Assembly: GCF_030577135.1 (NCBI RefSeq)
Contig: NZ_JAUIRR010000002.1
Coordinates: forward strand, 1 to 64,000
DNA length: 64,000 nt
From: Sulfurimonas sp. hsl 1-7
GTDB lineage: Bacteria > Campylobacterota > Campylobacteria > Campylobacterales > Sulfurimonadaceae
Direction of reading: 5' to 3'
A program made the translations under genes and the position numbers. Within the stretch, counting starts at the first letter, position 1; each line of letters opens with the position of its first letter. The notes beneath the pieces were generated by a model that was not told the origin of the DNA, did not search any database, and worked only from the letters and a program-made list of their open reading frames with translations. Shown here one piece after another: positions 1 to 64,000 of this stretch.

Positions 1-170
1 CTTCTTGTCATACCTGCATAAAAAAGCGCCAACCCTGCCGGTGTCATTAGTAATACTAATGCAGCTGATACCATCATCCACGCTGTATCACCTGTATCTA
101 ATTTCGGCGCATCCTCTGCTAACGCCAAAGTCGGTAATGCGAACAACATCGCTACTAGCCATCTCTTCAT
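1..170 (-). CDS. amtB: Ammonium transporter AmtB, N-terminal part (runs off window)
   Basis: Only the first 56 codons are in the window; the gene continues past base 1. The translation opens with a signal peptide ([20 protein letters not shown]), followed by [19 protein letters not shown] and [11 protein letters not shown]. This is the characteristic periplasmic N-terminus and first membrane helix of Amt/MEP/Rh ammonium channels. The family conducts ammonium across the inner membrane under nitrogen limitation. The ATG at 170 has a good AAGGA ribosome site just upstream and a TATAAT -10 at 198-203. The rest of the gene, and any glnK partner, cannot be seen. Confidence 0.85.
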
Positions 171-197
171 GTTAATCCTTCGAAATAATGTAGAAAA

Positions 198-276
198 ATT
201 ATATACCTTTTCAAAGTGATTGATGACAAAAAACTGATTATTTTTTAGGCAGTTAATTTGATTAATAATTAATCAA
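198..276 (-). promoter_or_regulatory. amtB promoter region with a 19-bp perfect palindrome
   Basis: Read on the minus strand, a TATAAT -10 (198-203) lies about 28 bases before the amtB start. Upstream of it, 258-276 is a perfect inverted repeat, TTGATTAAT-A-ATTAATCAA. There is no GC-rich stem with a U-run, so it does not look like the purL terminator. An operator for a nitrogen or redox regulator is possible but not shown. The half-sites resemble FNR/CRP (TTGAT/ATCAA), but the 9-base spacing is wrong for that family. Confidence 0.5.
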
Positions 277-326
277 AAAGTGAGTGAAAATTAAGGGAAA
301 GTCTGTAGAGAGGGAGTATGGAGAGA

Positions 327-2540
327 CTATAAATCTCTCTCAATTACTCTTTTAAATGTGTTGAAGTAGTTGTCTTTAAGTAGTTCCATGCTCATTGAAA
401 CGTCATTGATTCTGATTGTATCTCCACCAACTGTACCGATTTTCTCACATGCAAGACCGTTTAACTCAGCTTCAAAAGCAGCTGCATTCTCAGGTTTTAC
501 AGATACGATAGCACGGCTGAAAGACTCAGCAAAGATATCTCTTTCATCTATAACACTCATGTTTACATCACATCCAAGACCTGATGTTGCTGCCATTTTA
601 GCTAACGCAATCGCAACACCACCGCTTGAAGCATCTTTTGCACACTCTAATAAGTGTTTTTTATTCGCTTCAATTACTAAGTCCCAAAGAGCAAGCTCTT
701 TTTTGTAGTCGATCTCAGGAAGAGTTCCGGCAACAGTGCCACAGATCTCTTTCATATATAATGAACCACCGAATTCACTTTTTGACTCACCAACTAGATA
801 AAGGATATCACCTTCATTTTGGAAGTTTGAAAGAAGTACATTGTTTTGGTCATCGTTTACACCAACAGTTGCAATTGATGGAGTTGGGAAAACAGATACA
901 CCATTTGTTTCATTATATAGTGAAACGTTTCCACCGATAACTGGAGTAGTAAGTTCAGCACACGCTTCTTTAATACCTAAACAACCTTCACCGAATTGCC
1001 ACATAACTTCCGGATTTTCAGGGTTACCGTAGTTAAGACAGTCAGTAATCGCAAGCGGTCTTGCACCCGACATTGCAACATTTCTACCAGACTCAATTAC
1101 AGCAGCAGCTCCACCGCCACGAGGATCAATGAAACAGTAACGTACATTACAGTCAGCCGACATAGCTAAAGCACGACCGTTTTCTTTTACACGGATTACA
1201 GATGCATCAAGCTCTCCACCTTTTTTTACCGTGTTTGTTTGTACCATAGAATCGTATTGAGTATAGATCCAAGATTTATCTACAACTTCCATAGATTTTG
1301 TAAGCTTTTCAAACGCTTCTTGATTTGATACTTTTGCAAAATCATTAATAGTAGTATCTTTGATCTCATCTAAGTAAGCCGGTTTTTTCATTGGACGGTT
1401 CAGCTCAGGTGCTTCTTCTGAAACAGGATCAACAGGAACCTCAGCAACTTTTTCACCGTGCCAGAATAGTTCCATATTTCCAGTAGCTGTTACCTCACCG
1501 ATTACAGCAGCATCAAGATCCCATTTTTCAAAAATCTTGATAATTTCTGCTTCACTCCCTTTTTTAGCACAAAGAAGCATACGCTCTTGAGATTCAGAAA
1601 GCATAAAGTCGTATGGAGTCATTCCCTCTTCACGAGCAGGAACTTTATCTAGATGCATGATCATACCTGAACCTGAACGCCCAGCCATCTCAAATGAAGA
1701 AGATGTAAGACCTGCAGCACCCATATCTTGAATACCAACAACGTGATCAGTTTTGAAAAGCTCTAAACACGCTTCAAGAAGAAGTTTCTCAGTAAACGGA
1801 TCTCCAACTTGAACAGTAGGACGAAGAGATTTTGACTCTTCAGTAAAAGAATCTGAACTCATAACAGCCCCACCAAGACCGTCACGACCAGTTTTTGCAC
1901 CAACGTAAAGTACAGGATTTCCAATACCTTCTGCACGACCATAGAAGATCTCATCAGATTTTGCAAGACCTAATGTAAAGGCATTTACCAGAATGTTTCC
2001 GTTATAACACTCATCGAAACTAGTCTCACCACCGATAGTCGGTACACCCATACAGTTACCGTATCCACCGATCCCTTCAGTTACACCACGTACTAAATAT
2101 CTTTGGTGTTTTGAGATATCATCATCATTTAATACATTACCAAATCTTAGTGCATTTAAGTTTGCAACAGGACGAGCACCCATTGTGAAAACGTCACGCA
2201 TAATACCACCAACACCAGTTGCAGCACCTTGGTACGGTTCAATAAAACTTGGGTGATTGTGTGATTCCATTTTAAATACAGCAGCATATCCATCACCGAT
2301 GTCGATAACTCCGGCATTTTCACCTGGACCCTGGATAACCCACGGTGCTTTAGTAGGGAAACCTTTTAGGTGCACTTTTGAAGATTTGTATGAACAGTGT
2401 TCAGACCACATTGCTGAAAAAATACCAAGTTCTACAAGATTTGGTTCACGACCTAAAATCTCTTTTATATGTGTATAGTCATCTTGGCTTAACTTGTGAT
2501 TTGCAAGTTGTTGATCTATATCAGGTAATTGTTGGCTCAC
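327..2540 (-). CDS. purL: Phosphoribosylformylglycinamidine synthase subunit PurL
   Basis: PurL is the large, ATP-dependent subunit of FGAM synthase, the fourth step of de novo purine synthesis. It works with PurS and PurQ, which lie about 30 kb away in this window (32274-33187). The 737 residues match the small-PurL type. The start region ([20 protein letters not shown]) is followed by the conserved [12 protein letters not shown], the [17 protein letters not shown]-site region and a second AIR-synthase-like half with GGNVSLYNE and ASSGG. The start is GTG at 2540, with TAGGA upstream and a TATAAT -10 at 2575-2580. A 6-bp hairpin (321-339) overlaps the stop codon but lacks a U-run on this strand. 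Confidence 0.97.
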
Positions 2541-2574
2541 GGATAGTTCCTAAAATTTTAGTTTTTAAACGTGG

Positions 2575-2580
2575 ATTATA
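2575..2580 (-). promoter_or_regulatory. -10 box for purL
   Basis: TATAAT on the minus strand, 35 bases before the GTG start of purL, predicts a leader of about 28 nt. No -35 is evident. I see no PurR box or purine riboswitch. Confidence 0.55.
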
Positions 2581-2603
2581 TCTAAAATCTTCTAAATATT
2601 ATT

Positions 2604-3128
2604 TTAATGGAAAGAGAACTCTTTTTTTGTTCGAATATTTTTTTTAAGTGAAAAGATATTAATGTATTCAATCTTCTCAATCTCATACTCTTTAACACCC
2701 TTAGGAAGTTTTACTTTAAAATCATCACCCTCTTCTTTACCAATCATAGCACGTGCTAGAGGGGAATGGATCGAGATCAAACCGTTTTCTATTTCACTCT
2801 CTAACACACCGCACAGAGTATATACTTCCTCTTCATCGGTATCTATGTTTATAATTGTAACCGTACTTCCAAATGAAACTTTTAGATGAGGATGGAGTGA
2901 AGGGTCTATCACATTTGCGGATTTTATCATCTTGTCAAGATAAAAAAGTCTTTTATCGATAAAACGAAGTTTCTCTTTAGCGGCTTGGTAGTCTGCATTT
3001 TCACTTCTATCTCCAAGTGCGGCAGCTACCCTTTTCTCTTCTGCAGTTTTGGGTTTTTCAATCTCTAGTAGAAATTTAAACTCTTCTACCAGAAGATCAT
3101 ACCCTTCTAAACTCATAGGTTCTGTCAT
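2604..3128 (-). CDS. greB: Transcript cleavage factor, GreB type
   Basis: Gre factors enter the secondary channel of RNA polymerase and stimulate cleavage of backtracked RNA. The N-terminal coiled coil carries the acidic tip LGDRSENADYQAAKEKL and then RFIDKRLFYL, which follows the GreB pattern (GDRSENADYQ...IDRR) more closely than GreA. The C-terminal FKBP-like domain has ISIHSPLARAMIGKEEGD, again GreB-like. At 174 aa it is about 15 residues longer than the usual 158; the extra is a basic C-terminal tail. The start could be Met1 or Met5. It lies 3 bases after the stop of the upstream unknown gene, so the two are probably co-transcribed. Confidence 0.85.
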   Translation of the reverse strand: MTEPMSLEGYDLLVEEFKFLLEIEKPKTAEEKRVAAALGDRSENADYQAAKEKLRFIDKRLFYLDKMIKSANVIDPSLHPHLKVSFGSTVTIINIDTDEEEVYTLCGVLESEIENGLISIHSPLARAMIGKEEGDDFKVKLPKGVKEYEIEKIEYINIFSLKKNIRTKKEFSFH

Positions 3129-3131
3129 AAT

Positions 3132-3458
3132 TTAGTGGTGGAATCCTAAAATATAGTACGTTTCTTTTTGAGGAATTTTTTCAAGCTTAACTTTATACTT
3201 ATCGCTGAAATGTTTTACTTTTTGATGTGCTTCTTCTACCAATTCATTAGAATCAGATTCGATTTTAATCTTTAAGTAATCTTTTGAGTTTGAGAGTGCT
3301 ACATAGGCATTGTTCACTTTTAAATGATCGTGTAAGTCCATAATATGCTTCTCAATTTTTGCATAATCTTTTGTATTATTTTTTATCTTTTCAAACTGTT
3401 CAATCAATGTTTGATTTGGTGCATATCCTAACTGTATTAGCATCGCATCATTTTGCAT
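3132..3458 (-). CDS. Conserved small protein of unknown function
   Basis: 108 aa, soluble, with no signal peptide or membrane segment. I do not recognise a domain. The middle reads as helical and charged, and the C-terminal half (YKVKLEKIPQKETYYILGFHH) looks like a beta-rich end with a terminal HH. The ATG at 3458 is followed immediately downstream by greB, so it appears to be the first gene of a two-gene unit. The intergenic region 3459-3593 also serves the divergent HDOD gene. Confidence 0.7.
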   Translation of the reverse strand: MQNDAMLIQLGYAPNQTLIEQFEKIKNNTKDYAKIEKHIMDLHDHLKVNNAYVALSNSKDYLKIKIESDSNELVEEAHQKVKHFSDKYKVKLEKIPQKETYYILGFHH

Positions 3459-3546
3459 ATTTTGTCTCCATATTTTAGTAATTTGTTTTAAACAAAAATC
3501 ATAACAGCTTTTTGTAAATATTCAGTGTGATTTTATATATTAGTTA

Positions 3547-3552
3547 TATAAT
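3547..3552 (+). promoter_or_regulatory. -10 box for HDOD gene
   Basis: TATAAT lies 41 bases before the ATG at 3594, with an AAGAAGAGAG ribosome site in between. A second possible -10 (TACAAT, 3555-3560) overlaps just downstream. Confidence 0.5.
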
Positions 3553-3593
3553 TATACAATTACAATAATTCTAAAAGAAGAGAGTCTAGCCTT

Positions 3594-4394
3594 ATGACTG
3601 AAGCAATTTTAAAAAAGATTAAACAACTGCCGCCACTTCCGGAATCTGCTATGCAAATAGAAGCAGTGTATCAAAATCCGGATAGTACTTTTAACGACAT
3701 GGTAAAGATCTTGGAAAAGGATCCTCTTTTAACTGCAGATATCTTAAAAGCAGCAAACTCTCCACTATACGGTTTTTCACGTGAGATCAATGCTATCTCT
3801 CAAGCTGTAGGACTTTTTGGGATGGGGACTGTTCGTGGTTTTGCTTTGGCATCGATTGTAAAGAAAAGCTTTCCTCTTGATTTATCTCCGTACGGAATCT
3901 CTAACGAGATGTTCTCTACTCTTTCAAAAAAACAACACGCACTTGTAACTGCATGGTGTTTAAGAAAAGAAAACAAACTTATGGGTGTTTTATCTCCTGC
4001 GGCTTTTTTAGTTGAGATTGGAAAAGTTCTTATAGCTCAACAAATTATTGCTGAATCAAAACAGGGAGAATTTCGTGAGGCTCTTGAGAAATTAAAAGAT
4101 GTTGAAGAAGCTGAGAAAGAGGTTGTGGGTGCAGATACTCCAGAAGTTAGTTCTTTAATCTTCAGCCAATGGAAATTTGAATCAAGCCTTGTTGATGTAA
4201 TCGCACACTGTGAAGATCCTGAAAAAGCGGAAGATGAAGATACAAAACGTGCAGCAAAAATTCTTCATGTTGTTCGTGTATCGGTACCTATGAACGGTGT
4301 TGTTACAGAGGAAAGTATCGCAGCAGCAAAAGAGTTAATCGCAAAATATGAACTTGATTTAGAAAGCTATGAAACAGCTATAGAAAATCTATAG
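3594..4394 (+). CDS. HDOD-domain protein
   Basis: The HDOD domain is related to HD phosphohydrolases but usually lacks the metal-binding HD pair; these proteins act in signalling. The 266 residues begin with LPPLPESAMQIEAVYQNPDS, then MVKILEKDPLLTADILKAANS and GFSREINAISQAVGLFG, all typical of HDOD. No GGDEF, EAL or receiver domain is fused, so this is a single-domain version. Its target is unknown. It ends 16 bases before rnr and may be co-transcribed with it. Confidence 0.85.
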   Translation: MTEAILKKIKQLPPLPESAMQIEAVYQNPDSTFNDMVKILEKDPLLTADILKAANSPLYGFSREINAISQAVGLFGMGTVRGFALASIVKKSFPLDLSPYGISNEMFSTLSKKQHALVTAWCLRKENKLMGVLSPAAFLVEIGKVLIAQQIIAESKQGEFREALEKLKDVEEAEKEVVGADTPEVSSLIFSQWKFESSLVDVIAHCEDPEKAEDEDTKRAAKILHVVRVSVPMNGVVTEESIAAAKELIAKYELDLESYETAIENL

Positions 4395-4410
4395 AAAAAG
4401 ATCTTACAAC

Positions 4411-6345
4411 TTGAAATCTCTACTCATTAAGCTCACTCATGGATTGAGTGAGCAAGATACCACTGAACACGAACTCCAGCTCATTAAAGAATGGGTTGCA
4501 AAAAACTACCTCACATACAAAGACAATGTTTACAAATTTCATTCTAAATATCGTGCAGGAACTTTGGGACTTATCCAAAACAACACAGCATACCTGCATG
4601 TTATCGGTGAAAATGTAAAAGATTTATATATAGAGGAGATCGGTGTAGCCACAGAGGGTGATCTCATTATTGCAAAAAGATTGCTTGGCAAGCGTGGAAC
4701 TCCCGCTGCAGTTATCGCTGAAATTGTAGGGCGTGAGCAAACCTACTCTATCGGTTACATTATAGAAAAGTACGGTCACAGATCGTTAGTAGATTTAAAA
4801 AGCGAGCATCCTGTCGGAGCAGAACTTAGCGAAGAGGAATTAAACAACCACAATCTAGGGGACCTTTTTAAAATAGACAACTTCGAAAATAAAGTGATTG
4901 AATTTCTTGGTAACCTTGATGATCCTTTAGTAGATGAGAAGATCGTACTTGCTCAGTTCAATAAGCATGACGAATTCGATGAAGAGGTTTTAAAACTTGC
5001 AAAATCATTTCCTGAGGTAGATGCTTCAAAATATCCAAAGAGAAAAGATCTCAGAGCATTACCTTTTTCTACAATCGATCCCGTTACCGCAAAAGACTTT
5101 GATGATGCCATCTGCTGGGATGATGCAAACTCTACTCTTTATGTAGCGATCGCAGATGTAAGTGAGTATGTAAAACCGTTCGGTCCAATAGATGATGAAG
5201 CGATATACAGAAGTTTTTCTATCTACCTGCCTCATCGTTCGATCCCGATGTTACCACGTGAACTAAGTGAAACTTTATGTTCACTCCAACCCCATAAAGA
5301 CAGACTCTCTTATGTATTTCAGATGCAACTCGATCGTGAATCTTTAGAGGTTGTACACTCTGAGGTTTATGAGGCTATTATCCATTCAAAAAGAAGATTT
5401 AACTATGAAGAGATAGACCTCTTTTTTGAAGGGAAGCTCAAACCACAAAACAGTGATGAAGAAGAGGTTTTAGATGCGATCTCTAAACTCAAGCCTATTA
5501 CCGATGCACTGCGTGAAAAGAGATTGAAAATCGGATTTGACTTTAGATCAAGCGAGATAGAGATGAAGATCGATGAACAGCACCATATTCTCTCAACACA
5601 TGAAGCTGAGGAGACTCCGTCACACTCTTTGATCGAAGATTGTATGCTTTTAGCAAATAAAGAAGCTGCTGCACGTTATGACCGCGGTATTTTCAGGATT
5701 CACGAACCGCCTAGTCAGGCAAAACTGCAGGTACTTTATCAAGAGTTATCCTCTATCGGTATTCAGATAGAGATGAAAGATACGGTCAAAGAGACTATTG
5801 AGTTCATTCAAGAGCAAGCTAGAGACTTAAATCTTGAAAGTGAAGTGGATACACTGATCATCCGTGCACAGATGCAGGCACGTTATGCACCTATGAACTA
5901 TGGACACTTTGGACTGGGATTTGAGCGCTATACACATTTTACATCTCCGATTAGAAGATATAGTGACCTGATTGTACACCGTTTACTCAAAGCTATCAAT
6001 GCAGGTGATACCGCTGAGGGCTCTTACGTTCTTAGAAATATAGAATCTCTTTCAATGGCGATCAGTGAAAAAGAGCGTGAGGCAAGCACTATCGAGATAG
6101 AGTTTATGGCTCGTAAATATGCACGCTGGGCAAATGAGAACATAGGTAAAGAGTTTAAAGCAAAAATTTCGGCAACCGATCCTGAGCTTAGAGGTGAACT
6201 TAAAGATGAGATCGTTGGTGCGAAACTGCAACTCACTGCACACGATAATTTTGTTCTCTTTGAAGATGTCATTGTCAGAATCGATAAAGTTGATATTGCA
6301 CGGGCGAAAATCTTTGCAACTGTTGTAAGAAGAGTTGATGTATAA
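4411..6345 (+). CDS. rnr: Ribonuclease R (RNase II/VacB family 3'-5' exoribonuclease)
   Basis: Degrades structured RNA 3' to 5'. The RNB catalytic domain is clear: LPFSTIDPVTAKDFDDAICWDD with its metal-binding aspartates, YVAIADVSEYV, SIYLPHRSIPMLP, and HFTSPIRRYSDLIVHR near the end. At 644 aa it is shorter than the E. coli enzyme (about 813), and the C-terminal S1 region looks reduced, as is usual in this phylum. The start is TTG at 4411 (MKSLLIKLTHGLSEQD); the ribosome site (AAAAAGATC) is weak. It overlaps holA by 8 bases, so the two are coupled. Confidence 0.93.
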   Translation: MKSLLIKLTHGLSEQDTTEHELQLIKEWVAKNYLTYKDNVYKFHSKYRAGTLGLIQNNTAYLHVIGENVKDLYIEEIGVATEGDLIIAKRLLGKRGTPAAVIAEIVGREQTYSIGYIIEKYGHRSLVDLKSEHPVGAELSEEELNNHNLGDLFKIDNFENKVIEFLGNLDDPLVDEKIVLAQFNKHDEFDEEVLKLAKSFPEVDASKYPKRKDLRALPFSTIDPVTAKDFDDAICWDDANSTLYVAIADVSEYVKPFGPIDDEAIYRSFSIYLPHRSIPMLPRELSETLCSLQPHKDRLSYVFQMQLDRESLEVVHSEVYEAIIHSKRRFNYEEIDLFFEGKLKPQNSDEEEVLDAISKLKPITDALREKRLKIGFDFRSSEIEMKIDEQHHILSTHEAEETPSHSLIEDCMLLANKEAAARYDRGIFRIHEPPSQAKLQVLYQELSSIGIQIEMKDTVKETIEFIQEQARDLNLESEVDTLIIRAQMQARYAPMNYGHFGLGFERYTHFTSPIRRYSDLIVHRLLKAINAGDTAEGSYVLRNIESLSMAISEKEREASTIEIEFMARKYARWANENIGKEFKAKISATDPELRGELKDEIVGAKLQLTAHDNFVLFEDVIVRIDKVDIARAKIFATVVRRVDV

Positions 6346-7300
6346 AGCAGAGTTTGACAAACATATTCAAAGTAAAAGTGTCTCAAACGCCTTAGTCTTT
6401 TTTGGAGAGAGTGCTTTTTTAATAGATATGTACACTAAAATGATGACTAACATCGAGGATGCAAATACTCTTACATATTATTATGACGAGTATGACTTCA
6501 ACTCTGCAAAAGCGCATCTTTCACAAGCGTCACTCTTTGGCGATCGCAATATTTTGATCATTAAGAGTGAAAAGAAAGTCAATAAAAAAGATCTTGAAAC
6601 ACTCATTGCACTGTGTGAAAAAAATCCAGATAATGTTTTTGTGTATGCTTACTACGGAAGCGATCATAAAACATATACAAAAGCGTTTGCAAAAACACAA
6701 GCGATGAGTGTAAGGTTTTTCAATCCAAAAGAGTATGAAGCGCAAAATATCATTCTCAACCTTGCTCAGCAAAAAAACGTCAATATAGATAAATATAGTG
6801 TATCCCATCTTCTTAATACTCATAATGCAGATGTAGCGCTTGCAGCCAATGAGCTTGACAAACTCGCAGTTTTCGATCGTGAAATTACCACTAAAGACAT
6901 AGATAACATCGTATATGGTTTGGGGGAGATAAATCTTGAAGATTTTATGAAAAAACTTTTAGAAAAACGGGATATTACCGAAGATCTTCAAAACATACTC
7001 GAACACGGTGAAGATGAGATTCGTATTCTCACTACACTTACATCTTATATTACCCAGCTCTATATGTTCAATATCTATATCCGAGTTAACGGTGCACCCA
7101 ATGCCCTTGATATTTTAGGCTACCCTGCTCCAAAATTTGTAGTTGATGCAAAAGCGAACCAATCAATTAAGATAAAGCCGCCTGTATATTATAAACTTCA
7201 CGAGCTTCTTTTAGAGAGTGAACTTCAGATGAAAAGCACCCATACCGACAAAGGTGCTATTTTACGCTCTACCCTTATCCGTTTCCAAAAGATACTTTAA
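6338..7300 (+). CDS. holA: DNA polymerase III delta subunit
   Basis: HolA opens the sliding clamp as part of the clamp loader. The 320-aa protein has the expected weakly conserved pattern: an early FFGESAFLIDMY, then ASLFGDRNILIIKSEKK (the common 'SLF..rrlv.v' element), a helical lid with LNTHNADVALAANELDKLAVF, and a C-terminal all-helical domain. I prefer the ATG at 6338 over an in-frame TTG just before it at 6335. The start overlaps the end of rnr. Confidence 0.87.
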   Translation: MYKAEFDKHIQSKSVSNALVFFGESAFLIDMYTKMMTNIEDANTLTYYYDEYDFNSAKAHLSQASLFGDRNILIIKSEKKVNKKDLETLIALCEKNPDNVFVYAYYGSDHKTYTKAFAKTQAMSVRFFNPKEYEAQNIILNLAQQKNVNIDKYSVSHLLNTHNADVALAANELDKLAVFDREITTKDIDNIVYGLGEINLEDFMKKLLEKRDITEDLQNILEHGEDEIRILTTLTSYITQLYMFNIYIRVNGAPNALDILGYPAPKFVVDAKANQSIKIKPPVYYKLHELLLESELQMKSTHTDKGAILRSTLIRFQKIL

Positions 7301-7306
7301 AAAAAA

Positions 7307-7334
7307 TTATAATTAAAATATAAGGATTCTCCTT
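7307..7334 (+). promoter_or_regulatory. Upstream promoter / possible self-regulatory sites of the Fur-family gene
   Basis: TATAAT at 7308-7313 sits inside TTATAATTAAAATAT (7307-7321). This matches 11 of 14 fixed positions of the Bacillus PerR box TTATAATNATTATAA. Directly after it comes a perfect short inverted repeat, AAGGA-TTC-TCCTT (7322-7334). Self-regulation is common for Fur-family genes, but binding here is only inferred. Confidence 0.35.
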
Positions 7335-7349
7335 TAATAATTGGTGTTG

Positions 7350-7364
7350 TATAATATAAACATG
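7350..7364 (+). promoter_or_regulatory. -10 box directly before the Fur-family start (leaderless geometry)
   Basis: TATAAT at 7350-7355 is followed by six bases and then the ATG at 7362. Transcription would start at or next to the A of the ATG. No Shine-Dalgarno precedes the ATG. Confidence 0.5.
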
Positions 7365-7763
7365 GAAAATTATACAGAACTGTTAAGAGCTCATCATCTA
7401 AAAGCGACTCCTCAACGTATCGAGATCGCAAATGCTTTGATGCTCAATGGGCACTTAACTATAGAAAAACTCTATGATATATTGTTAAAGAAGTTCAATT
7501 CTATATCTTTGGCGACGATCTATAAAAATATAAATATTATGATCGAAAATGCCTTTATACAAGAGGTAAAACTTCCAAATGCCAAATCTGTCTATGAACT
7601 TACAAAAGAGGCACACTCACATTTAGTATGTGAAAAATGTGGAGAGGTAGAAGATATCCATTTAGATCTTTCTCCTATTCATGAGTTCGATCTCAGCCAT
7701 ACAAATTTTAAAGTCAATAAAGTTGATATGGTTTTATCCGGACTTTGCAAAAACTGCCAGTAA
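7362..7763 (+). CDS. Fur/PerR-family transcriptional regulator
   Basis: A 133-aa metal-dependent regulator. It has an N-terminal winged helix (LKATPQRIEIANAL, then SLATIYKNINIM as recognition region) and a C-terminal dimerisation domain with two CxxC pairs (C90/C93, C129/C132) for structural zinc. His85 and His87 in EAHSHLVCEKCG fit the sensing site. The residue after CxxCGxxx is Asp (position 98), as in PerR, where classical Fur often has Glu; this favours PerR but does not prove it. I start at ATG 7362 because the N-terminus then matches the family; a longer TTG start at 7341 would have to read across the -10 box. Confidence 0.88.
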   Translation: MENYTELLRAHHLKATPQRIEIANALMLNGHLTIEKLYDILLKKFNSISLATIYKNINIMIENAFIQEVKLPNAKSVYELTKEAHSHLVCEKCGEVEDIHLDLSPIHEFDLSHTNFKVNKVDMVLSGLCKNCQ

Positions 7764-7799
7764 TTTTTTGCTTTTAACATCCTCTTAGAACTCTTGCAG

Positions 7800-7805
7800 T
7801 ATAAT
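7800..7805 (+). promoter_or_regulatory. -10 box for prs
   Basis: TATAAT lies 29 bases before the prs ATG. A clear AAAGG ribosome site (7824-7828) follows, giving a normal leader of about 23 nt. Confidence 0.55.
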
Positions 7806-7834
7806 CACGTAATAATTTTTTCAAAAGGTAACTT

Positions 7835-8761
7835 ATGCGTGGTTATAAAATTTTTGCTGGTACTGCAAGTGTCGATTTTGCTAAAGAGATCTGTTCTGTT
7901 TTAGATGTGCCGTTGGCAAAAGCTGATGTTAAAAAGTTTAGTGATGGTGAGATCTCAGTACAAATTTCTGAGTCTGTTCGTGGTCGTGATGTTTTCATTG
8001 TACAATCAACTGGTGCTCCATCTAATGACAACTTAATGGAACTTCTAATTATGACAGATGCACTTCGCCGCTCTTCAGCTTCAAGTATCACTGCTGTTGT
8101 TCCATACTATGGATATGCAAGACAAGATCGTAAAGCTGCTCCAAGGGTTCCTATTACTGCAAAACTAGTTGCAGACATGTATCAAACTGCGGGTATCGAC
8201 AGAGTTGTAACAATCGACTTACACGCTGGACAAATTCAAGGATTCTTTGACATTCCGGTTGATAACCTCTACGGAAGTATCACTTTTGAACAATACATTA
8301 AGTCTAAAAACCTTAAAAACCCTATTATCGCTTCTCCGGACATCGGTGGGGTTGCTCGTGCTAGATACTTTGCAAGCAGAATGGGCTTAGAGATGGTTAT
8401 CGTTGATAAACGTCGTGAAAAAGCAAACGAGAGTGAAGTTATGAACATTATCGGTGATGTTACAGATAAAGATGTAATTATGATCGACGATATGGTTGAT
8501 ACTGCAGGAACTATGGTAAAAGCTGCAACTGCACTTAAAAACAAAGGTGCTGCTTCTGTAATGGCATGTGCAACTCACGGTGTACTTAGCGGAAAAGCAT
8601 ACGATAATCTTTCAAACGGTGAACTTGATGAGCTTATCATTACAAATACACTAGAGACAAAACAACATAATAAAATTAAAGTTTTAACAGTAGCTCCGCT
8701 ATTCGCTGAAGTAATCCGTAGAGTTTACCACAACGAAAGTGTTAACAGCCTGTTTATGTAG
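7835..8761 (+). CDS. prs: Ribose-phosphate pyrophosphokinase
   Basis: Makes PRPP from ribose 5-phosphate and ATP, the precursor for purines, pyrimidines, histidine and tryptophan. The 308 aa have the class I features: KFSDGEISVQISESVRGRDVF near the start, the flexible loop YYGYARQDRK, the DLHAGQIQGFFDIPVDNL segment and the PRPP loop VIMIDDMVDTAGTM. Full length. It is followed 9 bases later by lepA. Its product feeds PurL/C/S/Q, HisC/D and the ComF-type protein's fold family in this window. Confidence 0.98.
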   Translation: MRGYKIFAGTASVDFAKEICSVLDVPLAKADVKKFSDGEISVQISESVRGRDVFIVQSTGAPSNDNLMELLIMTDALRRSSASSITAVVPYYGYARQDRKAAPRVPITAKLVADMYQTAGIDRVVTIDLHAGQIQGFFDIPVDNLYGSITFEQYIKSKNLKNPIIASPDIGGVARARYFASRMGLEMVIVDKRREKANESEVMNIIGDVTDKDVIMIDDMVDTAGTMVKAATALKNKGAASVMACATHGVLSGKAYDNLSNGELDELIITNTLETKQHNKIKVLTVAPLFAEVIRRVYHNESVNSLFM

Positions 8762-8770
8762 AGGAAAACC

Positions 8771-10561
8771 TTGGAAAATATTAGAAACTTTTCTATTATC
8801 GCACATATTGATCACGGTAAAAGTACACTAGCAGATAGAATTATCCAAGAGTGTGGAGCTGTAAGTGAAAGAGAGCTTAGCTCACAGATGATGGATACTA
8901 TGGATATTGAGCAAGAGCGTGGTATCACGATCAAAGCACAATCTGTTAGACTTGACTATGTAAAAGACGGTGAGCACTATATCCTTAACCTTATAGACAC
9001 TCCGGGCCACGTTGACTTCTCTTACGAGGTAAGTAAATCACTGGCATCATCTGACGGTGCACTTTTAATCGTTGATGCTGCACAAGGTGTTGAAGCACAA
9101 ACAATTGCAAATGTTTACCTTGCACTTGATAATGACCTTGAACTTATTCCAGTTATCAATAAGATAGATTTACCTGCAGCTGAACCTGAACGTGTAGCTG
9201 AAGAGATTGAAACTTCGATCGGAATCGATGCAACAGATGCTGTACTTGTAAGTGCGAAAACAGGTATAGGTATCCGTGAATTAATTGACGCTATTGTTGA
9301 GCGTGTACCGGCACCTGTGGGTGATCCAAATGCGACAACAAAAGCTATCATTTACGATTCTTGGTTCGATACATACCTTGGTGCACTTGCACTGGTTCGT
9401 GTATTTGACGGAGAGATTTCAAAAGGTCAGACAATTAAACTTATGAGTAGTGGTGAAGAGCATCAAGTTCTTGATCTTATGTATCCACACCCTAAGAAAA
9501 AGATCAAAACACAAGCTATCAAGTCTGGTGAGATTGGTATTGTTGTTCTAGGTCTTAAAGAGGTAAGTGTTGTAAGTGTAGGTGATACTATCACAGATGC
9601 TAAAAACCCGACTGCAGAGCCTGTTGGGAATTATGAACCGGCAAAACCGTTTGTATTTGCGGGACTTTATCCAATCGATACAGATAAATTTGAAGATCTT
9701 CGTGATGCACTCGATAAGTTAAAACTAAACGATTCCTCTTTATCTTATGAGCCTGAAACATCAGTGGCTCTAGGGTTTGGTTTCCGTGTAGGTTTCCTTG
9801 GAATGCTCCATATGGAAGTTATCAAAGAGAGACTTGAGCGTGAATACGGTCTTGATTTGATTGCGACTGCACCATCTGTTGTGTATCATGTTTATCTGAC
9901 AGACGGTTCAAACATAGAGGTACAAAACCCATCAGAACTGCCACCTGTTCAGAAGATAGATCATATTGAAGAGCCGTATGTACGTGCGACAGTAATTACT
10001 CCGAGCGAATACCTTGGAAATATTATTACTCTGTTAGTTTCTAAACGCGGGAACCAAACAAAGATGACTTACCTTAATGAAGACAGGGTAATGCTTGAGT
10101 ATGAGATTCCGATGAATGAGATCGTAATGGATTTTTACGATACATTAAAATCTATCTCAAAAGGGTATGCTTCTTTTGATTATGAGCCGATCGATTTTAA
10201 AGAGGGTGACCTTGTTAAACTAGATATCAAAGTTGCGGGAGAAGCTGTAGATGCTCTAAGTGTTATCGTACCGAGAACACAAGCACTTCCACGCGGACGT
10301 GCACTTGTAAAGAACATGAAAGAGTTAATTCCTCGTCAACTTTTTGAAGTTGCCGTTCAAGCTTCTCTTGGAAGTCAGGTTATTGCTCGTGAAACTGTAA
10401 AATCTACAGGTAAAAACGTTACTGCCAAATGTTACGGTGGTGATATTACCCGTAAAAGAAAGCTTCTTGAAAAACAAAAAGCTGGTAAAAAGCGTATGAA
10501 AGCTATCGGAAAAGTACAACTTCCTCAAGAAGCTTTTATGTCAGTTCTGAAAATGGACTAA
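8771..10561 (+). CDS. lepA: Elongation factor 4 (LepA), ribosomal back-translocase GTPase
   Basis: A translational GTPase that binds stalled or mis-translocated ribosomes. The 596 aa show G1 [10 protein letters not shown]2/switch [10 protein letters not shown]3 DTPGHVDF, G4 NKIDLP, then EF-G-like domains and the LepA-specific C-terminal domain ending [17 protein letters not shown]. The start is TTG at 8771 with GAGGAAAA upstream, and [16 protein letters not shown] is the standard N-terminus. Length is normal. Confidence 0.98.
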
Positions 10562-10562
10562 A

Positions 10563-11132
10563 ATGCGCTGTATGATGTGTGAGAGTTTTTCTTACACTCA
10601 TATCTGCAAATCGTGTCAACAAAAATTTCTCCAACCCTCTCTCTATAAAAGAACTCTTCACAATAATATTCAGCTCCTATCTTTTTACAAATATAATGAG
10701 ATCAAAGAACTGCTCCACACAAAACATACAGATGTGGGTTACCATATCTACAATATCTTGGCAAAACATTCATTTGCCAAATTTGCAGAGGAGCTTCATA
10801 CAAAAGAGAACTATATATCTATCCCCATAGATGACCAAGTAACAAGCGGATACTCCCATACTGCCATTCTCAATAAACATCTCAACTCTTACAATATCAA
10901 ACCTATGTTTAATAAACTAAGAGCAAAAAACAGTGTATCTTATTCCGGAAAGTCTAAGTATTTCAGAGAAAACAATCCAAGAGATTTTGAACTAAAAAAT
11001 TTTCAAGGGGATAAAATTATATTGGTAGACGATATCGTGACCACGGGTTTAACAATGAAACAAGCAATAGACTTAATTGGCCACAACAGAGTCGCTCTAG
11101 CCCTTAGTCTTGTGGATATCAGTCAAAAGTAA
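10563..11132 (+). CDS. ComF/GntX-family phosphoribosyltransferase-like protein
   Basis: It has an N-terminal zinc-finger-like part, CMMC (C3, C6) and CKSC, and a C-terminal type I phosphoribosyltransferase fold with the PRPP motif KIILVDDIVTTGLTM. ComF proteins are needed for DNA uptake in transformable bacteria; in C. jejuni a member of this family (CtsW) takes part in natural competence. The ATG follows the lepA stop by one base, so it is translationally coupled. At 189 aa it is slightly shorter than typical (about 200-230). The competence role here is inferred from the family only. Confidence 0.82.
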   Translation: MRCMMCESFSYTHICKSCQQKFLQPSLYKRTLHNNIQLLSFYKYNEIKELLHTKHTDVGYHIYNILAKHSFAKFAEELHTKENYISIPIDDQVTSGYSHTAILNKHLNSYNIKPMFNKLRAKNSVSYSGKSKYFRENNPRDFELKNFQGDKIILVDDIVTTGLTMKQAIDLIGHNRVALALSLVDISQK

Positions 11133-11190
11133 TTTTCCCTTCTGATTAAAAAACATACAATTTTGTAATGTGAGTGTAATAAATAATTGT

Positions 11191-11205
11191 TATAATTCTC
11201 CTATG
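11191..11205 (+). promoter_or_regulatory. -10 box with leaderless geometry
   Basis: TATAAT at 11191-11196, then six bases, then ATG at 11203. No Shine-Dalgarno lies between. The spacing is identical to that at 7350 and 40742. Confidence 0.5.
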
Positions 11206-11670
11206 ATTAAAACGATAATATTTACGATTTTATTAGCAGTTTATCTCAATGCTTCTGAAACTCTGCAGCAGAAACCTTTAACTTATGAAACCTCTATTTC
11301 ACTTTTAAAAAGTATAGAGAATGACGGGATAATTTACGGTAAAGGGAAGCTTTTAGTCTATGTTTTTTTAGATCCTCTATGCCCATACTCACGTAAGTTT
11401 ATCTCTATGGTTTCACAAAACCCTAAAATGTTATTAAAATATCGTTACTGTATCTATCTTTACAGTATTCCCCGCCTTCATTCAACGGATGCGGTATCAG
11501 CCGTTTATCTCTCTAAAAAACCTATAGATACCCTACTGAAGATCATGATAGAAAAACAAACAATAAGTGCTGTCGGTACTCCTCTCTCAAATCAAAGAGT
11601 ACAAAGGATTGCAACTATAGCCAAAAAGATGAATGTTAATAAACGTCCCTTTTTAATTATTCAAAAGTGA
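11203..11670 (+). CDS. Secreted thioredoxin-fold protein with a CPYS active site
   Basis: 155 aa. An N-terminal signal peptide (MIKTIIFTILLAVYLNASE) is followed by a DsbA/DsbC-like segment VYVFLDPLCPYSRKFIS. The usual CPYC motif is CPYS here (Cys60, Ser63), leaving a single active-site Cys; one further Cys lies in KYRYCIYLY. Near the C-terminus KRPFLIIQK lies where a cis-proline loop would be expected. This argues against a normal two-Cys oxidase and for a mixed-disulphide or binding role. An upstream in-frame GTG (11170) is rejected because the signal peptide starts at 11203. The RND-family gene follows after 8 bases. Confidence 0.7.
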   Translation: MIKTIIFTILLAVYLNASETLQQKPLTYETSISLLKSIENDGIIYGKGKLLVYVFLDPLCPYSRKFISMVSQNPKMLLKYRYCIYLYSIPRLHSTDAVSAVYLSKKPIDTLLKIMIEKQTISAVGTPLSNQRVQRIATIAKKMNVNKRPFLIIQK

Positions 11671-11678
11671 GTTCTTAG

Positions 11679-13760
11679 ATGTACTACCATACACCAAATA
11701 TAAATAGATATGTTGATCAAGTTGTAAAATATCGAAAACCTATTATAGTTTTCTATTTTCTACTTGCAGCACTGCTCGCATTTTTATATCAACCGAAATT
11801 TCTCTCTTCCGATGAGCTGTTTTGGTTAAAAGATTCCAAAGAGCTCAAAAAAACGAACGCTCAACAGTTTGATACATATGATCTCTCAAAACTCATAATC
11901 CATATAAATCATTTCGATGAAAACTCCCTAGAAAAGTTAAAAAATCTTCACAAACAACTTCTAGCACTCCAAGGGGTTACAAAAGTATCTTCCCTTTTTA
12001 GCAACGACTTTATTGAGACAAAAAAAGATGATGGTTCAGAGATGGTTGTAGTTGTTAACTCTACAGACTTAGATACTTTACACCTTAAAAAGATGGTAAA
12101 AGAGGTGCATAACGACTACTGTAATGTTGTAGATGAAGATTTTCAAACATTTTACTTTTTTATCCGTACCCAAAAAGCAATCGATCTAAGTAGTTTAGAT
12201 ATTCCCGGAGAGTATGAATATATAGCTGTCACTCATGAGATCAACTGGCAGGTGATGTTTCTCTACGCATTTATTTTCATGCTCGTTACATTGATTGTTT
12301 TTCGTTTGCTCTTTCGTAACTATCTCGCTGCTATCGGAGGAATGATACTTGTCGCACTTTCAACGATCTTAACATTCACCACTATCATAATGGTTACAAA
12401 TATCTATACTATTCATGTAACGATGCCTTTTATCACCATCAGTATCGCTTTAGTTGATTTTCTATACTTTTATTACAGATGGCATGTATCTCAATACAAA
12501 ACGAACAAAGTGAATGCCCTGCGAAAAATGTTAAACCGCAGTATGGTTCCGGCAATGTGGACCTCTGTTTTAACAGCACTTGGACTTGGTAGTTTAGTAT
12601 TTATCGATTCTGATATTATCAGACTTCTGAGTCTCAGTGTAATCATCTCCTCGATCATAGGGTATCTGTTAAACTTAACGTTTTTACCTGCATATGTAAG
12701 CCACTTTGAACTCAAACACACGCATGTTCCCTATGCAAAACTAGGATACCTTCTTGCATCGAATGAACTGCACTATTCGAAAAAGTATCTCTACAGCTTT
12801 TTAACCGTTACCTATCTGCTTCTTATAAGCGGCGGATATCTGATCTATTCAAAAAGCAATAACCTCTTTAAACTCCCTGTCAAAAACGAGCAAATTGAAC
12901 TCAAAGTACCCTATAGAGAGATCGATCTAAACCTCATCCACTCTGTAGAAAAATTCAGTAACGATCTCCAAGAGAGATTTGAAGATGAACTCGGAGATAT
13001 AAACTCACTTGCAACTGCTATAGAGAATCTAAACAATGCGAATACCCAAACAGATGAGCTTGATGAGGAGGCACTGCTGCAAGCTCTTTTTTATATGGAC
13101 CTCTATAATTTGAGCGATAAATATTTTGATGAAAGTGCAATTAACATCGAGATTAATCTTTTTGATATCAATAAGCTTGAACTTCTGGAATGGCTTGTAA
13201 ACTACAAAGGGATAGAACTCTATTTCATAGACAATAAAACACTGCTTGGTATCTCTAAGTATAGTCAAACACTTCTACTTGCGACGTCACTTTTTTCAGC
13301 CCTTGTTATTATCGGGCTTATCACAGGATGGATTTTTAGATCAATTGGGATGGTCTTTGTCGGTTTTACCATTAATGTTATCCCAATACTATGGTTTGGA
13401 ATTATCATCTCACTGCTAAGCATCCCTCTGAGTTTGGAGATGCTTATTGCCATGACTATATCTTTGGGACTTGCTTCAGATGCAACAATTCACTTTGCCT
13501 TTAAATACTTCCGTTTGAGATATTTTGGACGCAGCCAAAAACATACACTTGAAAAAGTATTTTTCTATGCGGGTATTCCGGTTATCATAGGTTCTGCTGT
13601 ACTCATTTTAGTATTTGCATCTTTATACTTTTCACAGATCCACTCACTCCAACTTATCGGAACATATAGTGCGATTTTAATTCTGCTCTCTTTACTGACA
13701 GACCTTTTCGTTCTGCCGGTAATGCTGCTGTTTGTAGATAAGTTTCAAACTGAGCGTTAA
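11679..13760 (+). CDS. RND-superfamily (MMPL-type) membrane exporter
   Basis: 693 aa with the two-half RND layout. One helix near residue 25 is followed by a periplasmic domain and a cluster of helices (about residues 190-340) containing VTMPFITISIALVDFLYFYYR. The second half repeats this: a helix near 370, a second periplasmic domain and a helix cluster with MLIAMTISLGLASDATIHFAFKYF. This resembles the 'predicted exporters of the RND superfamily' that move lipids or hopanoids rather than the HAE1 drug pumps. No membrane-fusion or outer-membrane partner is adjacent. Its stop overlaps the convergent AsmA-like gene by 4 bases. Confidence 0.85.
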   Translation: MYYHTPNINRYVDQVVKYRKPIIVFYFLLAALLAFLYQPKFLSSDELFWLKDSKELKKTNAQQFDTYDLSKLIIHINHFDENSLEKLKNLHKQLLALQGVTKVSSLFSNDFIETKKDDGSEMVVVVNSTDLDTLHLKKMVKEVHNDYCNVVDEDFQTFYFFIRTQKAIDLSSLDIPGEYEYIAVTHEINWQVMFLYAFIFMLVTLIVFRLLFRNYLAAIGGMILVALSTILTFTTIIMVTNIYTIHVTMPFITISIALVDFLYFYYRWHVSQYKTNKVNALRKMLNRSMVPAMWTSVLTALGLGSLVFIDSDIIRLLSLSVIISSIIGYLLNLTFLPAYVSHFELKHTHVPYAKLGYLLASNELHYSKKYLYSFLTVTYLLLISGGYLIYSKSNNLFKLPVKNEQIELKVPYREIDLNLIHSVEKFSNDLQERFEDELGDINSLATAIENLNNANTQTDELDEEALLQALFYMDLYNLSDKYFDESAINIEINLFDINKLELLEWLVNYKGIELYFIDNKTLLGISKYSQTLLLATSLFSALVIIGLITGWIFRSIGMVFVGFTINVIPILWFGIIISLLSIPLSLEMLIAMTISLGLASDATIHFAFKYFRLRYFGRSQKHTLEKVFFYAGIPVIIGSAVLILVFASLYFSQIHSLQLIGTYSAILILLSLLTDLFVLPVMLLFVDKFQTER

Positions 13761-15757
13761 AAAAGCTTTTTAAAGAGTTTGTTCACCTCTTTATTGATCA
13801 CTTTTTTCGCCTCGTCTTTTATGAGTGCGCTTGCATCTACTTGCACTTTAGGAGAATTAACATCTCCTTGTAATTTAACATAAAGCGGTGGATTGTTATT
13901 TGCAATAATCGTTACTTTTGAATCTATCTGTTTTGTTTTAGAGTTCAGTTTTGTATCTGTTGTTTTGATCGAAGATCTGTTTGATTTGAGATCAAGCGAA
14001 GCTACAATATTCTCTTTCTTAATTTTAGCGTTAAGATCACCGAAGAATTTTTGTTTATATAGATCTATTTTTGCATACTGCTTTGTTAAATCTAAAGCTT
14101 GGTTTTTCATAAACAACCCATCTTTTAATTTTGCATCACAGGTACCGCTTGCCGTTGCCAAATTGTACTTAACTGTTGCATCTACCGCTGATTTAAACAA
14201 TTTCGGATAGATCAACATATCTAACACCTCTAAAGTATCCATATTTGAAAGATTCGCTACAAAATCATCGTTATGAAGTTTTGCATCTAATTTTCCTCCC
14301 GCAATGTTACTATAAGCGCTAAAATCTAAATCTTTTCCTTTTTTCACTTCACCGTTTGCAAGTATAGAACCTTTTAAATGACGTTCAGTTACAAAGAAGA
14401 ACTTGTCTAGATCGTGAACTTTTACCTTGTAGTCACTATTGAGAGAATTGTCTTTCAGATTAAATCTGGCACGTTTTAGATCTAGATTTGCAAGATTTGA
14501 ATTTAGATCTAGTTTCGTATCAACTAGAGTACCTTCTAATGTCGTAAAAGTTGTAGCATTAAAAGTTGTACGAGGCATAAGTGTCTTGAACTCATGTGTT
14601 TTACTGAGATATTTAGAATCAAGTACACCCTCGCTAATTACTGTTTTTACACTACCTTTTAAATTTTTCATATCCAAACTGCTCAAAGATGCACTCAGAT
14701 CAAACGTAGCATCTGCATAATGGGGTTGTTTTAGCATATATAGAAGTTTTTGTAGTTTAAGATGTTGGATCGAAGCCTGGAGCGTTTTTGGTGCAAACTC
14801 TTTTAGCACTGCCTGAAAACTTGTGTTTGAGCCCGCAATGTCAGTTTTGCCTTTTATTTTCATCTGCTCTTTTGAGCCTTTTACATCACCGCTTAGTTTT
14901 AGATTTCCTCTGATATCTGCATTTGTAACCGGTTTTAATACTGCAAGTTCCTCAACATCCAGTGCATATTTTAGATCAAGTGTTAAGGGCTGGGGAACTA
15001 CTTTTCCATCTGAAGATATTTTTACCAGATTTGAATTTAGCAGGTAGTTGTAAACGATCTCATCCCCTTGGAGTTTTGCATCTAACTTCATTTTAAAATC
15101 AGTTTGTGGGATCGTAATATTAAAATCTTTTTTCATCACATTAGAGTTTAGTTTCCCGTTTAATGTAATTAGTGTTATATCTCCGTCTAGTTGATGCGGA
15201 GTTATGTTTTTAAAGTTAAGGTCCAAGTTAATGACTGCACTTGCATATGCAGGTTTATTTACCATATATAGAAGTGTTTTAAGATCCGCTTTTTCGATTT
15301 TAGCGATGATTGCACTTGGATTAAACTCATTTAATTTCACATAATATGTAGTGTCACTTTTTCCAAGATCACTTTTTCCGTTGATCTCAAGAAGTTCTTT
15401 ATCCCCTACTACTGTTCCGTCTGTAAAAAAAGAACCGTTTAACTTTGTTTGCAGCAGGTACTCTAAACTGGCCAAATCTTTTAGATCAACCATATAGTTC
15501 AAATCTAGTGACTGAGAGAAAAGCGAATAGTTCCCTTTTACAGATATAGTGTTGTTTTGAGGGAGCCATATCATTAGCTCAATTTCACTCATACTTAATC
15601 TGAATGTTCCTACTTTAGCATTTAAATGTGCCTTTGTATTTATTTGCTCTTCCAATATAGGCTTGACTATCGAGTTTCCAAAACTTGTAAACGCAAGGGT
15701 ATAGACACTTGCCAAGAGTAGAAGTACTACTCCTATAATCCACTTTAATAACTTCAT
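13757..15757 (-). CDS. AsmA-like periplasmic repeat protein
   Basis: About 666 aa. An N-terminal membrane anchor (LLKWIIGVVLLLLASVYTLA) precedes a large beta-rich periplasmic region. I see three diverged repeats of about 175 residues, marked by LKTLLYMVNKPAYASA (near 160), LQKLLYMLKQPHYADA (336) and LEVLDMLIYPKLFKSA (510), each preceded by a GxxxxxxDxxG-type strand segment. The C-terminus ends NPPLYVKLQGDVNSPKVQVD, the typical AsmA C-terminal pattern. The family bridges inner and outer membrane and moves lipids. I prefer the second of two tandem ATGs (15757) because GGAG then has proper spacing; 15760 is possible. Confidence 0.8.
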   Translation of the reverse strand: MKLLKWIIGVVLLLLASVYTLAFTSFGNSIVKPILEEQINTKAHLNAKVGTFRLSMSEIELMIWLPQNNTISVKGNYSLFSQSLDLNYMVDLKDLASLEYLLQTKLNGSFFTDGTVVGDKELLEINGKSDLGKSDTTYYVKLNEFNPSAIIAKIEKADLKTLLYMVNKPAYASAVINLDLNFKNITPHQLDGDITLITLNGKLNSNVMKKDFNITIPQTDFKMKLDAKLQGDEIVYNYLLNSNLVKISSDGKVVPQPLTLDLKYALDVEELAVLKPVTNADIRGNLKLSGDVKGSKEQMKIKGKTDIAGSNTSFQAVLKEFAPKTLQASIQHLKLQKLLYMLKQPHYADATFDLSASLSSLDMKNLKGSVKTVISEGVLDSKYLSKTHEFKTLMPRTTFNATTFTTLEGTLVDTKLDLNSNLANLDLKRARFNLKDNSLNSDYKVKVHDLDKFFFVTERHLKGSILANGEVKKGKDLDFSAYSNIAGGKLDAKLHNDDFVANLSNMDTLEVLDMLIYPKLFKSAVDATVKYNLATASGTCDAKLKDGLFMKNQALDLTKQYAKIDLYKQKFFGDLNAKIKKENIVASLDLKSNRSSIKTTDTKLNSKTKQIDSKVTIIANNNPPLYVKLQGDVNSPKVQVDASALIKDEAKKVINKEVNKLFKKLF

Positions 15758-15818
15758 CATAACTCCAAAATTTTATATATAATGATACATTAATTGATAT
15801 AATAGACCAAACGGCAAA

Positions 15819-15839
15819 CTTGACATAACTAGACTAAAC
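15819..15839 (+). promoter_or_regulatory. Distal HAIR-like (HspR-type) inverted repeat
   Basis: CTTGACA-N7-ACTAAAC. The HspR operator (HAIR) consensus is CTTGAGT-N7-ACTCAAG. The left arm matches 5 of 7 and the right arm 5 of 7, and the spacer length is exact. It lies exactly 50 bp upstream of the second copy. Confidence 0.5.
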
Positions 15840-15868
15840 TTTATTTATATAATTTTTATAAGATACTA

Positions 15869-15898
15869 CTTGACATTATTACACTCAATATGTATAAT
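15869..15898 (+). promoter_or_regulatory. grpE-dnaK sigma70 promoter overlapped by HAIR-like operator
   Basis: TTGACA (15870-15875), a 17-base spacer and TATAAT (15893-15898) form a perfect sigma70 consensus. That is rare in this phylum, where -35 boxes are usually absent. The -35 lies inside CTTGACA-N7-ACTCAAT (15869-15889), which matches HAIR at 5/7 and 6/7 with the exact N7 spacer. A bound repressor would cover the -35. No CIRCE element (HrcA site) is visible. Confidence 0.7.
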
Positions 15899-15935
15899 AG
15901 TGTCATCTTTTGAGAAAAGGAGAGTATAAATAATT

Positions 15936-16487
15936 ATGTCTGAAGAAAAAAAAGATACACAAAATGAAGAATTAGAAGAGAGTTTAGAAGAGTTAAATGA
16001 AGAAGCTCAAGCTGATGCTGAAGCTGTTGACAATGAACTTGATCTATTACAAAACGAATTAACAACATTAAAAGATAAATATGCACGTGTTCATGCTGAT
16101 TTTGAAAATATCAAAAAAAGATTAGAGCGTGAAAAATATACAGCCGTTGAATATGCGAACGAAAAATTTGCAAAAGATATGGTACCTGTTATAGATTCAT
16201 TAGAGGGTGCTTTAAAATCTGTACAAACAGATGCAGATAAAGCAGAGCTTTTCGATAAGCTAAAAGAGGGAATTGAATTAACACATAAGCAATTTTTAAC
16301 TTCACTTGAAAAGCATGGGGTAACAATGGTATCACACGATGAACCGTTTGATCCAAATATCCATAATGCTATCCAAAGTGTAGACAGTGAAGATGTTGAG
16401 AGTGGGCAAATTGTTCAAACTTTCCAAACTGGTTACAAATATAAAGAAAGACCGCTTCGCGAAGCGATGGTAGTCGTAGCGAATTAA
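15936..16487 (+). CDS. grpE: GrpE, nucleotide exchange factor for DnaK
   Basis: 183 aa. An acidic N-terminus (SEEKKDTQNEELEESLEEL) and long coiled coil are followed by KDKYARVHADFENIKKRLER, KDMVPVIDSLEGAL and the C-terminal beta domain with NIHNAIQ and YKYKERPLREAMVVVAN, all classical GrpE. It releases ADP from DnaK. The ATG has GGAGAG upstream. dnaK follows after 116 bases. hrcA, which often precedes grpE in Campylobacterota, is not here; the neighbouring upstream gene is the AsmA-like one on the other strand. Confidence 0.97.
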   Translation: MSEEKKDTQNEELEESLEELNEEAQADAEAVDNELDLLQNELTTLKDKYARVHADFENIKKRLEREKYTAVEYANEKFAKDMVPVIDSLEGALKSVQTDADKAELFDKLKEGIELTHKQFLTSLEKHGVTMVSHDEPFDPNIHNAIQSVDSEDVESGQIVQTFQTGYKYKERPLREAMVVVAN

Positions 16488-16603
16488 TTTCGCACAATGC
16501 AACAAAAGTTGCAAAACATATTTTTGAAACATCGTACAATGACGGTGTTAAAAATAAATAGTTTTAATCAATATAGAAAAAAAATAAATTAAAAGGAAAA
16601 AAA

Positions 16604-18490
16604 ATGAGCAAAGTAATTGGTATAGATTTAGGTACAACAAACTCTTGTGTAGCTGTTTACGAAGGTGGTGAAGCAAAAGTTATCCCAAATGCAGAGGGGA
16701 AAAACACAACTCCATCAGTTGTAGCATTTACAGATAAAGGTGAAGTTTTAGTAGGTGATCCTGCAAAACGTCAAGCTATCACAAACCCTGAAAAAACAAT
16801 CTCTTCTGTTAAGAGAATTATGGGTCTTATGATGAACGAAGAAAACGCTAAAAAAGCGCATGACAAAGTTACTTATAAGATCGTAGACAAAGACGGTATG
16901 GCTGCTGTTGATGTTGCTGGAAAAGTTTACACTCCGCAAGAGATTTCAGCTAAGATCCTTACAAAACTAAAAGAGGATGCTGAATCTTACTTAGGTGAAA
17001 AAGTTACAGATGCTGTTATTACTGTTCCTGCTTACTTCAATGATGCACAAAGAAAAGCGACTAAAGATGCTGGTACAATCGCAGGACTTAACGTTCTTCG
17101 TATCATCAATGAGCCGACTGCTTCTGCACTTGCATACGGACTTGACAGCAAAAACGATGAAAACGTTTTAGTATACGACCTTGGTGGTGGTACATTTGAC
17201 GTTACAACATTAGAGATCTCTGACGGAACTTTCGAAGTTCTTTCAACTGATGGTAATGCATTCCTTGGTGGTGACGACTTCGATAACAAGATCGTTGACT
17301 TCTTAAACGATGAGTTCAAATCTTCACACGGAATTGATCTTAAAAATGACAAGATGGCATTACAACGTTTAAAAGATGCTGCTGAAAATGCTAAAAAAGA
17401 GTTATCTTCAGCTACTGAGACTGAGATCAACTTACCGTTCATCACTATGACTGAAGCTGGTCCACAACACTTAGTTGTAAAACTGACTCGTGCTAAATTT
17501 GAGGGTATGATTGACGGTCTTGTTAAAGAGACTATGGATCACATCACAACAGCTATGAAAGATGCTGATTTAGATAAAGGTGAGATCAAAGAGATCATCA
17601 TGGTTGGTGGTTCTACTCGTGTTCCATTAGCACAACAAAAAGTAAGTGAATACTTCGGTGGAAAAGACCTTAACAAAGGTGTAAACCCGGATGAAGTTGT
17701 TGCTGCGGGTGCTGCTATTCAAGGTGGTGTTTTAAGAGGTGACGTTAAAGATGTTCTTTTACTAGATGTTACTCCGTTATCACTTGGTATTGAAACTCTT
17801 GGTGGTGTTGCAACTAAAGTTATTGAAAAAGGTACTACGATTCCTGTTAAGAAATCTCAAGTATTCTCAACTGCTGAAGACAACCAACCTGCAGTTTCAA
17901 TTAACGTAGTTCAAGGTGAGCGTGAGTTCGCTAAAGACAACAAATCTTTAGGTTTATTTGAACTTGGTGATATCCCTGCAGCTCCACGCGGTGTACCACA
18001 AATTGAAGTAACTTTTGATATCGATGCAAATGGTATCTTAACTGTTAGCTCAACTGATAAAGGTACTGGTAAATCTCAATCAATCACAATCTCTGGTTCA
18101 TCTGGACTAAGTGAAGAAGAGATTGAGAAAATGGTTCAAGATGCTGAAGCTCACAAAGCTGAAGACTCTAAAAGAAAAGAGTTAGTTGAACTTAAAAACC
18201 AAGCAGATGCACTTATCGCTCAAACTGAAAAATCAATGACAGAGATGGGTGATAAACTTGATGCTGAAGAAAAAGCTAAAATCGTAGCTGCTATAGATGC
18301 TCTTAAAGAGACTCTAAAAGATGAAAATGCTACTAAAGAGCAAATCGAAGAGAAAGTAAAAGCTCTTACAGAAGCAAGTCACAAAATGGCTGAGCAAATG
18401 TATAAACAAGAGCAAGAAGGTGCACAAGGCGGCGCTGATGCTTCTAAGAAAAAAGACGATGACGACGTTATCGACGCTGAAATCGAATAA
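16604..18490 (+). CDS. dnaK: Chaperone protein DnaK (Hsp70)
   Basis: 628 aa, full length. The nucleotide-binding domain has [45 protein letters not shown] and [14 protein letters not shown]. The linker [16 protein letters not shown] leads to the substrate-binding domain, and the C-terminus ends with the conserved [11 protein letters not shown] strong AAAAGGAAA ribosome site precedes the ATG. It is transcribed with grpE and ends at a strong terminator 25 bases later. Confidence 0.99.
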
Positions 18491-18499
18491 TCTTTAATC

Positions 18500-18724
18500 T
18501 TACTTTTTAATTTTAAAACGGTTGTCTTTATGACAATCGTTTTTATCTCCAAATATACACTTTCTATTTTTATAAATCCGAGTCAAAAATATACTAAATA
18601 ATACTGTTGTAAAAATTCCACTAAAAACAGCTTGCGCTATAAGCCCTTGTGAATAAAATACTATTGTCAGGATAATACCTATAATTGAGAATACAAAACA
18701 GATGGGAATCTCCTTATCAAATAT
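18500..18724 (-). CDS. Small membrane-protein ORF lacking a standard start codon
   Basis: The minus strand has an open frame of up to 75 codons (ending TAA at 18500-18502). It encodes FDKEIPICFVFSIIGIILTI, then VFYSQGLIAQ and AVFSGIFTTVLFSIFLTRIY, then a basic tail with two Cys (RKCIFGDKNDCHKDNRF). This reads as two membrane helices joined by a short polar turn. No ATG, GTG or TTG occurs in frame before the first helix. The frame could begin at ATA (18724), possibly a mutated ATG, or at ATT (18709). An AAGGAG (18711-18716) lies six bases before an in-frame ATC (18704). It may be a real gene with a rare start or a recently inactivated one. Family unknown. Confidence 0.4.
   Translation of the reverse strand: MFDKEIPICFVFSIIGIILTIVFYSQGLIAQAVFSGIFTTVLFSIFLTRIYKNRKCIFGDKNDCHKDNRFKIKK
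18515..18545 (+). terminator. Rho-independent terminator after dnaK
   Basis: A 12-bp stem (AAAACGGTTGTC, 18515-18526, against GACAATCGTTTT, 18532-18543) with one G-U pair and a 5-base loop runs into a U-tract on the plus strand. The same bases encode the C-terminus of the small minus-strand ORF at 18500-18724. Confidence 0.85.
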
Positions 18725-18764
18725 ACTAAAATAATATCAAAGTCTATTTTAAAAGAGAGCGTGT

Positions 18765-18780
18765 TACAATTTTTATTATG
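18765..18780 (+). promoter_or_regulatory. -10 box close to the SprA-like start
   Basis: TACAAT at 18765-18770, seven bases, then ATG at 18778. No Shine-Dalgarno within reach; the nearest purine run, AAAAGAGAG, is about 18 bases away. Probable leaderless or near-leaderless mRNA. Confidence 0.4.
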
Positions 18781-19341
18781 CAAATAGGTTCAAATAACTC
18801 TTACAATACAATTGGTGCAAATGTTTATCAACAATCTCAAAACACTAATAAAGAGGATAAAAAAGAATCATCTACGCAAAAAGACTCAAAATCATCAAAT
18901 AATAACCTACTAAAACTAGATGCTTCAGAGCAACAGCAAGTTAATAAACTTCAAGCCAGAGATAGTGAGGTACGTGCACATGAGGCTGCACATAAGGCAG
19001 CAGGTGGTGGACTTGCAGGTTCTGCATCCTTTTCTTACCAAAAAGGGCCTGATGGTAAAATGTATGCTATTGGTGGTGAGGTTCCAATCTCTTTTAAAGA
19101 GGGTTCCACTCCACAAGAGACTATAACAAACGCCAGACAAGTAGTTGCTGCTGCAATGGCACCCGCAAACCCAAGTCCGCAAGATTACTCGGTCGCTTCA
19201 TCTGCACGAATGGTAGAGATGCAAGCGCAGCAAGAACTTGTTAAAGAGCTACAAGATAAACTCAATGCCAAAGATGCTTATAGTTCCAATCAAGCATCAA
19301 ATTCTCAAAATAATACTCAAAACTTAGATATTGCTATATAA
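18778..19341 (+). CDS. SprA-related putative metalloprotease-like protein
   Basis: 187 aa. The core RAHEAAHKAAGGGLAGSASF (about residues 66-85) holds HEAAH (68-72), an HExxH-type zinc motif. It is followed by YQKGPDGKMYAIGGEVPISF and ARQVVAAAMAPANPSPQD, which are diagnostic for the SprA-related family. The N-terminus is low-complexity, rich in Ser, Asn, Gln and Lys, and the C-terminus is Gln/Asn-rich. There is no signal peptide. Whether the family cuts peptides is not established as far as I know. The gene stands alone between the dnaK terminator and a 39-codon gene. Confidence 0.8.
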   Translation: MQIGSNNSYNTIGANVYQQSQNTNKEDKKESSTQKDSKSSNNNLLKLDASEQQQVNKLQARDSEVRAHEAAHKAAGGGLAGSASFSYQKGPDGKMYAIGGEVPISFKEGSTPQETITNARQVVAAAMAPANPSPQDYSVASSARMVEMQAQQELVKELQDKLNAKDAYSSNQASNSQNNTQNLDIAI

Positions 19342-19369
19342 ATAATCAATTTTGTGAACACAATTTGCT

Positions 19370-19375
19370 TATAAT
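19370..19375 (+). promoter_or_regulatory. -10 box for the 39-codon gene
   Basis: TATAAT 42 bases before the ATG at 19418, with AAGGA between. It gives the small gene its own promoter. Confidence 0.5.
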
Positions 19376-19417
19376 ATATTGTTTTACTTTTGTAAAAATC
19401 AATACTAAGGATCTGTC

Positions 19418-19537
19418 ATGAACCATGTTTATGCTGAAGTTGCTCTTTTTAGTGCCCATAATCCTAAGGTGAACCCTAACATAGTATTTTTAAAAATGGT
19501 GAAAGTTAATTTACGGCTTGATGATAAAGGGGGTTGA
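19418..19537 (+). CDS. 39-aa small protein with own promoter and terminator
   Basis: The peptide begins MNHVYAEVALFSAHNPK and ends VKVNLRLDDKGG. It has a proper signal set: -10 at 19370, AAGGA seven bases before the ATG, and a terminator 30 bases after the stop. No membrane segment or Cys is present; the composition suggests a short beta-rich domain. I do not recognise a family. After the stop, TTGATCCAA and TTGGTATCAA (19534-19557) can pair with one bulge. The transcript could also be a small RNA, or the ORF a truncated remnant; the intact signals favour a gene. Confidence 0.55.
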   Translation: MNHVYAEVALFSAHNPKVNPNIVFLKMVKVNLRLDDKGG

Positions 19538-19566
19538 TCCAATCATCTTGGTATCAATCTGTAGTT

Positions 19567-19597
19567 ATCACTCCCTAAAAGGGAGTGGTTGTATTTT
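19567..19597 (+). terminator. Rho-independent terminator of the 39-codon gene
   Basis: CACTCCC-TAAAA-GGGAGTG (19569-19587), a perfect 7-bp stem extendable to 9 bp with one G-U pair, is followed by GTTGTATTTTT on the plus strand. Confidence 0.8.
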
Positions 19598-20316
19598 TAA
19601 AACTCTTCCTCATCGAATTCTGCCATATCTTTTTCATACTGCATCTGTTCTAGTGCCTCATCTGACATGAAAAGCTCTTTCATTTTTTTCACAAAAATAG
19701 TTCTGTCTTTTAACTCTGTAAAGTATGCATACGTTCCATATAACGCACCCACTATTGTCACAATTAAAATTATCTTTTGCAGTGGGTTAAACTTTTGTAC
19801 ATCCTCTTTTACTCTAAACTCACATACACCGCCCGGGCAATGTGTCGCTTTTTCTTTCATAAACAGATTAAACATTTTACACCCTATACAGATTGAAAAT
19901 GCAGCTTCAAAAAAGAGTAAAAACATACAAATTAAACACACTAATACTTTTAGCGGATTTGGCTCAAAACTAATCACCAGATAATAAAACATCGGTACTG
20001 CTATGATAAAACCAAGTCCCCATGCAAAACGCTTTTGTGTTGCACCTACATATTCAGGTGTTTGATTTTGTACAAAAAAGCGTCCCACCATTAAGCTAGG
20101 TGCATAGCGAGGGTTTAGTATTCTAATTAAAAAATCTATAGTAAAAAAAGTGATGAAATACTTTGAAAATACTGCTGTTTGAAGCATAACACCGTTTGTT
20201 AAACCGATAAATGCTCCTACAAAAAGTAAAGCTGCCGCAGCTCTAGCTTCACGCTCGTTAAGTACTCTTACTTCATATCCTGGAACTTTTTCTCCATATT
20301 CCGGTAAAAACCCCAT
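19597..20316 (-). CDS. DUF4395-family membrane protein
   Basis: 239 aa. The conserved DUF4395 region is visible: RILNPRYAPSLMVGRFFVQN, QTPEYVGATQKRFAWGLGF and a helix ending CIGCKMFNLF. I count about five to six membrane segments, then a charged acidic C-terminal tail (MQYEKDMAEFDEEEF). The family's function is unknown, but its genes often sit next to thioredoxin-like genes, as here (TlpA-like at 20923). The NosL-like lipoprotein gene ends 10 bases upstream, so the two form an operon. Confidence 0.85.
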   Translation of the reverse strand: MGFLPEYGEKVPGYEVRVLNEREARAAAALLFVGAFIGLTNGVMLQTAVFSKYFITFFTIDFLIRILNPRYAPSLMVGRFFVQNQTPEYVGATQKRFAWGLGFIIAVPMFYYLVISFEPNPLKVLVCLICMFLLFFEAAFSICIGCKMFNLFMKEKATHCPGGVCEFRVKEDVQKFNPLQKIILIVTIVGALYGTYAYFTELKDRTIFVKKMKELFMSDEALEQMQYEKDMAEFDEEEF

Positions 20317-20326
20317 CTATGTCCTT

Positions 20327-20833
20327 CTACTGAAAATCTTTTTGTGCCTCTTTTAAAGCACCGTTAAAATCCATGATCTCTCCACCATGTTTTTTCTGAA
20401 ATTGTTTTGCCGCTTCCAAAGTACTGAAACCGTATTTACTCACACGGCTCATAGTCCCTCTTACATTGCTTCCAACTACATAGTAAGCTTCAAGCACAGG
20501 AATAGGCTTTAGAGTAGTTACATTGATAACTTGTGGATTTTTCAACTCTACACCTTGATTTAAATGATCAGCCAGACAGTGAATAGAGCAGTACTGATAT
20601 TTACGATTTGCATCCTCTGCAATATAGCCAGTTTTATAAAACTTCACTAGATTCATACCACATAAATGACAGTGATATTTTTCTTTCCCTTCTTGTACCA
20701 GTACAGCATCTTTTTCACTTACTGACTGAAACATAGCTTTTGGTTTTGGATGTGCCTTGTGTGTCATCTCAGATTTTTGACTACAACCTGCGAATCCTAT
20801 TAAAAACAGCGCTAAAATTATATTTTTCAACAT
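20327..20833 (-). CDS. NosL-like lipoprotein
   Basis: 168 aa from ATG 20833 (AGAAGGA upstream); a longer frame to 20866 would place an odd extension before the signal peptide. The lipobox GFAGC (Cys17) marks an outer-periplasmic lipoprotein. The NosL-type features are KYHCHLCGMNLVKFYKTGY, KYQYCSIHC and a C-terminal VVGSNVRGTMSRVSKYGF with STLEAAKQFQKKHGG. NosL proteins deliver Cu(I) to N2O reductase, but relatives occur away from nos genes, and none is seen here. A general copper- or thiol-related role is therefore as likely. Confidence 0.82.
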   Translation of the reverse strand: MLKNIILALFLIGFAGCSQKSEMTHKAHPKPKAMFQSVSEKDAVLVQEGKEKYHCHLCGMNLVKFYKTGYIAEDANRKYQYCSIHCLADHLNQGVELKNPQVINVTTLKPIPVLEAYYVVGSNVRGTMSRVSKYGFSTLEAAKQFQKKHGGEIMDFNGALKEAQKDFQ

Positions 20834-20869
20834 ATCAATTTTCCTTCTATATAATATCAATTTCAATAA

Positions 20870-20895
20870 AATTGTAACTTTTTATCATTACAATT
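20870..20895. promoter_or_regulatory. Symmetric divergent promoter, NosL-like / TlpA-like genes
   Basis: AATTGTAA-N10-TTACAATT is a perfect 8-bp inverted repeat. Each arm contains TACAAT oriented outward: on the minus strand at 20871-20876 and on the plus strand at 20889-20894. The repeat may be just two facing -10 boxes or also an operator. A direct repeat ATATCAATTT (20832-20841 and 20854-20863) flanks the left side. Confidence 0.4.
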
Positions 20896-20922
20896 ATATT
20901 AAATCAATCAAAAAGGGAACGT

Positions 20923-21429
20923 ATGTTCAAAAAGAAAATAATTCACTATGCAAAAGAACTGCTTTTTGTTATTCTGTTTATGACTCTTATAGCTAATATA
21001 CTAAGTTTGTATAAAAGTCAGGACTTAAATAAAGAAGCTTTAAAAATCACTACTTTTAAACTTATAGATAATTCAAAATATCAAATAGACAACACTAAAC
21101 CTTTGCTTATACATTTTTGGGCTACATGGTGTCCTACATGTAAACTTGAATCTTCAAATATAGAGCTATTATCTAAATACTATAATGTTGTTACAATTGC
21201 TGTTAACTCTGGAAGCGACTATGAGGTTCACTCCTATCTTAAAGAGAGAGATTTAAATTTTAAAGTAGTAAACGACACAAACTCGGAACTTTCTAAAATA
21301 TTTAACATTCAAGCATATCCTACTACATTTATCTATGATAAAAAGCAAAACTTAGTTTTTGGAGAAGTTGGTTATACAAGTACTTTTGGATTGTTTTTAC
21401 GAATGTGGTGGGTAGATTTTCTAAAATAA
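20923..21429 (+). CDS. TlpA/ScsD-like membrane-anchored thioredoxin
   Basis: 168 aa. One N-terminal membrane helix (LLFVILFMTLIANILSLY) is followed by a periplasmic thioredoxin domain with PLLIHFWATWCPTCKLES (C70, C73) and the cis-proline loop AYPTTFIYD. It is likely a periplasmic disulphide reductase or oxidoreductase, such as those used in cytochrome c maturation or copper tolerance. AAAGGGAACGT precedes the ATG. It is divergent from the NosL-like/DUF4395 pair, which suggests a joint role in thiol or copper handling. Confidence 0.87.
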   Translation: MFKKKIIHYAKELLFVILFMTLIANILSLYKSQDLNKEALKITTFKLIDNSKYQIDNTKPLLIHFWATWCPTCKLESSNIELLSKYYNVVTIAVNSGSDYEVHSYLKERDLNFKVVNDTNSELSKIFNIQAYPTTFIYDKKQNLVFGEVGYTSTFGLFLRMWWVDFLK

Positions 21430-21442
21430 CAGGGGTAAGTAG

Positions 21443-21465
21443 GATAAAAGCCTTACGCTTTTATC
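21443..21465. terminator. Bidirectional hairpin between convergent TlpA-like and Mo-oxidoreductase genes
   Basis: GATAAAAGC-CTTAC-GCTTTTATC, a perfect 9-bp stem with a 5-base loop. It includes the stop codon of the minus-strand molybdoenzyme (21453-21455). The T-rich arm could act as a weak terminator both ways. Confidence 0.5.
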
Positions 21466-24400
21466 TCTACTTTATAAGCTTTGTCCGATAGTGGAACCCA
21501 TGGACGCTTAATGTGTTGTGGACGACGTAACTTATCGTTCTCGTTTAGTGGACGAGTAAGTTGGTCTCTCCATCCTTGGTAAATTTTGAAGTTATTTTCA
21601 TAGTTAACATAGATGTCACCTATTTTATCACCAGCTTGAGCAGGCTCTAAAATAACTTTTTGGTGCCAACAGTGCATACCAGAAATTGGATCCGGGTGTG
21701 CAGCAGCTACAGCATTTTGCCATGAACCACTTAGACCATCCCACCAGATATTTCCGCTATCACGGTTATAGTCAGCAAAACGTTCAGTATGGAAAGGTAC
21801 GATACCTTGAGTATATTTCAGTTTACCTACTTTACCATCCATTACAAGTTCAGCAGTTGGAACACCAAAGCTGTTTAATCCACTTGTACCATCGTAATCT
21901 TCAATTTTAATTTGACCTTCTGCAGTACCTGCATTTTCTACTTTAGCAGCCATGAATTGAGGGTCATTCATATTTCTTGCAACCGGTTGAGAAGCAACTT
22001 TACCGTCAGTAACACCGTTAGGGATACTTACAGAGTTAACAAGTTTCCATCTACCACCGTGGTGTGAACAAGCTAAAGTACCTGGTAATACACCTTCAGT
22101 TGGTACAGCCATAGCAACAAAGTGACCAGACTCTAAACCAGTTACTGAATCCACGATTCTAACACGGATAGCATCACCACGTTTGAAACCTTGACGCTTA
22201 GCATCTTTAGTTGAGATCCAGATTGGATCGTGGTTTTGCGAGATCTCCATTAAGTGTTTAGAGTTCGCAGAACGTGTATGAATGTTGTACGGTAAACGGA
22301 ATACAGTATTTAACGCATACGAGTTCTCTTCAGTCATATATGTATGGTCTACATGAGATACGATGTGTTCCATTCTTTTTTTCTCTTCCGGTGTTCTCGG
22401 ATAGAATGGAATTGCATATTCTGGCCATTTCCAGTCATCAGCTAACCACTCACAGAAGAAGTCAAGTTTCTTATCCATTGTTGCGAAACCTTCCATTTTC
22501 TTACCGTCAATCTCGATACCGATAGAGTGTTTTTTACCATCATGCTCAACAGACATAACACCTGTACGTTTATCAATATGTACGTGATGTTTGTTATATT
22601 TTTTACCGTGAGCGATATAGTTATTACCCTCTTCTTTAATCTCACGCTCTTGTGCAGAGTAGATTTTACTCTCTTCCATCCAAGCACCGTGATCTCTCAT
22701 ATACTCATAAACTGGGTATTCTTTATCTTTGTATCTTGCATCAGATGTAGCAGTTGCTTTAAGATTTGGTAAGTTATCACCAAATGCAGCATCATACCAC
22801 TCAGCAATTGTAACAGGTTTACCAGGATTCTTTTTAGATTCCCACATTTTCTTGATACCAAGTTTACCAGTTGGATCGATGTAGTTAACACACATATCAA
22901 ACCAGAACTCATTCTCTTCCCAAACTTCACCAAGACCAGCTTTGATGTGTGCTTCAAGTGTAGCACGGTTAGGGTTAGTCGGTTTCCATCCAGCTTTTTC
23001 TAATGCAACTCTCATTACCGGTTGACGGAATGAAGTCCATCTTGCAGGCATTGTTGCTTCAGAGTGTTGATCGTGACGCTCACCAGCTAAACCAACAGGT
23101 AAGATATAGTCAACATGCCAGTTTGTTTCAGACCAAGTTGGTGAAAGGTTGAAAGTAAGTTCCATTTTCTTTTCATCTTTAAGAACCTCTAACCATCTGA
23201 AACCATCCGGGTTAATCCATACCGGGTTATACATACGAGGAATCCATACAGCAAGTTTAGTTGGAACGTTAAGTCCTTTAGCTTGCCATTTCTTTTGCCA
23301 CTCTGTATCAGTTAGGAGGTGTGGTAACAAGAATGATAACTCGTAAGTTGATAATGGCCATTCAGGCGGCCAAGTTAATTCGTTGTAAACATCTACAGGA
23401 GCAACGTTAGCACCACGTTTACCTTGACCAACAGTAGCAGCCCCACCTTTACCAGCAACAGAAATTACGTGCCAGTGGTGGAAGAAAGTACCACCCTCTG
23501 GTCCGATAGCACCACGAAGAGCAATTGGTAAATAACCAGTTCTACCACTCATCCAACCACCACGGTTACCAGCAGCAGTTGCACGCCAGAAGTAAGAAGA
23601 GATTGAAGTACCAGCCCAGATAAACATTTCATAAAGTTTCTCTAGTTTATATGCAGGAACGTGTGTCTCTTTTGAAACGTGCTCTAATGTATATGGAGTA
23701 TATAACTCTTTAATAGTATCTAAGAATGCATCGAAATCGTTCTTAGTAGGTACTTTAGAGATATACCCTTTTTCTACCATATACTCTAAGTATTTTTTGT
23801 TATCTAAGAATACTTCCCAGTTCATCCATTTTTTAACGAAATCACGGTTTACTTTACCTTCGTTAAGAATTCTTTGTGTTAAGTATAGATAGATTAAAGG
23901 CTCAGTACCAGGCCATGCAGCAATCCAAAGGTCTGCCATACCAGCAGAGTTAGACATACGTGGGTCCATAACTACAAGTTTTGCACCTTTAGCTCTTGCA
24001 TCAGCGATAAATGAAGCTGACTGTTGGAAATAGTGACCAGCATCAGCAGCGTGAGAAGAGTTAAGGAAAATTAACTTAGCGTTAGCCCAATCCGGAGATG
24101 TTCTATCGTCATTTGCCCATTGAATTGTTGGTGTACGACCACCTGATGAACAGATGTTTGTATGTGAATTGAATGCATCACAACCAAGTGTATGCCATAC
24201 TTTACCAGTAAATCCGTTCTCATTTGGACGACCAACGTGGAACATTACAGATTTTTTAGATAACTCGTCACCTTTAGCTAATGTATCTCCCATCTTCTTA
24301 CCGATAGTAGTCATAGCTTCATCCCATGTAGTACGGATCCATTTACCTTCACCACGAGCAGAACCTGGAGCACGCTTTAATGGGAATGCAATACGATCCG

Positions 24401-24845
24401 GATCGTACATTTGAGATTGTGTAGCGTAACCTTTTGCACAGTTTCTACCACGAGAACCTGGGTGCAGTGGGTTACCCATATATTTTTTAACTGTGAATGA
24501 TTTTTTATCGATCCATGCAGTTAAACCACAAGAAGCCTCACAGTTTGAACATGCAGTTGGAACGATTGTATAATCATTAACTTCGATACCATCCGGATTT
24601 GATTCACTTCTTACACCGTGACGATCAATACCACCACGTTTCCAATCATCACCATCTAATTCTTTAAAATCTGACCACTCTTCCATTGGAGGATAGAATG
24701 ATAATGAATCCGGAGTATTAGTAAATTTGCTCTCTTCAACAGATTCAGCGATAGCATCAGTTGTAAAAACACCCTTTGCAATTGCAGCACCAGCAACAGT
24801 AAATGCAGCACCTTTTAAAAATGTTCTTCTACTTTCTAAATACAT
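21453..24845 (-). CDS. Molybdopterin oxidoreductase catalytic subunit, Tat-exported
   Basis: 1130 aa. A twin-arginine signal (SRRTFLKG, residues 5-12) directs folded export. An N-terminal [4Fe-4S] site is formed by C99, C102, C106 and C136. The segment NICSSGGRT places Cys232 as the probable Mo ligand. Conserved elements include GRNCAKG, LNSSHAADAGHYFQQ, KLVVMDPRMSNSA and the C-terminal cofactor-binding part ACSHHGGRWK. With the next two genes it makes a three-subunit complex of the DMSO-reductase (CISM) superfamily, the group of polysulfide, thiosulfate, tetrathionate and arsenate reductases. The length is unusually large for PsrA (about 760) and nearer TtrA-type enzymes. The substrate cannot be read from sequence. 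Confidence 0.9.
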   Translation of the reverse strand: MYLESRRTFLKGAAFTVAGAAIAKGVFTTDAIAESVEESKFTNTPDSLSFYPPMEEWSDFKELDGDDWKRGGIDRHGVRSESNPDGIEVNDYTIVPTACSNCEASCGLTAWIDKKSFTVKKYMGNPLHPGSRGRNCAKGYATQSQMYDPDRIAFPLKRAPGSARGEGKWIRTTWDEAMTTIGKKMGDTLAKGDELSKKSVMFHVGRPNENGFTGKVWHTLGCDAFNSHTNICSSGGRTPTIQWANDDRTSPDWANAKLIFLNSSHAADAGHYFQQSASFIADARAKGAKLVVMDPRMSNSAGMADLWIAAWPGTEPLIYLYLTQRILNEGKVNRDFVKKWMNWEVFLDNKKYLEYMVEKGYISKVPTKNDFDAFLDTIKELYTPYTLEHVSKETHVPAYKLEKLYEMFIWAGTSISSYFWRATAAGNRGGWMSGRTGYLPIALRGAIGPEGGTFFHHWHVISVAGKGGAATVGQGKRGANVAPVDVYNELTWPPEWPLSTYELSFLLPHLLTDTEWQKKWQAKGLNVPTKLAVWIPRMYNPVWINPDGFRWLEVLKDEKKMELTFNLSPTWSETNWHVDYILPVGLAGERHDQHSEATMPARWTSFRQPVMRVALEKAGWKPTNPNRATLEAHIKAGLGEVWEENEFWFDMCVNYIDPTGKLGIKKMWESKKNPGKPVTIAEWYDAAFGDNLPNLKATATSDARYKDKEYPVYEYMRDHGAWMEESKIYSAQEREIKEEGNNYIAHGKKYNKHHVHIDKRTGVMSVEHDGKKHSIGIEIDGKKMEGFATMDKKLDFFCEWLADDWKWPEYAIPFYPRTPEEKKRMEHIVSHVDHTYMTEENSYALNTVFRLPYNIHTRSANSKHLMEISQNHDPIWISTKDAKRQGFKRGDAIRVRIVDSVTGLESGHFVAMAVPTEGVLPGTLACSHHGGRWKLVNSVSIPNGVTDGKVASQPVARNMNDPQFMAAKVENAGTAEGQIKIEDYDGTSGLNSFGVPTAELVMDGKVGKLKYTQGIVPFHTERFADYNRDSGNIWWDGLSGSWQNAVAAAHPDPISGMHCWHQKVILEPAQAGDKIGDIYVNYENNFKIYQGWRDQLTRPLNENDKLRRPQHIKRPWVPLSDKAYKVEIKA

Positions 24846-24859
24846 TTATAATCCTCTTC

Positions 24860-25762
24860 TTAACTTAACGGTAATAATTGTGGTATTACTAACCAAACGT
24901 GTTTAACAACCCATAACCCAGCGATTGCTAAAATTGCTGCTAAATTTAACATAGCAGTTGAGTTATTTACTCTACTTAATGCTACAAGTAACATTGGTAA
25001 GATATATGCTGTCCATTGACCAATCCAGAACATAGTTGCATATTCACCGTGACCTTTAACATAATCAATAATTGCAGCAACTTCTTCAGCTTTCATTGAA
25101 CCGAAGATATACTCTGACATATAGATAATAAATGCCATTAATGCACTTAATCCAAGTACAGCACCGAAAAATCTTCTTGTTTCATCACTTAATTTAGATC
25201 CACCGATTAAGATCATAGCTGCAGAACCAGATAGTGTAGCTGCTAAAATCATTTGTGCAGACTCAGTTGGCATTTGCCATAATTCACGAGCTGTAGCTTC
25301 TGCCATAATACCAGCAGTATATAGCGTAACAGGGATAGCAAGTAAAGTTACCCAGAATAATAATTTGTCAAATGCTTCTGTGTTGTTTCTTAACAGCATA
25401 ACAACGATCATTAGGAACTCTAAACCAACAAACAGTGTAGCCATCCATGCACCAACTGTAATTGCAGAAGTCCAGTGTGGATATACGAAAATATGCCACA
25501 TTCTCCACATTTGGTGAAGGTCTAACCATGTGAATAGTAAGAAGATATTCATAAATACGAACGATACGATAAGTGTAGAAGTTCTTAAACCTTCCATCTC
25601 ATTTGCATTTTTCTTCATTAATAGGAAAAGCATAAAGATCAAACCAGTACCTATACTTTTCGCCCACATATTCATAGTAACATACCAACCCCAAAAGATA
25701 TCCGGTAAAGCTACGTCCAAAGTTACTACAGCGTTTGTAGCTGCTAAAGTTTCATGTACCAT
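24860..25762 (-). CDS. NrfD/PsrC-like membrane anchor and quinone-site subunit
   Basis: 300 aa, nearly all membrane: about eight to nine helices, starting with IFWGWYVTMNMWAKSIGTG. NrfD-type subunits carry no haem and exchange electrons with the quinone pool. The order Fe-S, NrfD, Mo subunit is that of a CISM operon. Its ATG overlaps the stop of the Fe-S gene by one base (TAATG), and the Mo subunit starts 14 bases after its stop, so all three are coupled. Confidence 0.92.
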   Translation of the reverse strand: MVHETLAATNAVVTLDVALPDIFWGWYVTMNMWAKSIGTGLIFMLFLLMKKNANEMEGLRTSTLIVSFVFMNIFLLFTWLDLHQMWRMWHIFVYPHWTSAITVGAWMATLFVGLEFLMIVVMLLRNNTEAFDKLLFWVTLLAIPVTLYTAGIMAEATARELWQMPTESAQMILAATLSGSAAMILIGGSKLSDETRRFFGAVLGLSALMAFIIYMSEYIFGSMKAEEVAAIIDYVKGHGEYATMFWIGQWTAYILPMLLVALSRVNNSTAMLNLAAILAIAGLWVVKHVWLVIPQLLPLS

Positions 25763-26400
25763 TAGTGATGCCCTCCTAGTGGAAGTTTAGTGATATTATT
25801 GAATAAGTTATGTCCCTCTTCTCTTTTTGAAGCAAGTGGGTTAAGAGTAACGTTTCCACCACCAGTATAGTAATGATGAGGGTTAGTACCTTTTTCAGGT
25901 TTACGAACTTGAACATCACCTTGGTGAGACTGAATATATTTAGAGATGTTTGATGTTGGATCATCTAAATCACCAAAGATATTTGCTTGAACTGGACATG
26001 CAACAACACACGCTGGCATCATTGAAGAAGCGATACGGTGAGCACAATATGTACACTTATCAGCTGTTTGTGTTTGTGGATCGATATAGATCGCTCCATA
26101 TGGACAAGCCATTACACAACCTGCACAACCGATACATCTTTCTTTATCAATGTTAACAATTCCATTATCTAAGTAGTGTAACGCACTTACCGGACAAATT
26201 CTCTCGCATGGAGCATTTTCACAGTGGTTACATCTTAGAGGTGTAAATGTTCTTTTAGTTTCTGGGAAAGTCCCAACGTCTACATATTTAACACGTAATC
26301 TCCATGTACTAAGTGGAACCTCATTTTCCACTTTACATGCGATCTCACAACCTTTACATCCCATACATAGATGCAAATCAACTAGGAAACCTAATTGCAT
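25762..26400 (-). CDS. Four-cluster ferredoxin subunit of the Mo-oxidoreductase
   Basis: 212 aa from ATG 26400. AAAGGAG sits five bases before it, so the longer frame to 26418 is not used. It has sixteen Cys in four groups: CMGCKGCEIAC near the start, CNHCENAPCERIC, CIGCAGCVMAC, and CTYC with CVVAC. That is the pattern of four [4Fe-4S] clusters of PsrB/DmsB-type electron transfer subunits. It passes electrons between the NrfD-like anchor and the Mo subunit. It has no signal of its own; such subunits travel with the Tat-exported partner. Confidence 0.95.
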   Translation of the reverse strand: MQLGFLVDLHLCMGCKGCEIACKVENEVPLSTWRLRVKYVDVGTFPETKRTFTPLRCNHCENAPCERICPVSALHYLDNGIVNIDKERCIGCAGCVMACPYGAIYIDPQTQTADKCTYCAHRIASSMMPACVVACPVQANIFGDLDDPTSNISKYIQSHQGDVQVRKPEKGTNPHHYYTGGGNVTLNPLASKREEGHNLFNNITKLPLGGHH

Positions 26401-26435
26401 ATATTCTCCTTTGACCAAATACGGCTAGTTTAATA

Positions 26436-26524
26436 TTTATAACCAAGACTAATTAAGATTAAAAGAAGCCCTTATATACGGGTATAGGGACTCTTTTTAC
26501 TGTAAATATAGTAACTAAGTAACC
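26436..26524 (-). promoter_or_regulatory. Promoter region of the Mo-oxidoreductase operon with repeats
   Basis: A TATAAA -10 on the minus strand (26436-26441) gives a leader of about 29 nt. About 50 bp upstream of the predicted start is a near-palindrome, CCCTTATA-TACGGG-TATAGGG compressed by one base (26469-26489). Further up, TACTGTAAATATAGTAAC and GTAACTAAGTAACC (26500-26524) contain an inverted TACT/AGTA and a direct GTAAC repeat. The position suits an activator. No sigma54 -24/-12 box is seen. Confidence 0.35.
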
Positions 26525-26612
26525 TTAAATAAAAAATAAATTTATGTGATTTTTTTGAGATATATTTGGAAGTGGGTAATTTTAAACTTAAATAATTTTT
26601 TTAACTAAACTA

Positions 26613-27851
26613 TTAAAAGTTTATAGAATTTATCTTATAAGCTCGAGTTATATCTTCTAATAAAACGATTTTGATAAATTGATCTTTGTGTAACTCTTCT
26701 ACATTATCTGCAAAATATGCGATTGCATTGCTTTCAACTAAAGGAGACAACATTCCTGAGCCTATTTTATTATCTCTTGTAGGGGTAAAAATACCGTTTT
26801 CCAAAGATCCTAACACCATGTTATCTCTTCCGCTTCTAAGTTTTAGCTCTTTAGCACTTTTTGCATAGAGTGGAGTATGGTAACAATTAGTAGCACCCTG
26901 CTTTTTAAAAAGTGCCGGAATTGAAAGTGTAAATACATTTAACATAGTTGTTAACGGATTTCCAGGCATAGCCATTACTAAAGTTGTTCCCATTTTACCC
27001 ATCATAGTTGGACGGCCCGGTTTTACATTTACACCATGAAAAATAGATTCTAAACCGTTAGCTACATATGCTTGGTATAAAAAGTCTGCATCGCCCATGC
27101 TGATACCGCCTGTTGTGATAACAACATCGTAAGACTTTAATGTAGAAAGGAATTGAATTGTTTGCTCCAGATCATCTGGAATAGAGCCGATATAAGAGGC
27201 TTTAAATCCAAACTGTTGTAAAAGAGATTTAATACCAAAAGCGTTCGCATTGTAGATCTCATCTTCGTTTGCCTGTTCCCAAGGTTCTTTAAGTTCATCA
27301 CCTGTTGATACAATGGCGATGTTTAAAGGAGCAACAACCTCTATGGTAGTTATCCCTTGAGAGGCTAAAAGAGCTATATGGGCAGCTGTTACAATTTCAC
27401 CCTTGTGAAATAAAATTTCACCAGCTTCTAGCTCTTCCCCTTTTTTTCTTAAATTATCACCTAGATTGATATTTTCAGGAACAACTACGCTCTCAGCTGT
27501 AACATCGCTACAGTTTTCAATAGGAGCTATTGTATCAATCCCTTCGGGAACTTTAGCACCCGTCATGATTTTACAACATTCACCCTCTTTTATTTTACAC
27601 TCATGTGCCTCTCCTGCAAAAACAGTAGATACGATTTTGAGTTTTTTCCCTTTATCTGAGTGTAAAAATGCAAATCCGTCCATTGCAGAGTTATCAAAAG
27701 ATGGTAAGTTTTTCTTTACATATATATCAGTAGCCAAGATTGATTGTTCAGATTCCATTGTTGGAACAAATAATGATTCGGTTTTAGGCGTTATTACCTC
27801 TATAACCTTTTCTTGGGCTTGACTTAATGATAATGATGTAAATTTTGGCAA
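26613..27851 (-). CDS. moeA: Molybdopterin molybdotransferase MoeA
   Basis: 412 aa. MoeA inserts molybdate into adenylated molybdopterin, the last step of Moco synthesis. Seen: LPSFDNSAMDGFAF, the active-site region IVSTGDELKEP, VVITTGGISMGDADF and PGRPTMMGKM followed by AMPGNPLTTMLNV. It is full length. It lies just downstream of hisD (10-base gap) and just upstream of the molybdoenzyme operon that needs its product, though that operon has its own promoter region. Confidence 0.96.
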   Translation of the reverse strand: MPKFTSLSLSQAQEKVIEVITPKTESLFVPTMESEQSILATDIYVKKNLPSFDNSAMDGFAFLHSDKGKKLKIVSTVFAGEAHECKIKEGECCKIMTGAKVPEGIDTIAPIENCSDVTAESVVVPENINLGDNLRKKGEELEAGEILFHKGEIVTAAHIALLASQGITTIEVVAPLNIAIVSTGDELKEPWEQANEDEIYNANAFGIKSLLQQFGFKASYIGSIPDDLEQTIQFLSTLKSYDVVITTGGISMGDADFLYQAYVANGLESIFHGVNVKPGRPTMMGKMGTTLVMAMPGNPLTTMLNVFTLSIPALFKKQGATNCYHTPLYAKSAKELKLRSGRDNMVLGSLENGIFTPTRDNKIGSGMLSPLVESNAIAYFADNVEELHKDQFIKIVLLEDITRAYKINSINF

Positions 27852-27861
27852 AACTACTGTC

Positions 27862-29151
27862 CTATTTTAATCTAACTCTTACAGATTGTTCGTGTGCAGT
27901 TAACCCTTCAGTATTTGCGATTAAAGCACACTCTTCACCTATCTCGTTAATAGCTTTTGAACTAAACGAGATTATAGATGATTTTTTCATAAAATTCTCT
28001 ACACCTAGCGGTGAATAAAACTTCGCAGTACCACCGGTAGGTAATGTATGGTTTGGACCTGCTACATAATCTCCTATCGCTTCTGGAGTGTTGTGTCCTA
28101 AGAAGATTGCACCTGCATGTTTAATAAACGGTAACAGTTCAAACGGTGACATAGTAGCTACCTCTAAGTGTTCAGGTGCTATTTGATTCATTAAATCTAT
28201 AGCTTCATCCATATCAGATGTTACGATAATCGCTCCACGCTCTTCAATAGATTTTCTAGCAATCTCTTGACGAGGAAGTTTTTGTAACCAGTTTTCAATC
28301 TCTACTTTTACTTCATCTGCAAGTTTCTGTGACGGAGTAATTAAAATAGAACTAGCCATCTCATCGTGTTCTGCTTGAGATAAAAGGTCAATCGCCATGT
28401 GATTAGGATTTGCACTCTCATCTGCCAAGATTCCTATCTCACTCGGTCCTGCAATCATATCGATATTTACATCACCGAAAACCATCTTTTTAGCAGTTGC
28501 TACAAAGATATTTCCCGGACCTGTAATTACATCAACTTTTGGAATATTTTCAGTCCCGTATGCCATAGCAGCAATTGCACTAGCACCTCCAACTTTAAAC
28601 ACTTTTGTCACACCACATAAGTGACAAGCTGCAAGTAAAAGTTCATTTGGTTCGTTATCAGGTGTCGGTGTACATACTACGATCTCTTCTACACCCGCAA
28701 CTTGTGCCGGGATAACATTCATAAGAAGTGATGACGGGTATGCCGCTTTACCACCGGGGATATAAAGCCCTGCACTGTCAACCGGTGTTACTTTTTGTCC
28801 GAGTATTGTACCGTTTGCTTCATCATCAAACCAAGATTTTGGTTTTTGTTTTTGGTGATAAGACTTAATTCTGTCATATGCCAAGTGAAGAGCATCTTTT
28901 AACTTTTTATCTAAATTTTCATACGCTTTAGCCATAGACTCTGTAGAAATTTGTAAATCTTCATCACTTGCCGGTGTCCATTTATCAAATTTGCTAATAT
29001 GTTCTTTTAAAGCTTTATTTTTATCTGTTCTAATTTCGTTAATTATATTCATTACTATATTGCTAACTGTCGCAATATCCATTTTTCCACGCCCTAAAAG
29101 CTCTTGGAAATTAGCCTCAAAATCACCATCTTTTGAATTTATAAACATCAT
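27862..29151 (-). CDS. hisD: Histidinol dehydrogenase
   Basis: Catalyses the last two steps of histidine synthesis (histidinol to histidine, NAD and zinc dependent). The 429 aa contain PVDSAGLYIPGGKAAYPSSL, VITGPGNIFVATAKK, DMIAGPSEIGILAD, LSQAEHDEMA with the catalytic His/Glu region, and GPNHTLPTGGTAKF near the C-terminus. It is not next to other his genes; hisC lies at 46.8 kb. It is preceded by aroK and a thioredoxin-like gene on the same strand. Confidence 0.97.
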   Translation of the reverse strand: MMFINSKDGDFEANFQELLGRGKMDIATVSNIVMNIINEIRTDKNKALKEHISKFDKWTPASDEDLQISTESMAKAYENLDKKLKDALHLAYDRIKSYHQKQKPKSWFDDEANGTILGQKVTPVDSAGLYIPGGKAAYPSSLLMNVIPAQVAGVEEIVVCTPTPDNEPNELLLAACHLCGVTKVFKVGGASAIAAMAYGTENIPKVDVITGPGNIFVATAKKMVFGDVNIDMIAGPSEIGILADESANPNHMAIDLLSQAEHDEMASSILITPSQKLADEVKVEIENWLQKLPRQEIARKSIEERGAIIVTSDMDEAIDLMNQIAPEHLEVATMSPFELLPFIKHAGAIFLGHNTPEAIGDYVAGPNHTLPTGGTAKFYSPLGVENFMKKSSIISFSSKAINEIGEECALIANTEGLTAHEQSVRVRLK

Positions 29152-29162
29152 TTTATTTTGCC

Positions 29163-29573
29163 TTATTTATTTGTATCAAATGTTTTTTTTACAACTTTTA
29201 ATGCTTCTAAAAAGTACTCTTCTCCAACTGCACCCATTAAAGGTTGGTACATCGGTTGTCCGTTTGCATCTAGAAACCAAAGTGTCGGTGTTCCCGGTCT
29301 CCACAGCTCTTGAGGAAATCTATCCCCTTCATCACTATACGCGATAATAGAGACAAAATCTTTGTTTAAAGCATCAATAACCTGCTTGTTTGAAAAAGTT
29401 GTTTTTTCTAAAATTACACAGTATTTACAAGAGTGTCTTGAAAAAACAAATAAAACAGGCTTGTTTTCCTTTTTTGCTGTTTCTACACCGCTTGTAAAAT
29501 CTTGTGCCCAGTTGATCTCGTTTGCAAAAAGAGATCCGCTTAAAAGCATCATTATAATTAATAACTTTTTCAT
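29163..29573 (-). CDS. Secreted thioredoxin-like protein (CKYC)
   Basis: 136 aa from ATG 29573. A signal peptide (MKKLLIIMMLLSGSLFANE) is followed by KPVLFVFSRHSCKYCVILEK, with C49/C52 in a CKYC motif like the thioredoxin_7/SoxW-type proteins, and the cis-proline element PGTPTLWFLDANGQP. It is probably a periplasmic thiol reductase. Its start overlaps the aroK stop in ATGA (29570-29573), so it is translationally coupled. A longer frame to 29609 would destroy the signal peptide and is not used. Confidence 0.83.
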   Translation of the reverse strand: MKKLLIIMMLLSGSLFANEINWAQDFTSGVETAKKENKPVLFVFSRHSCKYCVILEKTTFSNKQVIDALNKDFVSIIAYSDEGDRFPQELWRPGTPTLWFLDANGQPMYQPLMGAVGEEYFLEALKVVKKTFDTNK

Positions 29574-30082
29574 AATTTTTTCACCTTCTTCAATAACTCT
29601 TTTGCACACTCGTGTGCCGGTTTATTTGTTACGTCTACTACCACGTCAGCCAATTTCAAATACTCGGGACGACGTAAATCATACAGTTCTTTAGCTTTTT
29701 TCAGGTCCTGCAGTAAAGGTCTTTTTTTAAACTTTTTAGCTGCATTTGGATGCTCTTTTATACGCTGGATTATTTCATCAAAAGGGGAATCCAATAAAAC
29801 AATTGTACCTATTTTTTTGATGTTTTTTTGTTTATAAAATCCGCCGCCTGTAGATATAAGCGTGTTTTTAACACTCTCTTCCAACCATTTAGCAACTTTT
29901 TTTTCTATTTTTCTAAAATACTCTTCACCCTCGATTTCAAAAATAGTTTTAATTTTTCTATTTTCCATACTCTCAATAAGATCATCAGTATCCATAGCTA
30001 TATAATCAGAATGTTTGATAACTTCACGAGCAACGCTCCCTTTACCAACACCCATAAAACCAATAAGTACAATATTTTTCAT
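29570..30082 (-). CDS. aroK: Shikimate kinase
   Basis: Phosphorylates shikimate in the chorismate pathway. The 170-aa protein (ATG 30082, AAGGTG upstream) has the Walker A GFMGVGKGSVARE, the shikimate-binding DTDDLIE and STGGGFY, and the lid KKRPLLQD. The usual GxGKST is GVGKGS here, a tolerated variant in this phylum. A start at 30097 adds five residues and is less likely. It supplies PheA and PabB in this window. Confidence 0.93.
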   Translation of the reverse strand: MKNIVLIGFMGVGKGSVAREVIKHSDYIAMDTDDLIESMENRKIKTIFEIEGEEYFRKIEKKVAKWLEESVKNTLISTGGGFYKQKNIKKIGTIVLLDSPFDEIIQRIKEHPNAAKKFKKRPLLQDLKKAKELYDLRRPEYLKLADVVVDVTNKPAHECAKELLKKVKKL

Positions 30083-30173
30083 TCTTGTAAAATTCACCTT
30101 TATATAAAGCTACAGCCATTTTCTTTCGACATTATATATAATTATTTTTAAACTACCATTTAATAAGAGTTGG

Positions 30174-30179
30174 TATAAT
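30174..30179 (+). promoter_or_regulatory. -10 box for the ctpA-pur operon
   Basis: TATAAT 41 bases before the ctpA ATG. It is probably the promoter for ctpA-purC-purS-purQ and the coupled genes downstream; no other -10 of equal quality is visible before crcB. Confidence 0.5.
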
Positions 30180-30220
30180 ATCCACTTTCAAATCAACTAC
30201 ATAAAAATTAGGTAATCATC

Positions 30221-31531
30221 ATGAAAAACAAAAAACTTTTCACCCTTGGATTTAGCTCTATAGCTGTTTCACTATCGCTCTTACTCTCAAGCTCACTTTT
30301 TGCAGAGGCGACAAAAAAAGATGCCGAGACATCAAGACTTGAAGCACTCGCTAAGTTTACAAAAGTTATCTCGATAGTTGAGCAATACAATGTTGACGAT
30401 GTTACGATTGAGGAGCTCATCGATAAATCACTTGACGGGATGATGAAAAACCTAGATGCACACTCAAACTATTTGACGCAAAAAGACTATAAACGTTTAA
30501 AAGTGCAAACAGACGGTGAGTTTGGTGGACTGGGAATTACTGTAGGTATGAAAGACGGTGCACTTACGGTAATCGCACCTATTGATGATACTCCGGCAGA
30601 TAAAGCCGGTCTCCAAGCAGGCGATATTATCTTAAAAATAAACGAGCAGTCAACACTTGGAATGACTATTGATGAAGCTGTTTCACTAATGAGAGGAAAA
30701 GTTGGAGACCCTATCGACATTACAATCGTTAGAAAAGATGAGCTACAACCGATAGCTGTACATATCGTTCGCGGAAAAATCACTATAGATTCAGTTCATT
30801 CAAAAACTGTCGGTGAAGATATCTTATATATCAGAGTTTCAAGCTTTGATAAAAAAGTAGTTGAAGATGTTACAAAAGCAATCAAATCAAGAAAAAGTAC
30901 TACAAAAGGGATTGTGCTAGATCTTAGAAATGATCCGGGAGGACTTTTAGATCAAGCTGTAGGGTTAGTGGATATTTTTGTAAATGACGGAAACATCGTA
31001 TCTCAAAAAGGGAGAGATAAACGAGAAGACAAAGTATATAAAGCTTCTCGCTCTTCTACATTAACTGATGTCCCAATGGTTGTTCTTATCAACGGCGGAA
31101 GTGCTAGTGCAAGTGAGATCGTAAGTGGTGCTCTTCAAGACCATAAACGTGCCGTTTTAGTCGGTGAAAATACTTTTGGAAAAGGGAGTGTACAAGTTGT
31201 ACTTCCAATTACAGAGGAAGAGGCAATTAAACTTACAATTGCAAGATATTACCTTCCAAGCGGAAGAACTATCCAGGCAGTTGGTGTGACACCTGACATT
31301 ACCGCATTACCGGGTGAGTTAAAAACACATAAAAACGAGTTTGCAATTAAAGAAGCAGATCTCAAAAAACACCTCGAACAAGAGTTAGAAAAAGTTGATG
31401 GAAAAAAATCTGCCGACAAAGCTAAAGAAAAAGATAAAAAAGATATAATTACGCCAGAAATGTTAAACAAAGATAATCAACTCAAAACTGGTGTTGATAT
31501 TTTAAGAGCTCTTATAATTACGAAAGGATAA
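30221..31531 (+). CDS. ctpA: C-terminal processing peptidase (S41 family)
   Basis: A periplasmic serine protease that trims C-termini of exported proteins. The 436 aa comprise a signal peptide (to about residue 29), a PDZ domain ([38 protein letters not shown]) and the S41 catalytic domain. That domain has [15 protein letters not shown], the nucleophile Ser in [16 protein letters not shown] and the Lys in [11 protein letters not shown] charged Lys-rich C-terminal tail follows. It heads a syntenic block seen in C. jejuni (Cj0511 onward). Confidence 0.95.
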
Positions 31532-31539
31532 TTTTTAAC

Positions 31540-32253
31540 ATGGAAAAAAAAGAACTTCTTTATGAAGGTAAAGCGAAAAAAATCTGGTCTACTGAAGATG
31601 CTAACTTAGTGATATCTGAATTTAAAGATGATTTAACAGCATTTAATGGTGAGAAAAAATCTAGTGAAGCTGGAAAAGGTGCACTAAATAATAAGATCTC
31701 TACTGAGTTATTTAAAATTTTATCAGAGAACAAGATCCCTACTCACTTTGTAGAAATGTTAGATGACAACCATATGCTTCATAAAAAAGCTGATGTTATC
31801 TTAATAGAAGTAATTGTAAGAAATATCGCTACAGGTTCACTTTCACGTAACCTTGGAATTGAAGACGGAAAAGTTCTACCGTTTACTTTAGTTGAATTTG
31901 ACTATAAAAACGATGAGTTAGGCGATCCAAAACTTAACGATCAACATGCACTTATCTTAGGTCTTGTAGATTATCAAGATGAATTAGACAAACTTCGCAG
32001 AATGGCTAGACAAGTAAACGATGTACTAAAACCTTACTTTGCGACAAAAGGTCTTAACCTAGTTGATTTCAAACTTGAATTTGGTAAAGACTCTGATGGG
32101 AACATCATCCTTATTGATGAAATTTCACCGGACAACTGTCGTTTCTGGGATGCCGAAACTGGTGAAAAAATGGATAAAGACAGATTCCGTCAAGGTTTAG
32201 GTGGACTAAAAGTAGCTTACGAAGAAGTACTAAACCGTATATTAAACAAATAA
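31540..32253 (+). CDS. purC: SAICAR synthetase
   Basis: Joins aspartate to CAIR in purine synthesis. The 237 aa contain [41 protein letters not shown] and [14 protein letters not shown], all standard. It starts 8 bases after ctpA and precedes purS by 20 bases with an AGAGAAAG ribosome site. Confidence 0.98.
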
Positions 32254-32273
32254 ATTCAAGGGAAAGAGAAAGA

Positions 32274-32513
32274 ATGAAAGCAATTGTAAACGTATCTTTA
32301 AAACAAGGTGTATTAGATTCTCAAGGAAAAGCTGTACATCATGCATTAGGTTCATTACACTTCAACGGTGTAGAAGATGTTCGTGTTGGGAAACAAATAG
32401 TATTACAACTTCAAGAGACTGATAAAGAGAAAGCTATGGCTGATGTTACTAAAATGTGCGAAGAGCTTTTAGCAAACACTGTTATTGAAGATTACGAGAT
32501 CGAGCTAGTATAA
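32274..32513 (+). CDS. purS: FGAM synthase subunit PurS
   Basis: 79 aa, the small dimeric subunit that holds PurL and PurQ together and helps pass ammonia. Seen: VNVSLKQGVLDSQGKAVHHA and GVEDVRVGKQI. Its stop overlaps the purQ ATG (TAATG at 32511-32515), ensuring coupled translation. PurL itself is encoded separately at 327-2540. Confidence 0.95.
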   Translation: MKAIVNVSLKQGVLDSQGKAVHHALGSLHFNGVEDVRVGKQIVLQLQETDKEKAMADVTKMCEELLANTVIEDYEIELV

Positions 32514-33187
32514 TGAAAGTTTCAATTTTACAATTTCCAGGTACAAACTGTGAATATGATACACAGTATGCATTTGAAAAATTAGGTGCACAAACAGAGA
32601 TCGTTTGGCATAAGTCAGAATCAATTCCGGCAGACACAGACCTATTGGTTGTTGCTGGAGGATTCTCTTATGGAGACTACTTAAGAAGTGGTGCTATTGC
32701 AAAATTTTCACCTGTTATGCAAGCTGTAAAAGAGTATGCTGACAAAGGTGGAAAAGTTTTAGGTATCTGTAACGGTTTCCAAGTTTTAACAGAATCTAGA
32801 CTTCTTCCGGGTGCACTTAAAAGAAATGAAAACCTTCATTTTATTTCAAAACACCATCACCTAAAAGTTGAAAACAACGATAATACATTTTTGAAAAAGC
32901 TTGATAACGGTGATGTTGTAAATATACCTATTGCACACCATGACGGAAACTACTACATTGATGCAGACGGACTTAAAGAGCTTGAAGAAAACGGTCAAAT
33001 TCTTTTAAGATATACAGATGCAGAAGGTAATGTACAAAACCCTAACGGAAGTGTAGCTTCTATTGCCGGTGTTTGTAATAAAAACAAAAACGTATTTGGT
33101 CTTATGCCACACCCTGAGCGTGCTATGGAAGCAGTTCTAGGTAGCGATGACGGTGTTAAAATGCTAGAAGGATTTTTAGAGTCGTGA
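32513..33187 (+). CDS. purQ: FGAM synthase glutaminase subunit PurQ
   Basis: 224 aa class I glutamine amidotransferase giving ammonia to PurL. Seen: LQFPGTNCEYDTQ, VAGGFSYGDYLRSGA, the nucleophile Cys in LGICNGFQVL, and the His/Glu pair in MPHPERAMEAV. Complete length for the PurQ of the three-subunit type. The next gene begins with GTG inside its stop (GTGA, 33184-33187). Confidence 0.97.
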   Translation: MKVSILQFPGTNCEYDTQYAFEKLGAQTEIVWHKSESIPADTDLLVVAGGFSYGDYLRSGAIAKFSPVMQAVKEYADKGGKVLGICNGFQVLTESRLLPGALKRNENLHFISKHHHLKVENNDNTFLKKLDNGDVVNIPIAHHDGNYYIDADGLKELEENGQILLRYTDAEGNVQNPNGSVASIAGVCNKNKNVFGLMPHPERAMEAVLGSDDGVKMLEGFLES

Positions 33188-34233
33188 TCGTTAGACTACT
33201 TTTTATCCTCTCTCTCATTACTAGTGCTTTATTTGCAAACAAAGTAATCTACTTTAGCTATGATGAAGTACCCCAAAGAGTGATAAAAGGGCAAATCTTT
33301 GATGTGACGGTGAAAACACTCTCTACCGTCAAAGATTTTAGCGATATAAAATACGAATTTAGCGATCATAAGGGTATTCGTGTTTTAAATAAAGTACCCT
33401 ACAGAGTAAAAAAGGGGAAGTTTTATTACGATACTTTTAAACTCTACCTTACATCTAGCAGAGCAAAGCTCCCAGATATCGAAGCATATCTTGTAAGTTC
33501 TCAAGAGTATGATTCTACTACAATCAAAGGGGATAAGTTAAACATTATTACACTTAATCCCCAAAGAGATTTTTCACATGTTATTGCAGATGAATTCTCT
33601 TTAAAAAACTACAAAACAACAAGCTATGACAACAAACATAACATTATAGTATTTAGCGCAACAGCTCAGAACTCTATGCTTAATGCTATGGAGTTTGAAA
33701 ATGTCTATAAACAGGGACAAGAGTCTTTACAACAATCTCTTAAAAATGGAAAAATCACTTACTTTGTAGTAATTGATAAGAAATATGAAACATTTACATT
33801 TTCATATTTTAACCTCCTTGAAAATAAGTTTATAGACATTGAGATTCCTATTATTGTAGATGATGACAGTGTAGCGACACAAACAGATCTCAAACCGCAA
33901 AATCAATCACATGAAAAAGTAAAAATGTATATAGCTATAGCGGTTGCATTACTACTTGTAATTTTGATCTTATGGAGAAAAAAATATATCTATTTAATTT
34001 TAGTTATTTTCCCATTAGGATATATCTACTTCATAGCTACACCGCAACAAGAGATTTGTATAAAAAAAGATGCGTCTATCCACCTACTTCCGGTAGACAA
34101 TGGAACAATTTTCGAAATTACGGAAAATCAAAAATATCTTCTCAAAGAGGGAAGTGTTAAAAACTATATAAAAGTTAGACTAGAAAACGAAAAAATAGGT
34201 TGGGTTAAAAATGAAGATACTTGCGCATATTAA
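33184..34233 (+). CDS. Membrane-anchored protein with BatD-like and SH3-like parts (Cj0515-like)
   Basis: 349 aa starting at GTG 33184. Visible parts: a signal peptide (MIVRLLFILSLITSALFAN); a beta-rich periplasmic region with VIYFSYDEVPQRVIKGQIFD that resembles BatD-type domains; two close membrane segments near residues 245-290 (VALLLVILILWRKKYIYLIL); and a C-terminal SH3-like segment ending EKIGWVKNEDTCAY. In C. jejuni the gene in this place (Cj0515) is an uncharacterised periplasmic protein. Function unknown. It overlaps plsC by 23 bases. Confidence 0.75.
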   Translation: MIVRLLFILSLITSALFANKVIYFSYDEVPQRVIKGQIFDVTVKTLSTVKDFSDIKYEFSDHKGIRVLNKVPYRVKKGKFYYDTFKLYLTSSRAKLPDIEAYLVSSQEYDSTTIKGDKLNIITLNPQRDFSHVIADEFSLKNYKTTSYDNKHNIIVFSATAQNSMLNAMEFENVYKQGQESLQQSLKNGKITYFVVIDKKYETFTFSYFNLLENKFIDIEIPIIVDDDSVATQTDLKPQNQSHEKVKMYIAIAVALLLVILILWRKKYIYLILVIFPLGYIYFIATPQQEICIKKDASIHLLPVDNGTIFEITENQKYLLKEGSVKNYIKVRLENEKIGWVKNEDTCAY

Positions 34234-34909
34234 TTGGTTATTTGCAACAATTATAATATTTACCGCTCTAGCCTTATCAATATTATTCCACTTTATTCTA
34301 CCAAGACCCTACCCTAGAAAGATTTCATCTTGGTTTATCCGTGTAACTACTTTTTTCCGCACTACAATTAAAGGTGAAGAGGCTGAAGATGTACAAATGT
34401 TTTTGGTTAACCATCAGAGTGACCTCGATATCGGCGTAATGGAAACTACAACAAAAAAAGACCTTGCTTGGGTAGCTAAAAAAGCTCTTTTTCACGTTCC
34501 TTTCTTCGGTCTTGCTATGAGACTTCCCGAAGATATTGAGATAGAGCGTGAAAGCAAGACCTCTCTTGTAAAACTTTTAAAAGCGACGAAAGACAGACTT
34601 TCAAAAAAGAGAGTTATTACTATGTTCCCTGAAGGTACACGCTCACGTACAAAGAGAATGCTTCCTTTTAAAGCGGGTGCGAAAGTTATTGCAGACAAGT
34701 ACAAACTAAAAGTACAACCTGTCGTTTTAGTAAATACTGCAGGGTGTTATGATGTCAAAACTTTTTACTATATGCCTAAAAATATCAAGGTAGTTTTTTT
34801 AGAGCCATTTATTGCAGACAAAAGCGATCCTGATTGGTTAAATAATCTCCACGATACTATGCAAAAGGTTTACGATGATGAGTTGGCAAACGCTACTGGC
34901 AATAGGTAG
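34211..34909 (+). CDS. plsC: 1-acyl-sn-glycerol-3-phosphate acyltransferase
   Basis: Adds the second acyl chain to make phosphatidic acid. The 232 aa have an N-terminal membrane helix, the catalytic NHQSDLD (NHx4D motif), the substrate-binding FPEGTRSR and a third block VQPVVLVNTAG. It overlaps the gene before it by 23 bases and crcB after it by about 32, so the cluster is very compressed. Confidence 0.94.
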   Translation: MKILAHINWLFATIIIFTALALSILFHFILPRPYPRKISSWFIRVTTFFRTTIKGEEAEDVQMFLVNHQSDLDIGVMETTTKKDLAWVAKKALFHVPFFGLAMRLPEDIEIERESKTSLVKLLKATKDRLSKKRVITMFPEGTRSRTKRMLPFKAGAKVIADKYKLKVQPVVLVNTAGCYDVKTFYYMPKNIKVVFLEPFIADKSDPDWLNNLHDTMQKVYDDELANATGNR

Positions 34910-35264
34910 CGGCGGTTTTATCGGAGCGGTTCTAAGAGCATACCTAAACGGTGTAATCTCGCATAAACTACCTCATGATCTTCCTTTTGGTACTTTGGGT
35001 GTAAATCTTTTAGGTAGTTTTATAATGGGGTGTTTAGTAGCTTATTTTCTCTATTCATCTCTTCCCGTAGCTTTTAAATCATTTCTCTCAACGGGGATAC
35101 TCGGAGCTCTTACAACCTATTCAACATTTGCAATGGAGAGTTTTTTACTGCTTCAAGGTGGCAGCTTTGCTCTTGCTTTTGTAAATATAGCACTTAATCT
35201 TTTTGGTACTATTTTAATGGCGGGAAGCGGCTACTATTTAGTGAACCACTTTTTTAAATCTTAA
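34878..35264 (+). CDS. crcB: Fluoride channel CrcB/FluC
   Basis: A small dual-topology membrane protein that lets fluoride leave the cell. The 128 aa show four helices with GSGGFIGAVLRAYLNG, LGVNLLGSFIMGCLVAYF and GILGALTTYSTFAMES, the family signatures. I take the second of two tandem ATGs. No fluoride riboswitch is seen; the gene sits inside plsC. Its 3' end overlaps the convergent ABC ATPase gene by 11 bases. Confidence 0.95.
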   Translation: MSWQTLLAIGSGGFIGAVLRAYLNGVISHKLPHDLPFGTLGVNLLGSFIMGCLVAYFLYSSLPVAFKSFLSTGILGALTTYSTFAMESFLLLQGGSFALAFVNIALNLFGTILMAGSGYYLVNHFFKS

Positions 35265-35823
35265 TAATCTCATCACTGCACCACTGAGCCAAATCCAAGT
35301 CGTGTGTGATGAGTAACATCCCCATCTTATCAAGGTGTTTTATTAGCATCTGCATTACATCTAACTGAATCACATTATCTAAAGCCGATGTGGGTTCATC
35401 TAAAAGTAAAAGATCAGGCTTCATTAACATTGCGCGGAGTATTGAAGCACGTTGCAGTTGTCCCCCTGAGAGTTTATGTGGTAATTGTTCTAAAAGTTCA
35501 CTCTCAAGCTGTAATATATCTAAATAGCCTTGTAACTCATCAAGAGGTGCGACATCTTTAATCTGATTGATAATAGTATAGCTGGGATGAAATGAGCTAT
35601 ACGGGTCTTGAAATACCTGAGAGATTCTACTCGTTTTTACACTTCCCTTCAGAGGTTTGAGATTCCCGAGAATAAGTTCAAATACGGTACTTTTACCTGC
35701 ACCGCTTGCACCTGTAATGGATTTGAACTCCCCTTTTTTTAAAGAGAGGTTGAGATCGGAAAATAAGATATTGTCCCGACTATACCCAAACTCTAAATTT
35801 TGAATCTCTAAGATATTATCCAA
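35254..35823 (-). CDS. Orphan ABC transporter ATP-binding protein (peptide/nickel type)
   Basis: 189 aa with Walker A GASGAGKST (38-46), Q-loop region QDPYSSFHPSYTI, signature LSGGQLQRASI, Walker B LLLLDEP and switch His in LLITHDL. The DPYSSFHP motif is typical of DppF/OppF/NikE ATPases. It is shorter than these (about 250-330) because it stops soon after the H-loop. No permease or binding-protein gene is near, so its partner is elsewhere or it acts alone. The start is TTG at 35823, six bases after the dut stop. Confidence 0.85.
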   Translation of the reverse strand: MDNILEIQNLEFGYSRDNILFSDLNLSLKKGEFKSITGASGAGKSTVFELILGNLKPLKGSVKTSRISQVFQDPYSSFHPSYTIINQIKDVAPLDELQGYLDILQLESELLEQLPHKLSGGQLQRASILRAMLMKPDLLLLDEPTSALDNVIQLDVMQMLIKHLDKMGMLLITHDLDLAQWCSDEIIKI

Positions 35824-35829
35824 ATAAAA

Positions 35830-36525
35830 TCACTTTACAAAAGCGTGATATGCTTTCGCTAACTCTTTATATAAGGCATCAGGTTTAAGATCAGGGTTTT
35901 CTTCCCATAAACGTTTCATGACGACATTGTCCTCTTCACTTCCCCATACTTTAATATATGTGCCATCTTTATAACCATTATCTTGACGGAATTGATTCAA
36001 GATATTTTTCCCTACATAGAGGCGATACAATGTATCTAAATTTAATCCGCTCATACTTACTAGTTCAAAGAAGTCGGCTAAAAGAGTATCTAGTGCTAAA
36101 GTCTCTCTAGATAATGCAATACTCATTATCTCTTCAACTTTTTGCATCACGGCACTATCTAATGCAAACTCTCCAGAGTCACTATTTTCTATTGTTTGAA
36201 GACTCTCAAGCTCTGAGATCATCATAGCTATATCTTCGATACCGCCCTTCATCTCTTGATCGTAATTCTCTATCGCCAAAGACATGATGAAATGCCATAC
36301 ATCTACTACTTCAATTTGTAGGTTATCCCAATCCGGTTCTTGATATATGTTTTTCCAGTGTTTCCAAGAAAAACTGTCAATCATCTCTGCACACTCCATA
36401 TATATACAGCGTCTCCAGTTGATCACTTTATTGTTTTTTGTAAGACCTTTAGTCCACTCTTCACCATTGGTAGCATCGTTTAATTGATTTTGTAGTTGTA
36501 ACATTAAAAGAATTTTACTGTTCAT
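35830..36525 (-). CDS. dut: Dimeric dUTPase (all-alpha NTP pyrophosphatase type)
   Basis: 231 aa. Helical MazG-like fold with the metal-binding pattern CAEMIDSFSW and VVDVWHFIM, then GKNILNQFRQDNGYKDGTY and KVWGSEEDN near the C-terminus. This matches the dimeric dUTPase of Campylobacter. It hydrolyses dUTP to dUMP. I start at ATG 36525; another ATG four codons upstream (36537) is possible. A long perfect-looking hairpin lies just upstream (36551-36597). Confidence 0.9.
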   Translation of the reverse strand: MNSKILLMLQLQNQLNDATNGEEWTKGLTKNNKVINWRRCIYMECAEMIDSFSWKHWKNIYQEPDWDNLQIEVVDVWHFIMSLAIENYDQEMKGGIEDIAMMISELESLQTIENSDSGEFALDSAVMQKVEEIMSIALSRETLALDTLLADFFELVSMSGLNLDTLYRLYVGKNILNQFRQDNGYKDGTYIKVWGSEEDNVVMKRLWEENPDLKPDALYKELAKAYHAFVK

Positions 36526-36550
36526 TGCATCTCTCATCTCATTTAATAGA

Positions 36551-36597
36551 CTTCTTATAAACTTATAGGCGAGTTGCGTCTATATGTTTATAAGAAG
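36551..36597. other. 21-bp hairpin between dut and a divergent small gene
   Basis: Left arm 36551-36571 (CTTCTTATAAACTTATAGGC then G) and right arm 36577-36597 pair over 21 positions with one T-T mismatch and one G-U pair; the loop is AGTTG. There is no U-run on either side, so it is not an ordinary terminator. It would cover the likely dut promoter (TATAAG read on the minus strand). Candidate operator for a dimeric regulator, RNA structure or relic of a small mobile element. Confidence 0.75.
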
Positions 36598-36643
36598 TTC
36601 GCAGTTTTATTGTACAATACCGTTGATAAAAGAAAGTATAAGT

Positions 36644-36817
36644 ATGAAAAGAATTAACTGTAGAAGATGTGAATATTATTTTGTAACTTGGGAAGCGAAT
36701 CAACCCCATGGATGTAAAGCATACGGATTTAAGTCTAAACAGCTTCCATCTATGGTTGTGTTTTCAAGCAGTGGTGTCCCTTGTAGCCTCTTTCAAGAAA
36801 AACCTAGGGCCAAATAA
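36644..36817 (+). CDS. 57-aa Cys-containing protein, probably zinc-binding
   Basis: MKRINCRRCEYYFVTWEANQ begins the protein; GCKAYGFKSKQLPS and SSGVPCSLF follow. Cys6, Cys9, Cys24 and Cys47 could bind one zinc. I recall similar short proteins in Geobacter-type bacteria, with no known function. A TACAAT -10 at 36613-36618 and a weak AGAAAG ribosome site support the ATG at 36644; the frame is open back to 36584, but that part would run through the hairpin. Its end overlaps the convergent UPF0306 gene by 14 bases. Confidence 0.7.
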   Translation: MKRINCRRCEYYFVTWEANQPHGCKAYGFKSKQLPSMVVFSSSGVPCSLFQEKPRAK

Positions 36818-37217
36818 CCTTTTTACCAAACCCCAAACGATTATCAGTCAATTTAAAAAAATCAACTTCAATATTCCAAAGTTTCGGATTTAAAGCCAAA
36901 GCGTAAGGGAACTGCTTAAAGTATAAACGGCTGAACTCTTTTGAGCTGTTGGCTTTAAACATCCCTCTAAACTGTAGACCTTGGATCTTTCCAACCTCTT
37001 TTGTTTCAAGTAAAATATTTCCCGCTACTTTATTGTTTTGTCGTATCTGTTCTATATGCAGTGTATCATCACTGCTTGCGACGACAAAGACTCTTTTTGC
37101 TTTATCATACGCATAAAAGAGGCTGCAAGCACTCACAGATTCATGACCACATGTAGCAAGTGTCATGACATGATGCTGCTCTATAAACGCCTCTATCTTT
37201 TCTAAATCTTGTGTCAT
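36804..37217 (-). CDS. UPF0306-type flavin-fold protein (PNPOx-like)
   Basis: 137 aa with a split-barrel FMN-binding fold: HHVMTLATCGHESVSACSLF near the start, VFVVASSDDTLHIEQIRQN, and GIKIQ-type strand KIQGLQFRGMF. Similar to the YhbP/UPF0306 family; activity unknown. Its ATG overlaps the stop of the small gene upstream (TAATG, 37215-37219), which itself overlaps the C-S lyase. All lie downstream of ovoA in one run, so this may be part of the ovothiol operon. Confidence 0.78.
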   Translation of the reverse strand: MTQDLEKIEAFIEQHHVMTLATCGHESVSACSLFYAYDKAKRVFVVASSDDTLHIEQIRQNNKVAGNILLETKEVGKIQGLQFRGMFKANSSKEFSRLYFKQFPYALALNPKLWNIEVDFFKLTDNRLGFGKKVIWP

Positions 37218-37435
37218 TAGATCGTATGAAGAACTTTTTCCAATGCTACCGCATCAGTGATATTGCGTTTGTTTAACATCATTTGACCGATATCATCCTC
37301 TTTTAGAGCATCAAAAATATCATATGGATTTGTCATATTGTAGTAACTTTTCATAAACTCCAAAGTTATTTCAAAATTGTCATTTCGTACGCTGTATTGT
37401 TTATGCTCTTTATATGCATCCCAATCAATGTTCAT
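37217..37435 (-). CDS. Small unknown protein in the ovoA operon
   Basis: 72 aa from ATG 37435, with AAAGGA nine bases upstream. The sequence begins MNIDWDAYKEHKQYSVRNDN and includes MTNPYDIFDALKEDDIGQMM. It is acidic and helical, with no Cys or membrane segment. It overlaps the end of the C-S lyase gene by 11 bases and the start of the UPF0306 gene by one, so it is embedded in the operon. A longer frame to 37465 lies inside the lyase gene and is unlikely. Confidence 0.65.
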   Translation of the reverse strand: MNIDWDAYKEHKQYSVRNDNFEITLEFMKSYYNMTNPYDIFDALKEDDIGQMMLNKRNITDAVALEKVLHTI

Positions 37436-38609
37436 TCTCTTTTTTCCTTTGTAAAGCATTTTCAAGCTGTGTAATTATTTGCGCCATTTTAGCAGATGAG
37501 ACGGCAAAATTCAAGCGCATATAACCACTCCCCTCTTTCCCAAAACTAAGCCCTGCATTGAGTCCCAGTTTTGCCTCTTTTACAAACCATTCCCGTAATT
37601 CTTTATTGCTTAGATTCATTTTCCTGCAATCCAACCATGCCAGATAGGTACCCTCGATTGGTGTGAGTTCAATATACTCTTTATATTTTTTCGATAGTTC
37701 AAGCAACATCTCATAGTTTTTATAAAGATGCAGTTTTAACTCTTGAAGCCACTCTTCACCGTTGTTATAAGCACTCTCAAACGCAACATGGCTCAGTACA
37801 CTCCCTTGTGCAAAATGGACGTTATCATACGCTTTTTTAAACTGCTCCCGTAGGTTTTTGGGTACTACAATACTACTTACTGCAAAACCGGCCATATTAA
37901 ATGTTTTTCCCACACCGATAGCCGTTATCACTCTTTCATCAGCAGCTTCCAACGAAGTAAGAGGAATATGTTTGCTTGGTTCATATACAAGGTCACAATG
38001 TACCTCATCGGCAAAAATAATAATATTGTTCTCTTCACAAACTTTTAACAAAGATTCTAGTTCCTCTTTTTTCCAAACACGACCAACCGGGTTGTGTGGG
38101 GAAGAGAGTAAAAGGAGTTTTGTATTTTTTGTGATCTTTGCCTGTAAATCTTCAAGGTCAAAAGTATATGTGCCGTCCTCTAAACATTTGAGAGGATTTT
38201 TCACTACTTTTCTCTCCATATGTACCGGTGCATGAAAAAAAGGTGGATAGATAGGAGTTTGCACAATCACCTCATCCCCCTTATTTGAAAAAGCCTCGAT
38301 CACAACCTGCATAGAAGCTACAACAGAGTGGGAATAAAACATCCCCTCAAGATCGTACTCTATCCCATGATGTTTCCTCATCCATCTTATCTGTGCTTCA
38401 AAAGCGCTTTTTGGAAACTCTTCATATCCAATTACAGGGTGCTCAAGCCTTTTTTTGACACTCTCCAACACAAAATCGGGTGTATCTATATCCATGTCAG
38501 CTACCCAGGCAGGAAGCACATCTTCGGTTCCGAAAAGCTCCTCTCTTAAAGTGTATTTTTCTGCGTTCGTACCACTTCGATCGGCAGAACTTGTAAAGTC
38601 ATAACTCAA
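37425..38609 (-). CDS. PLP-dependent C-S beta-lyase (MalY/PatB family), candidate OvoB
   Basis: About 394 aa, fold-type I aminotransferase. Seen: the family N-terminus SYDFTSSADRSGTNAEKY, LPAWVADMDIDTPDFV, SPHNPVGRVW, FADEVHCDLVYEP and the PLP-binding Lys in GVGKTFNMAG (about residue 235). I start at TTG 38609 because GGAG lies six bases before it and the N-terminus then matches PatB/MalY. The start overlaps the ovoA stop in TTGA (38606-38609). OvoB, which cleaves 5-histidylcysteine sulfoxide in ovothiol synthesis, is a PLP lyase of this kind; the coupling to ovoA makes that role likely. Cystathionine beta-lyase is the alternative. Confidence 0.85.
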   Translation of the reverse strand: MSYDFTSSADRSGTNAEKYTLREELFGTEDVLPAWVADMDIDTPDFVLESVKKRLEHPVIGYEEFPKSAFEAQIRWMRKHHGIEYDLEGMFYSHSVVASMQVVIEAFSNKGDEVIVQTPIYPPFFHAPVHMERKVVKNPLKCLEDGTYTFDLEDLQAKITKNTKLLLLSSPHNPVGRVWKKEELESLLKVCEENNIIIFADEVHCDLVYEPSKHIPLTSLEAADERVITAIGVGKTFNMAGFAVSSIVVPKNLREQFKKAYDNVHFAQGSVLSHVAFESAYNNGEEWLQELKLHLYKNYEMLLELSKKYKEYIELTPIEGTYLAWLDCRKMNLSNKELREWFVKEAKLGLNAGLSFGKEGSGYMRLNFAVSSAKMAQIITQLENALQRKKENEH

Positions 38610-40717
38610 ATTTTTCTCCAAACACTTGCTTCTGAAATCGTGTGTTGATATTTTCTCTTTGTTTCAGGGATCACAAACTCCAGATCCTCTACTCCTACTA
38701 GTTCAAACTGATCTTTTAAAATCTGTTTCAAACTTTCCAATGTACTCACTTCTTTGCCTTGGCTGTCATAATATCCGCCAAGCCACAACTCTTTACTTGT
38801 TGATTCTTCCTGCCATGTATACGGGGATGTAATGATGAGTATCCCCTCATCGTTTAACCTGTTTGGGATATCCTCTAAAAAAAGTTTAGGATTATACAAT
38901 CTATCTATGAGATTTGTTGCAAGGATTAGATCATACCCTTTAAAACGGGGCTTTAAATTACATGCATCACCCTGCCAAAAACTCACTTTATCTTTGAGTG
39001 TTTCATATCCTAACTCTTCAATAGTTACAATTTTTTCTTGAACTATCTCACCCTCTTGTTTTACCTTATAGGCTATTTTCCCATCCTCTTGGAGTTTACT
39101 CCCAACACCTACAAAACGAACAGAGAAGTCTATCCCCTCTACGCTGTTAAAAGTTTTTGCCAGCTCGTAAGTTGCCCTTCCTGTTGCACAACCTAGATCA
39201 AGTGCTTTTTCTTTATTTATTGCATATTTTTTTGCGAGTTTTGCACAAGAGATTGCAAAGTTTTCAACTCCAAAATGAGTCTCTCCGTATTGAAACTCAC
39301 AATACTGCGAAACTAGTTCATCCGTCTCATAAATATTTTCATCACCCTCCCCGTTTTGAGAGATTACATATCGAAAACCAGCATGCTGAAAGAAATGTCT
39401 TCTAAAAGCATAACGGGAATGCTTCATAATAAGGTTTCCCGTACTTGCAAAAGAGGAACCGAGTATCAAAGCGTGTTTTTCATCAAAAGTGGGTGTTGAA
39501 AAATCATCATATGCTTCATATGGTGTAAATCCTTCAAATCCTCGAATAGGCGTACGGCTCCATTGCCACACGTTCCCTATAAGATCATAAATAATACTTC
39601 CGTTTTTAAGAGAAAAACTAAACTGATCGACAGGACAAGATGAAGCATAGTGGTAAAAGTTAATATTTGCACTGCTTTCATGCAACTCAGGAATATCTTT
39701 GAGGTTAGATAATTTGTAAATAGCCATATACTCAGCTTCACTCGGCAAAGTGTAATTTCTTCCATCCTTTTGCGATTTATAATTACAAAATGCCTCAGCT
39801 TCCAATCCATTAACATCTACAGGCCAATTAAGCGGGAGCGGGATTATCTTTGTCAATGCTCTGTAACTCCATCGATCTCCATCTTTATTCCAGAAATGGG
39901 GATGTTTTGCACCACTTCGTTTTAAAAATTCTCTCCCCTCTTCACTCCAATACTCATCTTTTTCATATCCGTCCGCTTCTACAAACTCTAAAAACTCTCC
40001 GTTGCTTACCAGATATTTTGCAACTTCAAACCCTTTTACATCCTCTTTGTAACTTCCATACTCATTATCCCAACCATATAAGTTATGTTCATAAGTTTTC
40101 CCTAGGTGAACTTCAGAGCCATCAATATGGATCATCTCGTTTTTTACATTTTTTCCACTATATTCACAGATATTAAAAGTGTCATTTTCTAAAATAGCTT
40201 CTATAGGCATTTGACGGTGTAATACAGAAGATGTTTCTATGTGGATACGCTCATGCTCAATCCCCATCAAAATAATCCACATAGGGGAGTTTTGTGTAAT
40301 AGGCAGAGTAAATTCCAATGTATCGATCAGAGTATTCACTAACTCTCGCACTTTTACTCTGTATGCCCGAACCTCGTCAACTTTCGGCCATTTATAGTTT
40401 GACTCATCCATATCATCCCAGTTCATCTCATCAACACCTATGGCGAACAGTGATTCAAACTCCGGATTTATCCTTTGTTCAATTATCTTCATCAAAATAA
40501 GTTTATTAATAAAAAAAGTAGCAGTATGACCAAAATAAAAGATCATAGGGTGGCGTGTAGGTTCAGATTTTTTATAAAAAACCGTTTCATCTTTTAAAAC
40601 TTCAAAAAGCTTTTCAAAAAGATCATAACTGTTGTTGAAATATCTCTTTATCTCCTGCCGTTTATCCTCTATGCTATCACCATCCAAAGTTGGTGGAAAA
40701 AGACTCAATCTACTCAC
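38606..40717 (-). CDS. ovoA: 5-histidylcysteine sulfoxide synthase with methyltransferase domain (OvoA)
   Basis: About 703 aa from GTG 40717 (GAGGGG upstream), starting MSRLSLFPPTLDGDS; the frame is open to 40750 but the extension lies over the promoter. Domains: DinB-like with RHPMIFYFGHTATFF and the iron motif HERIHIE (H155, H159, E161, HxxxHxE); an FGE-sulfatase-type domain (about 195-455) with VWQWSRTPIRGFEGFTPYEA and FQHAGFRYV; and a C-terminal SAM methyltransferase with LDLGCATGRATYELAK (about 506-521). OvoA joins cysteine to histidine with O2, and its methyltransferase end finishes ovothiol A, a thiol antioxidant. The fused three-domain form is complete here. Confidence 0.93.
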   Translation of the reverse strand: MSRLSLFPPTLDGDSIEDKRQEIKRYFNNSYDLFEKLFEVLKDETVFYKKSEPTRHPMIFYFGHTATFFINKLILMKIIEQRINPEFESLFAIGVDEMNWDDMDESNYKWPKVDEVRAYRVKVRELVNTLIDTLEFTLPITQNSPMWIILMGIEHERIHIETSSVLHRQMPIEAILENDTFNICEYSGKNVKNEMIHIDGSEVHLGKTYEHNLYGWDNEYGSYKEDVKGFEVAKYLVSNGEFLEFVEADGYEKDEYWSEEGREFLKRSGAKHPHFWNKDGDRWSYRALTKIIPLPLNWPVDVNGLEAEAFCNYKSQKDGRNYTLPSEAEYMAIYKLSNLKDIPELHESSANINFYHYASSCPVDQFSFSLKNGSIIYDLIGNVWQWSRTPIRGFEGFTPYEAYDDFSTPTFDEKHALILGSSFASTGNLIMKHSRYAFRRHFFQHAGFRYVISQNGEGDENIYETDELVSQYCEFQYGETHFGVENFAISCAKLAKKYAINKEKALDLGCATGRATYELAKTFNSVEGIDFSVRFVGVGSKLQEDGKIAYKVKQEGEIVQEKIVTIEELGYETLKDKVSFWQGDACNLKPRFKGYDLILATNLIDRLYNPKLFLEDIPNRLNDEGILIITSPYTWQEESTSKELWLGGYYDSQGKEVSTLESLKQILKDQFELVGVEDLEFVIPETKRKYQHTISEASVWRKI

Positions 40718-40740
40718 AACTACACACCCCTCAATTTTTG

Positions 40741-40755
40741 TTATAATCATTATAT
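40741..40755. promoter_or_regulatory. PerR-box-like palindrome at the ovoA/pgeF divergent promoter
   Basis: TTATAATCATTATAT matches the Bacillus PerR box TTATAATNATTATAA at 13 of 14 fixed positions. The same bases form two facing -10 boxes: TATAAT on the plus strand (40742-40747, for pgeF) and TATAAT on the minus strand (40749-40754, for ovoA). The palindrome may therefore be only two promoters back to back. The plus-strand -10 is exactly six bases from the pgeF ATG (leaderless geometry). Confidence 0.5.
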
Positions 40756-41449
40756 GAAATTAAATCAAAAGCCTTTATTAATTTTTACCGATAAAACAGA
40801 TGGTAATGTTGCTTTTCATGTTGGGGACAATATAGAAAATGTTATAGCTAATCATCAAGCCTTGGCAAAAAAATATAATTACGACCATACAAAACTTGTA
40901 CATATGAAACAGATTCACTCCGATATCGTTCATGTGATCGAGGATAGTAATGATTTTAACAATCCCCCTACTTGTGATGCTTTGATTACAGATAAAAAAA
41001 ACATCCCTTTAATGGTAATGGTAGCAGATTGCAGCCCCATTGTATTTTACGATCCTTTTAAAAGTGTGATTGCAGTTGCACACTCAGGGAGAGAAGGTAC
41101 ATTTCAGAACATTACAAAAAATGTGATCGAGAGTTTTCTTAACCTATATGATTCAAAGATTGACGACATTGAAGTGACAGTCGGTCCTGCTATTGGAGTT
41201 TGTTGTTACGAGGTTGGTAAAGAGATTGCAGATGAAGCAAAAGATCTTGGACTGTCCTTTGCGATCGAAAAAAATAACGGCAGTTACTATCTTAATATTC
41301 CTGCTATTTTAAAAAAACAGTTTGAAGATTTAGGGATTAGTAACTACAGTATCTCAACTGAGTGTAGCTGCTGTAATACTGACAGATACTACTCATACAG
41401 AGGTGAGGGACAAACTGGACGTTTTAGTGCTGTGGCAGAGTTACGATAA
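40754..41449 (+). CDS. pgeF: PgeF/YfiH-family purine nucleoside phosphorylase / peptidoglycan editing factor
   Basis: 231 aa laccase-domain family. Zinc-ligand motifs are visible: MKQIHSDIVH, CDALITDKK, MVADCSPIVF, AVAHSGREGTF and the late Cys/His region VGPAIGVCCYEVG. Family members act on purine nucleosides and, in E. coli (YfiH), prevent wrong peptidoglycan precursors. There is no Shine-Dalgarno before the ATG; a TATAAT lies six bases upstream. Its last nine bases overlap the convergent dxs gene. Confidence 0.9.
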   Translation: MKLNQKPLLIFTDKTDGNVAFHVGDNIENVIANHQALAKKYNYDHTKLVHMKQIHSDIVHVIEDSNDFNNPPTCDALITDKKNIPLMVMVADCSPIVFYDPFKSVIAVAHSGREGTFQNITKNVIESFLNLYDSKIDDIEVTVGPAIGVCCYEVGKEIADEAKDLGLSFAIEKNNGSYYLNIPAILKKQFEDLGISNYSISTECSCCNTDRYYSYRGEGQTGRFSAVAELR

Positions 41450-43264
41450 CTCTTTTACCCTCTTTGCCAGTTGCTCAGGAAGCAACCCTAAAGATTCCTC
41501 AACAAGTTTTGTATTTCCGTGAGTGATAAACTTATCTTCATACTCAAAACTTACCACTTGCACATCCTGAATAAACTCTTTTGCTAAAAACTCTGAGATT
41601 GCACTGCCAACCCCTCCCATTTTTGCACTATCTGAAAAAACAAACCACTTTTTATGTTTAGAGGCCAGATTTTTCAGCATCTCTTCATCTAAAGGTTTCA
41701 CAAAGCGAAGGTCCAATAGTGCTACATTTTTCTCTAAAAATTTTGCTGTTTGTGCTGCACGCCCTACACCGTTACCGTATCCGATGAAAAGAGTATCCCC
41801 TTCACTCGCTTGTAAAAGTTGAGATTTAGCCAATTCAAACGGTTTTGATTCAGGTAACTCTTCAGACTCTATAAATGCACCTCTTGGGTAACGGATAGAA
41901 CACGGATGTTGATAGTTGTGTGCAAAGCCCATTGCCTGATGAAAACTTTTTTCATCTCTTGGAGCTAAAAGTGTCATGTTTGGGATAGCACGAAGATAAG
42001 AGATATCAAATGTACCCTGGTGTGTTTCACCGTCTTCACCTACAATTCCTGCACGGTCAAGTGTAAACACTACCGGTAGATCCATCAAACAAGTATCGTG
42101 AATCACTTGATCATACGCACGCTGCAGGAATGTTGAGTAGATCGTACAAAAAGGTTTAAACCCCTCTTTTGCAAGAGCTGATGCCGAAGTCACAGCATGC
42201 TGCTCAGCGATCGCTACATCCCAAAAACGTTCAGGATATTTCTCCATTAAAGGTGTTAAACCTGTTCCACTCGGCATAGCAGCAGTAAGCCCAACCACTT
42301 TTTCATCTTTGTCGGCCAAATCCATTAACGCTTCAGTATAGATCTGTGTAGCTGATTTTGCAGAAGATTTCTTTGCACTGTTTCCGCTGCTGATATCAAA
42401 CGGCCCTACTCCGTGCCATTTTTCCTCTTGCCCTTCAGCTATCTCATACCCTTTACCTTTTATGGTTTGTGCATGGATAATCACAGGCTTTTTGAGGTTT
42501 TTTGCCGTTTGAAAAATATCTATAAGCTGAGAAAGGTTATGCCCGTCAACAGGACCGATATAATCGATTCCCATCTCCTCAAACATAATTCCAGGAGTTA
42601 CTAGTTTTAACGATTCTTCCATACGCTTAGCTATATAACGGGCACCTTCACCAAAGTTATCTACAAAGTTTTCGGTATGTTTTTTAAACCTTTGATAAAA
42701 AGGGCTTGCCATTGCAGAACTAAGCATTCTACTTACCGCCCCGATAGGTTTTGCTATAGACATCTCATTATCATTTAAAATGATTACCATCGGGTATTTA
42801 CGATCACCGAGTTCATTCAGTGCTTCATACACCATACCTGCAGTCATCGATCCGTCACCGATCATAACTACGGGTACACGTTCATCCTGTTCATTTTTTA
42901 GAGAAATCGCTTTTGCGGCACCTACACCTAAAGAGATAGATGTCGAGCTGTGTCCTGCTACAAAGTAATCATCGTCGCTTTCACTTGGTTTTGTATAACC
43001 GCTCAGTCCGCCGAAAGTTCTTAAAGAATCAAACGCTTCCCATCTTCCCGTTACTAATTTATGTGCATACGCCTGATGTGATACATCAAAAATAAACGGA
43101 TCTTTTTTACTGTCAAATACCTTATGCATAGCGACAATAAGTTCAGTTGCACCGAGTGTTGAGCTTAAATGACCCCCATTTTTACTTACAACTCTTAATA
43201 TCTCTTCTCTTATATCACCACAAAGAGCCTCCAGCTCTTCGATGCTTTTTTCTTTAATGTTCAT
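41441..43264 (-). CDS. dxs: 1-deoxy-D-xylulose-5-phosphate synthase
   Basis: First step of the MEP isoprenoid pathway; TPP-dependent. The 607 aa contain NGGHLSSTLGATELIVAMH, FDVSHQAYAHKLVTGR, VIGDGSMTAGMVYEAL (TPP site GDGx), IVILNDNEMSIAKPIGA, and in the second half AEQHAVTSASALA and LDRAGIVGEDGETHQG. I start at ATG 43264, just after the fliH stop (TAAAATG); a GTG at 43273 would overlap fliH. dxs directly after fliH is the Campylobacter order. Confidence 0.97.
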   Translation of the reverse strand: MNIKEKSIEELEALCGDIREEILRVVSKNGGHLSSTLGATELIVAMHKVFDSKKDPFIFDVSHQAYAHKLVTGRWEAFDSLRTFGGLSGYTKPSESDDDYFVAGHSSTSISLGVGAAKAISLKNEQDERVPVVMIGDGSMTAGMVYEALNELGDRKYPMVIILNDNEMSIAKPIGAVSRMLSSAMASPFYQRFKKHTENFVDNFGEGARYIAKRMEESLKLVTPGIMFEEMGIDYIGPVDGHNLSQLIDIFQTAKNLKKPVIIHAQTIKGKGYEIAEGQEEKWHGVGPFDISSGNSAKKSSAKSATQIYTEALMDLADKDEKVVGLTAAMPSGTGLTPLMEKYPERFWDVAIAEQHAVTSASALAKEGFKPFCTIYSTFLQRAYDQVIHDTCLMDLPVVFTLDRAGIVGEDGETHQGTFDISYLRAIPNMTLLAPRDEKSFHQAMGFAHNYQHPCSIRYPRGAFIESEELPESKPFELAKSQLLQASEGDTLFIGYGNGVGRAAQTAKFLEKNVALLDLRFVKPLDEEMLKNLASKHKKWFVFSDSAKMGGVGSAISEFLAKEFIQDVQVVSFEYEDKFITHGNTKLVEESLGLLPEQLAKRVKELS

Positions 43265-43265
43265 T

Positions 43266-44039
43266 TTACTCACTTAAAGCTGCTTTTTTTACTCTTTCAA
43301 ATCTTTTCTGGACCTGTGCATCAATATTACCGGCATCGCTAAGTACTATGACACCGCCTTCACTTATTGCATTATCTGATAACACTGTTATATTTTCTAA
43401 GTTACCTAGATGTTGAGATATTACACTATGATCTTTAGGATTTACTTTTAGGGTAATTTTAGAAGCACCTTGTAAATCTTTTATAAGTTCATCAGACAGT
43501 TTTTTTGCTATCTCACTTGAGTTTTCTGAGACCTCAACTTTTATTACCTCTTTAGCTATGTCAAGTGCTGCCAATACCAACTCGTTTTTCAGTGACTCTA
43601 TTGATGTTTTAAATTCGTTCGACGAATCTTCCAGTTTTTTAATTGATGTCGTATAGAGTTCTACAGTGTTTTGTACACCGGATGCCAATTGTTCCTGAGC
43701 CTGTTTCACACCAGTTTCAAGTCCCTCTGCAAACGAGTCCTCTTTTGCTTTTTGAAGCTGAGCTTGGAACTCTTCCTCTTTTGCTTCAAGTTTCATCTGC
43801 AGTTTAATAAAGTTTGATGACATCTCATCAGTTTTTTTCATCAAAGATTCGATCAAAGAATCTTTTGTATTATTACTTAAAGCACTTGAGTCAACTTTTT
43901 CATCTGTTAACTGTGGCTCTATATTTACTTTTGGTTCCTCTTTGATCTCTTCATCTTTTGCACCAAAAGCGATCACTTTAAAATTGTATTTATTTACATT
44001 GTGTTTTTCAATAGACTCGTTTGAAATTACCGTTGCCAT
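43266..44039 (-). CDS. fliH: Flagellar assembly protein FliH
   Basis: 257 aa from ATG 44039, four bases after the fliG stop; the open frame reaching back into fliG is spurious. A long coiled coil (QMKLEAKEEEFQAQLQKA region) precedes a V-ATPase-E-like C-terminal part with VLSDAGNIDAQVQKRF, typical of FliH/SctL. FliH binds and restrains the export ATPase FliI at the flagellar motor base. FliI is not in this window. Confidence 0.87.
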   Translation of the reverse strand: MATVISNESIEKHNVNKYNFKVIAFGAKDEEIKEEPKVNIEPQLTDEKVDSSALSNNTKDSLIESLMKKTDEMSSNFIKLQMKLEAKEEEFQAQLQKAKEDSFAEGLETGVKQAQEQLASGVQNTVELYTTSIKKLEDSSNEFKTSIESLKNELVLAALDIAKEVIKVEVSENSSEIAKKLSDELIKDLQGASKITLKVNPKDHSVISQHLGNLENITVLSDNAISEGGVIVLSDAGNIDAQVQKRFERVKKAALSE

Positions 44040-44043
44040 AATT

Positions 44044-45072
44044 TTACTCGACCATCTCTTCAGTTGAACCCATTTGGATACTGCCTGATTCAGCAAGCTG
44101 GTTAACAGCTTCAACAATTTTTCTCTGAGCCGCTTCAACATCTTTCATTTTAACAGCACCCATAAACTGCATCTCTTCATCAAATGCTTCTTGTGCTCTT
44201 TCACTCATTGCAGAGAAGAATTTCTCTTTTAACTCTTCAGGAGCAGATTTGAGTGCTAACATAAGATCTGCTTTATCGATCGCTTTTAAGATCTCGGCAA
44301 TAGCATTTTTATCTAAAGTAACAATATCTTCAAACGTAAACATCATCTCTTTAATTTGAGTCGCTAATTCTTCATCAACCTGTTCAATTGTTGCAAGTGT
44401 TGCTTTAGAACTTTTTGCACCTAAACGGTTAAAGATATCTGCAACTGCACGCGTACCACCAACTTCAACTTTGTATGAAGCAAGAGATTCAAGTTTTGAT
44501 TCAAGTACGGCAGATACACGTTTAATAACCGATGGAGAGATATCACCAAGTTTTGCCATTCTCATAGCAACTTCACTTCTTAGATCATCCGGGAAGAACT
44601 GTAATGTATCGGCAGCTTCAGTTGAATCCATATGTGCCAGAATAAGAGCAATAGTTTGAGGGTGCTCGTTTAAAATAAAGTCCGAAAGCTGCTGCGGCTT
44701 AATTTTTGAAAGATATGCAAAGTTTTGTGTACTCTGCATAGACTTACTTAGTTTATCGAGAACTTTTTTTGCTTCTTCTGGACCAAGTGTTCTGTATAAT
44801 AGCTCACGAGCATACTCAAGACCACCGGTAGTAAGATACTGACCCGATTGAAAAATGGCATGGAACTCTTCTAAAATCGTCGTAGCCAAAGCTCTGTCTA
44901 TACTTTTATTTACCGCAATAAATTTAGAGATCTCAGTAATTGCTTCTACATCCATATTTGAGAATATTGCAGCAGTAATCTCTTCACCAAGTTGTAAAAG
45001 TAAAATGGCAATCTTCTCTGCCATCCCCATCTCATCGAATGCAGCTTGTTGTTGTTGTGATAATTTTGCCAT
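44044..45072 (-). CDS. fliG: Flagellar motor switch protein FliG
   Basis: 342 aa, C-ring protein that interacts with the MotA stator. Seen: MAEKIAILLLQLGEEITAAI, LNEHPQTIALILAHM (the middle-domain EHPQ motif), LEILKAI-type segment AIAEILKAIDKADLMLALK, and the C-terminal torque helix region FFSAMSERAQEAFDEEM. Full length. It lies 6 bases after fliF. Confidence 0.97.
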   Translation of the reverse strand: MAKLSQQQQAAFDEMGMAEKIAILLLQLGEEITAAIFSNMDVEAITEISKFIAVNKSIDRALATTILEEFHAIFQSGQYLTTGGLEYARELLYRTLGPEEAKKVLDKLSKSMQSTQNFAYLSKIKPQQLSDFILNEHPQTIALILAHMDSTEAADTLQFFPDDLRSEVAMRMAKLGDISPSVIKRVSAVLESKLESLASYKVEVGGTRAVADIFNRLGAKSSKATLATIEQVDEELATQIKEMMFTFEDIVTLDKNAIAEILKAIDKADLMLALKSAPEELKEKFFSAMSERAQEAFDEEMQFMGAVKMKDVEAAQRKIVEAVNQLAESGSIQMGSTEEMVE

Positions 45073-45078
45073 TTCTAT

Positions 45079-46788
45079 CTATCCTTGTCTACGGTGTGGA
45101 AGATCAGCTTCTTCTGATAAAAGTGCTTGAAGAAGTGCTGCAACATTTACCGGCTCATCTTCAGCCATCACTCTTACTTTTTCAAGAAGTACTTCATGTT
45201 TGAGTTCATCTTCATTGAGTGTACCCGTAATACCAAGTTGATCTTCAACTTTTTTACGCATACTTTGTACTTTTTCAACTAAGTCGTCATCTTCATCTTC
45301 TTCTAGATCCAATTTCGGTCTCTCAAGCTCTTCATCCTCTTTAGAAACCTCTAACATACGATCCGCAAATGGAACAATCGCTTTTTTGTATACAATAAAA
45401 AGAAGCAGTAATACAAATACATACTTAAACAGGTCGGCAAAAGGTGCTAGATATGTTTCACTAAACTTAATCACCTCAGTTACTTGCGTAGCAGAAGGAT
45501 CTTTTGCTTCTCTTTCAAACTGTAAGTTTTGTACACTTATCAAGTCACCCCTGTCAGTATCTATACCGATAGAACGACTTGCAAGTGAAGTTAATGCATT
45601 TATATCAGCTTCATCGAGTGGAGTGTATTCTGTTTCACTAGTAAACTTACCTTCATCATCTAATTTATACTTGTATTTTCCATCTACCAAAACAGCAGCT
45701 GTAACTCTTTTAATACGAGCAAATTGAGACTTAGTCGTACTTACAGTTTTTCCAACTTCATAGTTGGTTGTCCCTGAATTTTTACTATATTTTTCAGTAG
45801 TTTTATTTGACTGAAGCCCTTCAACAGGTCCGATATTGCTAACAGTTCCAGGTACTCCGCCAACAACGTCAGGTGACATCCCCTCACGTTTTTCTTCACT
45901 TACCTGTTCACTTCTAACTACATTTTCAGGATCATATTTTTCACTTGTAGAGCTCTGGATAGAGAAATCGTAATCGATTGTTACCTGTGCTACAACTTTA
46001 TCTTTTCCGCCGACAAAAGGAGCAACAACTTCAACAATTTTATTGCGAAGTTTCCCCTCCTCTTTAGTTTTATAGCGTTGTTGTACCACAGAGAGTTCAT
46101 CCATCTGTCCCATCTCATCATCATCACCCAATGTGACACCGTCGCTGCTTACGACCATAACATTTGATGGATCGAGTTTAGGTACTGCAGAAGCTACAAG
46201 ATTTTTAATTCCTCTTATTTGTTTGTGTGAAAGTGTACGGTCGCTCTCAAGTTCAACCATAACAGATGCAGTAGGCTGTGACTGTTTAGAAACAAAAAGG
46301 GTCTCTTTGGGAAGTGCCAGGGATACACTTGCATTTTTAATAGGGGCAAGTGCATTGATAGTACGTGAGAGTTCCCCCTCTAACGCACGAAGATATTTTA
46401 CATCCTGATCAAACTTTGTTGCACCGAACTCTTGCGTATCAAACAGTTCAAATCCAACAACATTATCTTTTGGTATTCCCAAAGATGCAATAGAGATTCT
46501 TTCTTTGTACACAACATCACGAGGCACTTTTATGATATTGTTATCTTCAAGTTTATATGGGATCTTATCTTGTTCAAGCTGCTCGATTACTTTTGCAGCA
46601 TCTTGTGAACTAAGAGAATCAAACAGAACCTCATAAGAGCTTAAACTTGAGTTTCGAGAAGTATATGTTACAAGAAAAATCAAAAATGCAACAATCCCAA
46701 AAACCGCAAAAGCTATAATAGCTTTTTGCTGCTTTGTCAATTTTGCATATACAACCGATAACTGTGAGAAAAGTGCCTTAAAGTCCAT
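45079..46788 (-). CDS. fliF: Flagellar MS-ring protein FliF
   Basis: 569 aa. A first membrane helix (AIIAFAVFGIVAFLIFLVTY, about 24-43), two ring-building domains with LDSLSSQDAAKVIEQLEQDK and QTAS-type segment QPTASVMVELESDR, a large periplasmic region and a second helix near residue 455 (FADLFKYVFVLLLLFIVYK). A cytoplasmic acidic tail binding FliG follows. It forms the basal-body base in the inner membrane and heads the fliF-fliG-fliH run. Confidence 0.96.
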   Translation of the reverse strand: MDFKALFSQLSVVYAKLTKQQKAIIAFAVFGIVAFLIFLVTYTSRNSSLSSYEVLFDSLSSQDAAKVIEQLEQDKIPYKLEDNNIIKVPRDVVYKERISIASLGIPKDNVVGFELFDTQEFGATKFDQDVKYLRALEGELSRTINALAPIKNASVSLALPKETLFVSKQSQPTASVMVELESDRTLSHKQIRGIKNLVASAVPKLDPSNVMVVSSDGVTLGDDDEMGQMDELSVVQQRYKTKEEGKLRNKIVEVVAPFVGGKDKVVAQVTIDYDFSIQSSTSEKYDPENVVRSEQVSEEKREGMSPDVVGGVPGTVSNIGPVEGLQSNKTTEKYSKNSGTTNYEVGKTVSTTKSQFARIKRVTAAVLVDGKYKYKLDDEGKFTSETEYTPLDEADINALTSLASRSIGIDTDRGDLISVQNLQFEREAKDPSATQVTEVIKFSETYLAPFADLFKYVFVLLLLFIVYKKAIVPFADRMLEVSKEDEELERPKLDLEEDEDDDLVEKVQSMRKKVEDQLGITGTLNEDELKHEVLLEKVRVMAEDEPVNVAALLQALLSEEADLPHRRQG

Positions 46789-46803
46789 TAAATATTACAT
46801 CAC

Positions 46804-47898
46804 CTATAAATATTGTTTTGCAAGTTCAAAAAATTTATCATTTTGCTCACTTGTTCCAACTGTTACACGTATAGCATTCATTCCGTAACCTGCTAAATCC
46901 CTTACAATCATTCCACGACGAAGTAGATCATCTGCTAATTTTGTTGAATTTTGGTTCTCATTGAGACATAAAGTAACGAAATTTGTATAACTCTCAATTA
47001 TATCTAGTTTTTGTTCATTTGCAAACTCTTTATAACGTTTCATCTGCTCAAAATTTAAAGCGATACTTTTGTTAACAAACTCTTCATCCTCTAATGCAAC
47101 AGAAGCAGCTTCCAGAGATAACGTAGTGATGTTAAACGGTGGACGCAGCTTATAGAGTTCATTGATGATAAGTTCATCAGCCACCCCGTATCCTGTACGC
47201 ATTCCGCCTAGACCGTATGCTTTTGAAAAAGTTCCCAAATAGATAACATTTTTAAACTTTTCAACCAACTCTTTAGGCTCAACAGCTTTCTTCTCATCAG
47301 CAGCTTTTGCATACTCCATGTATGCACCGTCAACAACAACTAGAGTATCTTCATCGATCTTCTCTAAAAATGCCATCATATCTGCCGCATCAATCGCATC
47401 ACCCGTTGGATTGTTCGGTGTACATAAGAAAATAATTGATGGATTTTCTTTCTTGTAAAGCTCATAAAATTCATCAAGGTTATGCTTTTGTGAAGCAGTT
47501 TTAATAATTTGTGCCCCTACGTGTTTTGCATAGATCTCATACATAGCGAATGTTACACTGTTTACTAAAACTTTCGTATTTTCATCCGCCTTTGCATGGA
47601 TAACGAACTCAATAACCTGGTCACTTCCGCTACCGATAATGATATTCTTTTGTTCTACATCAAAGCGCTTTGCAAGACCCGCTTTTAACTTGATCATAGA
47701 ATCATCCGGATATAAAGCCATATTTTTTACGATCTTACTTACTGCATCCTGCACTTTTTGTGAACACCCTAAAGGGTTTTCATTTGATGCAAGTTTTACG
47801 ATATCTTTTGGTTCTATACCAAACTCACGTACAACTAATTCTATAGGCTTTCCAGCCTCATACGTTTTTATACTTTCTAGATGTTTATTAAATTTCAA
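46804..47898 (-). CDS. hisC: Histidinol-phosphate aminotransferase
   Basis: 364 aa PLP enzyme of histidine synthesis. Seen: [52 protein letters not shown], and PLP-binding Lys in [17 protein letters not shown]. It may also act on aromatic amino acids, which would fit its place after pheA. The start is TTG at 47898, overlapping the pheA stop in TTGA (47895-47898). Confidence 0.95.
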
Positions 47899-48980
47899 TT
47901 TTCACCCTTTGCATATGATCCTAGCCATGTAACTTCGCTAGCATGTTTATCTATAACTTTTTTAATTCGTTCTTCATCTATATGACCGTAAAAGTCTATA
48001 TAGAACCAATATCCAAAACCACCGTCTTTATCTATCGACGGACGCGATTCTATCTTAGAGAGGTTAATCTTCTCTTCATCAAAATCTTGTAAAAAATGAA
48101 CAAGTGAACCGGCTTCTACGGCATCTTTTAAACGTACCAATATAGAAGTTTTGTCATCGTTACTTATTCCGTTTTTAAAATCACTTAGAATAATAAAGCG
48201 AGTTGTATTTTCAGCTTCATCTTCAATGTTTTCAAAGAGTACCGGGACACCGTAAAGTTTTGCCGCTATGTGAGAACATATTGCCGCCGCACTTGGATCT
48301 TCTGCTGCTAAAATCGCAGCTTTTGCAGTTGATTCTACGGGAATCAGCTCAATATCGTTAAAGCCGTGTTCACTTAAAAAGTCACGGCACTGTCCAAAAC
48401 CTTTATCTTTTGAGTAGATCTTTTTAATATCTTCAAGTTTATGAGCCTTTGTTGCAAACGCAACATGGATCGGCATATAAAGTTCTGAAACTATTTTCAT
48501 AGGTGACTTTGAAAGCAGATCAAGGGTTTCACCCACAATTCCGTCACGAGAATTCTCAATCGGTACAACTCCAAACTTTGCACGTCCCGCTTCAATAGTT
48601 TTAAATACAGACTCGATAGAGTTAAGAGAAAGATACTCACTCATTGCACCAAAACGGCTCTCTGCCGCTTGATGGGTAAAACTCCCTTCAGGTCCAAGAT
48701 ATGCAATACGTTCAGGAAGCTCCAAATTACGAGAAACTGCAAAGATCTCTAAAAATATAGCTTCAATTGCAGCTTTATTTAAGATCCCGTTTTGCTCTTC
48801 ACTTAATTTGCTTAAACGCTCAATAATAGCTTTTTCACGTTCAGGCCTATAGATTGCACCGCCTGTATCTGCTTTAATCTCACCTACACGTTCTACAACT
48901 TTCATACGTTTGTTTAAAAGTTCTAAAAGTTCGGTATCTATCGCATCTATCGCTACTCTACAATCATCTAAAGTTTTCAT
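47895..48980 (-). CDS. pheA: Chorismate mutase / prephenate dehydratase
   Basis: 361 aa fused enzyme for phenylalanine synthesis. Residues 1-90 are a chorismate mutase ([29 protein letters not shown]). About 93-270 form the dehydratase ([40 protein letters not shown]). The C-terminal ACT domain has the phenylalanine-sensing [10 protein letters not shown]. It overlaps the HAD gene by ATGA (48977-48980) and hisC by TTGA. Confidence 0.97.
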
Positions 48981-49768
48981 TTTCTCTCCAAATTATGCTT
49001 GTCTAAAATATCTTGCATATTTTTATAGATAAAATCAGGTCGTAAATTTTCATCTAAAAAAGGCACTATCTCTTCGGCTGTTTGATACTTTCCGCTTGTT
49101 ACAAAAACTGTTTTCATCCCAAGCTCTTTTGCACCGCCAAGATCACCTTTTACGTCATCACTGATAATTTCGATATTTTCAAACTTAGCTGAACTCTCTT
49201 GCTCTTGTAATCTACGTAACGATTCATTGTAAAAAGCGGTACTTGGTTTTCCGACAACCTCATACGACGAGCTTGTAGCAAACTCTAACATTTTAAGCAC
49301 TGCTCCGACACCCGGATATCTTTTGCCATTTTTTGCATAGATAGATGTTTCATGCATCCCGACAAGTTTCGCACCCTGAAGTAAAAACTCTATCATCTGT
49401 GCATACTCATCAGCACTAAAATCCTCTTTGATCGCGACCAAAACTGTTTTAGGTTTTTCATAATCGAGTGTATATCCCATAGATACAAGAGTATTTAAAA
49501 ACTCCTGTGCTCCATATGCAGCAACCGCTTCTTTTTCAACTTTTTCTTCAAGGAGCATCAAAGGATCAAGATACTTGTCAAATCCAAACGCAAACCCTAT
49601 TGATAGCAGATAATTATAAAAATCCGTAGAAGCTTTTTTTGTATTGTTCGTGATAACCATATACGGTATTTGATTCGTGTTGAGATAGTTAATAAACTCT
49701 CTGCTGCCCTCTATAGGCGATTTATCACTATCACTAATCAAAGTCCCTTGAACATCTATAAAATACAA
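48977..49768 (-). CDS. HAD-IIA family sugar-phosphatase-like hydrolase
   Basis: 263 aa of the NagD-like type: DVQGTLISDSDKSPI near the start with the DxxGTL nucleophile region, VITNNTKKASTDFY, EVVGKPSTAFYNESL and IISDDVKGDLGGAKELGMKT. The first Asp motif is DVQGT rather than DxDGT, so the second acidic residue of the motif is Gln; activity may be altered. The start is TTG (49768) with AGGGAAGAG upstream. C. jejuni has the same gene (Cj0315) between lysA and pheA. Confidence 0.85.
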   Translation of the reverse strand: MYFIDVQGTLISDSDKSPIEGSREFINYLNTNQIPYMVITNNTKKASTDFYNYLLSIGFAFGFDKYLDPLMLLEEKVEKEAVAAYGAQEFLNTLVSMGYTLDYEKPKTVLVAIKEDFSADEYAQMIEFLLQGAKLVGMHETSIYAKNGKRYPGVGAVLKMLEFATSSSYEVVGKPSTAFYNESLRRLQEQESSAKFENIEIISDDVKGDLGGAKELGMKTVFVTSGKYQTAEEIVPFLDENLRPDFIYKNMQDILDKHNLERK

Positions 49769-49781
49769 TATTTTCTCTTCC

Positions 49782-50993
49782 CTAGTCTTCTAAAAACTCT
49801 TTTTCAAGAGCAATTAGATCTTCAAAACTCTCTCTACGGCGAATAAGTCTTGCTTTTCCACCTTCAACAGCAACCTCTGCACTTCTGCCACGTGTATTGT
49901 AGTTACTTCCCATACCAAAACCATATGCACCTGCCGATTTCACAACAAGCAGATCGTTATGATTTAACGGCGGTAAGTTATAATCTTTCGCAAAGAAGTC
50001 ACCACTCTCACATACCGGCCCTACGATATCTACAGCTCTTTCATCTTCAGTATTATCAGTAATTGCTTCGATTCCATGATATGCATTGTAAAGTGATGGA
50101 CGTAGTAAGTCATTCATTGCACCGTCAACCACTACAAATTTTTTCTCACCATTTTGTTTTTCATAAAGTACTTTTGTTAAGAAGTATCCGGCATTAGCAG
50201 TTAAGAAACGTCCCGGCTCACAAAGGATAGTCATATCCATCGCCGTTAAAGTTCCTAAAATAGCCTGTGCATAATCGTACGGTTTAATAGTAACTTCATC
50301 TTTGTATTGAACACCAAGTCCGCCACCGATATCAAAAAATTTCAGTTCAATATCAAGTGCTTGTAGTGAACGCACTAAGTCAGCTACAATCTCAGCCGAT
50401 TCACGGATAGGATCAAGTTCTGTAAGTTGTGAACCGATATGGAAGTGAATACCAACCGGATCTAGGTTTTCAGAATTTTTTGCCTTGATGTACATTCTTT
50501 TTGCAGAATTAAGATCAACACCAAACTTGTTGTCGTGAAGTCCCGTTGAGATGTACGGGTGTGTTTTTGGATCAATATTTGGATTTACTCTGATACTGAT
50601 ACGCGCTTGTTTCCCTAACTCACGTGCGACAAGTTCAACACGTCCAAGTTCCGCTTCACTCTCAAGATTGATGTAAAGGATATCTTTTTCAATCGCTTCA
50701 CGAATCTCGTCATCAGTTTTACCAACACCTGAGAAGATGATTTTGTACGGAGCAATACCTGCTAATAATGCACGACGAACCTCACCGATCGATACACAAT
50801 CAGCTCCACTTCCCATTTTTGCAAAATGTTTTACTACGCTTAAATTTGAGTTTGCTTTTACAGCATATGCTATTATAGATTTTCTTCCACGAAAAGCTTC
50901 TTTAAGTTCATCGAACTGTTCTTTCATGTAGTCAAAATCGTACACATAAAGAGGCGTCTGATATTCATTCGCCAAAGATTTAAAATCGATCAT
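49782..50993 (-). CDS. lysA: Diaminopimelate decarboxylase
   Basis: Makes lysine from meso-diaminopimelate. The 403 aa have the PLP-Lys segment IAYAVKANSNLSVV, GADCVSIGEVRRAL, KFGVDLN, GIHFHIGSQLTEL, FFDIGGGLGVQY, CEPGRFLTANAG and the catalytic CESGDFFAKD. Complete. It heads a sub-block with HAD, pheA and hisC. Confidence 0.97.
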   Translation of the reverse strand: MIDFKSLANEYQTPLYVYDFDYMKEQFDELKEAFRGRKSIIAYAVKANSNLSVVKHFAKMGSGADCVSIGEVRRALLAGIAPYKIIFSGVGKTDDEIREAIEKDILYINLESEAELGRVELVARELGKQARISIRVNPNIDPKTHPYISTGLHDNKFGVDLNSAKRMYIKAKNSENLDPVGIHFHIGSQLTELDPIRESAEIVADLVRSLQALDIELKFFDIGGGLGVQYKDEVTIKPYDYAQAILGTLTAMDMTILCEPGRFLTANAGYFLTKVLYEKQNGEKKFVVVDGAMNDLLRPSLYNAYHGIEAITDNTEDERAVDIVGPVCESGDFFAKDYNLPPLNHNDLLVVKSAGAYGFGMGSNYNTRGRSAEVAVEGGKARLIRRRESFEDLIALEKEFLED

Positions 50994-51055
50994 AAAAATG
51001 TCCCAATCTCTTTATAAATTTTTAACGATTTTATCCAAAATGTGCTTATAAGTGC

Positions 51056-52126
51056 CTAAGTTGACAAACGATGTTTTTTCCACAGCCACAAGGCTATGAA
51101 AAGGAGTATGGAAATAGGCCCGATCAGACCTACTTCACTAGATATGGTTTTGTGGTTTGAAAGCTCGATCAACATAAAGAGTAATCCCCATACCAACAGT
51201 GTTGAAAGTATAGCTCCAAAAGAGAATAACGACACATTTAGAAAACGGACACTAATAGGGACTAAAAAGAAAATAATTACGATCAATATCGGTGCAAAAA
51301 ACGGGTAAATAAAGATCCTGTATAGTGCACCTCGGATATTACTCGTTTCAACCCCTTGAGAACTTAAAAGTTTGTACGCTTCAAATGCATCGGAAATTGT
51401 AAAATCAACCTGTCCCAGATAAACCTGATCAAGCATCTTGGGTCTAAACTCTTCAAGAATTTTAAGATCTTTTTCCTCGGTAACACTGATCCCCGTTGAG
51501 CCGAAACTCAAATCATCAGGTTTTGTAATTACATCTGCATCTTTAATACGCCAAAAGTTATCTTCATAACGGGCCTCTTTAGCCGTTAAAATAGACTTTA
51601 GTGAACCATTGTTCACCTCAAATACTCTAATACCGAGAGCCTTTTCCTGAATAGGTAAAAGTTTTGAGAAGTAGATATATTGCCCTTTATGTATAAAGAA
51701 CAGATCCCGGCTGGGGTTAAGATATTTTCCATGAACACGGATATTGTAGGCATACTCTTGTGCACGTGAAAACTTTGTAAAAGCATGTAAAGATATGAAT
51801 AAAAATATGATTAACGATGCTACAACGACAAATGGTTTGAGTGCATCAACCCGTGAATATCCCAATGAGTACAAAGATACTAAAGCGTTTGATCGAATGA
51901 GGTAGATCTTAGTTGCTATCATTCCAAAAACAAGTGAAATCGGCAAAAGCATATCAATGGCAAAAAAAGTTTTGTACACAAGGTAAATTAACACAAGATT
52001 GGCTGATTTTGAGAGTGCATCAGCATTTCCCATATAGTCAAAACCAACCATAAAAAGCACTAGTGCAAGAAGGATAACTGAAAAATATTTGAGATAGTGG
52101 AGTGCTATGTACTTATAGGCTAACAA
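51056..52126 (-). CDS. lptG: LptF/LptG-family LPS export permease (probably LptG)
   Basis: 356 aa with the YjgP/YjgQ layout: three helices at the N-terminus, a periplasmic beta-jellyroll part (about 120-250; VFEVNNGSLKSILTAKEARY) and three helices at the C-terminus. LptF/LptG pair with LptB to move LPS to the outer membrane. No LptA/B/C gene is near. Family place and the Campylobacter order (pth-lptG-lysA) suggest LptG. The start overlaps pth by 7 bases. Confidence 0.85.
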   Translation of the reverse strand: MLAYKYIALHYLKYFSVILLALVLFMVGFDYMGNADALSKSANLVLIYLVYKTFFAIDMLLPISLVFGMIATKIYLIRSNALVSLYSLGYSRVDALKPFVVVASLIIFLFISLHAFTKFSRAQEYAYNIRVHGKYLNPSRDLFFIHKGQYIYFSKLLPIQEKALGIRVFEVNNGSLKSILTAKEARYEDNFWRIKDADVITKPDDLSFGSTGISVTEEKDLKILEEFRPKMLDQVYLGQVDFTISDAFEAYKLLSSQGVETSNIRGALYRIFIYPFFAPILIVIIFFLVPISVRFLNVSLFSFGAILSTLLVWGLLFMLIELSNHKTISSEVGLIGPISILLFIALWLWKKHRLST

Positions 52127-52692
52127 GGTGAACCTTTCTTAGCATACTGTGAACTTGTATCTTCTAGAGAGTTTTTGAGTAAAAACTCTATTGCATCTGC
52201 AGCGTGGCCTATCCACTCATCTAAATGCTCTTGTTCTTTAGGTGAAAAATCACTTAAAACGTAAGAAGCAACCTCCCCTTTATGTTCTGGTTTGCCTATT
52301 CCCATTCTAACTCGTGCATACTCACGTGAGATATGAGCATCAATCGATTTTAATCCATTATGACCACCGTGACCGCCGCCGAATTTAAAACGGAGTGTTC
52401 CAAAAGGGAGATCTAAATCATCATGTATTACAACAACTTCATCTATTTTATAAAAGTTCTTTACTTTTACAACAGATTCACCTGAAAGGTTCATATATGT
52501 AAGTGGTTTTAATAAAAAATGATTTTCTAAAGAAACAGGGTTTTGAAATTTAAAGAGTTCACCTTTAAAATTTGAAGAGGATTGTGTAGAAGCACTCAGT
52601 CTTTTTCTGAGCTCATCAATTACCATAAAACCAATATTATGGCGTGTTTTTTCATAGTCGGATCCAGGGTTTCCTAGTCCGACTATAAGCAT
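52120..52692 (-). CDS. pth: Peptidyl-tRNA hydrolase
   Basis: Frees tRNA from dropped peptidyl-tRNA. The 190 aa show VGLGNPGSDYEKTRHNIGFM with the catalytic His, PLTYMNLSGESV, VIHDDLDLPFG and GGGHGGHNGLKSI. Length normal. It sits 13 bases after rplY. Confidence 0.97.
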   Translation of the reverse strand: MLIVGLGNPGSDYEKTRHNIGFMVIDELRKRLSASTQSSSNFKGELFKFQNPVSLENHFLLKPLTYMNLSGESVVKVKNFYKIDEVVVIHDDLDLPFGTLRFKFGGGHGGHNGLKSIDAHISREYARVRMGIGKPEHKGEVASYVLSDFSPKEQEHLDEWIGHAADAIEFLLKNSLEDTSSQYAKKGSPC

Positions 52693-52705
52693 AATAAGGG
52701 GTTCC

Positions 52706-53242
52706 TTATTTAGCTTTGATCACACTTAGAACCGCAACACGGTCAGCGTCTGTGAAAGTTACATTTTCGATTGCTGGAAGGTCACGAATAAGTCTTGCAT
52801 CACCAACATCCATAGGAGTTACGTCAACAACGATTTCATTTGGTAAATCTTCGATTTTAGCTTTTACACGAAGACGTGGTTTAGAAATGAAAACCATACC
52901 TTTATTTTTAAGACCAACAGCATCACCTTGTGCTACAACTGGAACCATGTAGTGTGTTTCAACACCTGGTTGAGCTACCATTAGATCAACGTGTAATAGT
53001 TTACCTGTAACTGCGTGAGACTCATATGATTGAACAACAACATTCATCTCATTTCCACCAACTTTTACTGGGAATGCAATAGATTCTTTGTTGCGAACAG
53101 CACGGATATATTCATTTTCTTTGAATGCAGCGTTGATATTTTCAACACCTTTTCCGTAAATATTTGCAATTAGATAACCATCACGGCGAAGTGCTTTAAC
53201 ACTTTTCTTACCAGTACTCTCTCTAACTATACCTTCTAACAT
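52706..53242 (-). CDS. rplY: Ribosomal protein bL25 (CTC form)
   Basis: 178 aa two-domain bL25: the 5S-rRNA-binding N-terminal domain ([26 protein letters not shown]) and the CTC C-terminal domain ([28 protein letters not shown]). The ATG has AAGGA six bases upstream. A TATAAT -10 at 53272-53277 lies at the head of the long run that reaches dxs. Confidence 0.96.
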
Positions 53243-53271
53243 ATGAAGTCCTTAATTTTAAAATAGGCGGA

Positions 53272-53277
53272 ATTATA
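53272..53277 (-). promoter_or_regulatory. -10 box for the rplY-to-dxs gene run
   Basis: TATAAT on the minus strand, 30 bases before rplY. No other clear -10 appears in the tight spacing down to fliF, though internal promoters (for example before lysA) cannot be excluded. Confidence 0.5.
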
Positions 53278-53301
53278 CCTAAAATTGAATTAAATTTTAC
53301 T

Positions 53302-54495
53302 TTAAGACTTTAGATCAAAGACATCATCATCCATAGTGATCTCATGCGTTTCACCCATAGCATTGTGATTATTGCTCGAGATTTTTCCACTCATGAGTCC
53401 TGAAATTTTAAGTTCAAGGTCAGATGCACTCGTTGCATAATCGAGTGCAGCCTCTTTTGTAATGACACCTTCATTGTAAAGGTCTAAAATCCCTTGATCG
53501 AAACTTTGCGATTTATAGTGATCTTTTCCTGCCTCAATTGCATCGCGGATTTCAACATCTCTGTTTTCCATAATCAATGTTTCAATAAGTGGCGTACGCA
53601 CGAGAATTTCTAATGCTGCACGTCTTCCCCCATCTTTTGCAGGGACCAGACGTTGAGAAATAACACCTTGGATAACCCCTGCCAGCGATATACGGACACG
53701 GTTTTGCTCATCAGTCGGGAACTGTGCAATAATACGGTTGATAGTTTCTTTTGCATCAAGTGTATGCAGTGTCGAGAAAACCAAGTGTCCCGTATCTGCA
53801 GCGTGAAGTGCCAAGTTGATAGTTTCTCTATCCCTCATCTCCCCAACAAGAATAATATCGGGGTCTTCACGAAGTGCAGCACGAAGTGCATTTGAAAAAG
53901 AGATCGTATCTTGTCCAACTGAACGTTGATTGATAATACACCCTCTATCTTTATGGACGAACTCAATCGGATCCTCAATCGTAATAACGTGTTTTTTCTT
54001 ATTTAGATTGAGTTCATTAATAAGTGCAGCAAGTGTTGTTGACTTACCCGAACCTGTAACACCTGTTACAAGAACAAGACCACGCTCTTTTTTTGTAAAC
54101 ATTCTTACAATTTCAGGTAGGTGGAGTTCTTCCAAACTTGGAATACGTACCGGAATAACCCTGAATACTGCAGAAACTCCATCCATTTGAAAAAAGATAT
54201 TTACACGGAAACGGTTATTCTCATCAAACGGATAAACAAGGTCAAGCTCTTTCTTCTCGACAAACTCCGCGAATCTCCCTTTGAGTAACTCTTTTGCGAA
54301 TGTAAGAGCATCCTCTTTTGATAAGATTCCACCCGAAAACTGTTTAATCTCACCGTTTATTCTTGCACGTATTACGGAATTGGCTTTTATGTGGAGGTCA
54401 CTTCCTCCAACTTCAATCATCTTTTTAAGATGGACTCGTATTTTTTTTAACTGCTCAAACGTTAGTTTGCTTACATCTACTTCATTCTTATTCAT
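53302..54495 (-). CDS. pilT: PilT-like twitching/retraction ATPase
   Basis: 397 aa. Walker A GVTGSGKSTTL, Asp box ITIEDPIEF, Walker B IILVGEMRD and His box STLHTLDAKETINRI match PilT/PilU hexamers. The N-terminal PAS-like part has MIEVGGSDLHIKANSV. The C-terminal AIRNLIRE motif of classical PilT is not obvious, so PilU or a relative is possible. No other pilus genes are near. The start overlaps the tal stop (ATGA, 54492-54495). Confidence 0.88.
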   Translation of the reverse strand: MNKNEVDVSKLTFEQLKKIRVHLKKMIEVGGSDLHIKANSVIRARINGEIKQFSGGILSKEDALTFAKELLKGRFAEFVEKKELDLVYPFDENNRFRVNIFFQMDGVSAVFRVIPVRIPSLEELHLPEIVRMFTKKERGLVLVTGVTGSGKSTTLAALINELNLNKKKHVITIEDPIEFVHKDRGCIINQRSVGQDTISFSNALRAALREDPDIILVGEMRDRETINLALHAADTGHLVFSTLHTLDAKETINRIIAQFPTDEQNRVRISLAGVIQGVISQRLVPAKDGGRRAALEILVRTPLIETLIMENRDVEIRDAIEAGKDHYKSQSFDQGILDLYNEGVITKEAALDYATSASDLELKISGLMSGKISSNNHNAMGETHEITMDDDVFDLKS

Positions 54496-55472
54496 AATGC
54501 CTCCAATATTTCCTGAAATGCGTCTTTAAATGCTTCTAAACCATCTTCGATCTGCTGTGTTAAAACAGTATCTAAATCTAACCCGATAGCAGCTATTTTA
54601 TCAAAATGTGCTTGAATTGTTTTTGATTCAAGAGGAAGAGCTTTTTCTTTCGAACCATTTTCATAGTATGCTTTGATTGTTTCTATCGGTGCAGTATTTA
54701 CACTGTTATAAGCAAGAAGTTTTTCAACATAATAATGTGCTGGAAGAGAGTCGTCTTTTACCCCGGTACTTGCAAATAACGTACGACATCCCGGTACTTG
54801 CATCGCTTCGATCTCATTATAGATATCTGCTGAATTATAGATACCGCTAAGAGCCACCTCTATCCCATGTTCTTTGAGATATTTATCAATAGCTCTGTCA
54901 ACACGAGAAACAAAAATACTGATTACAGTATCTACTTTAGAGCCATATTTCTCACCACCTTTTTTAAATGCCTCGGCACACTCTATCGCTTGAGATTTTT
55001 TAAAAATAAGTGTTGCATTAACGGGGATACCTTCTGATGTAAGAGCTTCCATAGCTTCATATCCGGCATCGGTAGCAGGAACTTTAATCATTACATTTGG
55101 ACGTTCTATTGCAGCGAAAAGTCTTTTTCCCTCTTCAATTGTTGCTTCAGTATCATCACATAAATGGGGATCAACTTCAATACTTACATAACCGTCATCA
55201 CCTTTATCGTAAAGTGGTCTCATAATATCAGCAGCTTTTTGGATATCGTAAATAGCAACTGCTTCATATTTTTGTTTTGGTTCTAGATCTTCTAATGCTT
55301 CTAGTTGTGAAAGGTATGCAGGTGAATTTAGGATGGCATTTTTAAATATAGCAGGATTTGAAGTCGCTCCGTTAATGATCTTGGCATCGATCAACTCTTG
55401 AAATTCATTATCTAAAAAATCTCTTTCGATAAAGTCAGCCCAAAGTGAAAATTTCAAATCCTCTATGTACAT
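54492..55472 (-). CDS. tal: Transaldolase
   Basis: 326 aa, non-oxidative pentose phosphate pathway. Seen: SLWADFIERDF, INGATSNPAIFKNA (family start of the barrel), the Schiff-base Lys in NVMIKVPATDAGYEA, GIPVNATLIFKKSQA and SIFVSRVDRAID. It is of the longer transaldolase type common in Campylobacterota. The ATG has AAAAGGG; a TATAAT -10 lies at 55504-55509. Confidence 0.95.
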   Translation of the reverse strand: MYIEDLKFSLWADFIERDFLDNEFQELIDAKIINGATSNPAIFKNAILNSPAYLSQLEALEDLEPKQKYEAVAIYDIQKAADIMRPLYDKGDDGYVSIEVDPHLCDDTEATIEEGKRLFAAIERPNVMIKVPATDAGYEAMEALTSEGIPVNATLIFKKSQAIECAEAFKKGGEKYGSKVDTVISIFVSRVDRAIDKYLKEHGIEVALSGIYNSADIYNEIEAMQVPGCRTLFASTGVKDDSLPAHYYVEKLLAYNSVNTAPIETIKAYYENGSKEKALPLESKTIQAHFDKIAAIGLDLDTVLTQQIEDGLEAFKDAFQEILEAL

Positions 55473-55503
55473 ATAAAAAGCCCTTTTAATATTTTTTGAC
55501 TCT

Positions 55504-55509
55504 ATTATA
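55504..55509 (-). promoter_or_regulatory. -10 box for tal-pilT
   Basis: TATAAT on the minus strand, 32 bases before the tal ATG. It gives the tal-pilT pair its own promoter. Confidence 0.5.
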
Positions 55510-55541
55510 ACCCAATATTTCTAAAACTCCTATAGAAATTC

Positions 55542-56480
55542 TTAAGGAAGATAAATTTTATCTAACATCTCTTGATACTCTGAGTGTACATCACTATCAA
55601 GAGTTATCCCCCCTCCACTTTTATAAAGGTAACCATTCGCTGTTTTTTCAATGAAACGGATCATCACACCGCTGTCGAAACTTTTCCCGTCAAACATACC
55701 GAAAACTCCGGTAAAATGACCTCTGTTATAGCTTTCTATTTTTTCAATTAACTCTACGGTACTTTTTTTCGGTGTCCCGCTAATACTACCTGCAGGTAAC
55801 AAGGCTTCTAGAATATCCCCAATCCTCTCTTGCCAGTTCTCTTCTACTATTCCGCTTATATGAGAACTTACTTGTAAAAGATTTTTCTCCCCTGCAACAA
55901 TCTCATCGATATAGCGGAACTTCTCCACTTTCACATCTTTTGCAACAATCGAGAGATCATTTCGCAGCAGATCAACTATCATTATATGTTCAGCCATCTC
56001 TTTTTCGTTTGCAAGTATCTTCTCTTTAGCTTCTTTTATTGAAGCATCTATCGTCCCTTTCATAGGAAATGTTGCAATTTTATTGTTTTTAATTTGTATA
56101 AACTTCTCCGGTGAGAAACAAACAAACTGATCTTTATATCGTAATTTATAATGCGCATTTGCAACGCTATAGATCTCTTGAAGCGTTAAGTCAACTGAGA
56201 TGGGTGTTGGCTGTGTTAAGTTAAGAATGTAAGTATTACCCGCTTTGATATTTTCGATCACTTGATCAAATTTTACTTTGTAATTCGCAAAATCTATGGG
56301 TTGTTTTTGTAAAAAATGGGGATGTTGTTTGTAGATGTAGTTTTCATCGATTGCAAACTCTATATCGTTTTGCTTTAATGTTTCTAAAGAGAAAACTTCT
56401 ACGTTTTCCCCTTTAAAATCGCTTATAAATAAAAAAGGTTCACCCCTTTTCCCATAAGCATTCAACTCTTGAAATGACAT
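55542..56480 (-). CDS. pabB: Aminodeoxychorismate synthase component I
   Basis: 312 aa chorismate-binding enzyme for 4-aminobenzoate (folate). Seen: GNTYILNLTQPTPI, FPMKGTIDAS (the PIKGT motif of PabB), EMAEHIMIVDLLRNDLS, SISGTPKKSTVELI and GVMIRFIEKT with YKSGGGIT. It is shorter than E. coli PabB (453) because it lacks the N-terminal portion; this short form occurs in the phylum. It starts 7 bases after pyrB. Confidence 0.9.
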   Translation of the reverse strand: MSFQELNAYGKRGEPFLFISDFKGENVEVFSLETLKQNDIEFAIDENYIYKQHPHFLQKQPIDFANYKVKFDQVIENIKAGNTYILNLTQPTPISVDLTLQEIYSVANAHYKLRYKDQFVCFSPEKFIQIKNNKIATFPMKGTIDASIKEAKEKILANEKEMAEHIMIVDLLRNDLSIVAKDVKVEKFRYIDEIVAGEKNLLQVSSHISGIVEENWQERIGDILEALLPAGSISGTPKKSTVELIEKIESYNRGHFTGVFGMFDGKSFDSGVMIRFIEKTANGYLYKSGGGITLDSDVHSEYQEMLDKIYLP

Positions 56481-56487
56481 TAATGTT

Positions 56488-57363
56488 CTATTTGTCAGCG
56501 ATCAGTTTTTTGAGTATTGCCATACGGATATTTACACCGTTACTTACCTGCTTCAGTACTTTACATCTTGGATCATCAAGCATTGCATCTGAGATATCTA
56601 TATTTCTGTGAACCGGTCCAGGGTGTAAAAGGATAATATCACGATCACCCACTAGCTCTTCTGTGATGCAGAAGTCACTCGCATAATCTTTTAAAGATGC
56701 ATAGTTTTGTGAAGAGTGGCGCTCTGTCTGAGTGCGCAGTGACATAATTGCATCCACTTCATCGATAATATCTTTTAAATGGTGTGTTGAACGTAAATCT
56801 GTTTTAGGTAAAAATTGCGGTGGAGCTACTAAGATAACTTCCATTCCAAAACGTGTAAGAAGCTCAATATTTGAATTTGCAACACGGGAACTTTTAATAT
56901 CACCTACGATAGCTATCTTTTTCCCTTTTACATCACCGAAATGCTCCGTTAAAGTATAAAGATCAAGTAAAGCCTGAGACGGGTGAGCATGTGCACCGTC
57001 ACCTGCGTTTAAAATAGAAGCTTTTGTATGATTTGAAAGTATTTTTGGTACACCTGCATTTTGATGACGAACAATGATCGCATGAGGCCCCATTGAGTCA
57101 AGATTCATTGCAGTATCTACAAGTGTTTCACCTTTTTTTGTTGAAGATTTTGCAACATCTAGATGTACAACTTCAGCACCTAAACGCTTTGCAGCAATCT
57201 CAAAAGAGCTTTTCGTACGTGTTGAGTTTTCAAAAAAGAGAGTGATTATTATCTTATCTTTTAAGATTCGCTCAAACCTTCCATCACTAAACTTTTTAGC
57301 ATCTGCTAAAAGTGCTTTTATCTCATCTACACTAAAGTCATCTGTACGGATTAAGTGGCTCAT
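56488..57363 (-). CDS. pyrB: Aspartate carbamoyltransferase catalytic chain
   Basis: 291 aa, first committed step of pyrimidine synthesis. Seen: [20 protein letters not shown] (carbamoyl-phosphate site), [29 protein letters not shown], and [15 protein letters not shown] near the end. No pyrI is adjacent, so it is likely the unregulated trimer or relies on other proteins. GGGAGAG precedes the ATG. Confidence 0.97.
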
Positions 57364-57403
57364 TCTCTCCCTTTTTCACTCATTTTAAGTGGTGCAATTA
57401 TAG

Positions 57404-58060
57404 CTAAATCTCTACTATTTTAGCAACAACTTTTTCTATCTCTACCGTTGTAAAAAGATCAAAATCTCTCTTTTGAAAGTATGGTAAAGAGATCTTTTTA
57501 AAACTTTTACTCTCTTCATCTCGACAGTTAAATACCACTTCGTTTTTTATACCCATGTCATCCAAAGCTTTTTTATTAACTAAAGTATCACTGATACACC
57601 CAAGGGAACAATGAGTTACCAGTATCGCCTGTGCATCGAATATTTTAATAAGATCAATCATCATTATCTTCTCATCAACAGGGACAAATAAACCGCCCGC
57701 ACCTTCGATCAGTAAGATATCACACATCGCCTCTTGCTGATGAATAGCTTCCTCTATCTTTTTATAATCAATAGAGGTAAAGTTAGATGCAATTACCGGA
57801 GCAGCGGGAAGTTCATAAGAGATAGGGACGATATCGTCAACATCTAACGACCATGCGAGTGGATTAACTTGTTTTAAAAGTTCCAAAAGTGCATCACCGT
57901 CTGGATATACACCATCTTTTACACCTGTTTCGATAGGTTTAATGACACCTACCTTATAACCCTGACTTGCAAACTCTTGCATCAAAAGTTTAGTTGTATA
58001 TGTCTTACCGATATCTGTATTTGTCGCTGTTATAAAAATTCTTTTTGCCACAATAATCAC
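57404..58060 (-). CDS. bioD: Dethiobiotin synthetase
   Basis: 218 aa, ATP-dependent ring closure in biotin synthesis. Seen: FITATNTDIGKTYTTKLL (P-loop), VIKPIETGVKDG, LIEGAGGLFVPVD, and the late CNCR-like segment EVVFNCRD. The start may be GTG 58060 or GTG 58051; neither has a strong ribosome site. It heads a bioD-pyrB-pabB run. Confidence 0.93.
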   Translation of the reverse strand: MIIVAKRIFITATNTDIGKTYTTKLLMQEFASQGYKVGVIKPIETGVKDGVYPDGDALLELLKQVNPLAWSLDVDDIVPISYELPAAPVIASNFTSIDYKKIEEAIHQQEAMCDILLIEGAGGLFVPVDEKIMMIDLIKIFDAQAILVTHCSLGCISDTLVNKKALDDMGIKNEVVFNCRDEESKSFKKISLPYFQKRDFDLFTTVEIEKVVAKIVEI

Positions 58061-58157
58061 TTTGTATTAATTTCAAAAATTATAACGAAAGAAATTAAAA
58101 AATAAATTGTGCAAAAACGAAAAGAGTGATGTAAATTCAAGGAGTCTAACGAGGAAG

Positions 58158-59283
<1,126 letters not shown>

Positions 59284-59359
59284 CTAAAAATATGGTAAAA
59301 CTTTTATTAGAGTAAACTTAGTTTTATTTTTAATTTTATCGGTTTAATATCATAACTTG

Positions 59360-59365
59360 TATAAT
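59360..59365 (+). promoter_or_regulatory. -10 box for the nuclease operon
   Basis: TATAAT 30 bases before the ATG at 59390, with GGGG five bases before the ATG as a modest ribosome site. Confidence 0.5.
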
Positions 59366-59389
59366 GCTAAAAAAATTAATGGGGTCAAC

Positions 59390-60043
59390 ATGAAAAAATT
59401 CAACCTTTTTAAAGAGATCATTATAGTAAACAAACAGGAGTTACTCAATGCTGTCAACTCACAAAAAGAGTTTGCGATCACCACAAAGGGTGAGATAGTT
59501 TTTACTCCACTTGCAGACAAAGTAGCCGTTATCTACATTGGACAACATGTTCCAAAACCTGCAAATTCACTTATGCCTCCACAACCTACAACTCTTGCTG
59601 AAATTTTAGGACAAAACTATCAAGTAGTTGAAGATGAAGACAGAGTACTCATTAAAGCATTTTCAAACTGGCAGAATTTAATCTCTGCAAATGTGATCAG
59701 AGCATCATATGATGATACTACTGGTGACGGTGTAGGAGAGTTTTCAAATAAAGAGCTTGAGACTATGGGCTGGCACGCTACAGAGTTTAATATTTCGTAT
59801 AGAGAACTTGTTGAACTGATCGAAGAGCAATGTGACGGTATTTTACTTTGTATTGAACAAGAGGAGCCACAGTACCAATTTAGCGGACTCGGTTTTATAG
59901 AAAATGACGAACAAGCACAAAAAATAGTTTTTGATTTTTGTCAAACAAGGATTAAAAAGATGATTGCAGAAGATGAACTCTATGCTGCAGACAATCTTTC
60001 AGATGACGAAGAGGAAGCTGCTCAGTTTTTTAAAGCTCTTTAA
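59390..60043 (+). CDS. Unknown acidic protein coupled to a NYN/PIN-like nuclease
   Basis: 217 aa from ATG 59390; an in-frame start at 59357 would overlap the -10 box. It begins MKKFNLFKEIIIVNKQELLN and carries VAVIYIGQHVPKP, LETMGWHATEFNISYRELV and a very acidic tail (SDDEEEAAQFF). No membrane segment. I do not recognise a domain. Its stop overlaps the next ATG (TAATG, 60041-60045), so the two proteins are made together and may interact. Confidence 0.7.
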   Translation: MKKFNLFKEIIIVNKQELLNAVNSQKEFAITTKGEIVFTPLADKVAVIYIGQHVPKPANSLMPPQPTTLAEILGQNYQVVEDEDRVLIKAFSNWQNLISANVIRASYDDTTGDGVGEFSNKELETMGWHATEFNISYRELVELIEEQCDGILLCIEQEEPQYQFSGLGFIENDEQAQKIVFDFCQTRIKKMIAEDELYAADNLSDDEEEAAQFFKAL

Positions 60044-60768
60044 TGATACCTGTAAAAATAGAACATAAATTTCGCGGTAAAATATATCTGCCAAACAACA
60101 GATATGCTAAAGATATTTTCTTTAGAGTCAAACAAGCATATGCTAACCATCAACAGATGGGTGTGCATCTGCTTTTTAACCAACACAAACTCAGAAAACT
60201 AAGCTCTTACCAAAAAGGTGGAGCCAAAAGTGAACTTGAAAATATAGATCTTTACATAGAACTAGGAAAAATCCTCGAGTTTGATACAACAGATGCACAA
60301 AAATTAAAAAATTCAATTCTTCTTACAAACGATTATGCCCACTCCCATTTTAATATTACAAAACGTTTGAAACTTATAAGTGGAAATCACAAAAAGAATC
60401 TAAAAAACTCTTACCTCTTTTGGGATATTGAAAACTTCTCGGCAATCTCATCAATATTTTCAGAGATTATAGAACCGTATGATATTAAAGATAAAGATAT
60501 CTATCTTGCTGCCAATCCTGATTCACTCTATCTAAAACGTGCCGAATGGGAGGCAAATCTTTATGACTACGGAAAAACGCTGAACTCATTTAATTTTATT
60601 AAGTGTGATCATGGGAAAAATGTAGCTGATGATCTTCTGCTGGAAAACTACAAACAACTAAATATCAAAAATGCAAATATATTTCTACTCACATTTGATC
60701 GGGAATTAAAAGAGAGGTTTCTAGAGGCTATAGATAAACACTCAAATCTTTATATAATGGAAAAATAA
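60043..60768 (+). CDS. NYN/PIN-like nuclease-domain protein
   Basis: 241 aa. The N-terminal half (1-120) is basic with many Lys/His/Asn. The C-terminal half fits a NYN/PIN fold: YLFWDIENFS with D128 and the ExN pair, KNVADDLLLENY with D196/D197, and IFLLTFDRELKERF with D219. These are the usual metal-binding acidic positions of PIN-like RNases. Family assignment is by motif only. It is coupled to the acidic protein before it. A hairpin follows at the stop. Confidence 0.65.
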   Translation: MIPVKIEHKFRGKIYLPNNRYAKDIFFRVKQAYANHQQMGVHLLFNQHKLRKLSSYQKGGAKSELENIDLYIELGKILEFDTTDAQKLKNSILLTNDYAHSHFNITKRLKLISGNHKKNLKNSYLFWDIENFSAISSIFSEIIEPYDIKDKDIYLAANPDSLYLKRAEWEANLYDYGKTLNSFNFIKCDHGKNVADDLLLENYKQLNIKNANIFLLTFDRELKERFLEAIDKHSNLYIMEK

Positions 60769-60787
60769 GAGTTATATTAACTCTTTT
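60767..60787. terminator. Hairpin between convergent nuclease and FIST-GGDEF-EAL genes
   Basis: AAGAGTTA-TAT-TAACTCTT, a perfect 8-bp stem with a 3-base loop followed by TT on the plus strand. It overlaps both stop codons. AT-rich, so of modest strength, but placed to end both transcripts. Confidence 0.5.
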
Positions 60788-63276
60788 GGTTCTCCTAGAT
60801 AATATCCCTGAACATAATCTACACCCAGCTCTTTTACTACATCAAACACCTCTTTAGAGTGTACATACTCGGCAACAATTTTTTTATTTAATTTTTTTGC
60901 AAACCCAATAATAGTCTCTGCAATAATTCTTGCATTTTTATCTTTATGTATGTTTTTGATAAGGGAACCGTCTATTTTCATAAAATCTGAACGGATATTT
61001 GTTATATATTCAAAATTCGCATATCCGCTGCCAAAATCATCTATCGCTATTTTCGCATTATGTGCATACACCTCATCTACAAAATCAAGTACCGCTTGAA
61101 CATCTTGAAATTCATGTGTTTCAAGGATCTCGATAGTAAGTTGTTCCGCGATCCCATACTCTTTAATTTTCTCAAAAAGGAATTTTTTGATCTTTTCACT
61201 TGCTATATCACTGAAATCAAAATTGATACTGAACTTCAGATCGTTTTTACTAAAAAAGGAGAATGTTTGTTCAATCATTGTCAAAGTAATCTTCTCATAT
61301 AATCGTATCTTACGACTTATTTCTAGAAACTGACAAGGTAAAAGAATCGTTCCATCCGGTTTTTTCAATCGAACTAAGGCCTCATATTTTCTTGTTTCTA
61401 AGGTATTGACATCTACAATAGGTTGATAATAAGGGATTACATTTCCCGATACTAAGGCATTTTTGATGAGATTTGCCATCTTAACATTATACTCATACTG
61501 CTGTGCCAGCTTAAGATCTTCATTAAAGAGCATAAAGCTTTTACCTTGGTTTTTTGCAAGTTTAAGCGTCATGTCGGCGTTTACTAAACCTGTCTTATTT
61601 GTATTTATAATAGCTCCGGCAATCGTTATTCCGATATGTATATGATGTTCATTAAAATAATACTCTCTGTTTTCAATTGCAGCTATTAACTCCTTAATAT
61701 TGTTTTCAATAACAGTTTTATGATTTTTAACATCTAAAATCATCGCAAATTCATCTGAAGGAAGTTTATAGGCCCTTGAATTATGTTCACGTGCAAACTG
61801 TTGCAGTACTGCACCTATTTTTTTAAGAACTTCGTCCCCTACCTGATATCCGTAGAAGTCATTAATTGTAGTAAAATCATCTATATTGATCAGCAATAAA
61901 ACTTGCCCTACATGCTTTTCCAATGCATTGATAAGACTTATACGGTTAGGGAGTCCCGTGAGTTGATTAATATAAGCCTGTTGAAATATATATGTAGAAT
62001 TTTCCCGGACACGCTGTTCTAAATGCTCATTAAGATCTGCGAGTTCATTAGAGACGGTATTTGCTAAATTTGCTAGAACATGCTGTGTATTGATGATCTC
62101 TGTTCTGTCAAAACTTTCATCTTGCAGTATAACATGATGATCAATTTGATGGCACGTTTCAGATAATGCAATAAAAGTCATCGTTTCATTTAAGAGTTGG
62201 TTTTTATTTTGAAAATGAAAAAATTCCCCGTAAGTGAAAAAACCTGAGCTGCTTCCCAATTTAGCAAGTGTTTCTAATTCATGTGTAATATAATTCTCTA
62301 AAAATCTTCTGCGTGCCATACAAGAGTAGATAAATACGGCTTCAGCTTGACACATGTTTTGATTTGCAAACGAATGTATAGCGTATGTACCGTTGTTGAG
62401 AATTGCATCTATATCACCGACACCAAAAGAGACCATATCGTACTCATCAATATTCCCTGCAAATGTCATAGAGCCGTCATCATGTTTTACTAACGGTGCT
62501 CTTCCCAAAGAGATCTCATCTTTTTCAAATATAAGAGGAAACTCAATACCGATCTGAGGGAGTTTATTTGCCAACTCCTGCCCCATATATTTTGCGTATA
62601 CATCTACAACCGGTAAACCGTCAAGTTCATATACTCTGTTGTTGACAGCTTTTGTAACTCTCATTTTCTTACCGATCGGTTTCCAATCAAAGAGATAACT
62701 TGTTGCTACGTTTAAATTAGGGTTTATCAACCCCACACCGACAGCCCCTGAGTTTGTTATTTCATAGTTGTCAAAAACATATGTCTCTTTTAACTCACCG
62801 TTATCTCCGGACAACCCACCGGCTAAAACTGCATTTGGGACTACTGCTTCTATCCCTTTAACAAAATCTTCGCCGTTTGTATTTATCCCGTCTGCAAAAC
62901 TTATGAGTGCTTTTAAATCTTCGTCTTGGATGTAAGAGGCTAAAAGTTTACCCGCGTCATAGATACAATGCTCACATTCGGCATACTTGATAAGTTTTGC
63001 TTGTAGTTTTGTAGATTCAAAGATAGAAAAAGAAGCTACATTTTTTGATTTATAATATACCGTACTTGAATCAATTACACCGTCTGTCGTAGTTCCTATT
63101 AAAACACAAGAGGGTAGTTTTTTTTGAATATATTTTTGAACACTCTTTATAAATATTAAATCAGTGCATGAACAGAACAACTGTATAAGCAGTTGTTTAC
63201 TATCTTCAATACTGTTTTCATTAATAAAAAGTTCTAGCTCTTCAATAGTACTAAATGGTAGATTGATATTTTTCAT
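60772..63276 (-). CDS. FIST sensor with degenerate GGDEF and intact EAL domain
   Basis: 834 aa, no membrane helix. FIST N (about 25-225) with LISFADGINTNGEDFVKGIE and AGGLSGDNG; FIST C (about 230-375) with FAGNIDEYDMVSFGVGD. A linker coiled coil (405-430) leads to a GGDEF domain (about 435-590) whose active motif is PSDEF (506-510), so cyclase activity is unlikely. The EAL domain (600-834) keeps E632 (YEALVRL), N685, E716, D746/D747 (IDDFGSGY), K767 and E803, so c-di-GMP breakdown is likely. FIST domains are thought to sense small ligands such as amino acids. Confidence 0.9.
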   Translation of the reverse strand: MKNINLPFSTIEELELFINENSIEDSKQLLIQLFCSCTDLIFIKSVQKYIQKKLPSCVLIGTTTDGVIDSSTVYYKSKNVASFSIFESTKLQAKLIKYAECEHCIYDAGKLLASYIQDEDLKALISFADGINTNGEDFVKGIEAVVPNAVLAGGLSGDNGELKETYVFDNYEITNSGAVGVGLINPNLNVATSYLFDWKPIGKKMRVTKAVNNRVYELDGLPVVDVYAKYMGQELANKLPQIGIEFPLIFEKDEISLGRAPLVKHDDGSMTFAGNIDEYDMVSFGVGDIDAILNNGTYAIHSFANQNMCQAEAVFIYSCMARRRFLENYITHELETLAKLGSSSGFFTYGEFFHFQNKNQLLNETMTFIALSETCHQIDHHVILQDESFDRTEIINTQHVLANLANTVSNELADLNEHLEQRVRENSTYIFQQAYINQLTGLPNRISLINALEKHVGQVLLLINIDDFTTINDFYGYQVGDEVLKKIGAVLQQFAREHNSRAYKLPSDEFAMILDVKNHKTVIENNIKELIAAIENREYYFNEHHIHIGITIAGAIINTNKTGLVNADMTLKLAKNQGKSFMLFNEDLKLAQQYEYNVKMANLIKNALVSGNVIPYYQPIVDVNTLETRKYEALVRLKKPDGTILLPCQFLEISRKIRLYEKITLTMIEQTFSFFSKNDLKFSINFDFSDIASEKIKKFLFEKIKEYGIAEQLTIEILETHEFQDVQAVLDFVDEVYAHNAKIAIDDFGSGYANFEYITNIRSDFMKIDGSLIKNIHKDKNARIIAETIIGFAKKLNKKIVAEYVHSKEVFDVVKELGVDYVQGYYLGEPKELI

Positions 63277-63346
63277 CTAATCATTCTAGTATCATTTAGC
63301 TTAATAATTCTTTTCTATTTAAAATTGTTATCTTTTATCGAGCCTG

Positions 63347-63736
63347 TTAATTTGAAGACAGATACCTCTGCAATATAATCATAGCTGAGATAGAATCAAC
63401 ACGACCATCTCTAATATAACGCATGTCACCCTTCATTAAATCTTCGGCTTCAAGAGAGCTGTTTGCTTCATCTTGGAAGAACACTTCACCTTCAAACTCT
63501 ACAAGATTTAAAAAATGCTCTATCCGTCTTCGCATCTCATCTTCACTGCTGCCACCTAGCGGGATACCTACAACCAGAGCCTCAGCTTCCCACTCTTGAA
63601 GTACGTTTTTAAGTTCATTTGCAGCTTGATTTCTATTTTTTCGGATGATTGCAGGAAGCGGTGTAACGATATCTTTATGAGCCGAATAGGCTAAACCTAT
63701 CCTTTTAAGCCCAAGATCTATTGCAATATATTTCAA
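63347..63736 (-). CDS. ruvX: YqgF/RuvX family nuclease (pre-16S rRNA processing)
   Basis: 129 aa RNase H-like fold: IAIDLGLKRIGLAYS with the first catalytic Asp, ALVVGIPLGGSS, FFQDEANSSLEAED (usually DERxT) and GRVDSISAMIILQRYL with the last Asp. The middle motif has DEANSS in place of DERxT. The start is TTG at 63736, directly after the mnmE stop. Confidence 0.88.
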   Translation of the reverse strand: MKYIAIDLGLKRIGLAYSAHKDIVTPLPAIIRKNRNQAANELKNVLQEWEAEALVVGIPLGGSSEDEMRRRIEHFLNLVEFEGEVFFQDEANSSLEAEDLMKGDMRYIRDGRVDSISAMIILQRYLSSN

Positions 63737-64000
63737 CTATTTTCCTAAACAAAATGAGCCGAACATCTTATCTAACATCTCATCATTTTCAAACGGTCGT
63801 GTAATACTTGCCATCGCTTTTACAGCTTCGTTAAGATGAAATGAAAAAATTTCCAACTCTTGATCCTCTAGAGGGAAGAATGCTTCATCGATATTTTTCA
63901 TTGTCTCTTCTACAGCAGCTATTTGTCTTTGTGAGATCAGCATTATCTCTTCACTGCTGTTTGAGCGGTCCATTATGTTCTCTAGTTTTTTAATTAGAGG
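63737..64000 (-). CDS. mnmE: tRNA modification GTPase MnmE, C-terminal end (runs off window)
   Basis: The frame is open to the window edge; 87 codons plus stop are seen. IMLISQRQIAAVEETMKNI and the terminal FGSFCLGK fit the C-terminal helical domain of MnmE, which ends in the conserved CxGK (the Cys is needed for the wobble-uridine modification). The apparent Met at 63973 is internal. MnmE works with MnmG on 5-carboxymethylaminomethyl-uridine. Confidence 0.93.
   Translation of the reverse strand, partial: PLIKKLENIMDRSNSSEEIMLISQRQIAAVEETMKNIDEAFFPLEDQELEIFSFHLNEAVKAMASITRPFENDEMLDKMFGSFCLGK

Follow-up and report, generated by a model that had tools for sequence, protein, structure and literature searches.

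An ovoA gene and an overlapping PatB-type lyase gene in Sulfurimonas: a probable two-gene ovothiol operon

Introduction

In a window of 64,000 nt from Sulfurimonas sp. hsl 1-7 (the whole stretch of DNA that was analyzed), a gene with the features of ovoA is followed by a gene for a PLP-dependent lyase, and the two reading frames overlap. This configuration raises the question of whether the two genes jointly encode the entire pathway to ovothiol and, in particular, whether the lyase performs the OvoB step. A literature search for ovothiol together with Sulfurimonas yielded a review only, and a search for ovoA together with Sulfurovum yielded nothing. According to the review, surveys of OvoA and OvoB that include Sulfurimonas have already been reported, and a strictly anaerobic Sulfurimonas is cited among the bearers that one survey identified. 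The review also names Erwinia tasmaniensis as the source of OvoB and speaks of an "Ovo operon."

The analyses described below make it highly probable that ovoA and the lyase gene form a translationally coupled two-gene ovothiol operon. In the proposed pathway, the N-terminal iron enzyme of OvoA would, as expected from its family, join cysteine to C5 of histidine with the use of O2, yielding 5-histidylcysteine sulfoxide. The coupled PLP lyase, acting through K235, would strip off the cysteinyl backbone to give 5-thiohistidine (the OvoB step), which the C-terminal methyltransferase of OvoA would convert to ovothiol A. The gene pair looks like a solid, mostly ordinary example of the known pathway to this sulfur antioxidant, which is known from other organisms, and it would provide chemolithotrophic Campylobacterota with the complete pathway in compact form, on just two genes. 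According to the original prediction, ovothiol would serve a low-oxygen or vent bacterium as a scavenger of peroxide, a role that is conjectural here.

Results

The larger gene encodes an OvoA

The features of the locus are compiled in Table 1. Judged from its sequence, the larger gene is ovoA, because both halves of the protein score far above the cut-offs of the NCBIfam equivalog models (ovoA_Nterm, TIGR04344, 643 bits with a cut-off of 400; ovoA_Cterm, TIGR04345, 323 bits with a cut-off of 170), and because it aligns over its full length (residues 15-714, E 6.8e-247) with the solved OvoA 8khq, which we take to be the enzyme of Methyloversatilis thermotolerans. The closest OvoA systems named were 8khq and the OvoA of Erwinia tasmaniensis, and the alignment was run against 8khq. 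The two aligned proteins have the three-part architecture and the HxxxHxE motif in common, and no difference of kind was found between them. The methyltransferase part additionally matched the OvoM structure 9bxl (E 1.9e-92).

Table 1. Features of the ovoA-lyase locus (positions in the window)
Feature	Position	Strand	Remarks
ovoA	38606..40717	minus	703 aa from GTG; predicted 5-histidylcysteine sulfoxide synthase / 5-thiohistidine N-methyltransferase
Sulfoxide synthase part (DinB_2 + FGE-sulfatase fold, HxxxHxE)	39365..40693	minus	TIGR04344, residues 20-462 of the 714-aa frame; Pfam
SAM-dependent methyltransferase part (OvoM/OvoC type)	38612..39331	minus	TIGR04345, residues 474-713
PatB-family PLP C-S lyase, candidate OvoB	37425..38609	minus	394 aa, TTG start, PLP lysine K235
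TTGA overlap	38606..38609	minus	TTG, lyase start; TGA, ovoA stop; four bases common to both frames
GGAG	38616..38619	minus	likely ribosome-binding site of the lyase gene; six bases before TTG, within the 3' coding end of ovoA

The Pfam domain order is DinB_2, FGE-sulfatase, methyltransferase, and the HxxxHxE motif reads H154-E-R-I-H158-I-E160 (numbering of the 702 residues that follow the GTG). In a ten-row alignment, H154, H158, E160, and Y402 were invariant; Y402 is presumably the catalytic tyrosine, aligned with Y406 of 8khq. The original prediction of an OvoA made up of a DinB part with HxxxHxE, an FGE-sulfatase part, and a SAM methyltransferase part was thus borne out by the family models, by Pfam, and by the invariant motif residues. 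An in-frame ATG at 40750 would extend the protein to 714 aa, compared with 703 aa from the GTG start. A second OvoA copy was not found, a single FGE-sulfatase match being present in the whole genome.

The EgtB and SenA models scored below their cut-offs. An ergothioneine route was rejected because the EgtB model reached only 175 bits on OvoA (cut-off 360) and no EgtD match was found in the genome. Alternatively, the end product of the operon might be another thiohistidine, for instance 5-thiohistidine in free or conjugated form or a selenium analogue; Bacteroidota have a known 5-thiohistidine N-acetyltransferase (PMC12631010), and some relatives have a missing or shortened methyltransferase part. 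However, this part is full and above the cut-off in the window OvoA, for which the OvsA (71 bits) and SenA (158 bits, cut-off 420) scores are far below those of OvoA, and we regard a product other than ovothiol A as unlikely.

The lyase gene overlaps ovoA

As originally proposed, the downstream gene encodes a PatB-type PLP lyase: the TIGR04350 PatB model scored 516 bits (cut-off 340), and the PLP lysine K235 was present in every row aligned. The genome holds one match only at E 1e-20, that is, no second copy. The predicted overlap of the ovoA stop with the lyase start at TTGA was read at 38609-38606, and the position of the GGAG makes it the likely ribosome-binding site of the lyase. Among 35 related loci evaluated by script, the lyase-frame start had a four-base overlap at the junction in 22, a one-base overlap in 7, and neither in 6. 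The conservation of both genes across several phyla excludes a chance reading frame. None of the promoter-like sites (18 versus 15.9 in shuffled sequences), the terminator-like sites (4 versus 2.9), or the three inverted repeats was striking.

The lyase is genetically tied to OvoA

The original prediction had named the lyase as a candidate OvoB. An OvoA match was present in 67 of the 298 Campylobacterota genomes. The lyase gene lies directly downstream of ovoA in 35 of these 67 and behind an insert in 3, whereas 29 have no lyase beside ovoA. Reading frames were scanned in 57 of the 67 (35 adjacent, 1 near, 21 none); two further near cases were assigned by gene place, and nine genomes, all of genus g27, as well as genome G058, which contains an OvoA fragment only, were judged on place alone. 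Throughout the phylum, all 24 genomes containing a lyase with at least 50% identity also had an OvoA match.

Within the family, 139 genomes were of good quality, and the lyase was found in 133 of the 135 with OvoA and in none of the 4 without it. Across all 228 family genomes, fragments included, OvoA was present in 207 and the lyase in 199. OvoA occurred without the lyase in ten genomes, two of them good (G449, G499), and the lyase without OvoA in two, which are 65% (G298) and 82% (G456) complete. Nine lyase-less genomes were derived by exclusion from the full lyase-positive list, and one OvoA-less genome absent from the listing was taken to be G010, an OvoA-less genome with a lyase match of only E 6e-23.

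The linkage extends beyond the phylum. Among the best 80 loci of a named genome scan, 42 had the lyase adjacent to ovoA and 5 had it nearby, no lyase was found in 26, and 7 were untestable at contig ends; one of the 42 adjacent loci (L171) has a distant PLP enzyme under the PatB cut-off. Lyase-linked loci include those of Nitrosomonas, Nitrosospira, Methylobacillus, Sulfuricella, and Geomonas. No lyase was found beside ovoA in the Shewanella and Photobacterium loci, nor among the genes listed, in an incomplete gene table, for the Rahnella and Ewingella plasmids. The lyase is the most widely shared neighbor of ovoA (62 of 107 loci; runner-up, 22). A third conserved operon gene was rejected, as none is spread like the lyase and the next neighbors track family synteny. 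Taken together, adjacency, overlap, and joint presence or absence of the lyase and OvoA are all conserved. Because of these features and the fold of the solved OvoB described below, the coupled lyase very probably performs the OvoB step. This makes it a widespread candidate for that step behind a bare label: in Sulfurovum mangrovi, for example, the protein is annotated only as "PatB family C-S lyase."

Fold and phylogeny of the lyase

The structure model of the lyase (pLDDT 85) superimposed on 5z0q ("Crystal Structure of OvoB") with a VIA Z of 47.7 over 376 residues (rmsd 2.0, 29% identity). The best structural matches were PatB-type C-S lyases, and the model was nearer to one of them, 4dq6 (Z 51.7), than to 5z0q. 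Trees were calculated from frames trimmed to the last 400 residues, excluding L001, L009, L098, L123, L171, and the loci from L172 up; the careful tree comprised 65 of the 115 rows. In this tree the clade of the window lyase has a support of 100/100 and contains 18 rows, 16 linked to ovoA and 2 from genomes with OvoA. Lyases from OvoA-less genomes were not found in the clade (0 of 12 in the quick tree, 0 of 10 in the careful tree). The OvoA-less lyase L081 also passes the PatB family model.

The window lyase and 5z0q share the PLP fold and the PLP lysine but fall into separate clades in both trees. The careful tree places 5z0q outside a set of the window clade plus the PatB references (support 95/81), and the quick tree has the opposite order (support 85). 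The AU test did not reject a grouping of OvoB with all the OvoA-associated clades (p 0.108). Within the PatB family, the lyase falls on a separate branch associated with OvoA, and orthology to the Erwinia OvoB cannot be demonstrated. Thus, the candidate OvoB assignment is supported by linkage, overlap, joint presence or absence, and the 5z0q fold, but not as orthology.

The lyase could instead be a general cystathionine or cysteine-S-conjugate beta-lyase, a chance neighbor of ovoA with an incidental role in ovothiol synthesis. PatB/MalY-type lyases and cystathionine beta-lyases (6qp3, 4dgt, 8juj, 3dzz, E. coli MalY) have the same fold, but the window lyase lies outside their clade in both trees, and the grouping with cystathionine beta-lyases that, by the original prediction, would speak against OvoB was seen in neither; however, a joint clade with this set was not rejected (AU test, p 0.202). 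The PatB family assignment and the nearest structures would also fit a general beta-lyase, and PMC12631010 describes OvoB itself as a broad-specificity beta-lyase. Against this possibility stand the absence of the lyase from all four good OvoA-less family genomes, the composition of its clade, and the genomic provision for methionine synthesis. MetX (437 bits, cut-off 331) adjoins an O-acetylhomoserine sulfhydrylase (584 bits, cut-off 495), and a methionine role of the lyase was rejected because these two enzymes serve methionine synthesis. The sulfhydrylase is one of two full-length Cys/Met-metabolism PLP genes elsewhere in the genome; the other is under the cut-off in all models listed (25 of 56). 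A general beta-lyase that is ovoA's neighbor by chance therefore appears quite improbable.

Position 349 of the lyase

The window lyase and 5z0q have a glycine at position 349 in common, in contrast to the Ala or Ile of the PatB/MalY and cystathionine lyase references. For this position, 20 OvoA-less lyases were added to the 12 of the first tree set. A tree-corrected test of the signature was underpowered, with 4 independent pairs, and not significant. As proof of function, the signature was rejected for this small number of pairs; as a possible mark of OvoB, glycine 349 is a lead only.

Oxygen and small thiols

OvoA needs O2, and the pair might be intact but silent or unused if the organism lives without it, as the strictly anaerobic Sulfurimonas among the bearers cited in the review may suggest. 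However, the pair has been retained across the family in the numbers given above, and subunit I of a cbb3-type oxidase, matched in the genome at 690 bits (cut-off 583), makes O2 use plausible. We consider a silent pair highly improbable; a functional ovothiol operon is the preferred reading. Ovothiol could be a main small thiol here, since the sole GSH-S_ATP match is RimK and no match to GCS2, the one of two glutamate-cysteine ligase families covered by the search, was found.

A methyltransferase gene pair in a sister genus

In a sister genus, a separate gene for an OvoM-type methyltransferase lies beside a gene of the ADP-ribosylglycohydrolase family, and in one genome the two are fused. This pairing suggests that thiohistidine chemistry there goes further than ovothiol A. 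Among the matches listed in a literature search for OvoM or ovoselenol with ADP-ribosylglycohydrolase, nothing was on the subject, and a plasmid search with the ADP-ribosylglycohydrolase domain gave no match at E 1e-20. A broader scenario, which we offer tentatively and regard as rather doubtful, would combine two elements: PatB-family lyases may have been recruited more than once to the OvoB step, each with a small residue at position 349 and a start-stop overlap locking the lyase to ovoA, and, in the sister genus, an ADP-ribosylglycohydrolase-family protein paired or fused with a separate 5-thiohistidine methyltransferase may carry out an undescribed thiohistidine step. A widespread fusion was rejected: of nine whole-length ADP-ribosylglycohydrolase-OvoM matches, eight have stops between the two frames, and one, in genome G176, is a single open frame.

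The ovoA–lyase gene pair

The gene for the 5-histidylcysteine sulfoxide synthase/5-thiohistidine N-methyltransferase (ovoA) and the gene for a PatB-family PLP C-S lyase, a candidate OvoB, are coupled in the window (see the table). The original prediction of an OvoA with DinB, FGE-sulfatase and methyltransferase parts was borne out: the protein scores above the cut-offs of the NCBIfam equivalog models for its two halves, all three parts (DinB_2, FGE-sulfatase, methyltransferase) are present, and the alignment with the solved OvoA 8khq spans residues 15–714. The predicted stop/start overlap of four bases, TTGA, was likewise read in both frames, and a GGAG motif is located six bases ahead of the lyase TTG, within the end of ovoA. 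The lyase is of the proposed PatB type: it passes TIGR04350, and the closest structural matches of its model (built from 13 sequences, mean pLDDT 85) are PatB-type lyases (Z 51.7). The comparison with 5z0q ("Crystal Structure of OvoB") yielded a Z of 47.7 and an rmsd of 2.0 for 376 residues, at 29% identity.

Coordinates of the features in the window and at compared loci
Feature	Location	Strand	Remarks
ovoA	38606-40717	minus	GTG start, 703 aa; 714 aa from ATG further upstream
PLP lyase	37425-38609	minus	TTG start, 394 aa
Small ORF and YhbP-like gene	36804-37465	minus	directly downstream of lyase; ORF 82 aa, no family match
Methyltransferase/ADP-ribosylglycohydrolase fusion	L059:3377-5218 (G176:C11)		GGDNASRG motif late in sequence
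PF03747 gene near ovoA	L119:14875-15789
PF03747 gene near ovoA	L037:7826-8896
Second OvoA-like protein	L060:3193-4614 (G234:C77)		473-aa frame, 35% identity, without methyltransferase part

The YhbP-like gene scored 104 bits, under the cut-off of 176; such genes are repeatedly present in the synteny of the family, with neighbour clusters judged by eye. The host genome (2.28 million bases, 15 contigs) encodes a cbb3-type oxidase subunit I, EgtD and GCS2 have no match in it, and its GSH-S_ATP match is RimK.

According to PMC12631010, PMC9103826 and PMC10903977, the three steps of the ovothiol pathway and their enzymes are established. The review PMC9103826 reports a survey of bacterial OvoA and OvoB (Brancaccio 2021), names two anaerobes that carry them, one being Sulfurimonas hongkongensis, and mentions an "Ovo operon" in Erwinia. 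The RefSeq annotation of Sulfurovum mangrovi already has an ovoA next to a gene named PatB family C-S lyase. No coupled ovoA–lyase pair in Campylobacterota was found in the titles and abstract openings listed, with most subscription literature outside this scope. The pair is a fresh example of an already known pathway type.

Conservation of the gene pair

OvoA was matched in 67 of 298 Campylobacterota genomes, in G058 as a fragment only. Judged from the lyase places in the same 298 genomes and the reading frames, the lyase directly follows ovoA in 35 of the 67, follows after an insert in three (G126, G186, G200), and does not follow in 29. At 35 junctions in related loci, a script found a start codon in the lyase frame at a four-base overlap in 22 cases, at a one-base overlap in seven, and at neither in six. 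A scan of named genomes gave at least 589 matched stretches, 580 of them encoding relatives; at the best 80 loci, the lyase was adjacent in 42 and near in five; at 26 none was found, and seven were untestable at contig ends. One of the 42, L171, is a distant PLP enzyme (188 bits with the PatB model vs. a cut-off of 340). Among these best 80 of at least 580 relatives, from which the records nearest the window are possibly absent, the closest OvoA loci belong to a symbiont bin of Epsilonproteobacteria, at 72%, and to Sulfurimonas, whose records are for the most part at 64–68%. When the neighbours at 107 loci were clustered, the lyase was present at 62 of them; the gene that came second was present at 22.

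Within the family, OvoA was matched in 207 of 228 genomes (E 1e-20) and the lyase in 199 (E 1e-40), many matches in fragmented genomes being partial. The lyase occurs in 197 of the 207 genomes with OvoA vs. two of the 21 without. For the 139 good genomes, the values are 133 of 135 and 0 of 4, the latter from two genera (Fisher 1e-6, which overstates independence because the genomes are related).

In Sulfurimonas and related bacteria, the ovoA–lyase junction is a site of insertions. The inserts encode cytosine DNA methylases (L102, L106), DUF4145 and ORF6N proteins (L101), a protein of 1020 aa that matches nothing in Pfam (L095), or a GGDEF protein on the opposite strand (L117); the lyase is still 3' of the insert, in unchanged orientation. 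On Ewingella and Rahnella plasmids (L184, L185), a site-specific integrase gene lies upstream of ovoA, and the lyase was not found among the listed ovoA neighbours.

Phylogeny of the lyase and position 349

The window lyase falls into a clade exclusively from OvoA-bearing genomes, both in a quick tree of 115 rows (48 rows, SH-aLRT 97) and in a careful tree of 65 rows (18 rows, 100/100). In the latter, the solved OvoB groups with Geomonas lyases that are themselves linked to ovoA (96/91), and the references 4dgt, 6qp3, 8juj and 3dzz share a clade (100/91) with six lyases whose genomes lack OvoA. The original prediction had proposed such a phylogeny as a check on the reading as OvoB. The window clade stands apart from the 5z0q clade and the four references, but a single clade of window lyases and PatB was not rejected (AU test, p 0.202). 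Nor was one clade of OvoB and all OvoA-associated clades (p 0.108), and the order of the window, OvoB and PatB-type sets is unlike between the trees. The separate OvoA-genome clade and the grouping of OvoB with Geomonas lyases indicate that several lineages of the lyase family are tied to ovoA, which may reflect repeated recruitment or one old origin.

The window clade and 5z0q share a Gly at position 349 of the lyase, which none of 11 rows of a PatB/cystathionine-lyase set has. In rows outside the discovery set, many of them close relatives of discovery rows, Gly349 was found in 62 of 68 rows from OvoA genomes vs. 0 of 22 from OvoA-less genomes, and over all rows in 104 of 117 vs. three of 32. 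Where it is missing from rows of OvoA genomes, Ala takes its place in 12 and Val in one; the OvoA-less rows that do have it are L066, L070 and L071. A tree-corrected sign test had only four independent pairs on supported branches, placing significance out of reach. Gly349 is a starting point for mutagenesis and does not prove function.

Variants of OvoA and a separate methyltransferase

In two genomes of the sister genus g5, G133 and G176, OvoA stops short of the methyltransferase (frames of 487 and 474 aa), with the lyase still behind it. G176 encodes a TIGR04345 methyltransferase (311 bits) and an ADP-ribosylglycohydrolase domain (PF03747, 124 bits) in a single 613-aa frame. This protein was matched in 20 of the 41 g5 genomes and had no match in 21, including G133, whose missing methyltransferase was not found elsewhere by this search. 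Nine genomes have full-length matches, with one open frame in G176 only; a wide fusion of the OvoM-type protein with the ADP-ribosylglycohydrolase was rejected, as the other eight have two abutting frames with stops between. The two genes are neighbours on one contig in six further genomes and lie on two contigs in G368; in four, the methyltransferase or a fragment was matched. Two bases separate the genes in G355. Overall, the OvoM-type gene adjoins an ADP-ribosylglycohydrolase-family gene in 15 of 41 genomes (L059, L188–L207). PF03747 genes also occur near ovoA in two further lineages, which, at two of 107 loci, may be chance.

Six loci (L049, L052, L053, L054, L055, L058) have OvoA open frames of about 620–660 aa with a shortened or diverged methyltransferase part. 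G234, the bearer of a second OvoA-like protein, encodes a full OvoA too.
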